A stretch of DNA of 41,758 bases from Frankia torreyi (GTDB taxonomy: Bacteria; Actinomycetota; Actinomycetes; Frankiales; Frankiaceae). The position numbers and the translations under genes are program-made. The notes under the pieces are model-generated. The model had not been told where the DNA came from, searched no databases, and saw nothing but the letters and a program-made list of their open reading frames with translations. Every line of letters starts with the position of its first letter. The first letter of the stretch is position 1. Shown one piece after another: positions 1 to 41,758 of the stretch. The stretch spans positions 50,730-92,487 of the forward strand of contig NZ_JYFN01000003.1 of the NCBI RefSeq assembly GCF_000948395.1, given 5' to 3'.

Positions 1-1
1 C

Positions 2-340
2 AAGATCGCCGGGGTGGCGGCCCGCGAGGTCGCGGGCGTACACAAGCTGGGCACCGGCGGCGCCCGGGCGGTCGCCTCGGTGAAGGCCCGCATCCCCGGC
101 GCGTCGGCCAGCGTCGCGCAGGGCGTCGTGGTCGAGGTCGGCCAGCGGCAGGCGGCCGTCGACCTGGACGTGGTCTGCGACTACGGCGTCTCCATCGTCG
201 ACCTGTCGCAGTCGATCCGGCGCAACGTCGTCAGCTCCGTGGAGGGGATGACCGGGCTGGAGGTCACCGAGGTCAACGTTGCGGTCGACGACGTCTACAT
301 CGCTGAAGACAGCCAGGAAGAGACCCGGCGGGTCGAGTGA
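2..340 (+). CDS. Asp23/Gls24 family envelope stress protein (5' end cut by window)
   Basis: The reading frame is open from base 2, and the first visible residues (KIAGVAAREVAGVHKLG) match the conserved opening of the Asp23/Gls24 domain, so the start codon lies upstream of the window. The GTG at base 14 is internal. About 112 residues are visible. The core follows the family pattern: a helix ending in GVHKLG, then alternating strands (VVVEVGQRQAAVDLDVVCDYG) and a helix leading to VTEVNVAVDDVYI. Family members are cytosolic proteins anchored at the membrane through AmaP and linked to envelope or alkaline stress. It is the first visible gene of an operon with two more Asp23-like genes and amaP, and its stop overlaps the next start by GTGA. 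The family call is firm; the exact role is not known. Confidence 0.93.
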   Translation, partial: KIAGVAAREVAGVHKLGTGGARAVASVKARIPGASASVAQGVVVEVGQRQAAVDLDVVCDYGVSIVDLSQSIRRNVVSSVEGMTGLEVTEVNVAVDDVYIAEDSQEETRRVE

Positions 341-930
341 GCCCGGTCAGGACGGGGGATGCCGCCGCCTGGTTTCGCTGGGATCCCGACAGGGTCGCGG
401 CGGCCGTGGCCGCCTGCCCTGGGGTGACGCGGCTCGTCGCCGCCCCCACGCCCGCGGCCCTGAGCATTCCAGCGCGCCCCAGCGCGTCGCCCTGCGGTAA
501 TGCCGACCCGGCAGCCCGCACCGACGACGCCACGGCCGAAGTCACGCGGGTGGACGCGGCGCGGGACCGGTTCGGGGGGGCTGAGGTGGCGACGTACCTG
601 CCGGGTCGCCGGGTCGCGGGGGTGCGGGTGCGGGCTGACCGGATCCTCGTGCAGGTCGACTGCCGCTACGGCGAGCCGCTGCCCGATCTCGCCGGCCGGA
701 TCCGGGCGGCGGTGCGCTGCGCCGCCCCCGACTGTCCCCGGGTGGACGTGGTCATCCGCGATCTCGACCCCGCGGACGGGCCGGCATCGGTCGACCCGCG
801 AACGCCGATCGGCGGACGGAGCCCGACCGAGGGGTCCGCGCCCGGTGGGTGGCCACTCGGTCGGGGTGCAGGGGATCCGCGGCTGGCGCGATCGGGGGAT
901 GACGATCAGCCGTGGGTGTGGCCGCCGTGA
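337..930 (+). CDS. Divergent Asp23-like protein
   Basis: This 197-aa protein starts at a GTG that overlaps the preceding stop (GTGA), indicating translational coupling. The middle part, roughly residues 75-150 (YLPGRRVAGVRVRADRILVQ, then DLAGRIRAAVRCAA and RVDVVIRDLDP), has the strand-helix-strand order of an Asp23/Gls24 domain, but it lacks the canonical GVxxLG opening. The N-terminal 60 residues are Ala/Pro-rich, and the C-terminal 50 residues are Gly/Pro-rich and probably disordered. I infer a degenerate Asp23-like partner of the flanking family members, because actinobacterial Asp23 operons often carry several such paralogues. The alternative is an unrelated small alpha/beta protein. It ends in another GTGA overlap with the next gene. 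Confidence 0.7.
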   Translation: MSPVRTGDAAAWFRWDPDRVAAAVAACPGVTRLVAAPTPAALSIPARPSASPCGNADPAARTDDATAEVTRVDAARDRFGGAEVATYLPGRRVAGVRVRADRILVQVDCRYGEPLPDLAGRIRAAVRCAAPDCPRVDVVIRDLDPADGPASVDPRTPIGGRSPTEGSAPGGWPLGRGAGDPRLARSGDDDQPWVWPP

Positions 931-1337
931 CCTCCCGACATGCGGGGGATGACGTCGCCCGTCCGCAGACCCGGCCGGACCCCGACGCGGCCCGGCGCCG
1001 GGCGGAGATCCGGGCGTTCGTTCGGACGCATCACCCGGACCGCGGCGGAGATCCGCACGCTTTCGCCGAGGGACTGCGGGCGCTGCGCGCCGCATCGACC
1101 CCTGGCTCGGCGACCCCTGGCTCGGCGACCGGTGCCGCCTCGCGGCCTACGGCCTACTACCGACGTACCGGAGCCGAGCAGCTGGCCGGCTGGATAGCGG
1201 AGCGCGGCCGGGACTGGGGCGGCACCGCGCGGCGCCGATGGCCGGGTCTCGGTGAACGGTGGGCCCATCGGCTCGGCGTCCGATGGGTACACCGAAAGGA
1301 GGGTTCGAGAGCACAGCGTGGCTCTCGGGTCCGCTGA
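927..1337 (+). CDS. Small protein with J-domain-like HPD segment
   Basis: I chose the GTG at 927 because it overlaps the previous stop as GTGA, like other junctions in this operon. An in-frame GTG at 912 is also possible. The 136-aa product carries IRAFVRTHHPDRGGDPHAF at about residues 28-46, which matches helix II, the HPD loop and the start of helix III of a DnaJ J-domain. HPD at 36-38 is the DnaK-contacting motif. No glycine-rich or zinc-binding DnaJ regions follow, so this is not a full chaperone. Residues 58-69 carry a short Pro-Gly-Ser-Ala-Thr repeat encoded by a 15-bp DNA duplication. The C-terminal half is Arg/Trp-rich and basic. Its place inside the Asp23 operon suggests a link between envelope stress and DnaK, which is inference. 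A 139-nt gap follows. Confidence 0.7.
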   Translation: MTSRHAGDDVARPQTRPDPDAARRRAEIRAFVRTHHPDRGGDPHAFAEGLRALRAASTPGSATPGSATGAASRPTAYYRRTGAEQLAGWIAERGRDWGGTARRRWPGLGERWAHRLGVRWVHRKEGSRAQRGSRVR

Positions 1338-1476
1338 CGCGACACTCCCGCATGAAACGTAGCTGTCCCCTCGCCATATGTGACGATCGTGCCCATGGCT
1401 CCTGCCTGACCCGTCCGAGGGGCACGCCGGACGTACTACCCGACTGGACGGGTCGTGGACCGGAAGGGGCGTCACC

Positions 1477-1665
1477 ATGCGAGCTGCAGCACTCGGTCTG
1501 ATCACCGGCCTCATCGCCGGGCTCGCTCTCGCCTTCGGCGGGTTCAGCGAGTTCCTGATCGTCCTCGTCTTCGGGGCGGTCGGGCTGGTCGTCGGCAAGG
1601 TCGTCGACGGTGATCTCGACATCACCCGCTACGTGGGCGGGGACCGGCGCCGGAGCCGGCGGTGA
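1477..1665 (+). CDS. DUF2273-like small membrane protein
   Basis: The 62-aa product starts at an ATG with a strong ribosome binding site (GGAAGGGG) about 8 nt upstream. It consists almost entirely of two hydrophobic stretches: LGLITGLIAGLALAF near residues 6-20 and FLIVLVFGAVGLVVG near 26-40. A short cytosolic tail follows, with DLDITRYVGG and then a basic RRRSRR end. The size, double hairpin and LDI/Y tail fit DUF2273-type small membrane proteins, which travel with Asp23 and AmaP in Gram-positive genomes and probably help anchor the Asp23 layer to the membrane. The stop overlaps the next start by GTGA. Confidence 0.83.
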   Translation: MRAAALGLITGLIAGLALAFGGFSEFLIVLVFGAVGLVVGKVVDGDLDITRYVGGDRRRSRR

Positions 1666-2105
1666 CGACGCCGTCTCGGCCCGATGCGTCCGCCGAGCCG
1701 GCCGGCACCCGGCGCGGAGGTGCGGCGGCAGGTTCGCTGCGTGTCGCCGACCGGGTCGTGGAGAAGATCGCCGCAGTGGCCGCCGCGGAGGTGCCCGGGG
1801 TGACCGGGCCGCCGCGACGGCTCTCGCGCCGGGGAGGTGCCCGCCGGGACGGGGCGCGATGGCGCCGCGGGGCCCGGTGGCGCGGGCATGCCCGCCGACC
1901 CCGGGTGGACGCCCGGCTCGAGGGCAGCACGGCGCGGCTGACCATGACGTTCTCGGTGCGGTACCCGAACCCCGTCGGCGAGACCGCCGAGCGGGTGCGG
2001 GGCGAGGTGCGGGAACGGCTCGCGGCGCTCGCCGGTGTGCGGGTCGCCCATCTCGACATCGAGGTGCCCTCCCTGAGCCCCGGCGGCGGCGAACCGGACG
2101 GCTGA
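1662..2105 (+). CDS. Asp23/Gls24 family protein
   Basis: This 147-aa protein starts at a GTG overlapping the DUF2273-like stop. Residues 25-48 (GSLRVADRVVEKIAAVAAAE then VPGV) are a textbook Asp23 opening. A basic insert rich in Arg and Gly follows (about 52-85), and then the second half of the domain (VDARLEGSTARLTMTFSVRY, and VRVAHLDIEV at the end). The Arg-rich insert is unusual: the equivalent loop in canonical Asp23 proteins is short. The protein probably works at the membrane with the AmaP and DUF6286 products encoded downstream. Family assignment is secure; the molecular function of the family remains poorly defined. Confidence 0.88.
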   Translation: MTTPSRPDASAEPAGTRRGGAAAGSLRVADRVVEKIAAVAAAEVPGVTGPPRRLSRRGGARRDGARWRRGARWRGHARRPRVDARLEGSTARLTMTFSVRYPNPVGETAERVRGEVRERLAALAGVRVAHLDIEVPSLSPGGGEPDG

Positions 2106-2300
2106 TCCCCGGGTGGCTGCCCGCGGTCACCCCGCCCCTGTCCTCCACCGGCTGCCGTTCCACGGGCTTCGGTGTCCGTTTTGCCGTCATGGGTTCGGTG
2201 CCCGTTTCATCCCCGGGGGAAAGGTGGGGAGGCGGATGGGTGGTGTCTGTTCGTGCTCGGCTGGGCACGAGTCGTGGAGTACGGGTGGACTCGGTGGGGG

Positions 2301-3080
2301 GTGGACATCGTGCGGATGGGACGTCGGATCGTCGCCGGGCTGCTGGCCGCGCTGATCGCGGCTGCCGGTGTCATCGCCGTCATCGAGATCATCGCTGCCG
2401 CCGCGGGCGGTGGTCATATCGTGATCGACTGGCAGAGCTGGGCGAACAGTCTCAGCGACACCGCCTGGTCGGAGGGGCCGGCGTTGCTGGCCGCCGGATT
2501 CGTCGCGCTGGTCGGGTTGCTGCTGATCGGGACCGCGCTTCGGCGCGGCACACCCGCCCGGCTGCGTATCCGCTGGGACAGCCCGCGGACCGGGGTGTTC
2601 GTGGACCGGCGCGGGCTGGCCCGGGACCTGCGGGCCACGGCACTCGCCGTCGACGGGGTGGAGCGGGCCCGGGTCCGGGTGGACCGGCGGGGCACGGATG
2701 CCCGGCTGCGCCTGCGTCCCCCCATCGCGGGCGGCGCCCCGCATCGGGTGGAGGTCGCGCAGCAGGTGGAGGCCGCGCTGCATGAGGAGCTCGACGCCTT
2801 CGCGTTGGCCGAGCCGTCCGTCCCCGTCGTCCGGGTAACCGCGCGGTCGACCGCTGCTCGGCACGAACTGGCCGGGGGGGATGGGCCGGCTAGGCATGAC
2901 GGCCCGGCCGAGCGGGGCGGTCCGGGCGGGCATACCGGCCCCTCCGGGCGTGACGGCCGGGTCGGGTCAGAGGGTCCGGACGGGTCAGAGGGTCCGGACG
3001 GGCCCGGCCGGCGGGTCGGGCCCGAACCGGACGGCGCCCGTGTGGGTGCCGCGACTCGGCAGGGAGGCGAGGCGCCGTGA
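2301..3080 (+). CDS. DUF6286-type membrane protein of the Asp23 operon
   Basis: The frame is open from 2172, but its first 43 codons have no membrane-protein character. I start at GTG 2301, preceded by a G-rich Shine-Dalgarno-like stretch; GTG 2310 and ATG 2316 are alternatives. The 259-aa product has two membrane spans (MGRRIVAGLLAALIAAAGVI, about 6-33, and ALLAAGFVALVGLLLIG, about 56-76). A soluble domain follows, with LRATALAVDGVERARVRVDR, resembling the DUF6286/Asp23-like fold of actinobacterial Asp23 operons. The last 70 residues are a Gly/Pro-rich tail with short repeats (GSEGPDGSEGPDG). The stop overlaps amaP by GTGA. The role is probably structural, in the Asp23 membrane complex. Confidence 0.8.
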   Translation: MDIVRMGRRIVAGLLAALIAAAGVIAVIEIIAAAAGGGHIVIDWQSWANSLSDTAWSEGPALLAAGFVALVGLLLIGTALRRGTPARLRIRWDSPRTGVFVDRRGLARDLRATALAVDGVERARVRVDRRGTDARLRLRPPIAGGAPHRVEVAQQVEAALHEELDAFALAEPSVPVVRVTARSTAARHELAGGDGPARHDGPAERGGPGGHTGPSGRDGRVGSEGPDGSEGPDGPGRRVGPEPDGARVGAATRQGGEAP

Positions 3081-3670
3081 CCGGCCCCGGGCCGCACACG
3101 CCGTCGACCGACCGGCGCAACCAGGTCATCCTCGCCGTCCTGGGCGTGCTGCTCACCGCGGCCGGCGTGGTCGCGCTGCTCACCGGGGTCGGCGTCTTCG
3201 GGGACGGCCGGGCGGACCAGTCGGTACTCGATCCGGACGTCCGTGACTTCGCCGCGGACCACGGCTGGTTCTGGCTGGTCATCGGGGTCGGCAGTGGGCT
3301 GGTCGCCCTGCTGGCACTGGTCTGGCTGGCCCAGCAGATGCGCACAGACAGGTCCCCCGGGCTGGACGTGACCCACGATGCGCTGGGCGACGTGCACCTG
3401 CCGGCGGCCGCGCTGACCGACGCTGTCGCGGACGACGTGGCCGGGATCGCGGGCGTCGAGGGCGCGTGGGCCGAGCTGCGGGGCAGGCGCGAACCGTCGC
3501 TGGACATCGCGGTCCGAGTGACCCGCGGCACCGACGTGTCCGGCGTGGTCGGGGAGGTCTGCGGCCCGGTGCTGGGACGGGCCCGGCGGGCGCTCGGCCG
3601 CCCCGATCTGCCAGCTCAGGTGAACATCCGGCCCGTCGGTGCGGCCCGACGCCCATCCGGCGTCCGCTGA
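3077..3670 (+). CDS. amaP: AmaP, Asp23 membrane anchor
   Basis: The 197-aa protein starts at the GTG in a GTGA overlap. It has two predicted spans (VILAVLGVLLTAAGVVALL, about 18-40, and WFWLVIGVGSGLVALLALVW, about 64-84) flanking a short extracytoplasmic segment. A cytosolic domain then carries ADDVAGIAGVEGAWAELRG and a closing strand (PAQVNIRP). This two-helix hairpin plus Asp23-like soluble domain is the architecture of AmaP, the alkaline shock response membrane anchor that recruits Asp23. It is the last gene of the Asp23 operon, consistent with the usual operon order. The symbol rests on architecture and context. Confidence 0.85.
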   Translation: MTGPGPHTPSTDRRNQVILAVLGVLLTAAGVVALLTGVGVFGDGRADQSVLDPDVRDFAADHGWFWLVIGVGSGLVALLALVWLAQQMRTDRSPGLDVTHDALGDVHLPAAALTDAVADDVAGIAGVEGAWAELRGRREPSLDIAVRVTRGTDVSGVVGEVCGPVLGRARRALGRPDLPAQVNIRPVGAARRPSGVR

Positions 3671-3849
3671 TGCCGCCGGTCCGGCCGTGACCGGTGCCCC
3701 ACGACGGCACGCATCCCCGCAGGGTCTTGACAGATCGGGGTGGTCGTCCACCACTCGCGAAGCGTCCGGTACTGTGAAGGACCGCGCCGCGGTGGTTCTC
3801 CCGCCCTCCGGCGATGGAATCCCCTGTTTTGGAAAGGATGAGCGCCGCC

Positions 3850-4473
3850 ATGTCCGAGGTCCGCATCGCCGCGGAGCCGCGCACCGAGTTCGGTAAGGGC
3901 GGTGCTCGTCGCACCCGCCGCGCCGGCAAGGTACCCGCTGTTCTCTACGGTCACGGCAAGCCGCCGCGCCACATCGCCCTGCCCGCGCACGACCTGCTGC
4001 ACGCCTTCAAGACCGACGCCGGCACGAACGTCCTGCTGACGCTCGAGCTTGCCGACGGCACCGAGCTCGCGCTCGCGAAGGACGTCCAGCGGCACCCGAT
4101 CAAGGGCAGCTTCGAGCACATCGACCTGGTTCTCGTGAACCGGGGCGAGAAGGTCGTCGCAGACATCCCGGTGCAGGTCGTCGGCGAGCCCCACCCCGAC
4201 ACGCTGGTCGACCAGCAGGTCACTTCGATCGCGGTGAAGGCCGACGCCTCGCGTCTGCCGAACGCGATCGAAGTGGACATCACCGGCCTGGAGCCGGGCA
4301 CCGCCGTGCTGGCCCGCCAGCTGCCGCTGCCTGACGGCGCCGAACTCGACGCCGATCCCGATCTGGCCGTCGTGCAGTGCCTGGCCAAGCGGACCGTCGC
4401 CCAGCAGGACGCCGAGCTCGGCGAGACCACCGAGGCGACCGAGGAGGCCGGCGTGGCGAGCGCGTCCGCCTAG
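3850..4473 (+). CDS. rplY: 50S ribosomal protein L25/general stress protein Ctc
   Basis: The 207-aa product begins SEVRIAAEPRTEFGKGGARR, the conserved L25/Ctc opening. ATG 3850 is chosen because GGAAAGG at 3831-3837 lies about 12 nt upstream; ATG 3838 would sit directly against that site, and ATG 3814 adds unrelated residues. The N-terminal L25 domain (about 1-95: KVPAVLYGHGKPP, KDVQRHPIKGSFEHIDLVLV) binds 5S rRNA. The C-terminal TL5/Ctc domain (about 100-190) contains GEPHPDTLVDQQ and a conserved DITGLEPG. An acidic low-complexity tail (GETTEATEEAG) ends the protein. L25 is part of the 5S rRNA region of the large subunit, and the two-domain form is common in actinobacteria. It lies 69 nt upstream of pth, the usual gene order. 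Confidence 0.97.
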   Translation: MSEVRIAAEPRTEFGKGGARRTRRAGKVPAVLYGHGKPPRHIALPAHDLLHAFKTDAGTNVLLTLELADGTELALAKDVQRHPIKGSFEHIDLVLVNRGEKVVADIPVQVVGEPHPDTLVDQQVTSIAVKADASRLPNAIEVDITGLEPGTAVLARQLPLPDGAELDADPDLAVVQCLAKRTVAQQDAELGETTEATEEAGVASASA

Positions 4474-4542
4474 GCGAACGGCTCTCCCCGTCGACCCCCT
4501 CGTCATCTCGTCACCTGCCGATGACCTGCGGATGAGCTGTCG

Positions 4543-5136
4543 ATGACGAACGTGCCGACCGACGACGGGCCGTGGCTCGTCGTCGGACTGGGCAATCCGG
4601 GTCCGGGCTATGCCGGCAACCGCCACAACGCCGGTTTCATGGTCGTCGAGCTGCTCGCCGAGCGGGCCGGGTCGCGGCTGAAGTCGCACCGGTCCCGGGC
4701 GGATGTCGCCGAGGTTCGCCTCGCCGGCGCGCGGGCGGTCCTGGCCCGCCCGCTGTCCTTCATGAACCTCTCGGGTGGGCCCGTCTCGGCGGTGCGCACC
4801 TTCTACAAGATCGATCCGGCCCGGGTCATCGTCGTGCACGACGAGCTGGACATCCCGTTCGGGAGCGTCCGGCTCAAGCGCGGCGGCGGGGACAACGGCC
4901 ACAACGGGCTGCGATCGATCTCCTCTGCCCTCGGCACCCGCGACTACCTGCGGGTCCGGGTCGGCATCGGTCGCCCGCCCGGCCGGATGGACCCGGCCGA
5001 CTTCGTCCTGCGGGACTTCGGCGCGGCGGAGCGGCGCGAGCTGCCGCTGCTGCTGGAGCACGCCGCCGACTCGGTCGAAATGCTCATCACGGATGGCCTG
5101 GAGCCCACGCAGAACCGCTATCACGCCCTGCTCTGA
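4543..5136 (+). CDS. pth: Peptidyl-tRNA hydrolase
   Basis: This 197-aa enzyme cleaves the ester bond of peptidyl-tRNAs released prematurely from ribosomes, recycling tRNA. Motifs are complete: [20 protein letters not shown] holds Asn18 and the catalytic His28. FMNLSGGPV holds Asn75, [11 protein letters not shown] holds Asp100, and [12 protein letters not shown] holds Asn121; these correspond to Asn10, His20, Asn68, Asp93 and Asn114 of the E. coli enzyme. Length is typical. The ATG follows several GATGA-rich repeats and has no strong Shine-Dalgarno site. It follows rplY on the same strand and is convergent with the glycosyltransferase gene that ends at 5192. Confidence 0.98.
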
Positions 5137-5191
5137 ACGGGGCCCCGCACTCTGTCCCGACCCCGCCCGGTTCCGACCCCGCCCGGCGTGG

Positions 5192-6409
5192 TCAGGACGG
5201 CGTCAGGTGCTCCTGGATGCGGCCGATCAGCGCCGCGTGGTCGAGCTCCCGGCGGACGAAGGCCCGGCCGGCGAGGCCGATCTCGGCCGCCCGCACCGGG
5301 TTGTCCAGCAGCTCGCACGCGGCAGCGGCGAAGGCGCCCGGCTCCTCGGCGACCAGCAGGTCGGTGCCGGGGGCCCAGTCCAACCCGCGGCTGCCGGTCG
5401 GGGTGCTCACCACCGGGGTGGCGGTCGCCATCGCCTCGATGGCCTTGATGTTCACGCCCGAGCCGGAGCGCATCGGGTTCACCGACAGCGTCGCCGCGGT
5501 GAGGTAGCCGGCGACGCTCGGTACGTCGGTGTGCAGCTCGACGCCCTCGAAACCGGCGAGCCACGCGGCCAGGCCGTCCTCCGGGCGCCGCCCCACCACC
5601 TGGAAGGTGGCCTTCGGATGGCGGACCCGGATCATCGGCCAGCATCCCCCGAGGAACCAGCGCAGCGCCTCGATGTTCGTCGGGGTGTCCAGCGAACCGA
5701 CGAAGATCAGCCGCTGGTCGCCGGCCACGGCCGCGGCGGCCGCCGCGGCCGGCTCGGTGGAGGCGGTCGCCCGCAGCGCCCCCACGGGCAGGAACGGTGG
5801 CAGGTGGAACGTGGGCACGCTTGCCCGGGTGCGCCGCCACTCGTGGTCTTCCAACGAGATGTCGGCGATGCAGGTGACCAGGGGGGAATGGTGCATCGCG
5901 AGTTCGGCCAGGCGTAGCTTGTGGTACTCCAGCTCGTAGGCCACGGCCCGGGGGCCGGAGCTGCTGCGGGCGAGCACCCGGAAGAACTCCGAGTCGACGT
6001 TGTGCGCGCGCACCAGGTGCGGCAGCTTCCAGATCCGGGCGATCTCCTCGCCGAGATGCGACGATCGGCAGCTGTAACTGATCACGGCGTCGGCGCGCGG
6101 GGGCGTGGACTCCAACGCGCGGCGCAGCGGCCCGACCGGTCGAGAGGCGTGCATGAACGGCTTCGGCGTCAGGTGGGCGCGCGGGCTGTCGTCCCGGGGC
6201 AGTCGGATGACCGCCGAACCGGGAACCGCCTCCTCGTAGGCGGCGATGTCCAGATCCTCCCGCGAGGGAACCAGGATCTGCATCCGAATACCGGCCGCGG
6301 AGGCCGCGGTGAGGAAGCTGAATGTCTCCACCCGGCCGCCGGCGTCCGCCGGGAGAAACGGTTCCTCGACAACGACGATCCAGCGCGTGGAGTCGCTCAC
6401 CGGTCCCAC
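5192..6409 (-). CDS. GT4-like glycosyltransferase
   Basis: This 405-aa protein has a two-domain GT-B pattern. The N-terminal half contains a glycine-rich entry (PADAGGRVETFSFLTAAS), an acceptor region and LVRAHNVDSEFF. The C-terminal Rossmann half opens with RLIFVGSLDTPTNIEALRWF and continues with TFQVVGRRPED, then the nucleotide-sugar site (NPMRSGSGVNIKAIEAMATA) and TPVVSTPTGSRGLDW. This is the pattern of retaining family 4 glycosyltransferases of polysaccharide pathways. It starts at GTG 6409 (GTG 6400 is an alternative); neither has a convincing ribosome binding site. It diverges from the GT2 gene at 6686 across an intergenic region containing a dyad. The donor and acceptor are unknown. 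Confidence 0.9.
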   Translation of the reverse strand: MGPVSDSTRWIVVVEEPFLPADAGGRVETFSFLTAASAAGIRMQILVPSREDLDIAAYEEAVPGSAVIRLPRDDSPRAHLTPKPFMHASRPVGPLRRALESTPPRADAVISYSCRSSHLGEEIARIWKLPHLVRAHNVDSEFFRVLARSSSGPRAVAYELEYHKLRLAELAMHHSPLVTCIADISLEDHEWRRTRASVPTFHLPPFLPVGALRATASTEPAAAAAAAVAGDQRLIFVGSLDTPTNIEALRWFLGGCWPMIRVRHPKATFQVVGRRPEDGLAAWLAGFEGVELHTDVPSVAGYLTAATLSVNPMRSGSGVNIKAIEAMATATPVVSTPTGSRGLDWAPGTDLLVAEEPGAFAAAACELLDNPVRAAEIGLAGRAFVRRELDHAALIGRIQEHLTPS

Positions 6410-6515
6410 TGTAACGACTCGGGTTCACCCGCATGGGGGAGGGTCCGCCCGGTCGCTCGGGCGAGGAATGCGACGCGTGGCCGGGTGGTCACGATGGTGT
6501 CGAGTAGCGGTGAAT

Positions 6516-6529
6516 AAACCGGGCGGTTT
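6516..6529. promoter_or_regulatory. Operator-like dyad AAACCG-GG-CGGTTT
   Basis: Perfect 6-bp inverted arms are separated by two bases, in an AT-richer patch of the 276-nt region between two divergent glycosyltransferase genes. It is placed where a shared repressor or activator could act on both. No convincing -35/-10 pair was found beside it. Confidence 0.35.
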
Positions 6530-6685
6530 CCTGTGGCCCTCATCGGCGGATCGCGGCCGCGCCGGACTGCCGCGCAGGTCGGGTCCGGGCATCACGGCCG
6601 CGCAGCGTCATGAGGTCAATCGCGTGATTCGACGGGCCAGGAGCCGTTCGCCGTGGCGTTCCGATGGAACGCTACGGTTACTGTC

Positions 6686-7918
6686 ATGACAGGTGTCCGG
6701 ACCATCGGTCGAGGAGCCGCCGTCGCGGCGCTCGGAGCCGCAACTGTTTACGGTCACGTTCTGTATCCGGTTTATATCGGACTGCGCAGCCGTGGCCTGG
6801 AACCGACGACACCGCCGGACCCTGAGATCTGGCCGGGCCTGAGTGTTGTCGTCTCCGCGTACCGGGAATCCGCGGTTATTGGCACGAAACTGGATGAGCT
6901 GGCCGGCGCGGACTATCCCGGGCCGATGGAGGTCATCGTCGTCGCGGACGATCCGGAGACGGCGGAGGCCTCGCGCCGGCCGGGTGTGCGAGTGCTGTCC
7001 TCGGGGGAGCGGCTGGGCAAGGCCCGCGCGGTCAACCGCGGCGTCGCCGCCGCCTCCCACGAGATCGTCGTGCTCACCGACGCGAACGCGGTGCTCGCCC
7101 CCGGCGCGCTGCGCGCTGCCGCCCGTCACTTCACCGACGAGACCGTCGGCGCGGTCGCGGGGGAGAAGCAGGTCGACGACCCCGACGGCGCCCAGGGCTT
7201 CTACTGGAAGTTCGAGTCGTGGCTGAAGCGCTGCGAGTCGGCGACCGGCGCGACGATCGGCGTCGTCGGCGAGATGCTGGCCTTCCGCCGACAGGCGTTC
7301 CGGCCGCTGCCCGCCGACACGGCGGTCGACGACGCCTGGCTGGCCCTCGACATCCTCGAGGGCGGGCTGCGGGTCGTCTACGAGCCCGAGGCGTACTCGA
7401 TCGAGTCGGCGGCCCCGGACTACACCGGTGAGTGGGAGCGGCGGACCCGGATCGTCGCCGGCAACCTGGACATGCTCTGGCGCCGCCGGGCGGCGCTGGT
7501 GCCGGGCGCGTTGCCGGTCACCCCGCAACTGTGGGGGCATCGGCTGGTCCGCTCGTCGTTCGGGCCGATGGCCCACGTCGTCCTCGTCGTCATGGCCGTC
7601 CCGGCCGCCCGGCACAGCTGGGCCGCCCGGGTGTTCCTGGCCGGCAACGCCGCCGGCGCCGCGAGCGCCGCCGCCCTGATGACCGGGCGGACGCCGCCGG
7701 GGCCCAGCCGGCTGGTCGCGCAGGTGTTCTTCCTGCAGGCCGTCGCGCTCGGCGGAGTGCGCCGCTTCGCCGCCCGGGACCGCCCGGCCGTGTGGCCGAA
7801 GCCGGATCGCCAGCCGGTCGCCCCGCCGTCCGGTGCCGGTGCGCCGGCCGGAGCCGACCCGGCGAGCCCGTCCAGCCCGTCCAGCCCGTCCAGCGCGCTG
7901 ACCTCGGCCGGCGGTTGA
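6686..7918 (+). CDS. Family 2 glycosyltransferase, membrane-associated
   Basis: I use ATG 6686 (protein begins MTGVRTIGRG); the frame extends to GTG 6653. The 410-aa product starts with a short hydrophobic segment, then a GT-A domain: LSVVVSAYRESAVIGTKLDEL, VIVVADDPETAEA, GKARAVNRGVAAASHEIVVL and a DxD-like TDANAVL. VVGEMLAFRRQAF and VDDAWLALDILEGG follow, the latter supplying the general-base Asp region. ERRTRIVAGN occupies the position of a QxxRW-type element. The C-terminal third is hydrophobic, with at least two spans (VVLVVMAVPAARH and the region near LVAQVFFLQAVALGG). This resembles processive or membrane-bound GT2 enzymes. A Pro/Ser tail (SPSSPSSPSS) ends the protein. The substrate is unknown. 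Confidence 0.88.
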   Translation: MTGVRTIGRGAAVAALGAATVYGHVLYPVYIGLRSRGLEPTTPPDPEIWPGLSVVVSAYRESAVIGTKLDELAGADYPGPMEVIVVADDPETAEASRRPGVRVLSSGERLGKARAVNRGVAAASHEIVVLTDANAVLAPGALRAAARHFTDETVGAVAGEKQVDDPDGAQGFYWKFESWLKRCESATGATIGVVGEMLAFRRQAFRPLPADTAVDDAWLALDILEGGLRVVYEPEAYSIESAAPDYTGEWERRTRIVAGNLDMLWRRRAALVPGALPVTPQLWGHRLVRSSFGPMAHVVLVVMAVPAARHSWAARVFLAGNAAGAASAAALMTGRTPPGPSRLVAQVFFLQAVALGGVRRFAARDRPAVWPKPDRQPVAPPSGAGAPAGADPASPSSPSSPSSALTSAGG

Positions 7919-7973
7919 GTCGAGAATCGCAGCACCCTCGGCAGCCGGGCCGAACGGTGCATCGGAAGTTCGC

Positions 7974-8915
7974 GTGAACACACGCAGTGAGGAGCGTGCC
8001 GCCGTGTCGGTCGAGCAAGCCAAGCGGTCCACGTGGCAGTACGAGCTCGTGCTGGTCAGCTACCACAGCCGGGAGCAGCTCGAGGGGCTGTTCGCGACGC
8101 TGCCGCTGGACATGCCGGTGGTGGTCATCGACAACGCGAAGGGCGCCGACCGGGTCGACGAGCTGCTCGCGGACCGACCGAACAGCCGCTACCTCGACTC
8201 CGGTGGCGGCAAGGGCTTCGCGAAGGCCGCGAACATGGGCATCCGCTCGTCCAGGTACGACTACATCGTCCTCGGCAACCCGGACAGCCGGCCCACCGTC
8301 GACGTCATCGACGTGCTCGTCGACGACCTCATCGCCGATCCGGAGCTGGTCACCAGCGCGGCGACGATGAAGGGCCACGACGACAAGCCCGAGCTCGGCA
8401 ACGGTGGGTGGGAGCCGACGCCCCGCCGGGTGCTGCTGCACGTCCTCGGCGCGCACAAGGTGGCCCCGACCTCGGCGCTGTTCGCGCGCCCGACCCCCGG
8501 TCGGCCGATGAACCCCGAGTGGCTGACCGGCGCCTGCATGGCCGTGCGCCGCGCCACGTTCCTCGACCTGGGCGGCTTCGACGAGACGTTCTACGTCTAC
8601 AACGAGGACATGGCGCTCGGCCGGGCGATCCGCGAGGCCGGCCTGCGCCAGCAGCTGCACACCGATCTGCTGGTGCCGCACGGAGCCGGCGGCAGCGGCG
8701 CGGGCAAGACCTGGATGCTCCAGATGCGCGGCGCGTCCATGGTCCGCTACCTGCGCAAACACAACGCTCCGGCCCGGGTGAACGTGATGCGCTCGATGCT
8801 CGTGGCCGGGTACGCCGGGCGCACGGTGCTCTCCCGTGCCCGTGGCAAGAAGGCGGTGGCCGACGAGCACGCCGCCTACATCAAGGGGCTGCTCGTCGGT
8901 CCGCCCGCCCCCTGA
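7974..8915 (+). CDS. Family 2 glycosyltransferase, rhamnosyltransferase-like
   Basis: This 313-aa GT-A enzyme starts at GTG 7974; GTG 8004 would remove ten residues. Motifs in order are ELVLVSYHSREQLEGLFATL (nucleotide-binding strand), VVVIDNAKG, DSGGGKGFAKAANMGI and IVLGNPDSRPTVDVI (DxD-equivalent NPDS). LTGACMAVRRATFLDLGGFD and YNEDMALGRAIREAG (catalytic ED) follow. This order is typical of rhamnosyltransferase-like GT2 proteins (WbbL/RfbF-transferase type). A late His/Gly segment (VPHGAGGSGAGKTW) fits the acceptor lid. It lies 55 nt after the preceding GT2 gene on the same strand, probably co-transcribed, and ends in a hairpin shared with tyrS. Confidence 0.9.
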   Translation: MNTRSEERAAVSVEQAKRSTWQYELVLVSYHSREQLEGLFATLPLDMPVVVIDNAKGADRVDELLADRPNSRYLDSGGGKGFAKAANMGIRSSRYDYIVLGNPDSRPTVDVIDVLVDDLIADPELVTSAATMKGHDDKPELGNGGWEPTPRRVLLHVLGAHKVAPTSALFARPTPGRPMNPEWLTGACMAVRRATFLDLGGFDETFYVYNEDMALGRAIREAGLRQQLHTDLLVPHGAGGSGAGKTWMLQMRGASMVRYLRKHNAPARVNVMRSMLVAGYAGRTVLSRARGKKAVADEHAAYIKGLLVGPPAP

Positions 8916-8916
8916 G

Positions 8917-8949
8917 GCCCCGCCCGGCGTGGCTGGGGCCGGGCGAGGC
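8917..8949. terminator. Bidirectional hairpin between convergent genes
   Basis: Arms at 8917-8928 and 8938-8949 pair over 12 bases with a single mismatch, around a 9-nt loop. The hairpin lies directly after the GT2 stop and before the tyrS stop, so it can serve both convergent transcripts. There is no T-tract, as is common in high-GC actinobacteria. Confidence 0.6.
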
Positions 8950-8955
8950 GGGCGC

Positions 8956-10245
8956 TCAGGTGAAGCGGGCGACCCGCCACTCGCGGCGGCCGCGGCGGAC
9001 GAGGATGACGGAACCGTGCAGCAGGTCCTTCTCGGTCACGGTCGCCTCGGCGTCGATCCGGTCGCCGTTGACGAGCACGGCACGGTTGCCGAGGTGCTCG
9101 CGGGCGTCGCGGCGGCTGCTGGCCAGGCCGGTGGCGAGCAGGAGGTCGACGACGGGCCAGCCGCCGTCGGCCGCGAGCCGGGCCAGCGGCTCGGTGACCG
9201 TGGGCACGTCGGCGAAGACGTCCGAGATCAGGTCCGCCCCGATCGCCTTCACGTCGCCGCTGAACAGCGCCGCGGACGCCGCCTCGGCGGCGTCGACGGC
9301 GGGCTGGCCGTGCATGAGCCCGGTCATCTCCCGGGCGAGATGGCGTTGCAGCGCGCGGCGGCCGGGCGCCTCGGCGTGCTCGGCGAACAGCCGCTCCAGC
9401 GGCTCGCGGTCGGTGAGCGAGAAGAACAGCGCGAACCGGCGTGCCTCGTCGTCGGACAGATTGATCAGGAACTGGTACAGCGTGTATGGCGAGGTGCGGT
9501 CGGCCGTCAGCCACACCGCGCCCTTCTCCGACTTGCCGAACTTCGTGCCGTCCGCGCGCAGCAGCAGCGGGCAGGTCAGCCCGTGCACCTGCGTGCGCAG
9601 CACCCGGCGCACGTAGTCGATCCCGGCGACGATGTTGCCCCACTGGTCCGACGCCCCCATCTGGAGCGTCACGCCATGGTCCTCGCACAGCCGGCGGAAG
9701 TCGTACGCCTGCAGCAGCGAGTAGCTGAACTCGGTGTAGGTCAGGCCGACATCGGGGTCGTCGAGGCGGCGGCGGACCGAGTCGCGCCTGATCATCTCGG
9801 TGACGGGGAAGTGCTTGCCGACGTCCCGCAGGAACTCGATCATGCCGAGCCCGCCCAGCCAGTCGCCGTTGTCGACGAAGGCCGGGATCTCCTCGGCGGC
9901 CAACGCCCGCCCGAAGATCGTCTCCATGATCTCGCGGTGGCGCGCCACGTTGGCCCGCACGTCCTCGACGGTGAGCAGGCTGCGCTCGACGGACTTGCCG
10001 GACGGATCGCCGATCAGGCCGGTGCCGCCCCCGAACAGGGTGACGGCGCCGAGCCCGGCCCGCGCCGCCCGGATCAGCAGCGTGATGGGCAGCAGGTTGC
10101 CGATGGTCAGCGACGGGGCGGTCGGGTCGAAACCGATGTAGCAACGCCGCCCGCCGCTGTCGAGGTGGTCCCGTAGTTCGGCGGGATCGGTGCTGTCGTG
10201 GATGAGTCCACGCCAGGACAGCTCGTCCAGGAGCGCGTGTGTCAT
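8956..10245 (-). CDS. tyrS: Tyrosyl-tRNA synthetase with altered HIGH motif
   Basis: This 429-aa class I synthetase charges tRNA-Tyr. Recognisable elements are CYIGFDPTAPSLTIGN (36-50), FGGGTGLIGDPSGK (71-84), the tyrosine-binding YTEFSYSLLQAYDF (170-183), MGASDQWGNI (196-205) and the KFGKS loop at 235-239. The C-terminal S4-like RNA-binding domain (LATGLASSRRDAREHLGNRA) is present, so length and layout are normal. The unusual point is that the first signature reads Thr-Ile-Gly-Asn (47-50) rather than His-x-Gly-His/Asn. Asn in the last position is a known variation, but Thr in the first is rarer. It starts at ATG 10245, 9 nt after the mycosin-like gene, with no clear ribosome binding site, suggesting coupling to that gene. 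Confidence 0.96.
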   Translation of the reverse strand: MTHALLDELSWRGLIHDSTDPAELRDHLDSGGRRCYIGFDPTAPSLTIGNLLPITLLIRAARAGLGAVTLFGGGTGLIGDPSGKSVERSLLTVEDVRANVARHREIMETIFGRALAAEEIPAFVDNGDWLGGLGMIEFLRDVGKHFPVTEMIRRDSVRRRLDDPDVGLTYTEFSYSLLQAYDFRRLCEDHGVTLQMGASDQWGNIVAGIDYVRRVLRTQVHGLTCPLLLRADGTKFGKSEKGAVWLTADRTSPYTLYQFLINLSDDEARRFALFFSLTDREPLERLFAEHAEAPGRRALQRHLAREMTGLMHGQPAVDAAEAASAALFSGDVKAIGADLISDVFADVPTVTEPLARLAADGGWPVVDLLLATGLASSRRDAREHLGNRAVLVNGDRIDAEATVTEKDLLHGSVILVRRGRREWRVARFT

Positions 10246-10254
10246 ATGGCCATG

Positions 10255-11868
10255 TTAGGAGTGGCCGCGCGGGCCCTCGTGCGTCGTGGTTCGCCGGGCG
10301 GACAGCAGGTGCGCGCCCACACCGAGCAGGCCGCCCAGCCAGACGGCGAGGGCCAGCCCGCCGACCCAGGCCAGCGCGGACAGGATGCCGGGATGTCCAC
10401 CCGGGCCGCCGGCGCCGGCCGCCGCCACCGAGCCGCCGTCCCGGTCCTGCCCCTGCCCGCCACCCGAGGCCGCCCCGTGCCCGGGGCCGGGGCCGCCCGC
10501 GGGGCCGGTGGGGCCGGTGGGGCGGCCGGCGGTCAGGCCCGGCGGCGTGGCCGCGCCGTCCGCTGGTTCCGCCCGCGCACCGGCCGCCGTCGGCGGCACC
10601 ACCGATGCGGCGGCCTGCGAGCCGAGGCCACCGTCGCCGTTCGGACCGGATCCGGCGGAGCCGTCCGCGCCGTCCGCGCCGCCGGAGAGGCCGGAGAGGC
10701 CGGAGCCCGACTCGGCGTCGGTGGGGTCCGCGCCGGCGGGTGCCTGGCCGGCCGTGCCCCAGCGAGTCGGGGTGGCCAGCAGGGGGTTGGCGGCGACGAC
10801 CGGCACCGGTTTGGTCAGCGCCGCGGCGGGGTCGACGATGCCGAAACCGAACTCGACGTCGCGTCCCGGCGCCCCGGCGTCCCGCGCGGTGTAGATGAGC
10901 CGCTCGATGACGTTGGGCGCGTCCAGGTCGGGCCGGGCCGACCGGATGAGCGCGACCACGCCCGAGACGATCGCGGCCGAGTTCGAGGTGCCGGCGCCGG
11001 TGTCCAGGCCGTCCGGGGAGACCCTCGTCGGCACCGGCGCCCGGATGCCCGGGGCCGGGGCGGCGATGACGGCCCGCGTTCCGCGGGACGAGCCGCGCCA
11101 GAAGTCGCCCCGCGCGGTCGAGCCGGTCACGGCGACGACACCCGGGATGTTCGCCGGCGAGTTGATCTCACTGTCGCCGGTCTCCACGTTGCCGGCGGAG
11201 GCGACCACGACCACATCGTGGGCGAAGGCGTAGGCCACCGCCTCCCGCTCGTCGGGGGTCGCGGCGCCGGCCGAGCCGAGGGAGAGGTTGATGACGTCCG
11301 CGCCGAGGTCGACGGCTCGGTGGATGCCGCGGGCGACCTCCGTCGAGTCGGCCTCGGCGCCGGTCGAGATGGGCAGGATCCGGGCGGCCGGGGCGATGCC
11401 GCGTACCTCGGGCCGGCCGTTGTCGTTGCGCCCCGCGATCAGGCCCGCCATGGCCGTGCCGTGGCCGTCGGGATCGTCGTCGCGCCACCCGTCGGAAGCC
11501 GCCCCCGGCCCGACGCCGGCGCCGGGCAGGACCTGGCCCTGCAGCTTGGGGTGGCCGGCGTCGACCCCGCCGTCGATGACCGCGACCACCGTCCCGGCGC
11601 CCTCGCTGATCTGCTGCGCCTGGGCGAGTCCGAGCACCGCGTGGTACCACTGCGAGCCCTGCGCGGGGGCGACGGGGGCGGGAACGACGCCGGCGGGTGC
11701 GGCCACGGCGGGTGTGGCCACGGCGAGCAGCGGCCCATCGAGGACGGACACCACCAGCAGCGCCAGTACGGCCGGCACCGCCCGGAGGGCACGGCGCGGC
11801 ACGACCGTCCTGGTGGGGCCGCGGGGCACCGTCCCACCGGGGCCGCGGGGCATAGCGCGGTGCTGCAT
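10255..11868 (-). CDS. Mycosin-like subtilisin family (S8) serine protease
   Basis: This 537-aa protein has an N-terminal signal-like region (basic start, hydrophobic VPAVLALLVVSVLDGPLLAV at 31-50, then an Ala-rich cleavage-like stretch). The S8 catalytic domain carries VVAVIDGGVD (Asp99), DGHGTAMAGLIAG (His136), VVVASAGN (oxyanion Asn227) and GTSNSAAIVSG (Ser295). A long Gly/Pro/Ser-rich linker of about 120 residues precedes a C-terminal membrane helix (ALAWVGGLALAVWLGGLLGV) and a short basic tail. Signal peptide, S8 domain, linker and C-terminal anchor form the mycosin (MycP) architecture of type VII secretion. No EccB/C/D/E or WXG100 gene is seen here, so the partner system is unknown. The protease faces the cell exterior. 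The gene is the first of a two-gene unit with tyrS. Confidence 0.9.
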   Translation of the reverse strand: MQHRAMPRGPGGTVPRGPTRTVVPRRALRAVPAVLALLVVSVLDGPLLAVATPAVAAPAGVVPAPVAPAQGSQWYHAVLGLAQAQQISEGAGTVVAVIDGGVDAGHPKLQGQVLPGAGVGPGAASDGWRDDDPDGHGTAMAGLIAGRNDNGRPEVRGIAPAARILPISTGAEADSTEVARGIHRAVDLGADVINLSLGSAGAATPDEREAVAYAFAHDVVVVASAGNVETGDSEINSPANIPGVVAVTGSTARGDFWRGSSRGTRAVIAAPAPGIRAPVPTRVSPDGLDTGAGTSNSAAIVSGVVALIRSARPDLDAPNVIERLIYTARDAGAPGRDVEFGFGIVDPAAALTKPVPVVAANPLLATPTRWGTAGQAPAGADPTDAESGSGLSGLSGGADGADGSAGSGPNGDGGLGSQAAASVVPPTAAGARAEPADGAATPPGLTAGRPTGPTGPAGGPGPGHGAASGGGQGQDRDGGSVAAAGAGGPGGHPGILSALAWVGGLALAVWLGGLLGVGAHLLSARRTTTHEGPRGHS

Positions 11869-12046
11869 GAGGGGGGTCCTGCCTCCCGGGACGTGCCACT
11901 GGGCGCGCTGAGGGGGATCACGGGTGGCCGGGTGGAAAGGCGCGGTCGGCGTCGCCGTGTGAGGCAGTTTTCCATATTGCCGGCCCTATGCGGGCCGTTG
12001 TCGAGAAGTAAACAGATACGCCCCTGTTGACCTGGTAGGGCGCAAC

Positions 12047-12086
12047 CCTCGGCGCGTCTCGAGTCCGGGTCCGAGACGCGCCGAGG
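12047..12086. terminator. Strong 15-bp stem-loop between divergent genes
   Basis: Arms at 12047-12061 and 12072-12086 are perfectly complementary (CCTCGGCGCGTCTCG and its reverse complement), with a 10-nt loop. A small dyad (GTGTC/GACAC) follows. Structurally it is a good intrinsic hairpin without a T-tract. No annotated gene ends here, because both neighbours are transcribed outward. It may end an unannotated RNA, shield the two promoters from each other, or form an attenuator in a 5' leader. Confidence 0.5.
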
Positions 12087-12136
12087 TGTCGGACACGGTG
12101 GGGTGGCGCCACTGCAGCGGAACGGATACTACAATG

Positions 12137-12154
12137 TGTAATGTGACAATTACA
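12137..12154. promoter_or_regulatory. AT-rich dyad TGTAAT-N6-ATTACA
   Basis: Perfect 6-bp inverted arms flank GTGACA in an unusually AT-rich patch of otherwise GC-rich DNA, between two divergent genes. The shape fits a dimeric repressor site. It lies near a TACAAT hexamer at 12130. The factor that would bind it is unknown. Confidence 0.45.
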
Positions 12155-12429
12155 GTTGTGTGTTGACTGTGGCGGTCGGTCGTCGCGGCGGCTCGGCGCC
12201 GTTGCGTCCGCCTCCGGTGGACCGCCCCGAGTCGCGAAGGATGCCGGATTTTGTGCGGAAAATCCGTGGTGTTCCTGTTGCCGCTGCGGCCGCGGCCGCC
12301 GTGGATATCCGGTCGATATCCCCGCCGCCCGTCCCCGCCGTTCCGTTCGAACCAACTCTCACGTGAGGGTAGAGTTTGGGCGGTCGGATGCGGTGGCCGT
12401 GACGGGCCGCCACGAGAGGGGCCACAGGG

Positions 12430-14505
12430 ATGACCGAAAGTGGGGATACCGGCGTGGGGGTTGGGCCTGACCGGCCGGCGCCGCCGCGCGACGGACGCAT
12501 CGCCGAGCTGACCGCGCTCGCCGCCGCGAGCGAGATCCCGACCGCCGCGCTGTGCCGCGACCTCGCCGTCGCCCACGAGCGCGCCGGAGACCCGGACGGG
12601 GCGGTGCGCTGGGCGCTGGCGCTCACCGACACCGACGGCGACCTCGGCGCCTGGTCGGCGGCGGCCGGCGTGCTGCGCCGCTGCCTGCCCGCCGTCGCGC
12701 CGCTGCCGCGCTCGGCCCGGGTCGCCGTCCTCGGCAGCTACACGACGTCCCAGTTCGCGGCGCTGCTGCCGCTCGCGGCCGCGCGGGCGGGCGTCGCCAT
12801 CGAGACCTACGAGTGCGGCTACGGGCAGTACCGCCAGGAGATCCTCGATCCCGGCAGCGGGCTGTACCGCTTCGCGCCGGACGTGGTCGTGCTCGCCGTG
12901 CACGCCGGCGAGGCGGCCCTGCCGGCCGTCGGGGATGGGCCGGACGCCGTGGTCGCCGCCGAGGTGCGCCGCTGGACGGCGCTGTGGGAGACGATCCGCG
13001 CTCGCTGCGGCGCCCGGGTCGTCCAGCACACCTTCGCGGTGCCCGGCGAGGTCGCCCTCGGGCATCTGGCGCTGCGTACCGGGGGCGCCCGCCCGACCCT
13101 GCTCGCCCGGGTCAACGCCGAGCTCGGCCGCGCCGCCGGCGACGGGGTCGGCCTGGTCGACTGCGAGCGCCTCGCTGCCGACGTCGGCAAGCGGGCCTGG
13201 TTCGACGCGCGCTACTGGCATCGCTCCAAGCAGGCGGTGTCGCTCGCGCAGGTACCGCTGCTCGCCCGGCACACCGCGGCGGTGATCGGCGCGCAGCTCG
13301 GGGTCAGCCGCAAGTGCCTGGTCCTCGACCTCGACAACACCCTGTGGGGCGGCGTGTTGGGGGAGGAGGGGCTCGCCGGCATCGCGCTCGGCGACGGCGC
13401 CGTCGGCGAGGCCTTCGCCGCCTTCCAGGACTACGTCGTCGAGCTGAAGGACCGCGGCGTCGTGCTCGCCGTCTGCTCCAAGAACAACGACGCCGACGCG
13501 CGGGAGGCGTTCGAGCGCCACCCCGGCATGCGGCTGCGCCTCGACGACATCGCGATGTTCAGCGCCTGCTGGGACGACAAGCCGACCCAGGTGCGCCGGA
13601 TCGCCGCCACCCTCGGCCTCGGCCTCGACGCCCTCGTCTTCGTCGACGACAATCCGGCCGAGCGCGAGGCGGTGCGCCAGCTCGTCGGCGAGGTCGACGT
13701 CCTCGCGCTGCCCGCCGACCCGCACGGCTACGTCCGGGCGCTGGCCGACTACCCGTTCTTCGAGACGGCGGCGCTCACCGCGGAGGACGCCGCGCGGACG
13801 GCGACCTACCGGGCCCGGGCCGAACTCGCCGCCGCCGAGGCCGCGGCCCCCTCGCTGGCGGAGTTCCACCGGGGGCTGGACATGACGGCCACCGTCGTTC
13901 CGCTCGACGAGCTGACCCTGCCCCGGGTCGCGCAGCTCGTCGGCAAGACCAACCAGTTCAACCTGACCGGGCGCCGCCGGAGCGCCGACGAGATCGCCCG
14001 GCTGGCCGCCGACCCCGGCACGGCCGTGCTCTGTATCCGCCTCGCCGATCGGTTCGCCGACCACGGCCTCGTCGCCGTGGTCATCGCGGTCGAGGCGGGC
14101 GACGCCCTGGCCGTCGACACCTGGCTGATGAGCTGCCGGGTGATCGGCCGGACCCTGGAGGACGAGGTCGCCGGGCTGATCCTTGCCGAGGCGCGCCGGC
14201 GCGGGCTCGCCCGGGTCGTCGGCGAGTACCGCCCGTCACCGAAGAACGCCCTGGTCGCGGACCTCTACGAACGCCTCGGCTTCACCCGGATGGACGCGCC
14301 GGACGATCCGTCCGAGCCGGGCACGATCCACTGGTCCCGTGCCGCGGACGCGCCGTATGCGCCGCCCGCCCTGATGCGCGTCGTCGCGGCGGCGGCCGGC
14401 GTCGACCCGAACGGGGCCGACCGGCCGGGTGTGCCGCCCGCCGAGCTGTCCACCCACGTGTTCGCCCAGACGCGGCCGCAGGACCGCAGGATGGAAGAGG
14501 TGTAA
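12430..14505 (+). CDS. FkbH-like HAD-IIIC phosphatase/acyl-ACP loading protein
   Basis: The 691-aa product follows the FkbH layout. An N-terminal SGNH-like region (about 95-190, RVAVLGSYTTSQFAALLPL) comes first. The HAD-IIIC domain opens with LVLDLDNTLWGGVLGEEG (Asp300 and Asp302 of the DxD pair) and continues with AVCSKNN, SACWDDKPTQVRRIA and LVFVDDNPAERE. A C-terminal GNAT-like domain has DHGLVAVVIAVE, MSCRVIGRTLEDE and YRPSPKNALVADLYERLGF. FkbH-type enzymes of polyketide pathways dephosphorylate 1,3-bisphosphoglycerate and load the glyceryl group onto an acyl carrier protein. That reaction is known for the family; the actual substrate here is not shown. An ACP gene starts 5 nt downstream, which strongly supports an ACP-linked reaction. 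Start ATG 12430. Confidence 0.93.
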   Translation: MTESGDTGVGVGPDRPAPPRDGRIAELTALAAASEIPTAALCRDLAVAHERAGDPDGAVRWALALTDTDGDLGAWSAAAGVLRRCLPAVAPLPRSARVAVLGSYTTSQFAALLPLAAARAGVAIETYECGYGQYRQEILDPGSGLYRFAPDVVVLAVHAGEAALPAVGDGPDAVVAAEVRRWTALWETIRARCGARVVQHTFAVPGEVALGHLALRTGGARPTLLARVNAELGRAAGDGVGLVDCERLAADVGKRAWFDARYWHRSKQAVSLAQVPLLARHTAAVIGAQLGVSRKCLVLDLDNTLWGGVLGEEGLAGIALGDGAVGEAFAAFQDYVVELKDRGVVLAVCSKNNDADAREAFERHPGMRLRLDDIAMFSACWDDKPTQVRRIAATLGLGLDALVFVDDNPAEREAVRQLVGEVDVLALPADPHGYVRALADYPFFETAALTAEDAARTATYRARAELAAAEAAAPSLAEFHRGLDMTATVVPLDELTLPRVAQLVGKTNQFNLTGRRRSADEIARLAADPGTAVLCIRLADRFADHGLVAVVIAVEAGDALAVDTWLMSCRVIGRTLEDEVAGLILAEARRRGLARVVGEYRPSPKNALVADLYERLGFTRMDAPDDPSEPGTIHWSRAADAPYAPPALMRVVAAAAGVDPNGADRPGVPPAELSTHVFAQTRPQDRRMEEV

Positions 14506-14510
14506 AGGTG

Positions 14511-14747
14511 ATGGTGCAGGACCGACTCCAGCAGATCTTTCGGGAGATCTTCAGCGACGACGGCCTCCTCGTCTCCGACACGATGACCGCCGAGGACGTG
14601 CCCGGCTGGGACTCGCTCGCGCACATCAACCTGATCTACGCCGTCGAGCGGGAGTTCTCGATCCAGATCGCCGACGACCGGCTCGCCAGCTTCGCCACCG
14701 TCGGTGACATGCGCGAGCACATCGAGGAGCTCAGCGGTGTCCACTGA
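14511..14747 (+). CDS. Stand-alone acyl carrier protein
   Basis: This 78-aa protein has the ACP four-helix pattern: LQQIFREIF, a loop, then PGWDSLAHINLIYAVEREF with the phosphopantetheine-accepting Ser35 in the DSL motif, and a final helix (GDMREHIEEL). It starts 5 nt after the FkbH-like stop; ATG 14511 is preferred, and GTG 14508 is possible, both downstream of GGAAGAGG. It would carry an acyl group, probably a glyceryl or related unit made by the FkbH-like enzyme, for transfer by the acyltransferase encoded next. The coding region overlaps that gene by 11 nt. Confidence 0.95.
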   Translation: MVQDRLQQIFREIFSDDGLLVSDTMTAEDVPGWDSLAHINLIYAVEREFSIQIADDRLASFATVGDMREHIEELSGVH

Positions 14748-15402
14748 GGCCGGCCCCGCGATCGGGTCACCCGCCCCGCCGATCGCCCCAGCGGACGACG
14801 TCACCGCCGCGTCCGCCCCGTCCGCCGCGACCGCCGCGACCGCCCGGACCGCCGCCGAGGCGGATCATCGGGAGGCGTCCGAGCTGGGCCTGCGAGAGAT
14901 CCTGCGGGAGGACTTCCGGCGGCATTACGGCTCGCTCGCCCATCCGGGCCTGCACGTGCTCGCCGTCTACCGCCTCGGGCAGTGGCGGCGCACCCGGCGC
15001 CAGCCGCTGCGCGCCGCGCTCACGGTGGTCTACAAGGTGCTCAACAACCTCGTCATCCGTAACCTTTACGGGGTCGAGCTCTCCGAGCAGGCCCGCCTCG
15101 GCCGGCGGGTCCTCATCGGCCATCACCAGACGATCCTGATCCCGCCGTTCTGCGAGATCGGCGACGACTGCACCCTGCGGCACAACCTGACCATCGGCTA
15201 CGCCGGCGGCTCGGCGTCGCCGCGGGACGTGCCGAAGGTCGGGGCCCGGGTCGAGCTCGCCCCCGGCGTCCACCTTCTCGGCGCGATCACCATCGGCGAC
15301 GACGCCCGCATCGGCCCCGGCTCGATCGTCATGGCGGACGTCCCTGCCGGCTCCACTGTCTTCGCCGCCCCGGCCCGGATCATGAAGCCCCCCACCCGCT
15401 GA
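14737..15402 (+). CDS. Left-handed beta-helix acyltransferase, serine acetyltransferase-like
   Basis: I start at GTG 14737, which has GAGGAG 7 nt upstream and lies inside the end of the ACP gene; the frame itself is open from 14704. The 221-aa product has an Ala/Pro-rich disordered start (1-45), then a CysE-type helical region (LREILREDFRRHYGSLAHPG, LAVYRLGQWRR). A hexapeptide-repeat domain follows: GRRVLIGHHQTILIPPFCEIG, CTLRHNLTIGYAG, VELAPGVHLLGAITIGDDA and PGSIVMADVPAGS. The His in the GHHQTI segment is a plausible catalytic residue. By sequence it resembles serine O-acetyltransferase and colanic-acid type acetyltransferases. Given the fkbH-ACP context, an ACP-dependent acylation of a sugar is more likely than cysteine synthesis; this is inference. 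Confidence 0.88.
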   Translation: MSTEAGPAIGSPAPPIAPADDVTAASAPSAATAATARTAAEADHREASELGLREILREDFRRHYGSLAHPGLHVLAVYRLGQWRRTRRQPLRAALTVVYKVLNNLVIRNLYGVELSEQARLGRRVLIGHHQTILIPPFCEIGDDCTLRHNLTIGYAGGSASPRDVPKVGARVELAPGVHLLGAITIGDDARIGPGSIVMADVPAGSTVFAAPARIMKPPTR

Positions 15403-15442
15403 CCACCGCACTTCGGCCGGCCGCCGCTCGGACAAGCAGCCC

Positions 15443-15576
15443 GGTTCCGCGGAACATCAAGATCACTGAGCTGTGGTGGGGGCCGGGCGCATGGCGCGGT
15501 TCCGCGGAACACCAAGATCACCGGTATGTGGTTGGGGTTGGACGTGATTCGCGGTTCCGCGGAACACTGAGATCGC
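15443..15576. repeat. Three 55-bp-period repeats with palindromic GTTCCGCGGAAC cores
   Basis: GGTTCCGCGGAAC occurs at 15443-15455, 15498-15510 and 15553-15565, exactly 55 bp apart, each followed by a related A(Y)CAAGATCAC-like segment. The intervening 31-bp stretches are partly similar to each other, so this is a diverged tandem repeat and not a CRISPR array. A degraded fourth core (GATTCCGCCCGAA) is at about 15602. The core is a perfect 12-bp palindrome. It sits just before the DUF4062 gene and could be a protein-binding array or a mobile-repeat remnant. Confidence 0.85.
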
Positions 15577-15621
15577 AATAGCCGGAGCCCGGACGCGACG
15601 CGATTCCGCCCGAAGCGCTGG

Positions 15622-18600
15622 GTGACATACTCCCAGGGCATGGGGGACAGGCACGTGTACGGGCCGGGTCGTGCCGTGACCGGTGAACCTTCGGCGCCTG
15701 AACCTTCGGCGCCTGAACCTTCGGCGCCTGAACCTTCGGCGGCTGAACCTTCGACGACGCCGCGCCGGTTCCACGGGGTGATGGTCTCGAGTACCTACCG
15801 AGATCTGGAGCAGCACCGTGCCGCCGCGATCCGGGCGATTGACGGGCAGGGGCTGCACCCGGTTGCGATGGAGCAGGACTCGGCGCTGCCCGAGGTCACC
15901 GTGGTGGATTCCTCGTTGCAGAAGGTCCGGGACGCGGCGGCCTATGTGGGCATCGTTGGACGCAGCTACGGGCAGGTCCCCAGGATCGCAGGTAATCCGC
16001 GGGGTCTGTCGCTGACCGAGCTGGAGTTCCGGGAGGCGCGCCGCCTCGGCCGGCCAACGCTGATCTTCATCATGAGCGAAAGGCATCCGGTGCCGGAGAC
16101 GGCGGTGGAGCTGGACCCGGAGAAACGCCGAAAACTGGCGGAGTTCCGCGACGAGGTGAAGCGCGCGAGTGACGACTCTCTCGTGCACCGGGTGTACCGG
16201 GAGTTCGACAGTCTCGAGGATTTCACGGTCGCGGTCACGCAGTCGGTCGCCGCGCTGCGCCGTGTCCTCGACGCGCGCGACACCGGGGCTGCCCCCGGGC
16301 CCGCCGCCGGGGCGAATCGGGCCGGCCGGCGGGAGCGCGATGGTATCCCCGCCTCGCCGCAGCTTTACGCCGAGCCTCCCTATATCGGTCGGCAGCGGTT
16401 CGTCGGGCGGGTGGCCCAACTGGAGACCCTGACCGACTGGGCGGCACCCGCGGATCCGTACCCGATCCTGCTGTTCGACGCGATCGGCGGCACCGGAAAG
16501 AGCGCGCTGACGTGGGAATGGGTCTTCGGCCACGCTACTGATGTCCGCGGAGACTGGGCGGGGCGATTCTGGTACTCCTTCTACGAGAAGGGGGCGGTGA
16601 TGGCCGACTTCTGCCGCCGGGCCCTCGCCTACACCACCGGCCGGCCGCTGGACGACTTCAGGAACCTCAAACAGCCCGACCTCACCGACCTGCTGCTCCG
16701 CCAGCTCCAGAGCAGGCCGTGGCTGCTGGTCCTCGACGGCCTCGAACGAGTCCTCGTCCACTACCACCGCCAGGATGCCGCCCAGCTCGCCGACGAAGAC
16801 GCCGGCACCAGCGACACGATCGCCGACCGCGACCCCTGCGCGGCGATCCGTCCCCTCGACGACGAGCTGCTGCGCGGGCTCGCCGCCCCCGGTCCGTCGA
16901 AGATCCTCATGACCTCACGGCTGGTGCCGTCGGTTCTGCTCGGCCCCGCCGGCCAACCGATCCCCGGTGTCCGACACGAGCCGCTGCCCGGACTCCGGCC
17001 AGCCGACGCGGAAGCCCTGCTGCGGTCCTTCGGAGTCGACGGCGACTCGGGCACCATCCGCACCTACCTGCAGCGGCACTGCGACTGCCATCCACTCGTG
17101 ACCGGCATCGTCGCCGGTCTCGTCACCCACTATCTGCCCGCGCGCGGCCAGTTCGACCGCTGGGCCGCCGACCCCGACCACGGGGGCCGCCTCGACGTCG
17201 GGGACCTCGATCTCGTCGGCAAACGCAACCACATCCTGCACGCGGCCATCGACGCACTTCCCGACCCGGGTCGACAACTGTTGTCCATGCTCGCCCTGCT
17301 GTCCGAAGCCACCGACTACGACACCATCAACGCGCTCAACCCCCACCTGCCGGTTAAACCCGACGCCGTCCCCACGCCGTCGAAGCCCGAAGACGATTGG
17401 GACTGGGAGTACAGGTCGGCGGAGGACCGCGCCGCCGCGCGGGTGGCACACGCGGCGGCGATGGAGGAGTACCAGGCATACCTGCAAGCCCTGAGCACGT
17501 GGGAGCGAGCCCCGGAACGTCTCTCGGCCGCGCGACGACTCGCCGACACCGTGGTGGACCTGGAAAAACGCGGGCTGCTGCAGTTCGATCGGCGCACCCG
17601 CCGGTACGACCTGCACCCGGTGGTGCGCTCCGTCGCCGCCGGCAGGCTCCCCACCCACGACCGTGACCACCTTGGCCAACGCGTCGTGGACTACTTCTCC
17701 GCCCGTCCCCACATCCCTTACGGGGAAGCCGAATCTCTTGACGATCTACAGAATGGCCTGACCGTCGTCCGTACCCTCCTGCGAATGGGCCGGATCTCCG
17801 AAGCCTACGACGCATACCTGGGCGACCTGACACACGCCCTCGCCTTCAATCTGGAGGCGTACACTGAGATACTATCTTTAGTACGCCCCTTCTTTGTCCA
17901 TGGCTGGAACACTCCGTCCCCCGATCTGGACGCGACGGCCCAGAGTTTTCTGGTCTCCAACGCGGGCTACGCGCTCAGTATCCTCGGAGAGTACCGCCAG
18001 GCGTTCGCCGCTGGCAGAGTCGGTTTGGATATCAACCTTGACCGGCAGAACTGGAATAGCTTGCGTAATGCGATAAGCAACTGTGGAATGGGTATTTATG
18101 GCCAGAACCGCCTCGCGGCTGGCGAGCGCCTTTTTTCTCTCGCTCTCGAGCTGGCTGAATGTCTCGACGGTGAGGATTTGTTCCTCGGGCGACTAAGCCT
18201 TTACAATATATATGTAGATTCCGGACGTATGGATGATGCCGAGCGCATGTGGGAGGCTCTCGACCCGATGGGTCGCGACTGGGCCCGGTCGAGGTACAGA
18301 CCCGGGAGCGCCGAGCTACTGCGTGCCCACTTCCTGTTCGAGCAGGGCACTCTCACGGAGGACGACCTGGGGCAGGCCGAGCAGATTGCGACGGCCGGCC
18401 GCAGCCGTGAGAATGTCCGCGAGCTGTACCGGCTGCGTGGGTGGTGGCTGGCGGACCGCGGCCAGTGGGCGGCCGCAGCAGACAGTCTCAGCGAAGCCGT
18501 GCGCATGGCCCGCGAAGCCGGCATCCCCGAAGCCCACGCTGAAACCCTGCTCGCCCTGGCCCGTCTCCACCTCGGCCAGCTCACGAACCCCCGCGCCGAC

Positions 18601-18906
18601 GCCGAACGCCTGGCCGCGCTCCGCCGGCCCGCGCACCTCCACCTCGCGCGTCTGTGGCACGCCATCGGCGACACCGGCCAGGCGACCAGGCACGCCCTCG
18701 CCGCCTACCGGTATGCCTGGGCAGACGGCGAACCCCACGTCCACCGCCACGAACTGAACCGCGCGACGGAGCTGCTGCACACCCTGGGCGCCGAGATCCC
18801 CCGCCTGTCCCCCTACGACCCCGCGGCCGACCCGCCGCCCGACTGGGAACTACGCGCCGCGGCAGCCATCCGCGATCTACGCCGTCAGGACGACAGTCAG
18901 GGCTGA
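15622..18906 (+). CDS. DUF4062-STAND NTPase-TPR protein, candidate conflict/defence sensor
   Basis: This 1094-aa protein starts at GTG 15622 (ATG 15640 is an alternative). A PSAPE repeat tail (about 21-45) precedes a DUF4062 domain: FHGVMVSSTYRDLEQHRAAA, then AAYVGIVGRSYGQVP and LSLTELEFREARRLGRPTLIF. This domain has a TIR/nucleoside-deoxyribosyltransferase-like fold. The NTPase has Walker A GGTGKS (289-294) and Walker B WLLVLDGLE (367-375), a sensor-like ILMTSRLVPSV and a winged-helix region. The C-terminal third is helical with TPR-like units (NAGYALSILGEYRQAFAAG, GWWLADRGQWAAAADSLSEA). STAND proteins bind ATP and oligomerise on ligand sensing, and several DUF4062/NACHT fusions belong to anti-phage or conflict systems. 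The antiviral role here is inference. Between about 17,860 and 18,250 AT content rises sharply, which suggests foreign origin or relaxed selection. Confidence 0.85.
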   Translation: MTYSQGMGDRHVYGPGRAVTGEPSAPEPSAPEPSAPEPSAAEPSTTPRRFHGVMVSSTYRDLEQHRAAAIRAIDGQGLHPVAMEQDSALPEVTVVDSSLQKVRDAAAYVGIVGRSYGQVPRIAGNPRGLSLTELEFREARRLGRPTLIFIMSERHPVPETAVELDPEKRRKLAEFRDEVKRASDDSLVHRVYREFDSLEDFTVAVTQSVAALRRVLDARDTGAAPGPAAGANRAGRRERDGIPASPQLYAEPPYIGRQRFVGRVAQLETLTDWAAPADPYPILLFDAIGGTGKSALTWEWVFGHATDVRGDWAGRFWYSFYEKGAVMADFCRRALAYTTGRPLDDFRNLKQPDLTDLLLRQLQSRPWLLVLDGLERVLVHYHRQDAAQLADEDAGTSDTIADRDPCAAIRPLDDELLRGLAAPGPSKILMTSRLVPSVLLGPAGQPIPGVRHEPLPGLRPADAEALLRSFGVDGDSGTIRTYLQRHCDCHPLVTGIVAGLVTHYLPARGQFDRWAADPDHGGRLDVGDLDLVGKRNHILHAAIDALPDPGRQLLSMLALLSEATDYDTINALNPHLPVKPDAVPTPSKPEDDWDWEYRSAEDRAAARVAHAAAMEEYQAYLQALSTWERAPERLSAARRLADTVVDLEKRGLLQFDRRTRRYDLHPVVRSVAAGRLPTHDRDHLGQRVVDYFSARPHIPYGEAESLDDLQNGLTVVRTLLRMGRISEAYDAYLGDLTHALAFNLEAYTEILSLVRPFFVHGWNTPSPDLDATAQSFLVSNAGYALSILGEYRQAFAAGRVGLDINLDRQNWNSLRNAISNCGMGIYGQNRLAAGERLFSLALELAECLDGEDLFLGRLSLYNIYVDSGRMDDAERMWEALDPMGRDWARSRYRPGSAELLRAHFLFEQGTLTEDDLGQAEQIATAGRSRENVRELYRLRGWWLADRGQWAAAADSLSEAVRMAREAGIPEAHAETLLALARLHLGQLTNPRADAERLAALRRPAHLHLARLWHAIGDTGQATRHALAAYRYAWADGEPHVHRHELNRATELLHTLGAEIPRLSPYDPAADPPPDWELRAAAAIRDLRRQDDSQG
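15685..15753. repeat. In-frame 15-bp tandem repeat (EPSAP units)
   Basis: The unit GAACCTTCGGCGCCT is repeated four times with a partial fifth copy, encoding Glu-Pro-Ser-Ala-Pro pentapeptides in the disordered start of the DUF4062 protein. Copies are nearly identical, so the array is young and probably length-variable between strains. Confidence 0.9.
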
Positions 18907-19082
18907 CGAGGTCCGACCGCTCCCCGGGTGGCCATCGGTCGGTCCGTTCACAGTGACGGTGAATGACCGGGCTTTCGCGTCTGGTGTCGCGGTGCGTCGA
19001 CTAGGTGGCCTGTGCGGAGGCCGCGGGATGTCGGCGGCCGGGGGGCGGGACCGAGTCGGTACGGTTTGAGGCCGGACCGTCT

Positions 19083-19096
19083 GGCCCGATCGGGCC
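19083..19096. promoter_or_regulatory. Perfect 14-bp palindrome upstream of the epimerase gene
   Basis: GGCCCGATCGGGCC lies 31 nt before the ATG of the sugar epimerase/reductase gene, in the 221-nt gap after the DUF4062 gene. It could be an operator or a hairpin in the 5' leader. In GC-rich DNA short palindromes of this kind also occur by chance. Confidence 0.3.
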
Positions 19097-19127
19097 ACCC
19101 CGCGGCCGACATGGAGAGGACTCGCGG

Positions 19128-20156
19128 ATGAAGGTGCTCGTGACGGGCACGGAGGGGTACCTGGGGTGCCTGCTCGCGCCCGAGCTGATGCGCGATGGCC
19201 ACGAGGTCATCGGCGTGGACACCGGTTACTACAAGTACGGCTGGCTGTACCGCGGGACGGACCGGACCCCGCTGACCCTCGACAAGGACCTGCGCCACCT
19301 CACCGTCGCAGACCTCGCGGGCGTCGACGCCGTGGTGCACATGGCCGAGCTGTCCAACGACCCGCTCGGCGCGCTCGCGCCGGACGTCACGTACAAGGTC
19401 AACCACCTCGGCTCGGTGCGGCTGGCGAACCTCGCCAAGCAGGCCGGCGTCGAACGGTTCGTCTACATGTCCTCGTGCAGCGTCTACGGCGTGGCGACCG
19501 GCGAGGACGTCACGGAGACCTCGCCGGTCAACCCGCAGACCCCGTACGCCGAGTGCAAGGTCTACGTGGAGCGCGACGTCGCCCCGCTGGCCGACGACTC
19601 CTTCTCGCCGACCTTCCTGCGCAACGCCACCGCCTACGGCGCCTCGCCGCGGCAGCGGTTCGACATCGTGCTGAACAACCTCGCCGGCGTCGCCTGGACG
19701 ACCGGCGAGATCGCGATGACCTCGGACGGCACCCCCTGGCGTCCGCTGGTCCACGGCCTCGACATCGCGAAGGCGATCGGCCTCGCGCTGACCGCGCCGC
19801 GCGACGTCGTCCACAACCAGATCTTCAACGTGGGTGACAGCGAGCAGAACTACCAGGTCAAGGAGATCGCCGACGCGGTCGCCAGCGTCTTCACCGGGTG
19901 CAAGCTGAGCTTCGGCGACAACGGCGGTGACAACCGCAGCTACCGGGTGTCCTTCGACAAGATCGCGAGCACCCTGCCCGGATTCTCCTGCGACTGGAAC
20001 GCGCTGCGCGGCGCCCAGCAGCTCCACGAGGTCTTCAGCCGTATCCAGCTCGACCCGGAGACCTTCACCGGCCGCGGGCACACCCGACTCAAGCAGCTCC
20101 AGTACCTGATCGGCACCGGCCAGCTCGACGCCGACCTGTTCTGGGCGCATCCGTGA
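19128..20156 (+). CDS. NAD-dependent sugar epimerase/reductase (extended SDR)
   Basis: The ATG at 19128 has GGAGAGGA 8 nt upstream; longer in-frame starts lack this. The 342-aa extended SDR has the Rossmann glycines GTEGYLG (7-13), [11 protein letters not shown] in the cofactor region, MSSCSVYG (Ser116/118) and the catalytic Tyr140-x3-Lys144 in TPYAECK. The serine triad position lacks the T-D-E of nucleotide-sugar 4,6-dehydratases, so an epimerase or reductase is more likely. The early [10 protein letters not shown] segment is typical of a subgroup found beside RfbC-like epimerases and sugar C-methyltransferases, which is the case here. The stop overlaps the next start by GTGA. Substrate inferred: a CDP- or dTDP-4-keto-6-deoxyhexose. 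Confidence 0.9.
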
Positions 20157-20692
20157 TCGTCACCCCGACGGCGATCGCCGGGGTGACGATCGTCGACGTC
20201 GAGGCGTTCACCGACGCCCGGGGCCTGTTCGCTCGGACGTTCTGTGCCGAGGAGTTCGCCGCCGCGGGGCTCGCCGTCGAGGTCGCCCAGTGCAGCGTGG
20301 CCTACAACGCCACGGCCGGCACGATCCGCGGGATGCACTGGGCTGGCGAACCCGTGCGCGAGACCAAGTTGGTCCGCTGCACCCGCGGCGCGCTGCTCGA
20401 CGTCGTGGTCGACCCCCGGCCGGACTCGCCGACGTACCTGCGCCACGTCGCGGTCGAGCTGTCCGCCGACAACCACCGGGCGTTGTTCATCGACGCGGGG
20501 CTCGCGCACGGCTACCAGACGCTGGCCGACGCCACCGAGGCGACGTACCAGATGAACGTTCCCTTCACCCCGGGACACGATCGCGGGCTGCGCTTCGACG
20601 ACCCGCGCCTGGGCATCGCCTGGCCGCTGCCGGTGTCGGTGATCTCCGACAAGGACCGGGCCTGGCCGCTGCTCACGGGCGTCCCGGCCTGA
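20153..20692 (+). CDS. dTDP-4-dehydrorhamnose 3,5-epimerase family protein
   Basis: This 179-aa cupin-fold epimerase starts at the GTG of a GTGA overlap. The RfbC pattern is complete: ARGLFARTF near the start, [12 protein letters not shown] (57-67) with catalytic His62, [16 protein letters not shown] with Lys72, and [17 protein letters not shown] with Tyr132 as the acid. Family enzymes epimerise C3 and/or C5 of 4-keto-6-deoxy sugar nucleotides. No other dTDP-rhamnose genes are near, whereas a CDP-glucose-forming rfbF lies in the same locus, so the true substrate may be a CDP-sugar and the activity may be at one carbon only. It is coupled to the SDR gene upstream and followed after 292 nt by the C-methyltransferase. 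Confidence 0.92.
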
Positions 20693-20984
20693 ATCCGTTG
20701 TCGTTGCCGCCACCCCCCGTTGTCCGATCGCTTTCGGTGCCTGCGAAACTCAACGCCGGCGGGAACGTGGGTGGTGCCCTCGCGACCCGGAGGGCAACAC
20801 GGCCCCTGACCCTGGTGCCGTGACGATCAGATTGCTTCGGACTGTCACATCCCCGCGGCGGATGTGCGGTCACCACACCGCTCGGCTCGCTGGGCCGAGC
20901 GGCACACCCGCGTCCGGCCCGCCGGGCCGTGTAGCCGGCACCGACGCGGGCAGATCGATGCCGACATCTCACCAAGGGGAGCGC

Positions 20985-22304
20985 ATGTCATCCGGAAACC
21001 CGGCCCAGGGCGGTAGCGGAACCGTCGCGGCCGACGCGAACCAGTCGCCGGCCACCTCCGGCGGCATCGCCACGCCGGTCACCGCGTGCCGGTCCTGCGG
21101 CGGGGCCGCCCCGCGGCTGTTCCTCTCCCTGGGGTCGACGCCCATCGCGAACCGCCTGGTGCGCGCCGACGCCCTCGACGCCACCGACCCGTCGTTCCCG
21201 CTCGAGGTCGGCTTCTGCGAGTCCTGCGCGCTGGTCCAGCTCACCCACGAGCTGCCCGCGTCGGAGATCTTCGACGAGGACTACCCGTACTTCTCGTCGT
21301 TTTCGGACATGCTCGTCCGGCACGCCGAGAAGCATGTCATCGACCTGATCGCCAGCCGCAACCTCGGCCCGGACAGCCTGGTCGTCGAGGTCGCCAGCAA
21401 CGACGGCTACCTGCTCAAGGCGTTCGTCGAGCGGGGCATCCCGGTGCTCGGCATCGAGCCGACGCCGGGTCCGGCCGCCGCCGCCCGCGAGGCCGGCGTG
21501 CCGACCCGCGAGGAGTTCTTCGGCGCGGACCTGGCCCGCCAGCTTGTCGCGGAGGGCCTGCGGGCCGACGTGATCATCGCGAACAACGTGATGGCCCACG
21601 TCCCCGACCTCAACAGCTTCGTCGAGGGCTTCTCGATCCTGCTCGCCGACGGCGGGCTCGTCGACGTCGAGAACCCCGGCGTGGGCGCCCTGCTGGCCCA
21701 CACCGAGTTCGACACGGTCTACCACGAGCACTTCTGCTACTTCTCCACCATCGCGGTGGACGCCCTCATGCGCCGCCACGGTCTGGCGCTCGTCGGCGTC
21801 CAGGAGTTTCCCGAGCTGCACGGCGGGACGCTGCGCTGGAGCATGCAGCACGCCGTGGCCGCCGAGCCGGCCGAGTCGGTCGCGGCCGTGCTCGGCGCCG
21901 AGCGGGCCGCGGGCCTCGACTCGTTCGCGCGGTACGCCACCTTCGGTGACGACGTACGCGCCGTGCAGGAGGAGCTGGTCGCCCTGCTGCAGTCGCTGCG
22001 AGCCGAGGGGAAGACGGTCGCCGCCTACGGCGCCGCGGCCAAGGGTGCGACGCTGCTGAACTCCAGCGGCATCACCACGGACCTCATCGACTTCGTGGTC
22101 GACCGCAACGTCCACAAGCAGGGCAAGTACATCCCCGGGGCGCGGCTGCCGATCCTCGACCCCGCCGTCCTGCTGGAGCGCCAGCCCGACTACCTGCTGC
22201 TGCTGGCCTGGAACGTGAAGAAGGAGATCATCGCCCAGCAGGAGGAGTACGCCGCGCGCGGCGGTTCCTTCATCGTGCCGGTACCCCGGCCGGTCGTGCT
22301 GTAG
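20985..22304 (+). CDS. Sugar C-methyltransferase (zinc-binding, SAM-dependent)
   Basis: I start at ATG 20985, with AAGGGGA just upstream; the open frame reaches back to 20820 without a site. The 439-aa enzyme has the three-part architecture of nucleotide-sugar C-methyltransferases. An N-terminal zinc domain has Cys35-x2-Cys38 and Cys78-x2-Cys81 (CRSCGG, CESCAL). The SAM domain has VVEVASNDGYLLKAF and IIANNVMAHVPDL. The C-terminal domain carries VYHEHFCYFS, AAYGAAAKGATLLN and LLLAWNVKKEI. Related enzymes (TylC3/NovU-type) methylate C3 or C5 of 4-keto-6-deoxy sugars, giving branched sugars. With the upstream epimerase genes it suggests a branched deoxysugar in the polymer. Confidence 0.94.
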   Translation: MSSGNPAQGGSGTVAADANQSPATSGGIATPVTACRSCGGAAPRLFLSLGSTPIANRLVRADALDATDPSFPLEVGFCESCALVQLTHELPASEIFDEDYPYFSSFSDMLVRHAEKHVIDLIASRNLGPDSLVVEVASNDGYLLKAFVERGIPVLGIEPTPGPAAAAREAGVPTREEFFGADLARQLVAEGLRADVIIANNVMAHVPDLNSFVEGFSILLADGGLVDVENPGVGALLAHTEFDTVYHEHFCYFSTIAVDALMRRHGLALVGVQEFPELHGGTLRWSMQHAVAAEPAESVAAVLGAERAAGLDSFARYATFGDDVRAVQEELVALLQSLRAEGKTVAAYGAAAKGATLLNSSGITTDLIDFVVDRNVHKQGKYIPGARLPILDPAVLLERQPDYLLLLAWNVKKEIIAQQEEYAARGGSFIVPVPRPVVL

Positions 22305-22401
22305 GCGGGTCCTGCATCGTGGAATGGGGTCGTCGTCATCTCCGCCCGCGGCCATCCGGGTCGCGGGCGCCGGGCCGGCGTCGTCGGTCGGGAGAGCGAG
22401 C

Positions 22402-25400
22402 ATGACGGACATCGATCTGGATCTGCGGGCCTCGGGCTGGCCCGAGGATCCGCCGCCCGAGGACCCGCACTCCGTCGAGCAGACCCCCCACGCCCCCCGG
22501 CCGGGCGCGCCGGCGCCGGACGGATCTCCGGTGGCCGGCGGCCAGAGCAGCCCCGCGCGCGCCTACGATTCGGCGTTCATCGGCTTCGAGGTGTCCTCGG
22601 TGATCCCGCCGGAGACCTGGGCCGCGCCTGCGCCTCTCCCGGCGTCTCCGGCTCTCCCGGCGTCTCCGGCTCTCCCGGCGTCTCCGGTTCACCCTGCGCC
22701 TCCGGTTCACCGACAACCCGGCCCCGGCGCCGGACCGTGGGGTCAGCCCCCGGGGCACCCCGGTACGTCCGAGCCGGCGCCCGGCGTACCGGCCTGGCCG
22801 GGCCAGCAGCCCGCGCCGCCGCGTCCCCAGTCCACCGGGTCCGGAACGCGGCCTCCGCCGCCTGGTCAGGGGCAACAGCCTGGTGGGGGGCAACCGCTGA
22901 GCGGTCCGCCCGACCCCCGTCGAACCCCGACCGCACCCCCGGCCCCGACGTCCGGCGCCGGGCCTCCGGACCGGGCTGCGACACCGCCGCCCGCCGCCCA
23001 TCGGACGCCGCCCGCCGGCCACCCGACGGCTGGGCCCCCTGCCACGGATCACCGGCCACCGATGTCGCCGGGTGGCTACCCCGCCGGATCGGGCACCTCC
23101 CCTGGTCGCCCGTCGCCGCCGGATGGGTCCCGGCGGGGGCGGATTCCCACGGCGGGCCGCGTCCCGACGTCACCGCCGGCCGGCTACCCGGCGGGTCAGG
23201 CGCCGATCGTGGGACGCGTTCCCACCGGACCATCGCCGACAGCCCGCGGCCCGGTGGGCCAGGCCCCCGCAGGTCCGACGCCGGCGGGCCAGACGCCAGC
23301 AGGCCACGCCGCGGGAAGCCAGGCCAGATCGGACTACGTCAGGCCGGGCCAGCTTCCGCCGGGCCAGACTCCGCAGGGACAGGTCCCGGGAGGCCGGAAC
23401 CCGACCTCGCCCGGCAGGACCGGGTTCTCGCAGCCCGGCTGGACCGTATCGTCCCGGCCGGGCGTGGGGGCTGCACGTCCGGGTCCGGCCGCCACACCAC
23501 CCGAACGGCCCCCCGCCGTGCTGCCGGGGCTCACCCCGGCGCTCCCCGAGGGTCCCCCCGGGGGGCAGATGCCCTCGCCGATCACCGTGGAACCCGGGGT
23601 GCGATCCGTCCCGCCGGCCTCCGCTGGGCCGTCAGGGCCCCGCACCCCCTCGGGTCCGCGTGGGCCGAGGGAAGGCCGTGCGCCGTCGGGTCCTGGCGTG
23701 CCCTCGGGTCCTGGCGTGCCGTCGGGTCCTGGTGTGCCGTCGGGTCCTGGTGTGCCGCTGGGTCCGGACATGCGAGATGGTTCGCGGCCTGCGCCGGGAA
23801 CGCGGACGTCGGCGGAGTCCGCCGGTCTGGGTTGGATCGCGGTCAGCACGGCGCCGCGGGCTTCCATCCGATCCGTCGAGGCCGGCGGTCCCGAGGTGGG
23901 CGGCAGCCTGCCCGGGTTCGGATCTACCTATCCGGCCCCCGGCCCAGACCCGGGCCCAGGCCCCGGCCCCGGCGGAGCCGCAGCCGCAGGCCCACGTCCC
24001 GCCGCAGGTCCAGGGGTGAGGTCGCAGCCGGGGCCAGGCGAGGCCGGGGGCGGTGCGGGTGCGGGGCCGAGTTCGCCGGAGACCTCGGCGCTGCCGGGGC
24101 TGCGCCGGTTGCCGGGCGGTAGCCCGCTGCCCCACACGATCACCTCGACGATCGACCTGAGCGCCCTGCAGCACCGCCTCCGCGTCGAACAGACCGAGAT
24201 CATCGCCCGGGTCGAGGATCCCGCGCCCCGCTCGCACCGGCGCCGCCGCCGAGCCGCCCCCGCGGACGTGGAGTCCACCCAGGTGGTCTCGCGCGGGTCA
24301 TTGCCCGGCCAGCCGCGTCCCGGCGGCCGGTCCGATCCGTCGGGCAGCGGCGCGGCCTACGAGGGCCTCGCCGACGCTCTGGACACCGGGCTCATCGATC
24401 GGCGTGGCGGCCGGGCGGGCGGTACGGCGCGGCGCCGGGCCGACGTCGGCGGGGTGGTCGACGACCGTGGCCGCCGTGCCGACCATGGCCGCCGTGCCGA
24501 CCGGACCCGCCGCGTCGACGGCGATCCTGGCGAGGTTGACGATCCCGAGCGGGGGGCCGGCCCCGGCGGGGGCGGCCCCAGCACTCGCTCGAAGGCGATC
24601 TGGACCCTCGCCGACCAGGCCATCTCCAGCGCGACGAACGCCGCGATCTCGTTTCTCATCGCGCGCCAGGTCAGCGATGTCGAGTATGGCGCGTTCGGGA
24701 TCGCCTACACGCTGTTCGCCATTGTGATCGGGTTGTCTCGTGGCGCGACCTGCATGCCGCTGAGCATGCACTACTCGGGCGCGACGCCGTCGTCGTTCCG
24801 GTCGGCCGCCTCGGCCACGACCGGCTCGTCGTTCGTCTTCGGGATCGGGATCGGGGTCGGGTTCGTCGGCGTCGGCCTTGCCGTCGGCGGGCCGGTCGGA
24901 TCGTCGCTGATGGCGATGGGCTTCGTGCTGCCCGGCCTGCTCCTGCAGGACGCCTGGCGGTACGTCTTCTTCGCCATGGGGCGGCCGTTCGGCGCGTTCC
25001 TCAACGACCTCGTGTGGGCCGTCGTCCAGCTGCTCGGGATCTGGCTGCTCGTCCACCGTGGGGTGACCGAGTCGTCCCCGCTGCTGCTGGCCTGGGGAGC
25101 CTCGGCCCTGGTCGCCGCCCTCATCGGCATCGTCCAGGCCGGCTTCTGGCCGTCGCCCGGGGCGACCAGGCGGTGGCTGGCGGAGAACAGGACGGACTCG
25201 ACGTACCTGGCGGCGGAGTTCATCACGGTCCAAGGCGCCCTGCAGACGTCGATGCTGGCGATCGGGGCGGTCGGGTCGCTGTCGACGATCGGTGCCCTGC
25301 AGGGCGCGCGGACGCTGCTCGGTCCGACCACCGTGGTCGGGGTCGGGGTGGTCAGCTTCGCGCTACCCGAGTTCTCCAAGCGGACCTCGATGAACGTGCA

Positions 25401-26442
25401 CGCCCGTGAGCGGGCGGCGTACGCGCTGTCCGGGCTGGTCCTCGCGATCGGCGCGGCCTGGAGCCTGATCTTCTACTTCCTGCCGGAGCGCTATGGCCAG
25501 GCTCTGCTGGGCGACACCTGGGAGGGGACGAAGGGCATCCTGGGCCTGTCGATCCTGCACTATCTCGCGGCGGCGGTCCCGGTGGGACCGGCCTGCATGG
25601 TCTACGCGCTCGGTAAGACCAAGATCACTTTTAGGCTGAACGCGGCCTTCGCCCCGATGCTGCTCGGATTTCCCATCCTCGGGGCGGTTCTCGGCGAGGC
25701 CCGCGGCGCGGTGATCGGATTCAACATTGCTTTTTGGGCTATTGCTCCGGTGTGGTTCGTTCTGCTCCGTCGGCTCGGGCGCGAACACGACGCCGAGCAG
25801 GCGGCGCTGCGCGCGGCGCAGGGCGAGCCGGGAACCGCCGTCGATCCGGTGCGTCCGCGCGCCGGCAAATCCGGCAGTGGTGGTGGCGCTCGTGGGCGCG
25901 GGTCGCGGCGGCCCCGGCCGGGGGAGGGGAGAGGCGGCCGCGCGGGATGGTCGGACCGGGGGGCGAGGCCGCCCGAGCCGGTGTCGGCCGGGGCGCCGCG
26001 CGGCGGCGCCGGTCCCGGCACCGCGGGTGGTTGGTCGCCGGAACGGGGACGATCACGCCAGGACCAACGTTCGTCCGGGGGGCGGCGGCCGGCCGGCGGT
26101 CGCCCGGTCGCCGGTGCGTTCGACGAGGTGGAAATGACCGGCGGGTGGGAGTTGCCCGAAGGTTCGGCGCGGCGTGATAGGTCCAGTGCAAAACGACGGG
26201 ATGGAAATAACTCGACAAAAGTTCGGAAATCTGACGTCCCGGAAGAGTTACGACGGGAACTTCCGCGACCGCGGCCGGTCCGCACGGATCGTGACCGTCC
26301 CTCGCCGCGGGGGAAGTCGGGTGAATCCGAGCGCGGTATCGGGTCGGTGGATGATGTGGACGGTAGGGGTCTCGCCCGGGGAGGTCAGCGCGACGGTCAT
26401 CGTCGCGGAACCGGCCCGCGGCGTGGCAGGGGCGACACCTGA
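22402..26442 (+). CDS. Wzx-like polysaccharide flippase with giant disordered N-terminal tail
   Basis: ATG 22402 has GGGAGAG 5 nt upstream; the frame is open from 22324. Residues 1-725 are Pro/Gly/Ser/Arg-rich and disordered. They contain repeats (SPALPA units at 22634-22687, GVPSGP units at 23683-23772) and a short ordered-looking stretch (ITSTIDLSALQHRLRVEQTE). Residues about 728-1126 are an integral membrane domain of MOP/oligosaccharide flippase type, opening with SKAIWTLADQAISSATNAAI and continuing with about 12 spans. Residues 1127-1346 are a basic Gly/Arg tail. Flippases of this kind are normally about 400-500 aa, so both tails are unusual. It would move lipid-linked repeat units across the membrane for the Wzy-like polymerase. 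The final 90 codons have lower GC than the rest. Confidence 0.82.
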   Translation: MTDIDLDLRASGWPEDPPPEDPHSVEQTPHAPRPGAPAPDGSPVAGGQSSPARAYDSAFIGFEVSSVIPPETWAAPAPLPASPALPASPALPASPVHPAPPVHRQPGPGAGPWGQPPGHPGTSEPAPGVPAWPGQQPAPPRPQSTGSGTRPPPPGQGQQPGGGQPLSGPPDPRRTPTAPPAPTSGAGPPDRAATPPPAAHRTPPAGHPTAGPPATDHRPPMSPGGYPAGSGTSPGRPSPPDGSRRGRIPTAGRVPTSPPAGYPAGQAPIVGRVPTGPSPTARGPVGQAPAGPTPAGQTPAGHAAGSQARSDYVRPGQLPPGQTPQGQVPGGRNPTSPGRTGFSQPGWTVSSRPGVGAARPGPAATPPERPPAVLPGLTPALPEGPPGGQMPSPITVEPGVRSVPPASAGPSGPRTPSGPRGPREGRAPSGPGVPSGPGVPSGPGVPSGPGVPLGPDMRDGSRPAPGTRTSAESAGLGWIAVSTAPRASIRSVEAGGPEVGGSLPGFGSTYPAPGPDPGPGPGPGGAAAAGPRPAAGPGVRSQPGPGEAGGGAGAGPSSPETSALPGLRRLPGGSPLPHTITSTIDLSALQHRLRVEQTEIIARVEDPAPRSHRRRRRAAPADVESTQVVSRGSLPGQPRPGGRSDPSGSGAAYEGLADALDTGLIDRRGGRAGGTARRRADVGGVVDDRGRRADHGRRADRTRRVDGDPGEVDDPERGAGPGGGGPSTRSKAIWTLADQAISSATNAAISFLIARQVSDVEYGAFGIAYTLFAIVIGLSRGATCMPLSMHYSGATPSSFRSAASATTGSSFVFGIGIGVGFVGVGLAVGGPVGSSLMAMGFVLPGLLLQDAWRYVFFAMGRPFGAFLNDLVWAVVQLLGIWLLVHRGVTESSPLLLAWGASALVAALIGIVQAGFWPSPGATRRWLAENRTDSTYLAAEFITVQGALQTSMLAIGAVGSLSTIGALQGARTLLGPTTVVGVGVVSFALPEFSKRTSMNVHARERAAYALSGLVLAIGAAWSLIFYFLPERYGQALLGDTWEGTKGILGLSILHYLAAAVPVGPACMVYALGKTKITFRLNAAFAPMLLGFPILGAVLGEARGAVIGFNIAFWAIAPVWFVLLRRLGREHDAEQAALRAAQGEPGTAVDPVRPRAGKSGSGGGARGRGSRRPRPGEGRGGRAGWSDRGARPPEPVSAGAPRGGAGPGTAGGWSPERGRSRQDQRSSGGRRPAGGRPVAGAFDEVEMTGGWELPEGSARRDRSSAKRRDGNNSTKVRKSDVPEELRRELPRPRPVRTDRDRPSPRGKSGESERGIGSVDDVDGRGLARGGQRDGHRRGTGPRRGRGDT
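22634..22687. repeat. 18-bp in-frame tandem repeat in the flippase N-tail
   Basis: Three near-identical copies of CTCTCCCGGCGTCTCCGG encode Leu-Pro-Ala-Ser-Pro-Ala hexapeptides. Two shorter related copies encoding Pro-Val-His-Pro-Ala follow. Confidence 0.88.
23683..23772. repeat. 18-bp in-frame tandem repeat encoding GVPSGP
   Basis: Four nearly identical 18-bp units (CCGTCGGGTCCTGGCGTG type) and a diverged fifth encode collagen-like Gly-Val-Pro-Ser-Gly-Pro hexapeptides in the flippase N-terminal tail. Confidence 0.88.
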
Positions 26443-26676
26443 GCGCCATCACGGCGTCAGTCATAGCTATGACCGTTTACTATCCGCTATCGGCTATGCT
26501 CACAAATCGGTTCGTCAGATCTAGACCGTGGTCCGGCAATCGGGCCGGATGCTCCTGTGGGGGGCCACTTTGAGTCCGCTTCACGTCCTGCTGGAGGTGT
26601 CGGTGCGTCAGCTCGCCGGCTCTCCGATCCGCGTGCGGGCCCGGTCCGCCCGTCCTGAGTCCGAGGCGGGCACGTC
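26443..26676. promoter_or_regulatory. AT-richer promoter-like gap before the wzz-like gene
   Basis: This 234-nt gap contains a perfect palindrome CATAGCTATG (26462-26471), two further GCTAT copies at 26486 and 26493, and -10-like hexamers TACTAT (26478-26483) and TATGCT (26495-26500). The local AT content stands out from the surroundings. No -35 with good spacing is obvious. It probably holds the promoter of the wzz-like gene. Confidence 0.4.
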
Positions 26677-28236
26677 ATGAGCCGCAACGCACAGGCGGGT
26701 GGCGAGACCAGCCGGGCCCCGTCCGCTCCCTCGTTGTTCCGCATCATCCAGCCGCGGCTGCTGATCATCGTGATCGTGGTTGTGATCTTCGCGGCGCTGG
26801 CGGCCATCTACTCCAAGGCGCAGTCGGCCACCTACGCGTCGAGCGCGCGGGTCTTCCTCTCCACCGACTCGGGCACCCTGGGGGCGAGCTCGGTCGACGC
26901 GACCCGCTTCGTCCAGACCCAGGCGCAGTTCGCCCAGTCCTCGGCAGCGGTGGCGGTGATCGCGAAGGACCTCAAACTGTCCGAGTCGGACGTGTCGAGC
27001 CGGCTGAGCACGTCCCCGTCGGACGCGGGCTACTTCTTCGTCATCAAGGGCAAGGGGCCGTCGCAGGAGGCGGCGAACTCCCTGGTCAAGTCCGCCGAGA
27101 CGGCCTACAGCACGCTGCTGACGAATTATGGCCCCAACAGCCAGGAGTCGGTGACCGCGCTGAAAAATCTGCGCGACCGGCTCGTCACTGAGGGGCAGGG
27201 TTCGGCTGCGGGGACAGCCAATGACGTCGGTGTGCGCACCGCGCAGATCCAGGACCTCAACACCAAGATCGCTGCGGCGGAGACTGCGGCGGTGCTGGGT
27301 AGCTCCGCGGTGAAGCTGGCAGAGCCGCCGGTCGCCGACGGTCAGGGCGGTCCCAACCTGCTGCGCAACGTCCTCGTCGCGGTGATCGTGGGCCTGCTCG
27401 GCTCCATCGCCGCTATCTGGATCATGTACCAGCGGCGGCCGACGATCCTCGACCCGCACAACCCGTCGGACACCCTCGGCGTGCCGCTGATCGCCGCGCT
27501 GGAGCCGGGGCGCACGACCGCGAGCGCGGCCGAGACGCTCGTCTCGGCAATGTCGGCGGTGATGTCGCCGACGAGCAAGGTGGTGGCGTTCACCCCGGCG
27601 TCGCGCGGGGACCTCGCCGCCGACCTCGTCTCCTCCGTCGCCGCGGCCTGGTCGGACGACCAGGGCGTCGTGCTGATCCTCGACACCTCCCCGTCGTCGG
27701 AGGTGCGGGCGTCGCTGGAGGGGCTGCCGCGGGCGACCTCCGGGGAGCTGCCCCGCTGGGCGCACGAGCCCACCTGCCTCGCCCGCTCGTCCGGCACCGG
27801 CCGCGGGCACATCCTGTACAACCGCGTCTCGCCGGCCCGGGCGGCGCGCCCCGGCGGCCTCGCGCCGATCCTCGCCGACCGCGCGCCCGTCGTCGACCTG
27901 GTCATCCTGGTCACCTCGGCGCTGGCCGAGCTGCCGATGACCGCGGCGTCGGCGATCCAGGCCGACGCGGTCGTGGTCATCACGTCCACCGAGACGCACC
28001 TCAAGGAGCTGGAGCAGGTGCCGCGGGACTGGCCGGCGCTCGCCGAGCGCGTCGTGGGCGTCGTCCACGACGGCCGGACCGGCATCCGCCGGGCGACCGG
28101 CAACGCCGCCCCGGAGCGTCGCTCCTCGGTCGACACGATCACGTCGAACTCCCCGGTGGGCGGCGAAGGTCCGCCGAGCAAGCGCGGCGGCATGGATCCG
28201 GAGGCCACCGACCGCTACGCCCGTCCCGCCCGGTAA
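26677..28236 (+). CDS. Wzz-like chain-length/transport protein with degenerate BY-kinase domain
   Basis: This 519-aa protein begins with a Wzz topology: a first span (LLIIVIVVVIFAALAAIYS, about 28-46), an extracytoplasmic region that is partly coiled coil (TALKNLRDRL, TAQIQDLNTKIAAAETAAV), and a second span (VLVAVIVGLLGSIAAIWIMY, about 231-250). The cytosolic remainder has the order of a bacterial tyrosine kinase domain (VVAFTPASRGDLAADLVSSV, GVVLILDTSPSSEVRASL, DLVILVTSALAEL). The GxGKS/T Walker A is missing, replaced by ASRGDLAA, and there is no Tyr-rich tail. It probably regulates polymer length or export without kinase activity. It lies after the flippase gene on the same strand. Confidence 0.85.
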   Translation: MSRNAQAGGETSRAPSAPSLFRIIQPRLLIIVIVVVIFAALAAIYSKAQSATYASSARVFLSTDSGTLGASSVDATRFVQTQAQFAQSSAAVAVIAKDLKLSESDVSSRLSTSPSDAGYFFVIKGKGPSQEAANSLVKSAETAYSTLLTNYGPNSQESVTALKNLRDRLVTEGQGSAAGTANDVGVRTAQIQDLNTKIAAAETAAVLGSSAVKLAEPPVADGQGGPNLLRNVLVAVIVGLLGSIAAIWIMYQRRPTILDPHNPSDTLGVPLIAALEPGRTTASAAETLVSAMSAVMSPTSKVVAFTPASRGDLAADLVSSVAAAWSDDQGVVLILDTSPSSEVRASLEGLPRATSGELPRWAHEPTCLARSSGTGRGHILYNRVSPARAARPGGLAPILADRAPVVDLVILVTSALAELPMTAASAIQADAVVVITSTETHLKELEQVPRDWPALAERVVGVVHDGRTGIRRATGNAAPERRSSVDTITSNSPVGGEGPPSKRGGMDPEATDRYARPAR

Positions 28237-28306
28237 CAACCCGGCCCTCGCCCCGCCCTTGCCGGCCGGGCCGCCCACGGCGGCCGGCAGACAGCCAGAG
28301 CGACAG

Positions 28307-28347
28307 ACGGCCCCGCTCCTCGCGCCCTGCGCGTCGAGCGGGGCCGT
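28307..28347. terminator. Strong hairpin terminator between convergent genes
   Basis: Arms at 28307-28318 and 28336-28347 form a perfect 12-bp stem (ACGGCCCCGCTC with GAGCGGGGCCGT) and a 17-nt loop. It lies midway between the wzz-like stop (28236) and the O-methyltransferase stop (28398), which are transcribed toward each other. Confidence 0.8.
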
Positions 28348-28397
28348 CGCCGTTCTGCGAGGGCCGAGCCGTTCCGCGGCCGCGGCCCGGCCCGGCT

Positions 28398-29072
28398 CTA
28401 CGCGCGCACGAGTGCGAGGACGAAGCCGTCCCAGCCCTTGCTGCCCACCGTCTGCAGCGCGGTCGCCGTCAGCCGCGGCTCCGCCCCCACCAGGTCCAGC
28501 ACGGCCCTGGTCCCCTGGACGTCGGGGTCCGCGCTGTCGGGGTCGACGACCGCCCCGCGGCGCACCACATTGTCGATCACGATCGCGCTGCCGGGGCGGG
28601 TCAGGCGCAGCGCGGCGGCGAGGTAGCGCGCGTTGTTCTGCTTGTCCGCGTCGATGAACACGAGGTCGAACGGCTCGGGTTGGGCCGCGATCAGCGCGTC
28701 GAGCGAGTCGACGGCGGGACCGAGCACGACCTGCGCGACGGCGCCGAGGCCGGCGCGCTCCAGGTTGCCCCGGGCCACCTCGGCGTGATGGGGATCGACC
28801 TCCAGGGTGACCACCCGGCCGGTCGGTCCGACGGCCCGCCCGAGCCAGATCGTCGAGTATCCGCCGAGGGTGCCCACCTCCAGCACCCGTCGGCCGGAGA
28901 CCAGGCGGACGAGCAGGGCGAGGAAGGCGCCCTGGTTCGGCGCGACCTCGATCGGCGGCAGCCCGGCCGCGTGGCTCGCGGCCCGCGCCTGCCGCAGCGT
29001 GTCGTCATCGTCGACGAGGGTGTCGACGAGATAGTCGTCGACGGCTCGCCAGTTCTGCACCAGGTCGTCCAC
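28398..29072 (-). CDS. SAM-dependent O-methyltransferase (COMT-like)
   Basis: This 224-aa class I methyltransferase has the full motif series of the caffeoyl-CoA/catechol O-methyltransferase family: PPIEVAPNQGAFLALLVRL, VLEVGTLGGYSTIWLGRAV (SAM site), VVTLEVDPHHAEVARGNLE, FDLVFIDADKQNNARYLAAA (metal-binding Asp) and IVIDNVVRRGAVVD. Length is typical. It starts 66 nt after the Wzy-like gene on the same strand and probably shares its transcript. Family members methylate small catechol-like or acyl substrates; whether this one acts on the polysaccharide is not shown by sequence. Confidence 0.93.
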   Translation of the reverse strand: MDDLVQNWRAVDDYLVDTLVDDDDTLRQARAASHAAGLPPIEVAPNQGAFLALLVRLVSGRRVLEVGTLGGYSTIWLGRAVGPTGRVVTLEVDPHHAEVARGNLERAGLGAVAQVVLGPAVDSLDALIAAQPEPFDLVFIDADKQNNARYLAAALRLTRPGSAIVIDNVVRRGAVVDPDSADPDVQGTRAVLDLVGAEPRLTATALQTVGSKGWDGFVLALVRA

Positions 29073-29138
29073 CGGTGGGCACCTCCATGGTCGCCAGCGT
29101 GGGCGCCGGGCGCCCGGCCGGGGCCCGGCGAGGCGGTC

Positions 29139-30494
29139 TCAGATGCCCGCGAAGGACCTGCGCTGCGCAGGGGGCGAGGGGCTCGGCGGCGCTGGCCCGG
29201 GATCGTCCGCCAGCCGGAGCGACTCCTCCGGCGCGACCGTGAACCAGCCGACGAGCAGCAGGCCCAGGCCGGTGACGACCGGGGCCAGCAGGCCGCCGGA
29301 CAGCACAGTGTAGAAGATCAACACCGACCCGGAGAGCACGAACGACTGCGAGCCACGCACGAACATCGCCACGATGAAGCTGAGGAACGTCACCGTGCCG
29401 AGAACCCCGTACTCGAGGACGAGCTTCGGCACGAGCGCGTAGTTCAGCGGCAGACCGGTGCGGCGGAAGAACTCGCCGGCGTCGCGGTCGGCGAAGCCCG
29501 CGCCGGAGCCGAACACGACCGTCGCCGGATCGCTGCCGAGCGCGTCCCAGGTGCGCTGGTAGGGCTGGACGAAGCGCAGGCTGCCGCTGGAGGTCGACGA
29601 GGACGTCTCCGTCGCCCGGGCCGCGAAGATGCTCGACGCCGGGGTGAAGCTGATGACCAGGGCGATGAGGCCCACGCCGACCAGGGCGGTGAACGCGAAC
29701 TTGGCGCCCTTGTGGACGGCCAGCAGCACACCCGCGAAGGCCAGCAGCAGCAGGCCGGTGCCGGAAACGGTGCTGAGAATCGCCAGCACGAACATGAACA
29801 GCCGCCACCAGCCGCCGTTGCGCAGGACGCAGACCACGATGCCGAAGCCCAGGAACTGCGAGCAGAACGACGCCTCCAGACAGACGAAGGCGTTCGACTT
29901 GTACAGCGACGATCCGTACTGGACCGGGTAGGAAGTGTTGAAGCCGTGCATCAGGAAGTTCGACGGCACGACGTCCTTGACCACGTCGGTGTACGGAACG
30001 CCGACAAGCTGAATCGCGAACTGGAACAGGGCCAGCCCGGCCAGCACCGTGATCATGATGAGGAAGCGGTCGAGCAGCCGGGGCAGCAGCGCCCGGGCGT
30101 CGGCGGGACGCAGGCCGAAGACGAACGGGACATACGTCGCCAGCAGCAGCAACAGCGACGTCAGGGACGTGCTGTCCTTCTGCCGCAGGAAGGAGACGAG
30201 CGCCGACAGCGAGCACGCCGTCATCGCCACCAGGTAGCCGGTCATCCGGCCCGAGTTCCGGCTCAGGCCGCCACGCCGGACCATGATCGCCGCGCACACG
30301 TAGGTGATCGGCAGGATCACCTGGACCTGTGAGCCGCCGACGGGAATGGCGATCCGCTGGAAGAAGATCTCGAAGAACAGCAGAATGGTGAGCAGCCGCA
30401 GCGTCGCGTCGTTGGCCGTCCGGCCGCTGCCCGCCTCCTGGGTCGGGATCACCCACGACCGCGGAATCCTGGTCGTGAGGGTGGTGGTTACCAC
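29139..30494 (-). CDS. Wzy-like O-antigen polymerase/ligase family membrane protein
   Basis: I start at GTG 30494, preceded by a GGGA-containing purine-rich stretch; the frame is open to 30704, but that extension is Arg/Pro-rich without membrane character. The 451-aa product has about eleven hydrophobic spans (LLTILLFFEIFFQRIAIPV, LLLLLATYVPFVFGL, FMFVLAILSTVSGTGLLLLA, FTALVGVGLIALVISF and more). A large extracytoplasmic loop at about 260-330 contains RFVQPYQRTWDALGSDPATV and the glycine-rich FGSGAGFADRD, the common pattern of O-antigen ligases and polymerases. A Pro/Ser tail ends it. It would polymerise flipped repeat units, partnering the Wzx-like and Wzz-like proteins encoded on the opposite strand. 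Confidence 0.85.
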   Translation of the reverse strand: MVTTTLTTRIPRSWVIPTQEAGSGRTANDATLRLLTILLFFEIFFQRIAIPVGGSQVQVILPITYVCAAIMVRRGGLSRNSGRMTGYLVAMTACSLSALVSFLRQKDSTSLTSLLLLLATYVPFVFGLRPADARALLPRLLDRFLIMITVLAGLALFQFAIQLVGVPYTDVVKDVVPSNFLMHGFNTSYPVQYGSSLYKSNAFVCLEASFCSQFLGFGIVVCVLRNGGWWRLFMFVLAILSTVSGTGLLLLAFAGVLLAVHKGAKFAFTALVGVGLIALVISFTPASSIFAARATETSSSTSSGSLRFVQPYQRTWDALGSDPATVVFGSGAGFADRDAGEFFRRTGLPLNYALVPKLVLEYGVLGTVTFLSFIVAMFVRGSQSFVLSGSVLIFYTVLSGGLLAPVVTGLGLLLVGWFTVAPEESLRLADDPGPAPPSPSPPAQRRSFAGI

Positions 30495-30978
30495 TGGTTT
30501 CCCGTCCCCCGTTCTCGGTCGGCGGGCGCGCCGCGGCCGGGTGGGCGGCGGCGAACGCTGCGGACGACAGCCGGGTGACCCCGCATGGCGGCCCGGTGGG
30601 CCGTGCGTGGACGGCACCGTCGGCAAGTCTAACCGGCGCCGATCGGACGCCTCCCACCGTGGTCTTCGGTCAATTCCCGGGGCGTACGGTCGCCCGTCCG
30701 TCACCGCCCGCAGTCGTCCTCGTGGTGTCTTCCGGGAACCTGGCGCCGTCGGGTGAATAATGGCCCGGGCCGCCCGGACGGCTGCGGTCGGAGAAGTTCT
30801 CCGGCCTGGGAACTCCCTGGGTGAAGGCCCGCGTTCCTCGTATCAGGGCGGCGTTATCGGCCGCGGCCGAAGCCTGTTCTCGTACCTGTGCGGCGGGGTC
30901 GGTCGTTCATTGCTGTCGTGATGACGTCCGGTCGTTCCGGCGCCTGGCGACGATCTGTCCTCAGCGTGGAGGTGTAAC
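30495..30978. other. Divergent intergenic region between wzy-like and GH26-like genes
   Basis: This 484-nt stretch has no convincing gene. It holds the inverted repeat listed at 30786-30806, and a good ribosome binding site (GGAGGTG) just before the GTG start at 30979. Translations of short frames in it are Arg/Pro-rich. Confidence 0.6.
30786..30806. promoter_or_regulatory. Operator-like 10-bp inverted repeat centred on GGAGAAGTTCTCC
   Basis: Ten-base arms around a single central base pair throughout, with one G-T wobble (GGTCGGAGAA and TTCTCCGGCC). With almost no loop it fits a DNA-binding dimer better than an RNA hairpin. It lies between the divergent wzy-like and GH26-like genes, 173 nt before the latter. 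Confidence 0.5.
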
Positions 30979-32367
30979 GTGCGCTATTCCGGCATCGTGC
31001 CGGGAGGGCGTCCGCCCCCGTCCGACCGGTTCGGTCCGCAGCGGGGCGGCACCTCGCCGACCCGCGCCGTCTCGATCAAGGGGGGTGGCGGGCCCGGCTG
31101 GCCCGGTGCCGACACCGGCACCATGCCGCTGCCGGGCATCCGGACCTCGGGGTCCGTGGACTCTGGCGCGTCCACGGACCCCGAGCTGTCCGGCTTGACA
31201 CTCTGGCCCGACCAGCCCGACCAGCCCGACGACGCGTCCGGCGGGGTCGGTCCGTCCGGTGGGGTCGGCGGCTCGGGCGGGTCTGGCGGAGCCGGCGGCT
31301 CGGGCGGATCGCGGTGGCGTCTGCCGCCGTCACGCCGCGGACGGGCGTTGGCCGTCACCGGCCTCGCGGCGATCCTCGTGGCCGTGCTCGGTGCCGTCGG
31401 GCTGGTCGTGCTCGGCGGCGGTGGCGATGGTGGCGGCGGCGGTGAGGTTTCGAGGCCGCCCGCCCCGCCGGCGGGCGGCGTCGCCTGGCCCTCGGGCGCC
31501 AACGCCAACCCGCCCCACGACCTGGCCGCGTGGGAACGCTGGCTCGGCCGCCGGACCGACGTCGCCGTCGTATTCACCGTCCGTGACAACTGGCGGAAGA
31601 TTGTCGCCGACGACTGGCCGCTGTCGGGGCTCCGCCCGGACGCCTACGCCGGGAAGGTGTCCATCGCTCAACCGCTGTTCCCGAAGGACGGCAACGAGGC
31701 CGCCTGTGCCCGCGGCGACTACGACGCCAACTGGGCGACGTTCGGGCGGACGCTGGTACGCAACGGCCGACCGGACGCCTACGTCCGGCTCGGCTGGGAG
31801 TTCAACGGCGACTGGTTCTGGTGGTACCCGCGCGACACCGCCACCTGGCGGACCTGCTTCCAGCGGGCGGTGACCGCGATCCGCTCGACCTCGCCCGGCG
31901 TCCGCATCGACTGGAACATCTCGGCCCACCGGGACTCGATGCCGGGCGGCGACAATGTCTGGGCCGCCTATCCCGGTGACGCGTTCGTCGACGTCGTCAG
32001 CATCGACGCCTACGATTCCTACCCGCCGTCCTTCACCCGCGCGACCTTCGACGCCCAGTGCAACCTGGACTCGGGCGCCTGCACGGTCGCCCGGTTCGCG
32101 CGCGAGCATGGCAAGCAGTTCGCCGTGCCGGAATGGGGTGTCGTCCGCTCGGCGGGCGGCGGCGCGGACAACCCGTTCTATGTCCAGAAGATGTACGAGC
32201 TGTTCCAGGCGAACCGGGCGAACCTCGCCTACGAGGCGTACTTCACCGCGACCGATGCGGGCAACGTCCAGTCCTCGCTGGTCGACCCCCCGAGCAACCC
32301 CCGCGCCGCCCAGCGCTACCGAGCCCTCTTCGGCGCGCCGCCGCCACCGACCACACCACCCCGCTGA
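30979..32367 (+). CDS. Membrane-anchored GH26-like glycosidase (first paralogue)
   Basis: The GTG at 30979 has GGAGGTG a few bases upstream. The 462-aa protein has a cytosolic Gly/Pro/Ser-rich tail (1-118, with a GGSGGSGG run), one membrane anchor (ALAVTGLAAILVAVLGAVGL, about 123-142), a Gly linker and an extracellular catalytic domain. The domain matches GH26: VAVVFTVRDNW, DAYVRLGWEFNGDWFWW with the acid/base Glu274, VRIDWNISAH, VDVVSIDAYDSYP and FAVPEWGVVR with the nucleophile Glu385. GH26 enzymes hydrolyse beta-mannans and related polymers. Next to polymer synthesis genes, this one more likely trims or releases the cell's own polysaccharide; that is inference. A paralogue is at 38295. Confidence 0.9.
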   Translation: MRYSGIVPGGRPPPSDRFGPQRGGTSPTRAVSIKGGGGPGWPGADTGTMPLPGIRTSGSVDSGASTDPELSGLTLWPDQPDQPDDASGGVGPSGGVGGSGGSGGAGGSGGSRWRLPPSRRGRALAVTGLAAILVAVLGAVGLVVLGGGGDGGGGGEVSRPPAPPAGGVAWPSGANANPPHDLAAWERWLGRRTDVAVVFTVRDNWRKIVADDWPLSGLRPDAYAGKVSIAQPLFPKDGNEAACARGDYDANWATFGRTLVRNGRPDAYVRLGWEFNGDWFWWYPRDTATWRTCFQRAVTAIRSTSPGVRIDWNISAHRDSMPGGDNVWAAYPGDAFVDVVSIDAYDSYPPSFTRATFDAQCNLDSGACTVARFAREHGKQFAVPEWGVVRSAGGGADNPFYVQKMYELFQANRANLAYEAYFTATDAGNVQSSLVDPPSNPRAAQRYRALFGAPPPPTTPPR

Positions 32368-32437
32368 GGGCCTCCATGGTTCTTCCACCGGGGTCGGCGT
32401 CCGATTTATCCCTGTGGAAGAGACAGCGGGAGCCGCT

Positions 32438-32468
32438 CCCCCGCACACCACCTTCTGGTGGGGCGGGG
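32438..32468. terminator. GC-rich hairpins between convergent GH26-like and SDR genes
   Basis: CCACC-TTCT-GGTGG (32448-32461), with further flanking C/G complementarity, forms a compact stem. Upstream, TCTTCCAC (32381-32388) pairs with GTGGAAGA (32414-32421). The two genes end towards each other here, so bidirectional termination is likely. Confidence 0.5.
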
Positions 32469-32488
32469 GGCGGCGCTGCGGCGGCGGG

Positions 32489-33262
32489 TCAGTAGCTCTT
32501 CTTCGCGGGGCGCAGGTGCAGCTCGGTGATCTCGGCGGTGGGTGGGAGCCGAATGAGGTAGTCGACGAGGTCGGCGACGTCGTCGGCCTGGATGAGCAGC
32601 GCCGGCGCGTACTCTCGGCCCTCTCGGGCGTAGATCGTCTCCTGGCGTGGGGTGGCCGTGCGGCCGAGGTGGATCGTGGCGACCCGGATCCCGTCGGCGT
32701 TGATCTCCTGGCGCAGACTGTCGGCGAAGCCGCGCATGGCGTGCTGGGTCGCGGCGAACTGGCCCGCTCCCGCGCCCGCGCGAATGCCCTGCGTGGAGTT
32801 GATGAAGACGATGTCGGCGCCGCCGTCGGCCCCCGCGACCCGCAGCGCGGGCAGCAGCCGCTGGGTCAGCGCGTAGGGCGCCCGGACGTTCGCGAGGTAC
32901 TGCGCGTCCAGGTCGGCCAGCGAGGCCGCGTCCACCCGGGCACTGGCGTAGGCCCCGGCGCTGTGCACCAGGTGGTCGACCCGGCCATGGCGGACGGTGA
33001 CCTCGGCGACGAAGTCGGTGACGGCCGCGTCGTCGGTCAGGTCGAGCCGGACCGGCAGCAGCGTGCCCGGCCCGGTCGCCTCCTTGCCGAGGCCGTCGAG
33101 CCGGGCCTGGTCGCGGCCGAGGGCGAGCACGGTGGCGCCGTCGGCGGCCAGGCGCAACGCGGTGGCGCGGCCGATGCCGCTGGACGCGCCCGTCACGACG
33201 GCGACGTGCCCGGCGAGCGGAACCGCGTCCGCCGCCGGGCCGCCCGCGGATCCGGCCGTCAC
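32489..33262 (-). CDS. Short-chain dehydrogenase/reductase with degenerate active site
   Basis: GTG 33262 overlaps the preceding stop (GTGA), giving 257 aa; a longer open frame upstream belongs to the dioxygenase gene's other frame. The classical SDR cofactor motif TGASSGIG (24-31), VRLDLTDD, the HSAG motif (100-103) and Asn125 and Ser156 (FINSTQG) are present. However, the catalytic Tyr-x3-Lys is replaced by Phe169-x3-Gln173 (GQFAATQHAMRG). Without Tyr and Lys, ordinary SDR reduction is unlikely. It may be a non-catalytic NAD(P)-binding partner or use an altered mechanism. It is the last gene of a five-gene operon with an IspD-like cytidylyltransferase. In Haemophilus Bcs1-type enzymes an IspD-like domain is fused to an SDR that makes CDP-ribitol, so the pairing may be meaningful. 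Confidence 0.88.
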   Translation of the reverse strand: MTAGSAGGPAADAVPLAGHVAVVTGASSGIGRATALRLAADGATVLALGRDQARLDGLGKEATGPGTLLPVRLDLTDDAAVTDFVAEVTVRHGRVDHLVHSAGAYASARVDAASLADLDAQYLANVRAPYALTQRLLPALRVAGADGGADIVFINSTQGIRAGAGAGQFAATQHAMRGFADSLRQEINADGIRVATIHLGRTATPRQETIYAREGREYAPALLIQADDVADLVDYLIRLPPTAEITELHLRPAKKSY

Positions 33263-34185
33263 GCGCTCGACGCCTGGGAGAACACCAGCACGGCGTCCTC
33301 CCGCGGGGGCGCGGTGTCGTAGCTGAGGCAGATGTCCTCGGGGATGCGGGTGAGGTCCGTGCCGCGCAGGTAGTCCCGCATCGTGGTGCCGGTGCACTCG
33401 GAGTCGACGTTCGGCGCCCCGACGTGGTTGATGACGTCGTCGAAGTGCACCGTGCGGAAGTCCATGCTGAACCGGGTGCGCCCGGAGTTGTTCGGCACCG
33501 ACGAGTGCAACTGCGCCGCGGAGAAGATCAGCATGCCGCCGGACGGCGCGACCACCCGGGTCTGCGGGAAGATCTCCACCTCCTCCTCCGGCTTGGGCTG
33601 CTTGCGGGTGTCGGACTTGATGTGCTTCGCCGCGTCCGCCCGGCTCTTGGCGTTCCACTCGTAGTAGTCGTAGTCGCGGGAACCGTTCTTCACGCCCTGG
33701 CTGAAGTAGCGCGGGTGGAAGGCCAGGCCGTTCTCCGGGACGATGTCGAAGATCGGCATCCACCAGTTGAGCTGGCAGAACGGCGCCGAGTACCAGGTGT
33801 CGCGGTGCGGGTGGAAGGCGTAGGCGATGCCGGAGGTCAGGTAGTCGTCCGACGTCGAGGTCCGCAGCCGCGGCACGTCGAAGTAGGTCTTCGACGGGTC
33901 GGCGCCATGCTCGGCGAGGATCGCCGGCAGCAGCTCCTTGCAGGTCGGATGGTGGATGAACCGTGGCTTGAGCTCCGCGAGCAGGGCGGCGTACTCCTCG
34001 ACGGGCATGTGGTACTGCGCCGTCTCCGGGTCGAGGCTGCCGAACGCCTCCCGGATCAGTGCGCGGCTGAACTCGACGAACTCGCGGGTCGCCGGCCTGG
34101 GTGCATAGACGAACAGGTCGCCCTGGTAAAGCTTGGCCCGTCGCTCGTCATCGGACAGCGTGGACTCGACCAGTACCGAACTCAT
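33259..34185 (-). CDS. Phytanoyl-CoA dioxygenase-like Fe(II)/2-oxoglutarate oxygenase
   Basis: ATG 34185 has GAGGGGGAA upstream. The 308-aa product has a double-stranded beta-helix fold signature: iron ligands His127 and Asp129 in FHPHRDTWYS, a distal His227 in SAAQLHSSVPN, and Arg236/Arg238 in NSGRTRFSMDFR as likely 2-oxoglutarate contacts. LNWWMPIFDIVPENGLAFHP is the conserved central strand pair. Length is normal for the family. Members hydroxylate or desaturate small molecules. Placed between an IspD-like transferase (38-nt overlap) and an SDR (4-nt overlap), it probably modifies a sugar or polyol intermediate of the polymer pathway; the substrate is unknown. Confidence 0.88.
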   Translation of the reverse strand: MSSVLVESTLSDDERRAKLYQGDLFVYAPRPATREFVEFSRALIREAFGSLDPETAQYHMPVEEYAALLAELKPRFIHHPTCKELLPAILAEHGADPSKTYFDVPRLRTSTSDDYLTSGIAYAFHPHRDTWYSAPFCQLNWWMPIFDIVPENGLAFHPRYFSQGVKNGSRDYDYYEWNAKSRADAAKHIKSDTRKQPKPEEEVEIFPQTRVVAPSGGMLIFSAAQLHSSVPNNSGRTRFSMDFRTVHFDDVINHVGAPNVDSECTGTTMRDYLRGTDLTRIPEDICLSYDTAPPREDAVLVFSQASSA

Positions 34186-35011
34186 CGGATTCCCCCTCGG
34201 AACGGACGTGGGTGAGCAGCAGCCGGGCCATGGCGAGTTCGTCCGGCGTCGTGACATGGATGTTGGCGGGTTCGCCTGGTACGACGACAACCAGGCCGCC
34301 GGCCTCGGCGACCATCGCCGAGTCCTCCACCGCCTCGTGGGCGCCTGCATGCACGGAGCGCAGCAGGTCCGCCCGGAACGCGTGCGGCGTCTGCACCAGC
34401 CGATGGGTCTCCCGCGGCAGGGATGCCCCCGCGACCAGCCTGGGGGAGGGACCGAGCCCGCCCGCCGCCGGCCGGATCTCGTCGGCGCTCCGGATCTCGT
34501 CGGCGACCCGGATCTCGTCGGCGACCCGGATCTCTTTGACGACTTCGGTGAGTGGCAGGCCGGGCACGGCGGCGTCGGCCCCGGCCCGGACCTCGTCGAC
34601 GACGCGCTGGTAGAGGGCGGGGGTGGCCAGCGGGTGAGCGGCATCGGTGATCACGATGACGCCGGCGTCCGCGGGAACGGCGGCGAGGCCGGCCCGGACC
34701 GACTCGGCCCGGGTGGTGCCGCCGGTCACCTGCCGGACGCCGGGCGGGGCCGACCAGCTTCCGGCCGTTCCCGCGGGCACGACCACGACGATGCCGTCGC
34801 TGGCCGCGCGGGCCGCCGCGACCGGGTGGGCGAGCAGCGGCTCGCCGCCGAGGTCGAAGAACTGCTTCGGCCCGCCGAAGCGGGTGCCGCCGCCGCCCGC
34901 GAGCACGATCGTCCAGACCGGCCCGGAGTTGCCGGCCCGCCCCGGCCGCCCGGACCGGCCTGAGCTGCCTGGGCCGCCTGGGCTACCTGGACTGCCGGCA
35001 AGATCAGCCAC
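34148..35011 (-). CDS. IspD/TarI-like cytidylyltransferase
   Basis: The 287-aa protein starts at GTG 35011 with GGGGGAG 6 nt upstream, overlapping the preceding gene by 8 nt. A Gly/Ser/Pro tail (1-30) precedes the nucleotidyltransferase core: IVLAGGGGTRFGGPKQF (35-51), GGTTRAESVRAGL, VIVITDAAHPL (metal site Asp), VPGLPLTEVVK and RLVQTPHAF. The order is that of IspD/TarI enzymes that form CDP-methylerythritol, CDP-ribitol or similar CDP-polyols. An insertion at 160-181 is made of EIR(V/S)AD repeats encoded by 18-bp DNA repeats. Its polysaccharide context favours a CDP-polyol for the polymer over isoprenoid synthesis. A housekeeping IspD would normally sit with ispF, which is absent here. Confidence 0.87.
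   Translation of the reverse strand: MADLAGSPGSPGGPGSSGRSGRPGRAGNSGPVWTIVLAGGGGTRFGGPKQFFDLGGEPLLAHPVAAARAASDGIVVVVPAGTAGSWSAPPGVRQVTGGTTRAESVRAGLAAVPADAGVIVITDAAHPLATPALYQRVVDEVRAGADAAVPGLPLTEVVKEIRVADEIRVADEIRSADEIRPAAGGLGPSPRLVAGASLPRETHRLVQTPHAFRADLLRSVHAGAHEAVEDSAMVAEAGGLVVVVPGEPANIHVTTPDELAMARLLLTHVRSEGESDEFGTGRVHAVR
34474..34540. repeat. 18-bp tandem repeat inside the IspD-like gene
   Basis: Three near-identical copies of GGATCTCGTCGGCGACCC and a diverged fourth encode hexapeptide EIRVAD-type units, placed just before the conserved TPHAF region. Confidence 0.88.
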
Positions 35012-36389
35012 CGGTCGCTCCCCCGGGGCCGGCGCCCGTCTCGGCGAGCAGGTCGACGCCAGCCAGCGCGTCCGCGGCCTCGGCGACCGTGTCGAACGGC
35101 AGCCCCGCGCGCTCGGCGATGTCGAGCAGGCTGCGGGTGCCGTCGGCGAGGTTGAGCACCCACAGCAGGCCCATCTCGATGGCCTGGCGATTCATCGTCG
35201 CGCCGATGGCCCGGTACAGGCCGCGCCGGCCGAGCTGCGGCTCGCCGTACGGGGCGGTGTTGCGCCAGGTCCGGTCCCGCTCGCAGATCTCGATCGTGCG
35301 CCGCAGGATCGCGAACGAGTCGGCGAGCGACTCGGGCGTGACGAACTCAAGGTCGTCGGCCGAGGTGTGGTACTGCGGATACTCGCCGTGCTGACCCCGG
35401 CCGAACCGGCCGACGGGCAGGTCGAAGCCGGGCGAGCAGAACTGCCGCTCGTCGTAGCCGTAGGGGGAGAACTCGACGATCCGGTGCGGCCGCTCGGTCT
35501 CGGCCAGCGCCACCGCGGCGGCCCGGTCGACGGCGGCGTCACCCCGGCGACTGCGCTTGTAGGTCGGGTCGCTGCGGTCACCGAGGCCGGTCAGGACCAG
35601 CCCGTGCCGGATGCGGCCGACGGTGTCCCGGTTGCGGGCCAGCCAGGTGATCGAGCCGATCGTCCCCGGGATGAACAGCAGCCGGAACGTGTGCCGCCGC
35701 GGCCCGGCGGCCAGCGCCCGTGCCAGCAGGGTCGCCGTGGCGATGCCCGAGCAGTTGTCGTTGGCCATCGCCGGATGGCAGGTGTGCGTGGTGATCAGAA
35801 ACTCGTCGGACGTCTCGCCCGGCAGCACGATCTCGCCGTAGGTCAGCGAGCCGTCGGTGAGCGTCGTGTCGATCTCGACCTCGTACTCGCCGGCGGGCAG
35901 CGCGCCGAGGTGCCGGTCGGTCAGGCAGAAGCCCCAGTTCTCGTTGTAGTACGACGTCCGGTAGGGGACCCAGTCCGGTCGGTCGGGCATCGAGAACAGG
36001 TGCGGGCGCAGCTCGTCGAGGGTCATCCGGGCGCGCACCGGCGTGCTGTAACCCAGCAGGTGCAGCGGGTTGTCGGCGGCGTCGACGACGGTCTTGCCGT
36101 CGGGGCCGATCAGCCGGGCCGAGCCGACGTTCCACTCCCGGGGGACGGTCCAGTCCAGCACCGGCGTGCCGCTGGGCACCTCGTGCACGGTGAGCGGCAC
36201 GTCGGGGCCGAGCGCGCGCGCGACGGTGCGCAGCGTCGTGCGCACGCCCTCGCCGGTGATGCTGCGCATGGGCGGCAGCAGGTCGGCGACCAGATCGTGC
36301 AGCCAGCGGCCAGGATCGGCCGGGAGCGCGGTACCGTCGCGGTCGCCGGCGTGGCCGGTGGTCCCGGCCACGCTCGCGGATTCGGTCAT
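35004..36389 (-). CDS. DUF4910 aminopeptidase-like protein with winged-helix tail
   Basis: This 461-aa protein starts at ATG 36389, 23 nt after rfbF. The N-terminal domain contains DLLPPMRSITGEG. The central zinc-peptidase-like region contains DEFLITTHTCHPAMANDNCS, whose His and Asp residues resemble M28 metal ligands, then PGTIGSITWLARN and PYGYDERQFCSPGFDLPVG, with YHTSADDLEFV as the last ligand region. The C-terminal part (NRQAIEMGLLWVLNLADGTR and the following LLDIAERAGLPFDTV) is a winged-helix segment. This is the DUF2172/DUF4910 family, recurrent in bacterial polysaccharide clusters with RfbF and C-methyltransferase genes but of unknown biochemical role. It may cleave an amide in a precursor of the polymer. 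Confidence 0.88.
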   Translation of the reverse strand: MTESASVAGTTGHAGDRDGTALPADPGRWLHDLVADLLPPMRSITGEGVRTTLRTVARALGPDVPLTVHEVPSGTPVLDWTVPREWNVGSARLIGPDGKTVVDAADNPLHLLGYSTPVRARMTLDELRPHLFSMPDRPDWVPYRTSYYNENWGFCLTDRHLGALPAGEYEVEIDTTLTDGSLTYGEIVLPGETSDEFLITTHTCHPAMANDNCSGIATATLLARALAAGPRRHTFRLLFIPGTIGSITWLARNRDTVGRIRHGLVLTGLGDRSDPTYKRSRRGDAAVDRAAAVALAETERPHRIVEFSPYGYDERQFCSPGFDLPVGRFGRGQHGEYPQYHTSADDLEFVTPESLADSFAILRRTIEICERDRTWRNTAPYGEPQLGRRGLYRAIGATMNRQAIEMGLLWVLNLADGTRSLLDIAERAGLPFDTVAEAADALAGVDLLAETGAGPGGATGG

Positions 36390-36412
36390 CGTCGCGGATC
36401 CGTCCGGAATTC

Positions 36413-37243
36413 TCAGTCGGCCCAGACGCGCCACGGCGCGGACCCGGAGTCCCAGAGCTGGTTGAGCTCGGTCCAGTCCCGGAAGGTGTCCATGCCCATC
36501 CAGAACCCGTCGTGGTTGTGCAGGGTGAGCTGGCCGTCCCGGGCGAGCTGCTGCAGCGGGTGGCGCTCCAGCAGCAGCGCCGGGTCGTCGTCGAGGTACT
36601 TGTCGATGAACTCGCGTTCGAAGACGAAGTACCCGCCGCTCACCCAGCCGGTCTGCGGCGGCTTCTCGGCGAACAGCGTGACCGCGTTGCCATCGGTCTC
36701 CAGCTCGCCATAGCGGCTCGACGGCCGGACGCCGGTGACGGTGCCGAGGCGGCCGGATTCCACGTGGTCGGACAGCACGGCGCCGACGTCGATCGCGCCG
36801 ACGCCGTCGCCGTAGGTGAGCATGAACCGCGGGCCGGTCAGGTACTGGGCGACTCGGCGCAGGCGGGCGCCGGTGCCGGTGAGCAGGCCGGTCTCCGCGA
36901 AGGTGACCTCCCACTTCTCGTCGCCCACCGCGTTGTGGAACTGGGGCGTGTGGTCGTCGGAGAGCGTGAGGGTGAAGTCGGCGACCTGCGCCCGGTAGGC
37001 CAGGAAGTAGTTCTTGATCAGGTCGCTCTTGTAGCCGAGGCAGAGCACGAACTTGCGAAAGCCGTAGTGTTCATACGTCTTCATGATGTGCCACAGCACC
37101 GGCTTGCCGCCGATGTCCACCAGCGGCTTCGGCAGCTTTTCGCTGGCCTCCCGCAGCCGGGTACCCATCCCGCCGCAGAGGATGACGACCGGGATGTCGG
37201 CAGCGTCGGGGATTTCGGTGGTCCTGGCGCTTTCGATGCTCAA
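36413..37243 (-). CDS. rfbF: Glucose-1-phosphate cytidylyltransferase
   Basis: This 276-aa enzyme forms CDP-glucose from CTP and glucose 1-phosphate. It has CGGMGTRLREASEKLPKPLV (23-42), IGGKPVLWHIMKTYEHYGF, FVLCLGYKSDLIKNYF, TLTLSDDHTPQ, LTYGDGVGAID (metal-binding Asp) and FWMGMDTFRDWTELNQLWD, all diagnostic of RfbF/AscA-type enzymes. The start codon is a TTG at 37243, since the upstream bases read TTG-AGC-ATC, with GGGAGA 8 nt before it. It is the first gene of a five-gene operon and marks CDP-sugar chemistry in this locus. A CDP-glucose 4,6-dehydratase, the usual next enzyme, is not in the window. Confidence 0.96.
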   Translation of the reverse strand: MSIESARTTEIPDAADIPVVILCGGMGTRLREASEKLPKPLVDIGGKPVLWHIMKTYEHYGFRKFVLCLGYKSDLIKNYFLAYRAQVADFTLTLSDDHTPQFHNAVGDEKWEVTFAETGLLTGTGARLRRVAQYLTGPRFMLTYGDGVGAIDVGAVLSDHVESGRLGTVTGVRPSSRYGELETDGNAVTLFAEKPPQTGWVSGGYFVFEREFIDKYLDDDPALLLERHPLQQLARDGQLTLHNHDGFWMGMDTFRDWTELNQLWDSGSAPWRVWAD

Positions 37244-38294
37244 GGCTTGCGTCTCCCGTGCTCATGCCCCGGTCGGGCTCGGTGGGGCGGGGGTTGATGG
37301 CATGGTCCTCGCTGGACCGCGGTGCATTCCGGGTGACCCGTAACGGCCTGCTGCCACTCGCCGACCGATGCCGGGGCCGACGGGGACAGCCGCCGGTCGT
37401 TCCCGGTGCGCGGAATGGCACGCTCCCGCGCGTGAGGACATCGCTCGCTCGCCCGCGCTCCTGGCGCGCGCGGACGCGTGATCCCCCTCTGCCACTTCTC
37501 GGTGGATACCGGCGACGGACCGCCTTCATCGGCGCCCCCCCGGCACTGCCGTCGCAACGGTACCGCACGGTCCTCTGCCTGCTGGGGGAGTCCCTCCAAG
37601 CCGGTGCAGACCCGCGCGACGACGCCGCCCGACGGGCAAGCCCGACAACCGGGTCATGCCGGGGCGTAGCCTTCCCCGCGCGCTTGGCGCCGCGTCGTCG
37701 ACGCCCGCCCCGCACGTGGTCTGCGTACCGGGTGGCGCCGCCCCCGCGAGATTCCCGCCACGCCGCCGCCGGGCGCACCTCGCGCTGCCCCCGCGAACGC
37801 CGTTTCCCCAGAGCGCCGCCGGGACTCGTTTCCGCTGGTCAGGTCGCTCGCCGGCGTCATGCACCGCGCCGCTCGCCGGCCCGCCGGGCCGCCCTTGACC
37901 GGCTCGACGGCCGGCGGGCGCGGCCAGGACAGACGGCACCCCGCGGCCCACCTTCGTGGCGAATGAATGGTCAAGAGTGCCAGATCTTCGCAGGACCGGC
38001 AACTCGCCCGGTCGGTACCGCGTCCTGACTGGTGGATCCCGCGATGACGCGGGCGTCCGGCCTGCCGGCGGTCGCCGGCTGCCGGCTGCTTCCCACGGAG
38101 CGGAAGGGGTTTGGTGCCGATGCGGATGATCGTTGCTGTCCGTGATAGGCCGAGGCCGCCGACATCGCTCTTCGCGCGTTGTTGTTACGGTTCGTCCGTC
38201 ACTACTGGATTGGTGAAAGAGCCTCGGCTCGTGGCGTTGCCGGTGCCGACGAATCTTCTGGCAGGTCGGCCGGGCGGAGGAATTCTCACCCCGG
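37244..38294. other. Gene-poor 1.05-kb divergent intergenic region
   Basis: Between rfbF (minus) and the second GH26-like gene (plus) I see no convincing gene. All long frames have Arg/Pro/Ala-rich translations with no domain and no ribosome binding site. The part from about 38,100 to 38,260 is less GC-rich and is the likeliest place for a promoter. GGAGGAA at 38276-38282 is the ribosome binding site for the downstream gene. Confidence 0.6.
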
Positions 38295-38300
38295 GTGAGA
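38284..38300 (+). promoter_or_regulatory. Hairpin enclosing the GTG start of the second GH26-like gene
   Basis: TCTCACCC and GGGTGAGA pair as 8-bp arms around one base, immediately after the GGAGGAA ribosome binding site (38276-38282). The proposed GTG start (38295-38297) is inside the right arm. It could act as a DNA operator or sequester the start codon in mRNA. Confidence 0.45.
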
Positions 38301-41300
38301 GTTGCGCGCCGGCTACGCCGAGATGTTTCGATGGGGCACAGAGCACGATCTGGGGTGATGCGGGTGCGTGGGCGCTCCTGGTCGGATGAACCTTCGGCCG
38401 GCGACCGAGAGCGGGTTGCGCCACCGTCCGCCGAAGTCGACGAGGACGGCGGGCAGCGCGGACACCGGGTCGACCGACGCCGCGCCACCGAACCTCACCG
38501 CGCCGGCCGTGACGGCTCCTCCGGCGGGGCTCAGTCGCCCGACGGGGACGCCGGCGGCGCTCGCGCGGACCACCGGACGGGCAACGGCCGTTCCGGGCGC
38601 CGGCGCCGGACGCCGCCGGTGGTGCTCCTCCCTCCGTCCATGACCGTTCCCGCGAGGGGGGCGAGGACGGCCGGCGACGGTGACCGGTCTGCGGGCGGTG
38701 CGGACCGACCCGCCGAACCTCGGCTGCCCGGCACCCGCCCACCCGGCCCCCGGCTGCCCGCAGCCCGGCCGCCCGACCTCCGCCTGCCCGGCTCCCGTCC
38801 GCCTGACCCCGAGTCCGTCGAGTCCCATCCGGGCGGCCTGTGGTCCGTCGAGTCCCGTCCGGGTGACCTGTGGTCCGTCGAGTCCCGTCCGGGCGACTCA
38901 TCGGCCCGCGCGGGGTCGCCCGGCACCGGGCTGTCGGTGGGTCCGCCGGCGGCCCCGCGGGTCGGCGCCCCGGCTGCTGCCCCGATCGGTGCGCCGACCG
39001 ATCCGCCAAGGGAGCCACCGGCCGATCCGCCCCTCGACGCGCCGACCAATCCGCTCTCCGAGCGGGCCGTCCTGGTGAACGGTCGGCCTTCGGCCGGGCG
39101 GCCGGTGAACCCCACCGCCCCGTCCGGCTGGGACGAGGGCACGGCGCTGTTCCAGATCCGCCGGCCCGGTGCGCGCGGCGATGACCCCGGGTGGCCGGGC
39201 GACGATCGGGCGGACCCGCCCTCGTCCCCGCCGCCGGACCATGCGCTCCCGACCCCGCCGGTGCGGACGCCACCCCATGGCGCGCACCCGGCGGACGAGA
39301 CGGGCGTCCTGCGCTGGTCCGAGACCGGCGCCCCGCCAGGCGACGGTCGTCGCCGTGACGCCGCGGACCAGGACGATCATCGCCCCGGGAGATGGGACGA
39401 CCATGGGTCCGCCCAGGGGATACCGCGCACCGGCGCCTGGTCCGCCGCCCGCGACGCCTGGCTGGCCGATGATCCTCGCAGCGGCGGCCGGTGGGCGCCG
39501 TCACAGCCGTCCGGTCCCGCCTTCGGTGCCCCCGCAGACGGCCCCGCGGCCACCCGTGGCCATGGCGGGGACGGCTTGCGCCCGCGGACGGACCGGGCCG
39601 GAACCGGTCCCGGAGGCCGGCAGGCCGAGGGCTGGGCCCCCCGGACCGGCCTGGCCCGGGGCGGCTCGGATCGGACCGGAAGCGATCGGGGCGGGTCGGA
39701 CCGGCCTGCGTCGGACCGGGCTGTGTCTGACCGGGCTGTGTCGGACCGGGCTGTGCCGGACCGGGGTGTGTCTGACCGGGGTGCGGCTGACCGGGTTCGG
39801 TCGGACCGAGTCCGGCCGGACCGGGGATCGGACCGTGGGGCGCCGGGCCGTGGGGCACCGGATCGGGTCGCGTTGGATCGGGCCGGACCAGGTCGAATCG
39901 CGCCGGAGCGGATTCGAGCAGGCCGGTCGGGCTCGGCCCTAGCCGGCTCGGGTCAGGCCGGCTCGGGTCGCGGCGCGGCAGAGAAGCGCGGGGCGGGGCG
40001 GGGCGGCCGGGCCGCCTGGACCGACGACGAGGTCTGGTCCGACGAGATCGGCTCGGCGCGTGCGGCCGAGGCTGCCCGGACTGCCAGGGGCGGCGCCCGC
40101 CACACCGGCCGGTCCGACGACCGCGCGGCGCCGGCCTCCGGGCGGCGGGCCCGGGCGGCCTCGTGGATCACCGCCCACTGGGGCGGGAACGCCAGCCGCC
40201 TCCCGCACCTGCCCGTCATCGCGGTCTCGGTCGCGGCGGTGCTGACCCTGGTCGCGGTGACGGCGCTGCTGCTGGTGCCCTCCGGCAGCGACGGGGGATC
40301 CGACCCGATCGCCACCACCGCGGGGCAGGGCGCGTCGCCGACCGGGCAGCCGGGCACCGCGGCCCGGCCCACCCAGAGCGGGGTGCCGGCGGCCGCCGTC
40401 CCGCAGGTCCAGCGGGCCGCGACCACCGGGCTGTTCCCGACCGGCGTCGCCGCGCACACCCTGGCCCAGGCGAATGCCTGGGCGAGGTTCCGCGGCCGGC
40501 CCAATGACGTCATCGTGATGTACACCGACCGGTCGAGTTGGAGCGACGTCACGAACCCGTGGATGGGGCGAAGCGCGTCGACCTTCTCCGGGTACGCCGG
40601 CACCTGGGTGATCACCCAGCCGCTCTTCCCCGACTCGGGGCCGGAGAAGGGCAACCTCGCCGACTGCGCGGCGGGCAACTACGACGCCAAGTGGCGGCAG
40701 TTCGGGCGCTGGTTGGTGAACATGGGCCGGGGCGACTCGTTCGTCCGGCTGGGCTGGGAGTTCAACGGCCTGTGGTTCGCCTGGTCGGCGACGGATCCAC
40801 AGCAGTGGATCCAGTGCTTCCGCAACGCCTCTTCGGCGATCAGGGCGACCAGCCCGAAGGTCCGTATCGACTGGAACCTCAACGCCCACGGGTCGACCAC
40901 GCCGGTCGGCGCGTTCGACCTGTACCCCGGCGACCAGTACGTCGACGTCATCGGCATCGACAGTTACGACCAGTACCCGCCCAGCCCCACCTACGCCGAC
41001 TTCGACAACCAGTGCAACGGTGACGCGGGGCTCTGCCAGGTCATCACCTTCGCGCGGACCCACCACAAGCTGTTCTCGGTGCCCGAGTGGGGAGTGGTCA
41101 GCCAGCAGGGCACGAAGGCCGGGCGGGGCGGCGCCGCCGGCGGGGATAACCCCGCCTACATGGAGAAGATGTACGAGACGTTCTCGCGCAACGCCGACAT
41201 CCTCGCCTACGAGGCGTATTTCCCCGACGCGGAGGAGGGCAACGTCCGTTCCTCGCTGGTGAATCCCGATCTCAATCCGGCCTCGGCGGCCGTCTACCAG

Positions 41301-41315
41301 CGGCTCTGGGGCTGA
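38295..41315 (+). CDS. Membrane-anchored GH26-like glycosidase with long disordered cytosolic tail
   Basis: GTG 38295 follows GGAGGAA by about 12 nt; ATG 38331 and ATG 38358 are weaker choices. The 1006-aa protein has about 630 residues of Arg/Gly/Pro/Ser/Asp-rich disordered sequence, including SVESRPGDLW repeats and an SDRAV pentapeptide array. One membrane helix (LPVIAVSVAAVLTLVAVTAL, about 638-660), a Gly/Ser/Thr linker and a GH26-like domain follow. The domain parallels the paralogue at 30979: VIVMYTDRSSW, VRLGWEFNGLWFAW with acid/base Glu822, VRIDWNLNAH, VDVIGIDSYDQYP and FSVPEWGVVS with nucleophile Glu931. The catalytic domain should be extracellular. The large cytosolic tail is far longer than needed for anchoring and may bind the assembly machinery. 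Confidence 0.87.
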   Translation: MRVARRLRRDVSMGHRARSGVMRVRGRSWSDEPSAGDRERVAPPSAEVDEDGGQRGHRVDRRRATEPHRAGRDGSSGGAQSPDGDAGGARADHRTGNGRSGRRRRTPPVVLLPPSMTVPARGARTAGDGDRSAGGADRPAEPRLPGTRPPGPRLPAARPPDLRLPGSRPPDPESVESHPGGLWSVESRPGDLWSVESRPGDSSARAGSPGTGLSVGPPAAPRVGAPAAAPIGAPTDPPREPPADPPLDAPTNPLSERAVLVNGRPSAGRPVNPTAPSGWDEGTALFQIRRPGARGDDPGWPGDDRADPPSSPPPDHALPTPPVRTPPHGAHPADETGVLRWSETGAPPGDGRRRDAADQDDHRPGRWDDHGSAQGIPRTGAWSAARDAWLADDPRSGGRWAPSQPSGPAFGAPADGPAATRGHGGDGLRPRTDRAGTGPGGRQAEGWAPRTGLARGGSDRTGSDRGGSDRPASDRAVSDRAVSDRAVPDRGVSDRGAADRVRSDRVRPDRGSDRGAPGRGAPDRVALDRAGPGRIAPERIRAGRSGSALAGSGQAGSGRGAAEKRGAGRGGRAAWTDDEVWSDEIGSARAAEAARTARGGARHTGRSDDRAAPASGRRARAASWITAHWGGNASRLPHLPVIAVSVAAVLTLVAVTALLLVPSGSDGGSDPIATTAGQGASPTGQPGTAARPTQSGVPAAAVPQVQRAATTGLFPTGVAAHTLAQANAWARFRGRPNDVIVMYTDRSSWSDVTNPWMGRSASTFSGYAGTWVITQPLFPDSGPEKGNLADCAAGNYDAKWRQFGRWLVNMGRGDSFVRLGWEFNGLWFAWSATDPQQWIQCFRNASSAIRATSPKVRIDWNLNAHGSTTPVGAFDLYPGDQYVDVIGIDSYDQYPPSPTYADFDNQCNGDAGLCQVITFARTHHKLFSVPEWGVVSQQGTKAGRGGAAGGDNPAYMEKMYETFSRNADILAYEAYFPDAEEGNVRSSLVNPDLNPASAAVYQRLWG
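38814..38900. repeat. 30-bp in-frame tandem repeat (SVESRPGDLW)
   Basis: Three copies, about 30 bp each, with only a few differences, encode decapeptide units in the cytosolic tail of the second GH26-like protein. Confidence 0.87.
39696..39815. repeat. Eight-unit 15-bp tandem repeat (SDRAV pentapeptides)
   Basis: Eight consecutive 15-bp units of TCGGACCGGGCTGTG type encode (S/P/A)DR-x-x pentapeptides, with diverging copies continuing downstream. The charge pattern (Asp-Arg pairs) is regular, giving a polyampholyte segment. Confidence 0.9.
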
Positions 41316-41329
41316 GGCTCCGCCATGGG

Positions 41330-41363
41330 CGCCCCGCGTGTCCCCTCCTGGCCACGCGGGGCG
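41330..41363. terminator. Hairpin terminator between convergent genes
   Basis: Arms at 41330-41340 (CGCCCCGCGTG) and 41353-41363 (CACGCGGGGCG) form a perfect 11-bp stem with a 12-nt loop, 15 nt after the second GH26-like stop and just before the MerR gene's stop. Confidence 0.78.
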
Positions 41364-41379
41364 TCGAGCCGGCGGCGGG

Positions 41380-41758
41380 TCACACTGCGTCGCCGCCGGT
41401 GCGCTCCGCATCGTCGTGTAGCCCGCCGACGAAGGACTCCGCCACGCTCACCTGCTCCCGCAGCGTCGCAAGTTTCTCCTCGGCGAGTAGCACCCAGGTG
41501 CCAAGCCGCTCCTGCAACGCGGCGCGGGCGTCCGCGGCCAGGCCGGGCGTGGCCAGCTCGTCGCGCAGGATCAGCAGGGAACGCATCTCCTCCAGGGTGA
41601 AGCCCAGCGGCTTCATCTTCCTGATGAGCAGCAGCCGCTCGATCGCATCCACGTCGTAGAGGCGGAACCCACCGACGGTGCGCCCCACCGGCATGAGCAG
41701 GCCCGCTTCTTCGTAGTAGCGGACTGTTCGCAGCGAGAGGCCGACCCGCTCGGCGACG
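41380..41758 (-). CDS. MerR family transcriptional regulator (5' end cut by window)
   Basis: Reading inward from the window edge, the minus strand gives AERVGLSLRTVRYYEEAGLL, the second half of a MerR winged-helix DNA-binding domain. GGFRLYDVDAIERLLLIRKM and LGFTLEEMRSLL then finish the domain. A coiled-coil dimerisation helix follows (AALQERLGTWVLLAEEKLAT and onward), with an acidic end. An internal ATG at 41694 is too late to be the true start, which lies beyond base 41758. There are no Cys residues in the visible part, so it is not a typical metal-sensing MerR. Its target is unknown. Confidence 0.92.
   Translation of the reverse strand, partial: VAERVGLSLRTVRYYEEAGLLMPVGRTVGGFRLYDVDAIERLLLIRKMKPLGFTLEEMRSLLILRDELATPGLAADARAALQERLGTWVLLAEEKLATLREQVSVAESFVGGLHDDAERTGGDAV

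What the first reader, a model, noticed from the sequence alone, without database searches (positions are those of the whole stretch)
15622..18906. DUF4062-STAND-TPR protein as a candidate single-gene defence system
The order TIR-like DUF4062, STAND NTPase with intact Walker motifs, and TPR sensor matches the effector-switch-sensor logic of Avs and other NLR-like anti-phage proteins. It is alone between repeats and unrelated sugar genes, and part of it has unusually high AT content, both suggestive of acquisition. The antiviral role is inference.
Basis: partly seen in the sequence, partly recalled or inferred. Interest (0 to 1): 0.7.

Follow-up and report, generated by a model that had tools for sequence, protein, structure and literature searches.

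The report
NLR-like immune receptor with swappable effector
This Frankia gene encodes a three-part sensor protein built like the immune receptors of plants and animals, whose front end resembles a recently described NAD-destroying antiphage enzyme, and whose relatives in many bacterial phyla carry other enzymes on the same body; it is a strong but untested candidate for a one-gene antiviral defence.

Summary
In detail: one intact 1,094-codon ORF (15622-18906, +), DUF4062, then a nucleotide-binding ATPase, then TPRs. The ATPase is NB-ARC/Apaf-1-like. The residue aligned with catalytic E97 of the Swarozyc NADase KpSwz is E135, Glu in 44 of 44 rows; key Walker residues are invariant in 59 of 59.

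No neighbour family recurs in more than 3 of 63 related loci.

New here: the same NB-ARC-TPR body, labelled as 11 phyla, carries other N-terminal domains (of 15: SIR2 8, metallophosphatase 5, caspase 1, unassigned 1), and 83-87% identical bodies can carry remote DUF4062 domains. The AT-rich stretch is the variable TPR sensor, AT-shifted family-wide; the repeats are a dispersed palindrome also found at empty slots.

Best reading: an NLR-like, NAD-depleting abortive-infection receptor. Antiphage activity, NADase activity and trigger are inferred. By the tests run it is neither a canonical Swarozyc nor an Avs.

The parts
15622..18906 (+). DUF4062-NB-ARC-TPR gene (1,094 aa from GTG 15622; likelier starts ATG 15640 or GTG 15655)
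   Evidence: ORF; Pfam; start-context comparison with two other Frankia copies, by eye
15769..16281 (+). DUF4062 / TIR-like effector domain, residues about 50-220
   Evidence: Pfam E 1.5e-17; KpSwz structure 10wc E 1.8e-4 with the single sequence, 2.1e-17 by profile; AF2 of the domain alone pLDDT 90.2; closest solved folds DNPH1/MilB N-glycosidases Z 12-13.7, then TIR domains RUN1/SARM1 Z about 11-12
16024..16026 (+). E135, predicted catalytic glutamate (aligned with KpSwz E97)
   Evidence: E in 44 of 44 DUF4062 rows, while neighbouring E133 is replaced in 8 of 44; aligned with the Ala of the E97A construct (position counted by hand)
16348..17721 (+). NB-ARC/AP-ATPase STAND module with winged helix, residues about 243-700
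   Evidence: AF2 model and PDB matches; H665-P666 in 59 of 59, probably the MHD-type motif (name recalled)
16480..16503 (+). Walker A, AIGGTGKS, residues 287-294
   Evidence: G289, G290, G292, K293, S294 invariant 59/59
16723..16737 (+). Walker B, LLVLD, residues 368-372
   Evidence: D372 and E375 invariant 59/59
17719..18807 (+). TPR superhelix (predicted sensor), residues about 700-1062
   Evidence: Helical hairpins in the AF2 model; matches MalT domain III, Rap, PH0952
17839..18351 (+). Variable, AT-shifted core of the sensor, residues 740-910
   Evidence: Lowest family conservation of the NB-ARC-TPR part and aa-corrected GC3 dip (750-900: 57 of 59 genes; 740-910: 58 of 59)
15442..15574 (+). 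Three palindromic repeats at 55-bp spacing; dispersed family, not part of the system
14704..15402 (+). Left flank: hexapeptide acetyltransferase gene, found in all 13 Frankia genomes searched
19125..20156 (+). Right flank: NAD-dependent epimerase gene, found in all 13 Frankia genomes searched
18907..18910 (.). Right edge of the variable stretch: homology to the empty slot of G002 resumes at 18910
   Evidence: blastn 85% over 216 bp; for the other empty slots homology begins further right

Best explanation
A single-gene, NLR-like immune receptor. At rest the NB-ARC ATPase holds the protein as an inactive, probably ADP-bound monomer. The TPR superhelix recognises an invader component (a phage protein is most likely; which one is unknown). 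Binding lets the ATPase exchange nucleotide and oligomerise, which brings several DUF4062 (TIR-like) domains together. These hydrolyse NAD+ with E135 as catalytic residue, and the cell stops growing or dies before phage is released (abortive infection). The gene is gained and lost as one cassette, and the family diversifies by swapping the effector and by fast change of the sensor around a conserved NB-ARC core. SHOWN: domain order, predicted folds, invariant catalytic and Walker residues, patchy occupancy of one slot, effector swapping among relatives, no recurrent partner gene. INFERRED: nucleotide switching, oligomerisation, NADase activity, phage trigger, cell death.
For: DUF4062 of KpSwz is an experimentally shown NADase and antiphage effector needing E97 (PMC13174449); the window's domain matches that chain (E 2.1e-17 by profile) with the Glu conserved 44/44. 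NB-ARC plus TPR fold with intact nucleotide motifs. The same body with SIR2, metallophosphatase or caspase in front in 14 of 15 alternative N termini examined; at least 12 changes of N-terminal kind on the tree (no shuffle control for this count). Of four SIR2 versions scanned, three match the Thoeris ThsA model and four the LmuA model, all weakly (E 1e-4 to 9e-7). 3 of 13 Frankia genomes occupied, 3 changes on a flank-gene tree. No recurrent partner gene among the two nearest predicted ORFs on each side. Purifying selection: pairwise dN/dS 0.42 with AgB32, 0.52 with the F. tisae piece.
Against: No tested activity of a DUF4062-NB-ARC-TPR protein was found in the papers searched. No PADLOC model matches it. 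It does not sit beside known defence genes here, and the PADLOC scan of 215 neighbours of its relatives gave models, not a count of proteins (control 100): no argument for defence. Not every DUF4062 is an NADase: human NWD1, NWD2 and NPHP3 showed none. The nearest solved folds of the domain are nucleotide N-glycosidases, slightly ahead of TIR domains. The Frankia tisae copy carries a frameshift and an in-frame stop, so it is dispensable there or misassembled.
Confidence: 0.62

Rival explanations
1. NLR-like immune receptor, but the DUF4062 domain acts on another substrate: as an N-glycosidase of (deoxy)nucleotides, or making an NAD-derived signal for a partner encoded elsewhere.
For: Closest solved folds are DNPH1 and MilB nucleotide N-glycosidases, Z 12-13.7, ahead of TIR domains of RUN1 and SARM1 at 11-12. 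The DUF4062 paper notes distant similarity to nucleoside 2-deoxyribosyltransferases, three inactive human members, and possible more complex activities.
Against: Sequence places it with KpSwz, a shown NADase giving ADP-ribose and nicotinamide. No recurrent partner gene near relatives. SIR2, a class with NAD-cleaving defence members (PMC12931631 passages), is the commonest replacement seen.
Confidence: 0.17
2. Regulated cell-death or self/non-self receptor of a filamentous bacterium, triggered by plasmids, kin conflict or developmental signals rather than phage.
For: AP-ATPase-TPR proteins with exchangeable effectors were described within conflict systems of multicellular prokaryotes (passages of PMC7159879 and PMC8195603). 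A relative sits on a mobilizable Nostoc plasmid. Frankia grows as hyphae (recalled).
Against: Relatives occur in groups not known as filamentous (the habit is recalled); Avs5, with the same tripartite layout, acts against jumbo phages (passages of PMC12931631).
Confidence: 0.15
3. MalT-like metabolic regulator of the sugar cluster in which it lies.
For: MalT has the same ATPase plus TPR layout, and the neighbours are sugar genes.
Against: No DNA-binding domain found by Pfam; 10 of 13 Frankia genomes have the same two flanking genes without it; N-terminal enzymes are swapped among relatives.
Confidence: 0.03
4. Functionless passenger, on the way out.
For: Patchy presence, and a damaged copy in Frankia tisae.
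Against: Intact frame in the window and in AgB32; the catalytic and Walker residues are kept; dN/dS 0.32-0.55 over the modules against AgB32 and 0.40-0.60 against the F. tisae piece.
Confidence: 0.03

Closest known systems
Swarozyc (KpSwz), the DUF4062 antiphage NADase (PMC13174449; PDB 10wc)
   Same: Homologous DUF4062 domain; E135 aligns with catalytic E97; single protein; patchy spread.
   Different: KpSwz has an HTH/winged auxiliary domain that binds the phage portal, and no ATPase is described in it; the window protein has NB-ARC and TPRs instead. The five bacterial proteins tested there had similar C-terminal auxiliary domains.
Animal TEP1 / NWD1 / NWD2 / NPHP3 (DUF4062 next to a NACHT ATPase)
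   Same: DUF4062 joined to a STAND ATPase; TEP1 is an active NADase.
   Different: NACHT and, in several, WD40 in the animal proteins; NB-ARC-like and TPR here. The same Frankia genome has closer look-alikes: DUF4062-NB-ARC-WD40 and DUF4062-NACHT-HEAT.
Avs (AVAST) types, e.g. Avs5 with SIR2-STAND
   Same: Tripartite effector-STAND-repeat layout; NAD-depleting effector in Avs5 (passages of PMC12931631).
   Different: No PADLOC model matched; Avs5 has nSTAND3, while this is NB-ARC/Apaf-1-like; no trigger known.
PH0952, STAND ATPase with TPR sensor (PDB 6mfv), and MalT
   Same: NB-ARC-type ATPase plus TPR, 588 aligned residues for PH0952.
   Different: The match begins behind the DUF4062 part (model residue 242).
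AP-ATPase-TPR conflict systems of multicellular prokaryotes (PMC7159879, PMC8195603; passages read)
   Same: AP-ATPase with C-terminal TPRs, some with TIR in front; exchangeable effectors such as TIR, calcineurin and caspase in the wider group.
   Different: Neither paper is among the 9 that hold the word DUF4062; those systems have partner genes, none recurrent was found here.

Membership tests
Swarozyc / DUF4062 TIR-like NADase | DUF4062 domain homologous to KpSwz | tested here: met
   Pfam E 1.5e-17; KpSwz chain E 2.1e-17 by profile
Swarozyc / DUF4062 TIR-like NADase | Catalytic glutamate (KpSwz E97) | tested here: met
   E135 in 44 of 44 rows; correspondence counted by hand
Swarozyc / DUF4062 TIR-like NADase | C-terminal HTH/winged auxiliary domain that binds the phage portal | tested here: not met
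   The match to the KpSwz chain ends at residue 161 of 326; behind DUF4062 the window protein is NB-ARC-TPR. Hence not filed as a canonical Swarozyc
Swarozyc / DUF4062 TIR-like NADase | NAD+ hydrolysis and abortive infection | not testable with these tools
   Needs biochemistry and phage assays
NB-ARC (AP-ATPase) STAND receptors, NLR-like | NB-ARC fold with intact Walker A and B | tested here: met
   (predicted fold)
NB-ARC (AP-ATPase) STAND receptors, NLR-like | C-terminal repeat sensor and exchangeable N-terminal effector | tested here: met
   TPR; 15 relatives with other N termini, 14 assigned by Pfam. That the TPRs sense anything is inferred
NB-ARC (AP-ATPase) STAND receptors, NLR-like | Ligand-driven oligomerisation | not testable with these tools
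   No complex prediction or experiment
Avs (AVAST) antiphage systems | Match to Avs models of PADLOC | tested here: not met
   No family of the library up to E 0.1; none up to E 0.001 for the DUF4062 relative L103
Avs (AVAST) antiphage systems | Recognition of a phage protein (terminase, portal or other) | not testable with these tools
   Needs escapers or co-expression
TEP1/NWD1-type DUF4062-NACHT-WD40 | NACHT followed by WD40 | tested here: not met
   No NACHT or WD40 by Pfam; NB-ARC and TPR in the model; two paralogues in the same genome have WD40
Single-gene defence cassette | No conserved neighbour gene | tested here: met
   215 neighbour ORFs of 63 loci: no family in more than 3 loci at blastp E 1e-6 and 40% coverage
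Single-gene defence cassette | Presence/absence at one site among close relatives | tested here: met
   3 occupied (one placed by its left side only) and 10 empty of 13 Frankia
Single-gene defence cassette | Protection against phage | not testable with these tools
   No experiment

The most novel reading that the evidence does not exclude
The NB-ARC-TPR body is a widespread, mobile receptor chassis (11 phyla by record labels) that works like a plug-in immune platform: it trades whole effectors (DUF4062, SIR2, metallophosphatase, caspase), trades one DUF4062 for a remote one, and has a fast-changing, AT-shifted sensor core. The DUF4062 version would be a bacterial NLR counterpart of the animal TEP1/NWD1 family, linking Swarozyc, bacterial NLRs and the vault NADase.
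Probability: 0.45. Interest if true: 0.72.

Novelty: new variant of a known kind. Interest (0 to 1): 0.52.

Why it matters
A May 2026 preprint tied bacterial DUF4062 to antiphage defence, in tested proteins that share an HTH/winged auxiliary domain; in animals the same domain sits next to STAND ATPases. A compact bacterial DUF4062-NB-ARC-TPR protein, with relatives that bear other effectors on the same body, makes two questions directly testable: whether DUF4062 NADases are switched on by NLR-like oligomerisation, and whether effector and trigger specificity can be moved independently.

Tried and rejected
Repeats as borders of a mobile element: rejected. The palindromic repeat (pattern GGTTCCGCGGAACAYYRAGATC, up to 3 mismatches) has 54 matches in this genome, and a near pattern (up to 2 mismatches) matches in 10 of 13 Frankia genomes. 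Of 20 further sites read in this genome, one repeat falls inside a weak predicted ORF and 17 sites have a predicted gene that ends towards the repeat within 400 bp (my reading, no control). The core palindrome is exact at the empty slots of G006 and G003 and altered at those of G002 and G012. AT-rich stretch as acquisition mark: rejected. CRISPR reading of the 55-bp spacing: considered and dropped because of the many single dispersed copies. Phages and viral contigs: no relative found (IMG/VR, six short patterns, phage records, E 1e-5). Plasmids: 5 records, none covering 80% of the query; only the Nostoc one covers NB-ARC-TPR well. Neighbour enrichment for defence genes: inconclusive. PADLOC on 215 neighbours listed 98 and 26 models (25 shown each), one protein can match many; the control (54 genes around repeats in this genome, 5 models) differs in taxon; of 10 large neighbours checked one by one 2 matched. 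KpSwz is not among the rows shown for the DUF4062 model; that library ends in April 2026, so this says nothing. Promoter prediction was not attempted. Limits of the samples: the genome scan used two short patterns derived from two Frankia proteins, so 43 to 15 is no frequency; at most 13 candidates per genome were scored. Rows dropped: of 70 loci, 12 were left out of alignment A3 as broken, partial, with a large insertion or remote (L089, L110, L116, L142, L143, L145, L147, L150, L152, L155, L157, L158); the N termini of L116 and L142 were not examined; the DUF4062 fold used 41 of 44 rows. Of 70 loci, 66 entered the neighbour list (L089, L090, L157, L158 out; L106 has no neighbour ORF), and 215 of 219 neighbour ORFs from 63 loci were compared (L143 and L147 left out by me). 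Neighbours are the two nearest ORFs of 100 codons or more on each side from a crude ORF picker.
Full report
WHAT IS THERE. The ORF at 15622-18906 (+) is intact and 1,094 codons long. Pfam sees DUF4062 at residues 53-139 (E 1.5e-17) and nothing else up to E 0.01; NCBIfam (up to E 0.01) and PADLOC (up to E 0.1) see nothing. AlphaFold2 on an alignment of 59 rows, the window and 58 relatives, gave mean pLDDT 85.7, pTM 0.69. Residues 256-680 match the NB-ARC of plant NRC1 (Z 24.2 over 319 residues, rmsd 4.0), Apaf-1 matches with Z 23.8, and residues 242-1054 match the STAND-TPR protein PH0952 (Z 22.9, 588 residues, rmsd 7.4). So the switch is of the NB-ARC/AP-ATPase kind. G289, G290, G292, K293, S294, D372, E375, R433, H490, H665 and P666 are the same in 59 of 59 rows. 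The most upstream start is probably not the real one: the Frankia copies align from about 15640-15655 (by eye).

THE EFFECTOR. A full-text search for DUF4062 gave 9 papers. One, PMC13174449 (bioRxiv, May 2026; I read parts 1 and 2 of 6 and passages), reports that DUF4062 is a TIR-like NADase, that K. pneumoniae KpSwz protects against phage through E97 and is switched on by a phage portal, and that human TEP1 is an NADase while NWD1, NWD2 and NPHP3 showed no activity. The KpSwz chain in the PDB matches the window (E 1.8e-4; 2.1e-17 with the family profile). The paper's solved construct carries E97A. Counting by hand along the aligned chain, the Ala opposite window E135 is residue 84 of the deposited sequence; the offset of 13 that makes it residue 97 also puts D71, a residue named in the paper, on an Asp. 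E135 is Glu in 44 of 44 DUF4062 rows, while E133 beside it is R or H in 8 of 44. Folded alone (41 rows, pLDDT 90.2), the domain is nearest to DNPH1/MilB nucleotide N-glycosidases (Z up to 13.7), then TIR domains of RUN1 (11.8) and SARM1 (11.4), in line with the paper's remark on TIR and nucleoside deoxyribosyltransferase kinship. NADase is the likelier activity, not the only one.

PRESENCE AND ABSENCE AT THE SITE. The window is a Frankia: its nearest relatives are Frankia sp. AgB32 (G004/L090) and Frankia tisae (G010/L089). Of 58 genomes searched, own included, 22 had a match at E 0.001 or better, but only these three over most of the protein; the others match mainly in DUF4062. The flanking acetyltransferase and epimerase genes occur in 13 of 13 Frankia genomes. 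The gap between them is 3,725 bp in the window and 3,621 in AgB32, but 164-721 bp in ten others. In F. tisae the slot is split over contigs: the contig with the gene begins with the end of the acetyltransferase gene (89% over 84 bp to the window), so it is placed by its left side only. So 3 of 13 are occupied and 10 empty. A tree of the epimerase gene needs 3 changes; AgB32's sister G008 and F. tisae's sister G002 are empty, both pairs well supported, while the window's place among five genomes is unresolved. Homology to the empty slot of G002 resumes at 18910, 4 bases behind the stop codon (later for the other slots), and on the left homology to G006 runs to about 15520: the variable stretch is essentially one gene. 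Gain and loss cannot be told apart. The F. tisae copy has a frameshift and an in-frame stop, from decay or assembly error.

EFFECTOR SWAPPING. A scan of one genome each of 84,980 species with two short patterns gave 70 loci, among them Planctomycetota, Acidobacteriota, Actinomycetota, Pseudomonadota, Bacteroidota, Verrucomicrobiota, Chlorobiota and Chloroflexota; 11 phyla are named in the 59-row tree. In 43 the match begins in DUF4062 and the row entered the alignment. In 15 proteins it begins at residues 194-248, behind another N-terminal stretch of at least 244 residues, two of them cut by the contig end: SIR2 in 8 (L118, L127, L132, L135, L136, L146, L150, L154), metallophosphatase in 5 (L109, L117, L119, L124, L126), caspase in 1 (L131), nothing recognised in 1 (L123). 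The quick tree of the NB-ARC-TPR part needs 12 changes of N-terminal kind (6 states, so 5 at least; no shuffle control; 12 of 56 inner branches are open) and 23 changes of phylum (10 at least; shuffled mean 39.5). L108 (DUF4062) and L135 (SIR2) share 77% of 796 residues; L109 (metallophosphatase) and L146 (SIR2) share 90% in NB-ARC but 48% in the sensor. In a cluster of six DUF4062 rows labelled as three phyla (L099, L103, L114, L121, L138, L149; 15 pairs) the bodies are 83-87% identical with 12-26% differences at four-fold sites in NB-ARC, but in 13 of 15 pairs the DUF4062 domains are only 34-60% identical with 42-74% four-fold differences; in two pairs (L103-L149, L114-L138) they are 85-87% identical, still with 39-45% four-fold differences. 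So the effector seems to be exchanged even within one kind. Most loci are metagenome bins, so taxon labels may be wrong; misalignment of divergent N termini may add to these numbers, and some pairs rest on 23-30 four-fold sites.

THE SENSOR AND THE AT CONTENT. With amino-acid make-up taken out, GC at third positions is lower by 0.11 in residues 750-900 than in the rest of the gene, in 57 of 59 genes; NB-ARC residues 250-400 show the opposite, +0.085, with 4 of 59 negative. It is regional: conserved residues inside the sensor also show it (-0.068), variable residues in NB-ARC do not (+0.068), and it holds in gene-GC classes from under 0.5 to over 0.66 (58 of 59 negative in all for residues 740-910). 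Four-fold divergence is higher in the sensor than in NB-ARC in 201 of 240 pairs of at least 60% identity (pairs are not independent); window against AgB32 dS is 0.75 in the sensor and 0.41 in NB-ARC, with dN/dS 0.55 and 0.32. Against replacement of whole sensor segments: in the six-row cluster the sensor's four-fold differences (9-24%) are no higher than those of NB-ARC, while its amino-acid identity falls to 66-77% against 90-95%, which looks like fast protein change. The stretch was chosen because of the window, and no other TPR-STAND family was used as control. The cause of the GC dip is unsettled; gene conversion that keeps the NB-ARC core similar and GC-rich is one idea.

SINGLE GENE. Among 215 neighbour ORFs from 63 loci no family recurs in more than 3 loci (blastp E 1e-6, 40% coverage). 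PADLOC matches among them exist (for instance to mad, PtuB, ShosT and PsyrT models) but the output does not give a number of proteins, and the control is weak. I do not use it as evidence.

MECHANISM. Inferred from homologues: resting ADP-bound NB-ARC; a TPR-bound invader part triggers nucleotide exchange and assembly; clustered DUF4062 domains cleave NAD+; the cell aborts the infection. Domain order, predicted folds, residues, swapping and patchiness are shown; every dynamic step, the substrate and the trigger are inferred. Confidence 0.62.

KNOWN OR NEW. It works like an NLR/Avs protein. It is not filed as Swarozyc, since the portal-binding auxiliary domain is absent, nor as Avs, since no model matched. 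AP-ATPase-TPR proteins, and systems with exchangeable effectors, were described in PMC7159879 and PMC8195603 (passages); Avs5 and hypermutated STAND sensors in PMC12931631 and PMC10907252 (passages). Searches for print (I saw listings) showed no tested DUF4062-NB-ARC-TPR protein; supplements of PMC13174449, which list DUF4062 architectures, were not readable, and subscription papers are mostly not held. I rate it a new variant of a known kind.

PARALOGUES. The same genome has four more DUF4062 matches: DUF4062-NB-ARC-WD40 (L186), DUF4062-NACHT-HEAT in a frame of at least 2,329 codons (L187), a DUF4062 frame with WD40 and a P-loop (L188; Pfam list cut at 25 of 44) and DUF4062 with no other family up to E 0.01 (L189). 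12 of 13 Frankia genomes have at least one DUF4062. So DUF4062 as such is common in the genus; the NB-ARC-TPR form at this slot is the variable part.

Noticed in passing
15442-15574; G000 genome-wide: Dispersed palindromic repeat (core GGTTCCGCGGAAC), 54 matches with up to 3 mismatches in this genome, found in 10 of 13 Frankia genomes, mostly between predicted genes: a REP-like element.
   Followed up: partly
G006:C1:4946778-4947118: In G006 the same palindrome forms a regular tandem array with a 29-bp period, 12 copies listed.
   Followed up: no
L186, L187, L188, L189 (own genome): Four further DUF4062 frames with NB-ARC-WD40, NACHT-HEAT, WD40 and unknown partners: architectures like animal NWD1/TEP1 inside one Frankia genome.
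   Followed up: partly
G000:C110:137993-138014; G003:C1:688878-688961: The palindrome also lies a few hundred bases from another DUF4062 domain in this genome and in G003; may be chance or orthologous loci.
   Followed up: no
17839-18351 and the family alignment A3: Family-wide dip of third-position GC in the sensor core, 57 of 59 genes for residues 750-900, regional rather than per-site. Cause unknown.
   Followed up: partly
L099, L103, L114, L121, L138, L149: 83-87% identical NB-ARC-TPR bodies in bins labelled as three phyla, most pairs with remote DUF4062 domains: recent transfer with effector replacement, or mislabelled bins.
   Followed up: partly
L118:491-2428: A relative with SIR2 plus a HATPase_c_4 (RecG C-terminal) domain in front of the same body; the HATPase part also matches Argonaute-associated PADLOC models.
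   Followed up: no
L159 (Nostoc plasmid NZ_CP046715): The NB-ARC-TPR body on a 34.8-kb mobilizable plasmid with only about 100 residues in front.
   Followed up: no
L019:3400-3538 (F. tisae contig): The contig's tail looks like sequencing-adapter sequence (recalled), an assembly artefact.
   Followed up: no
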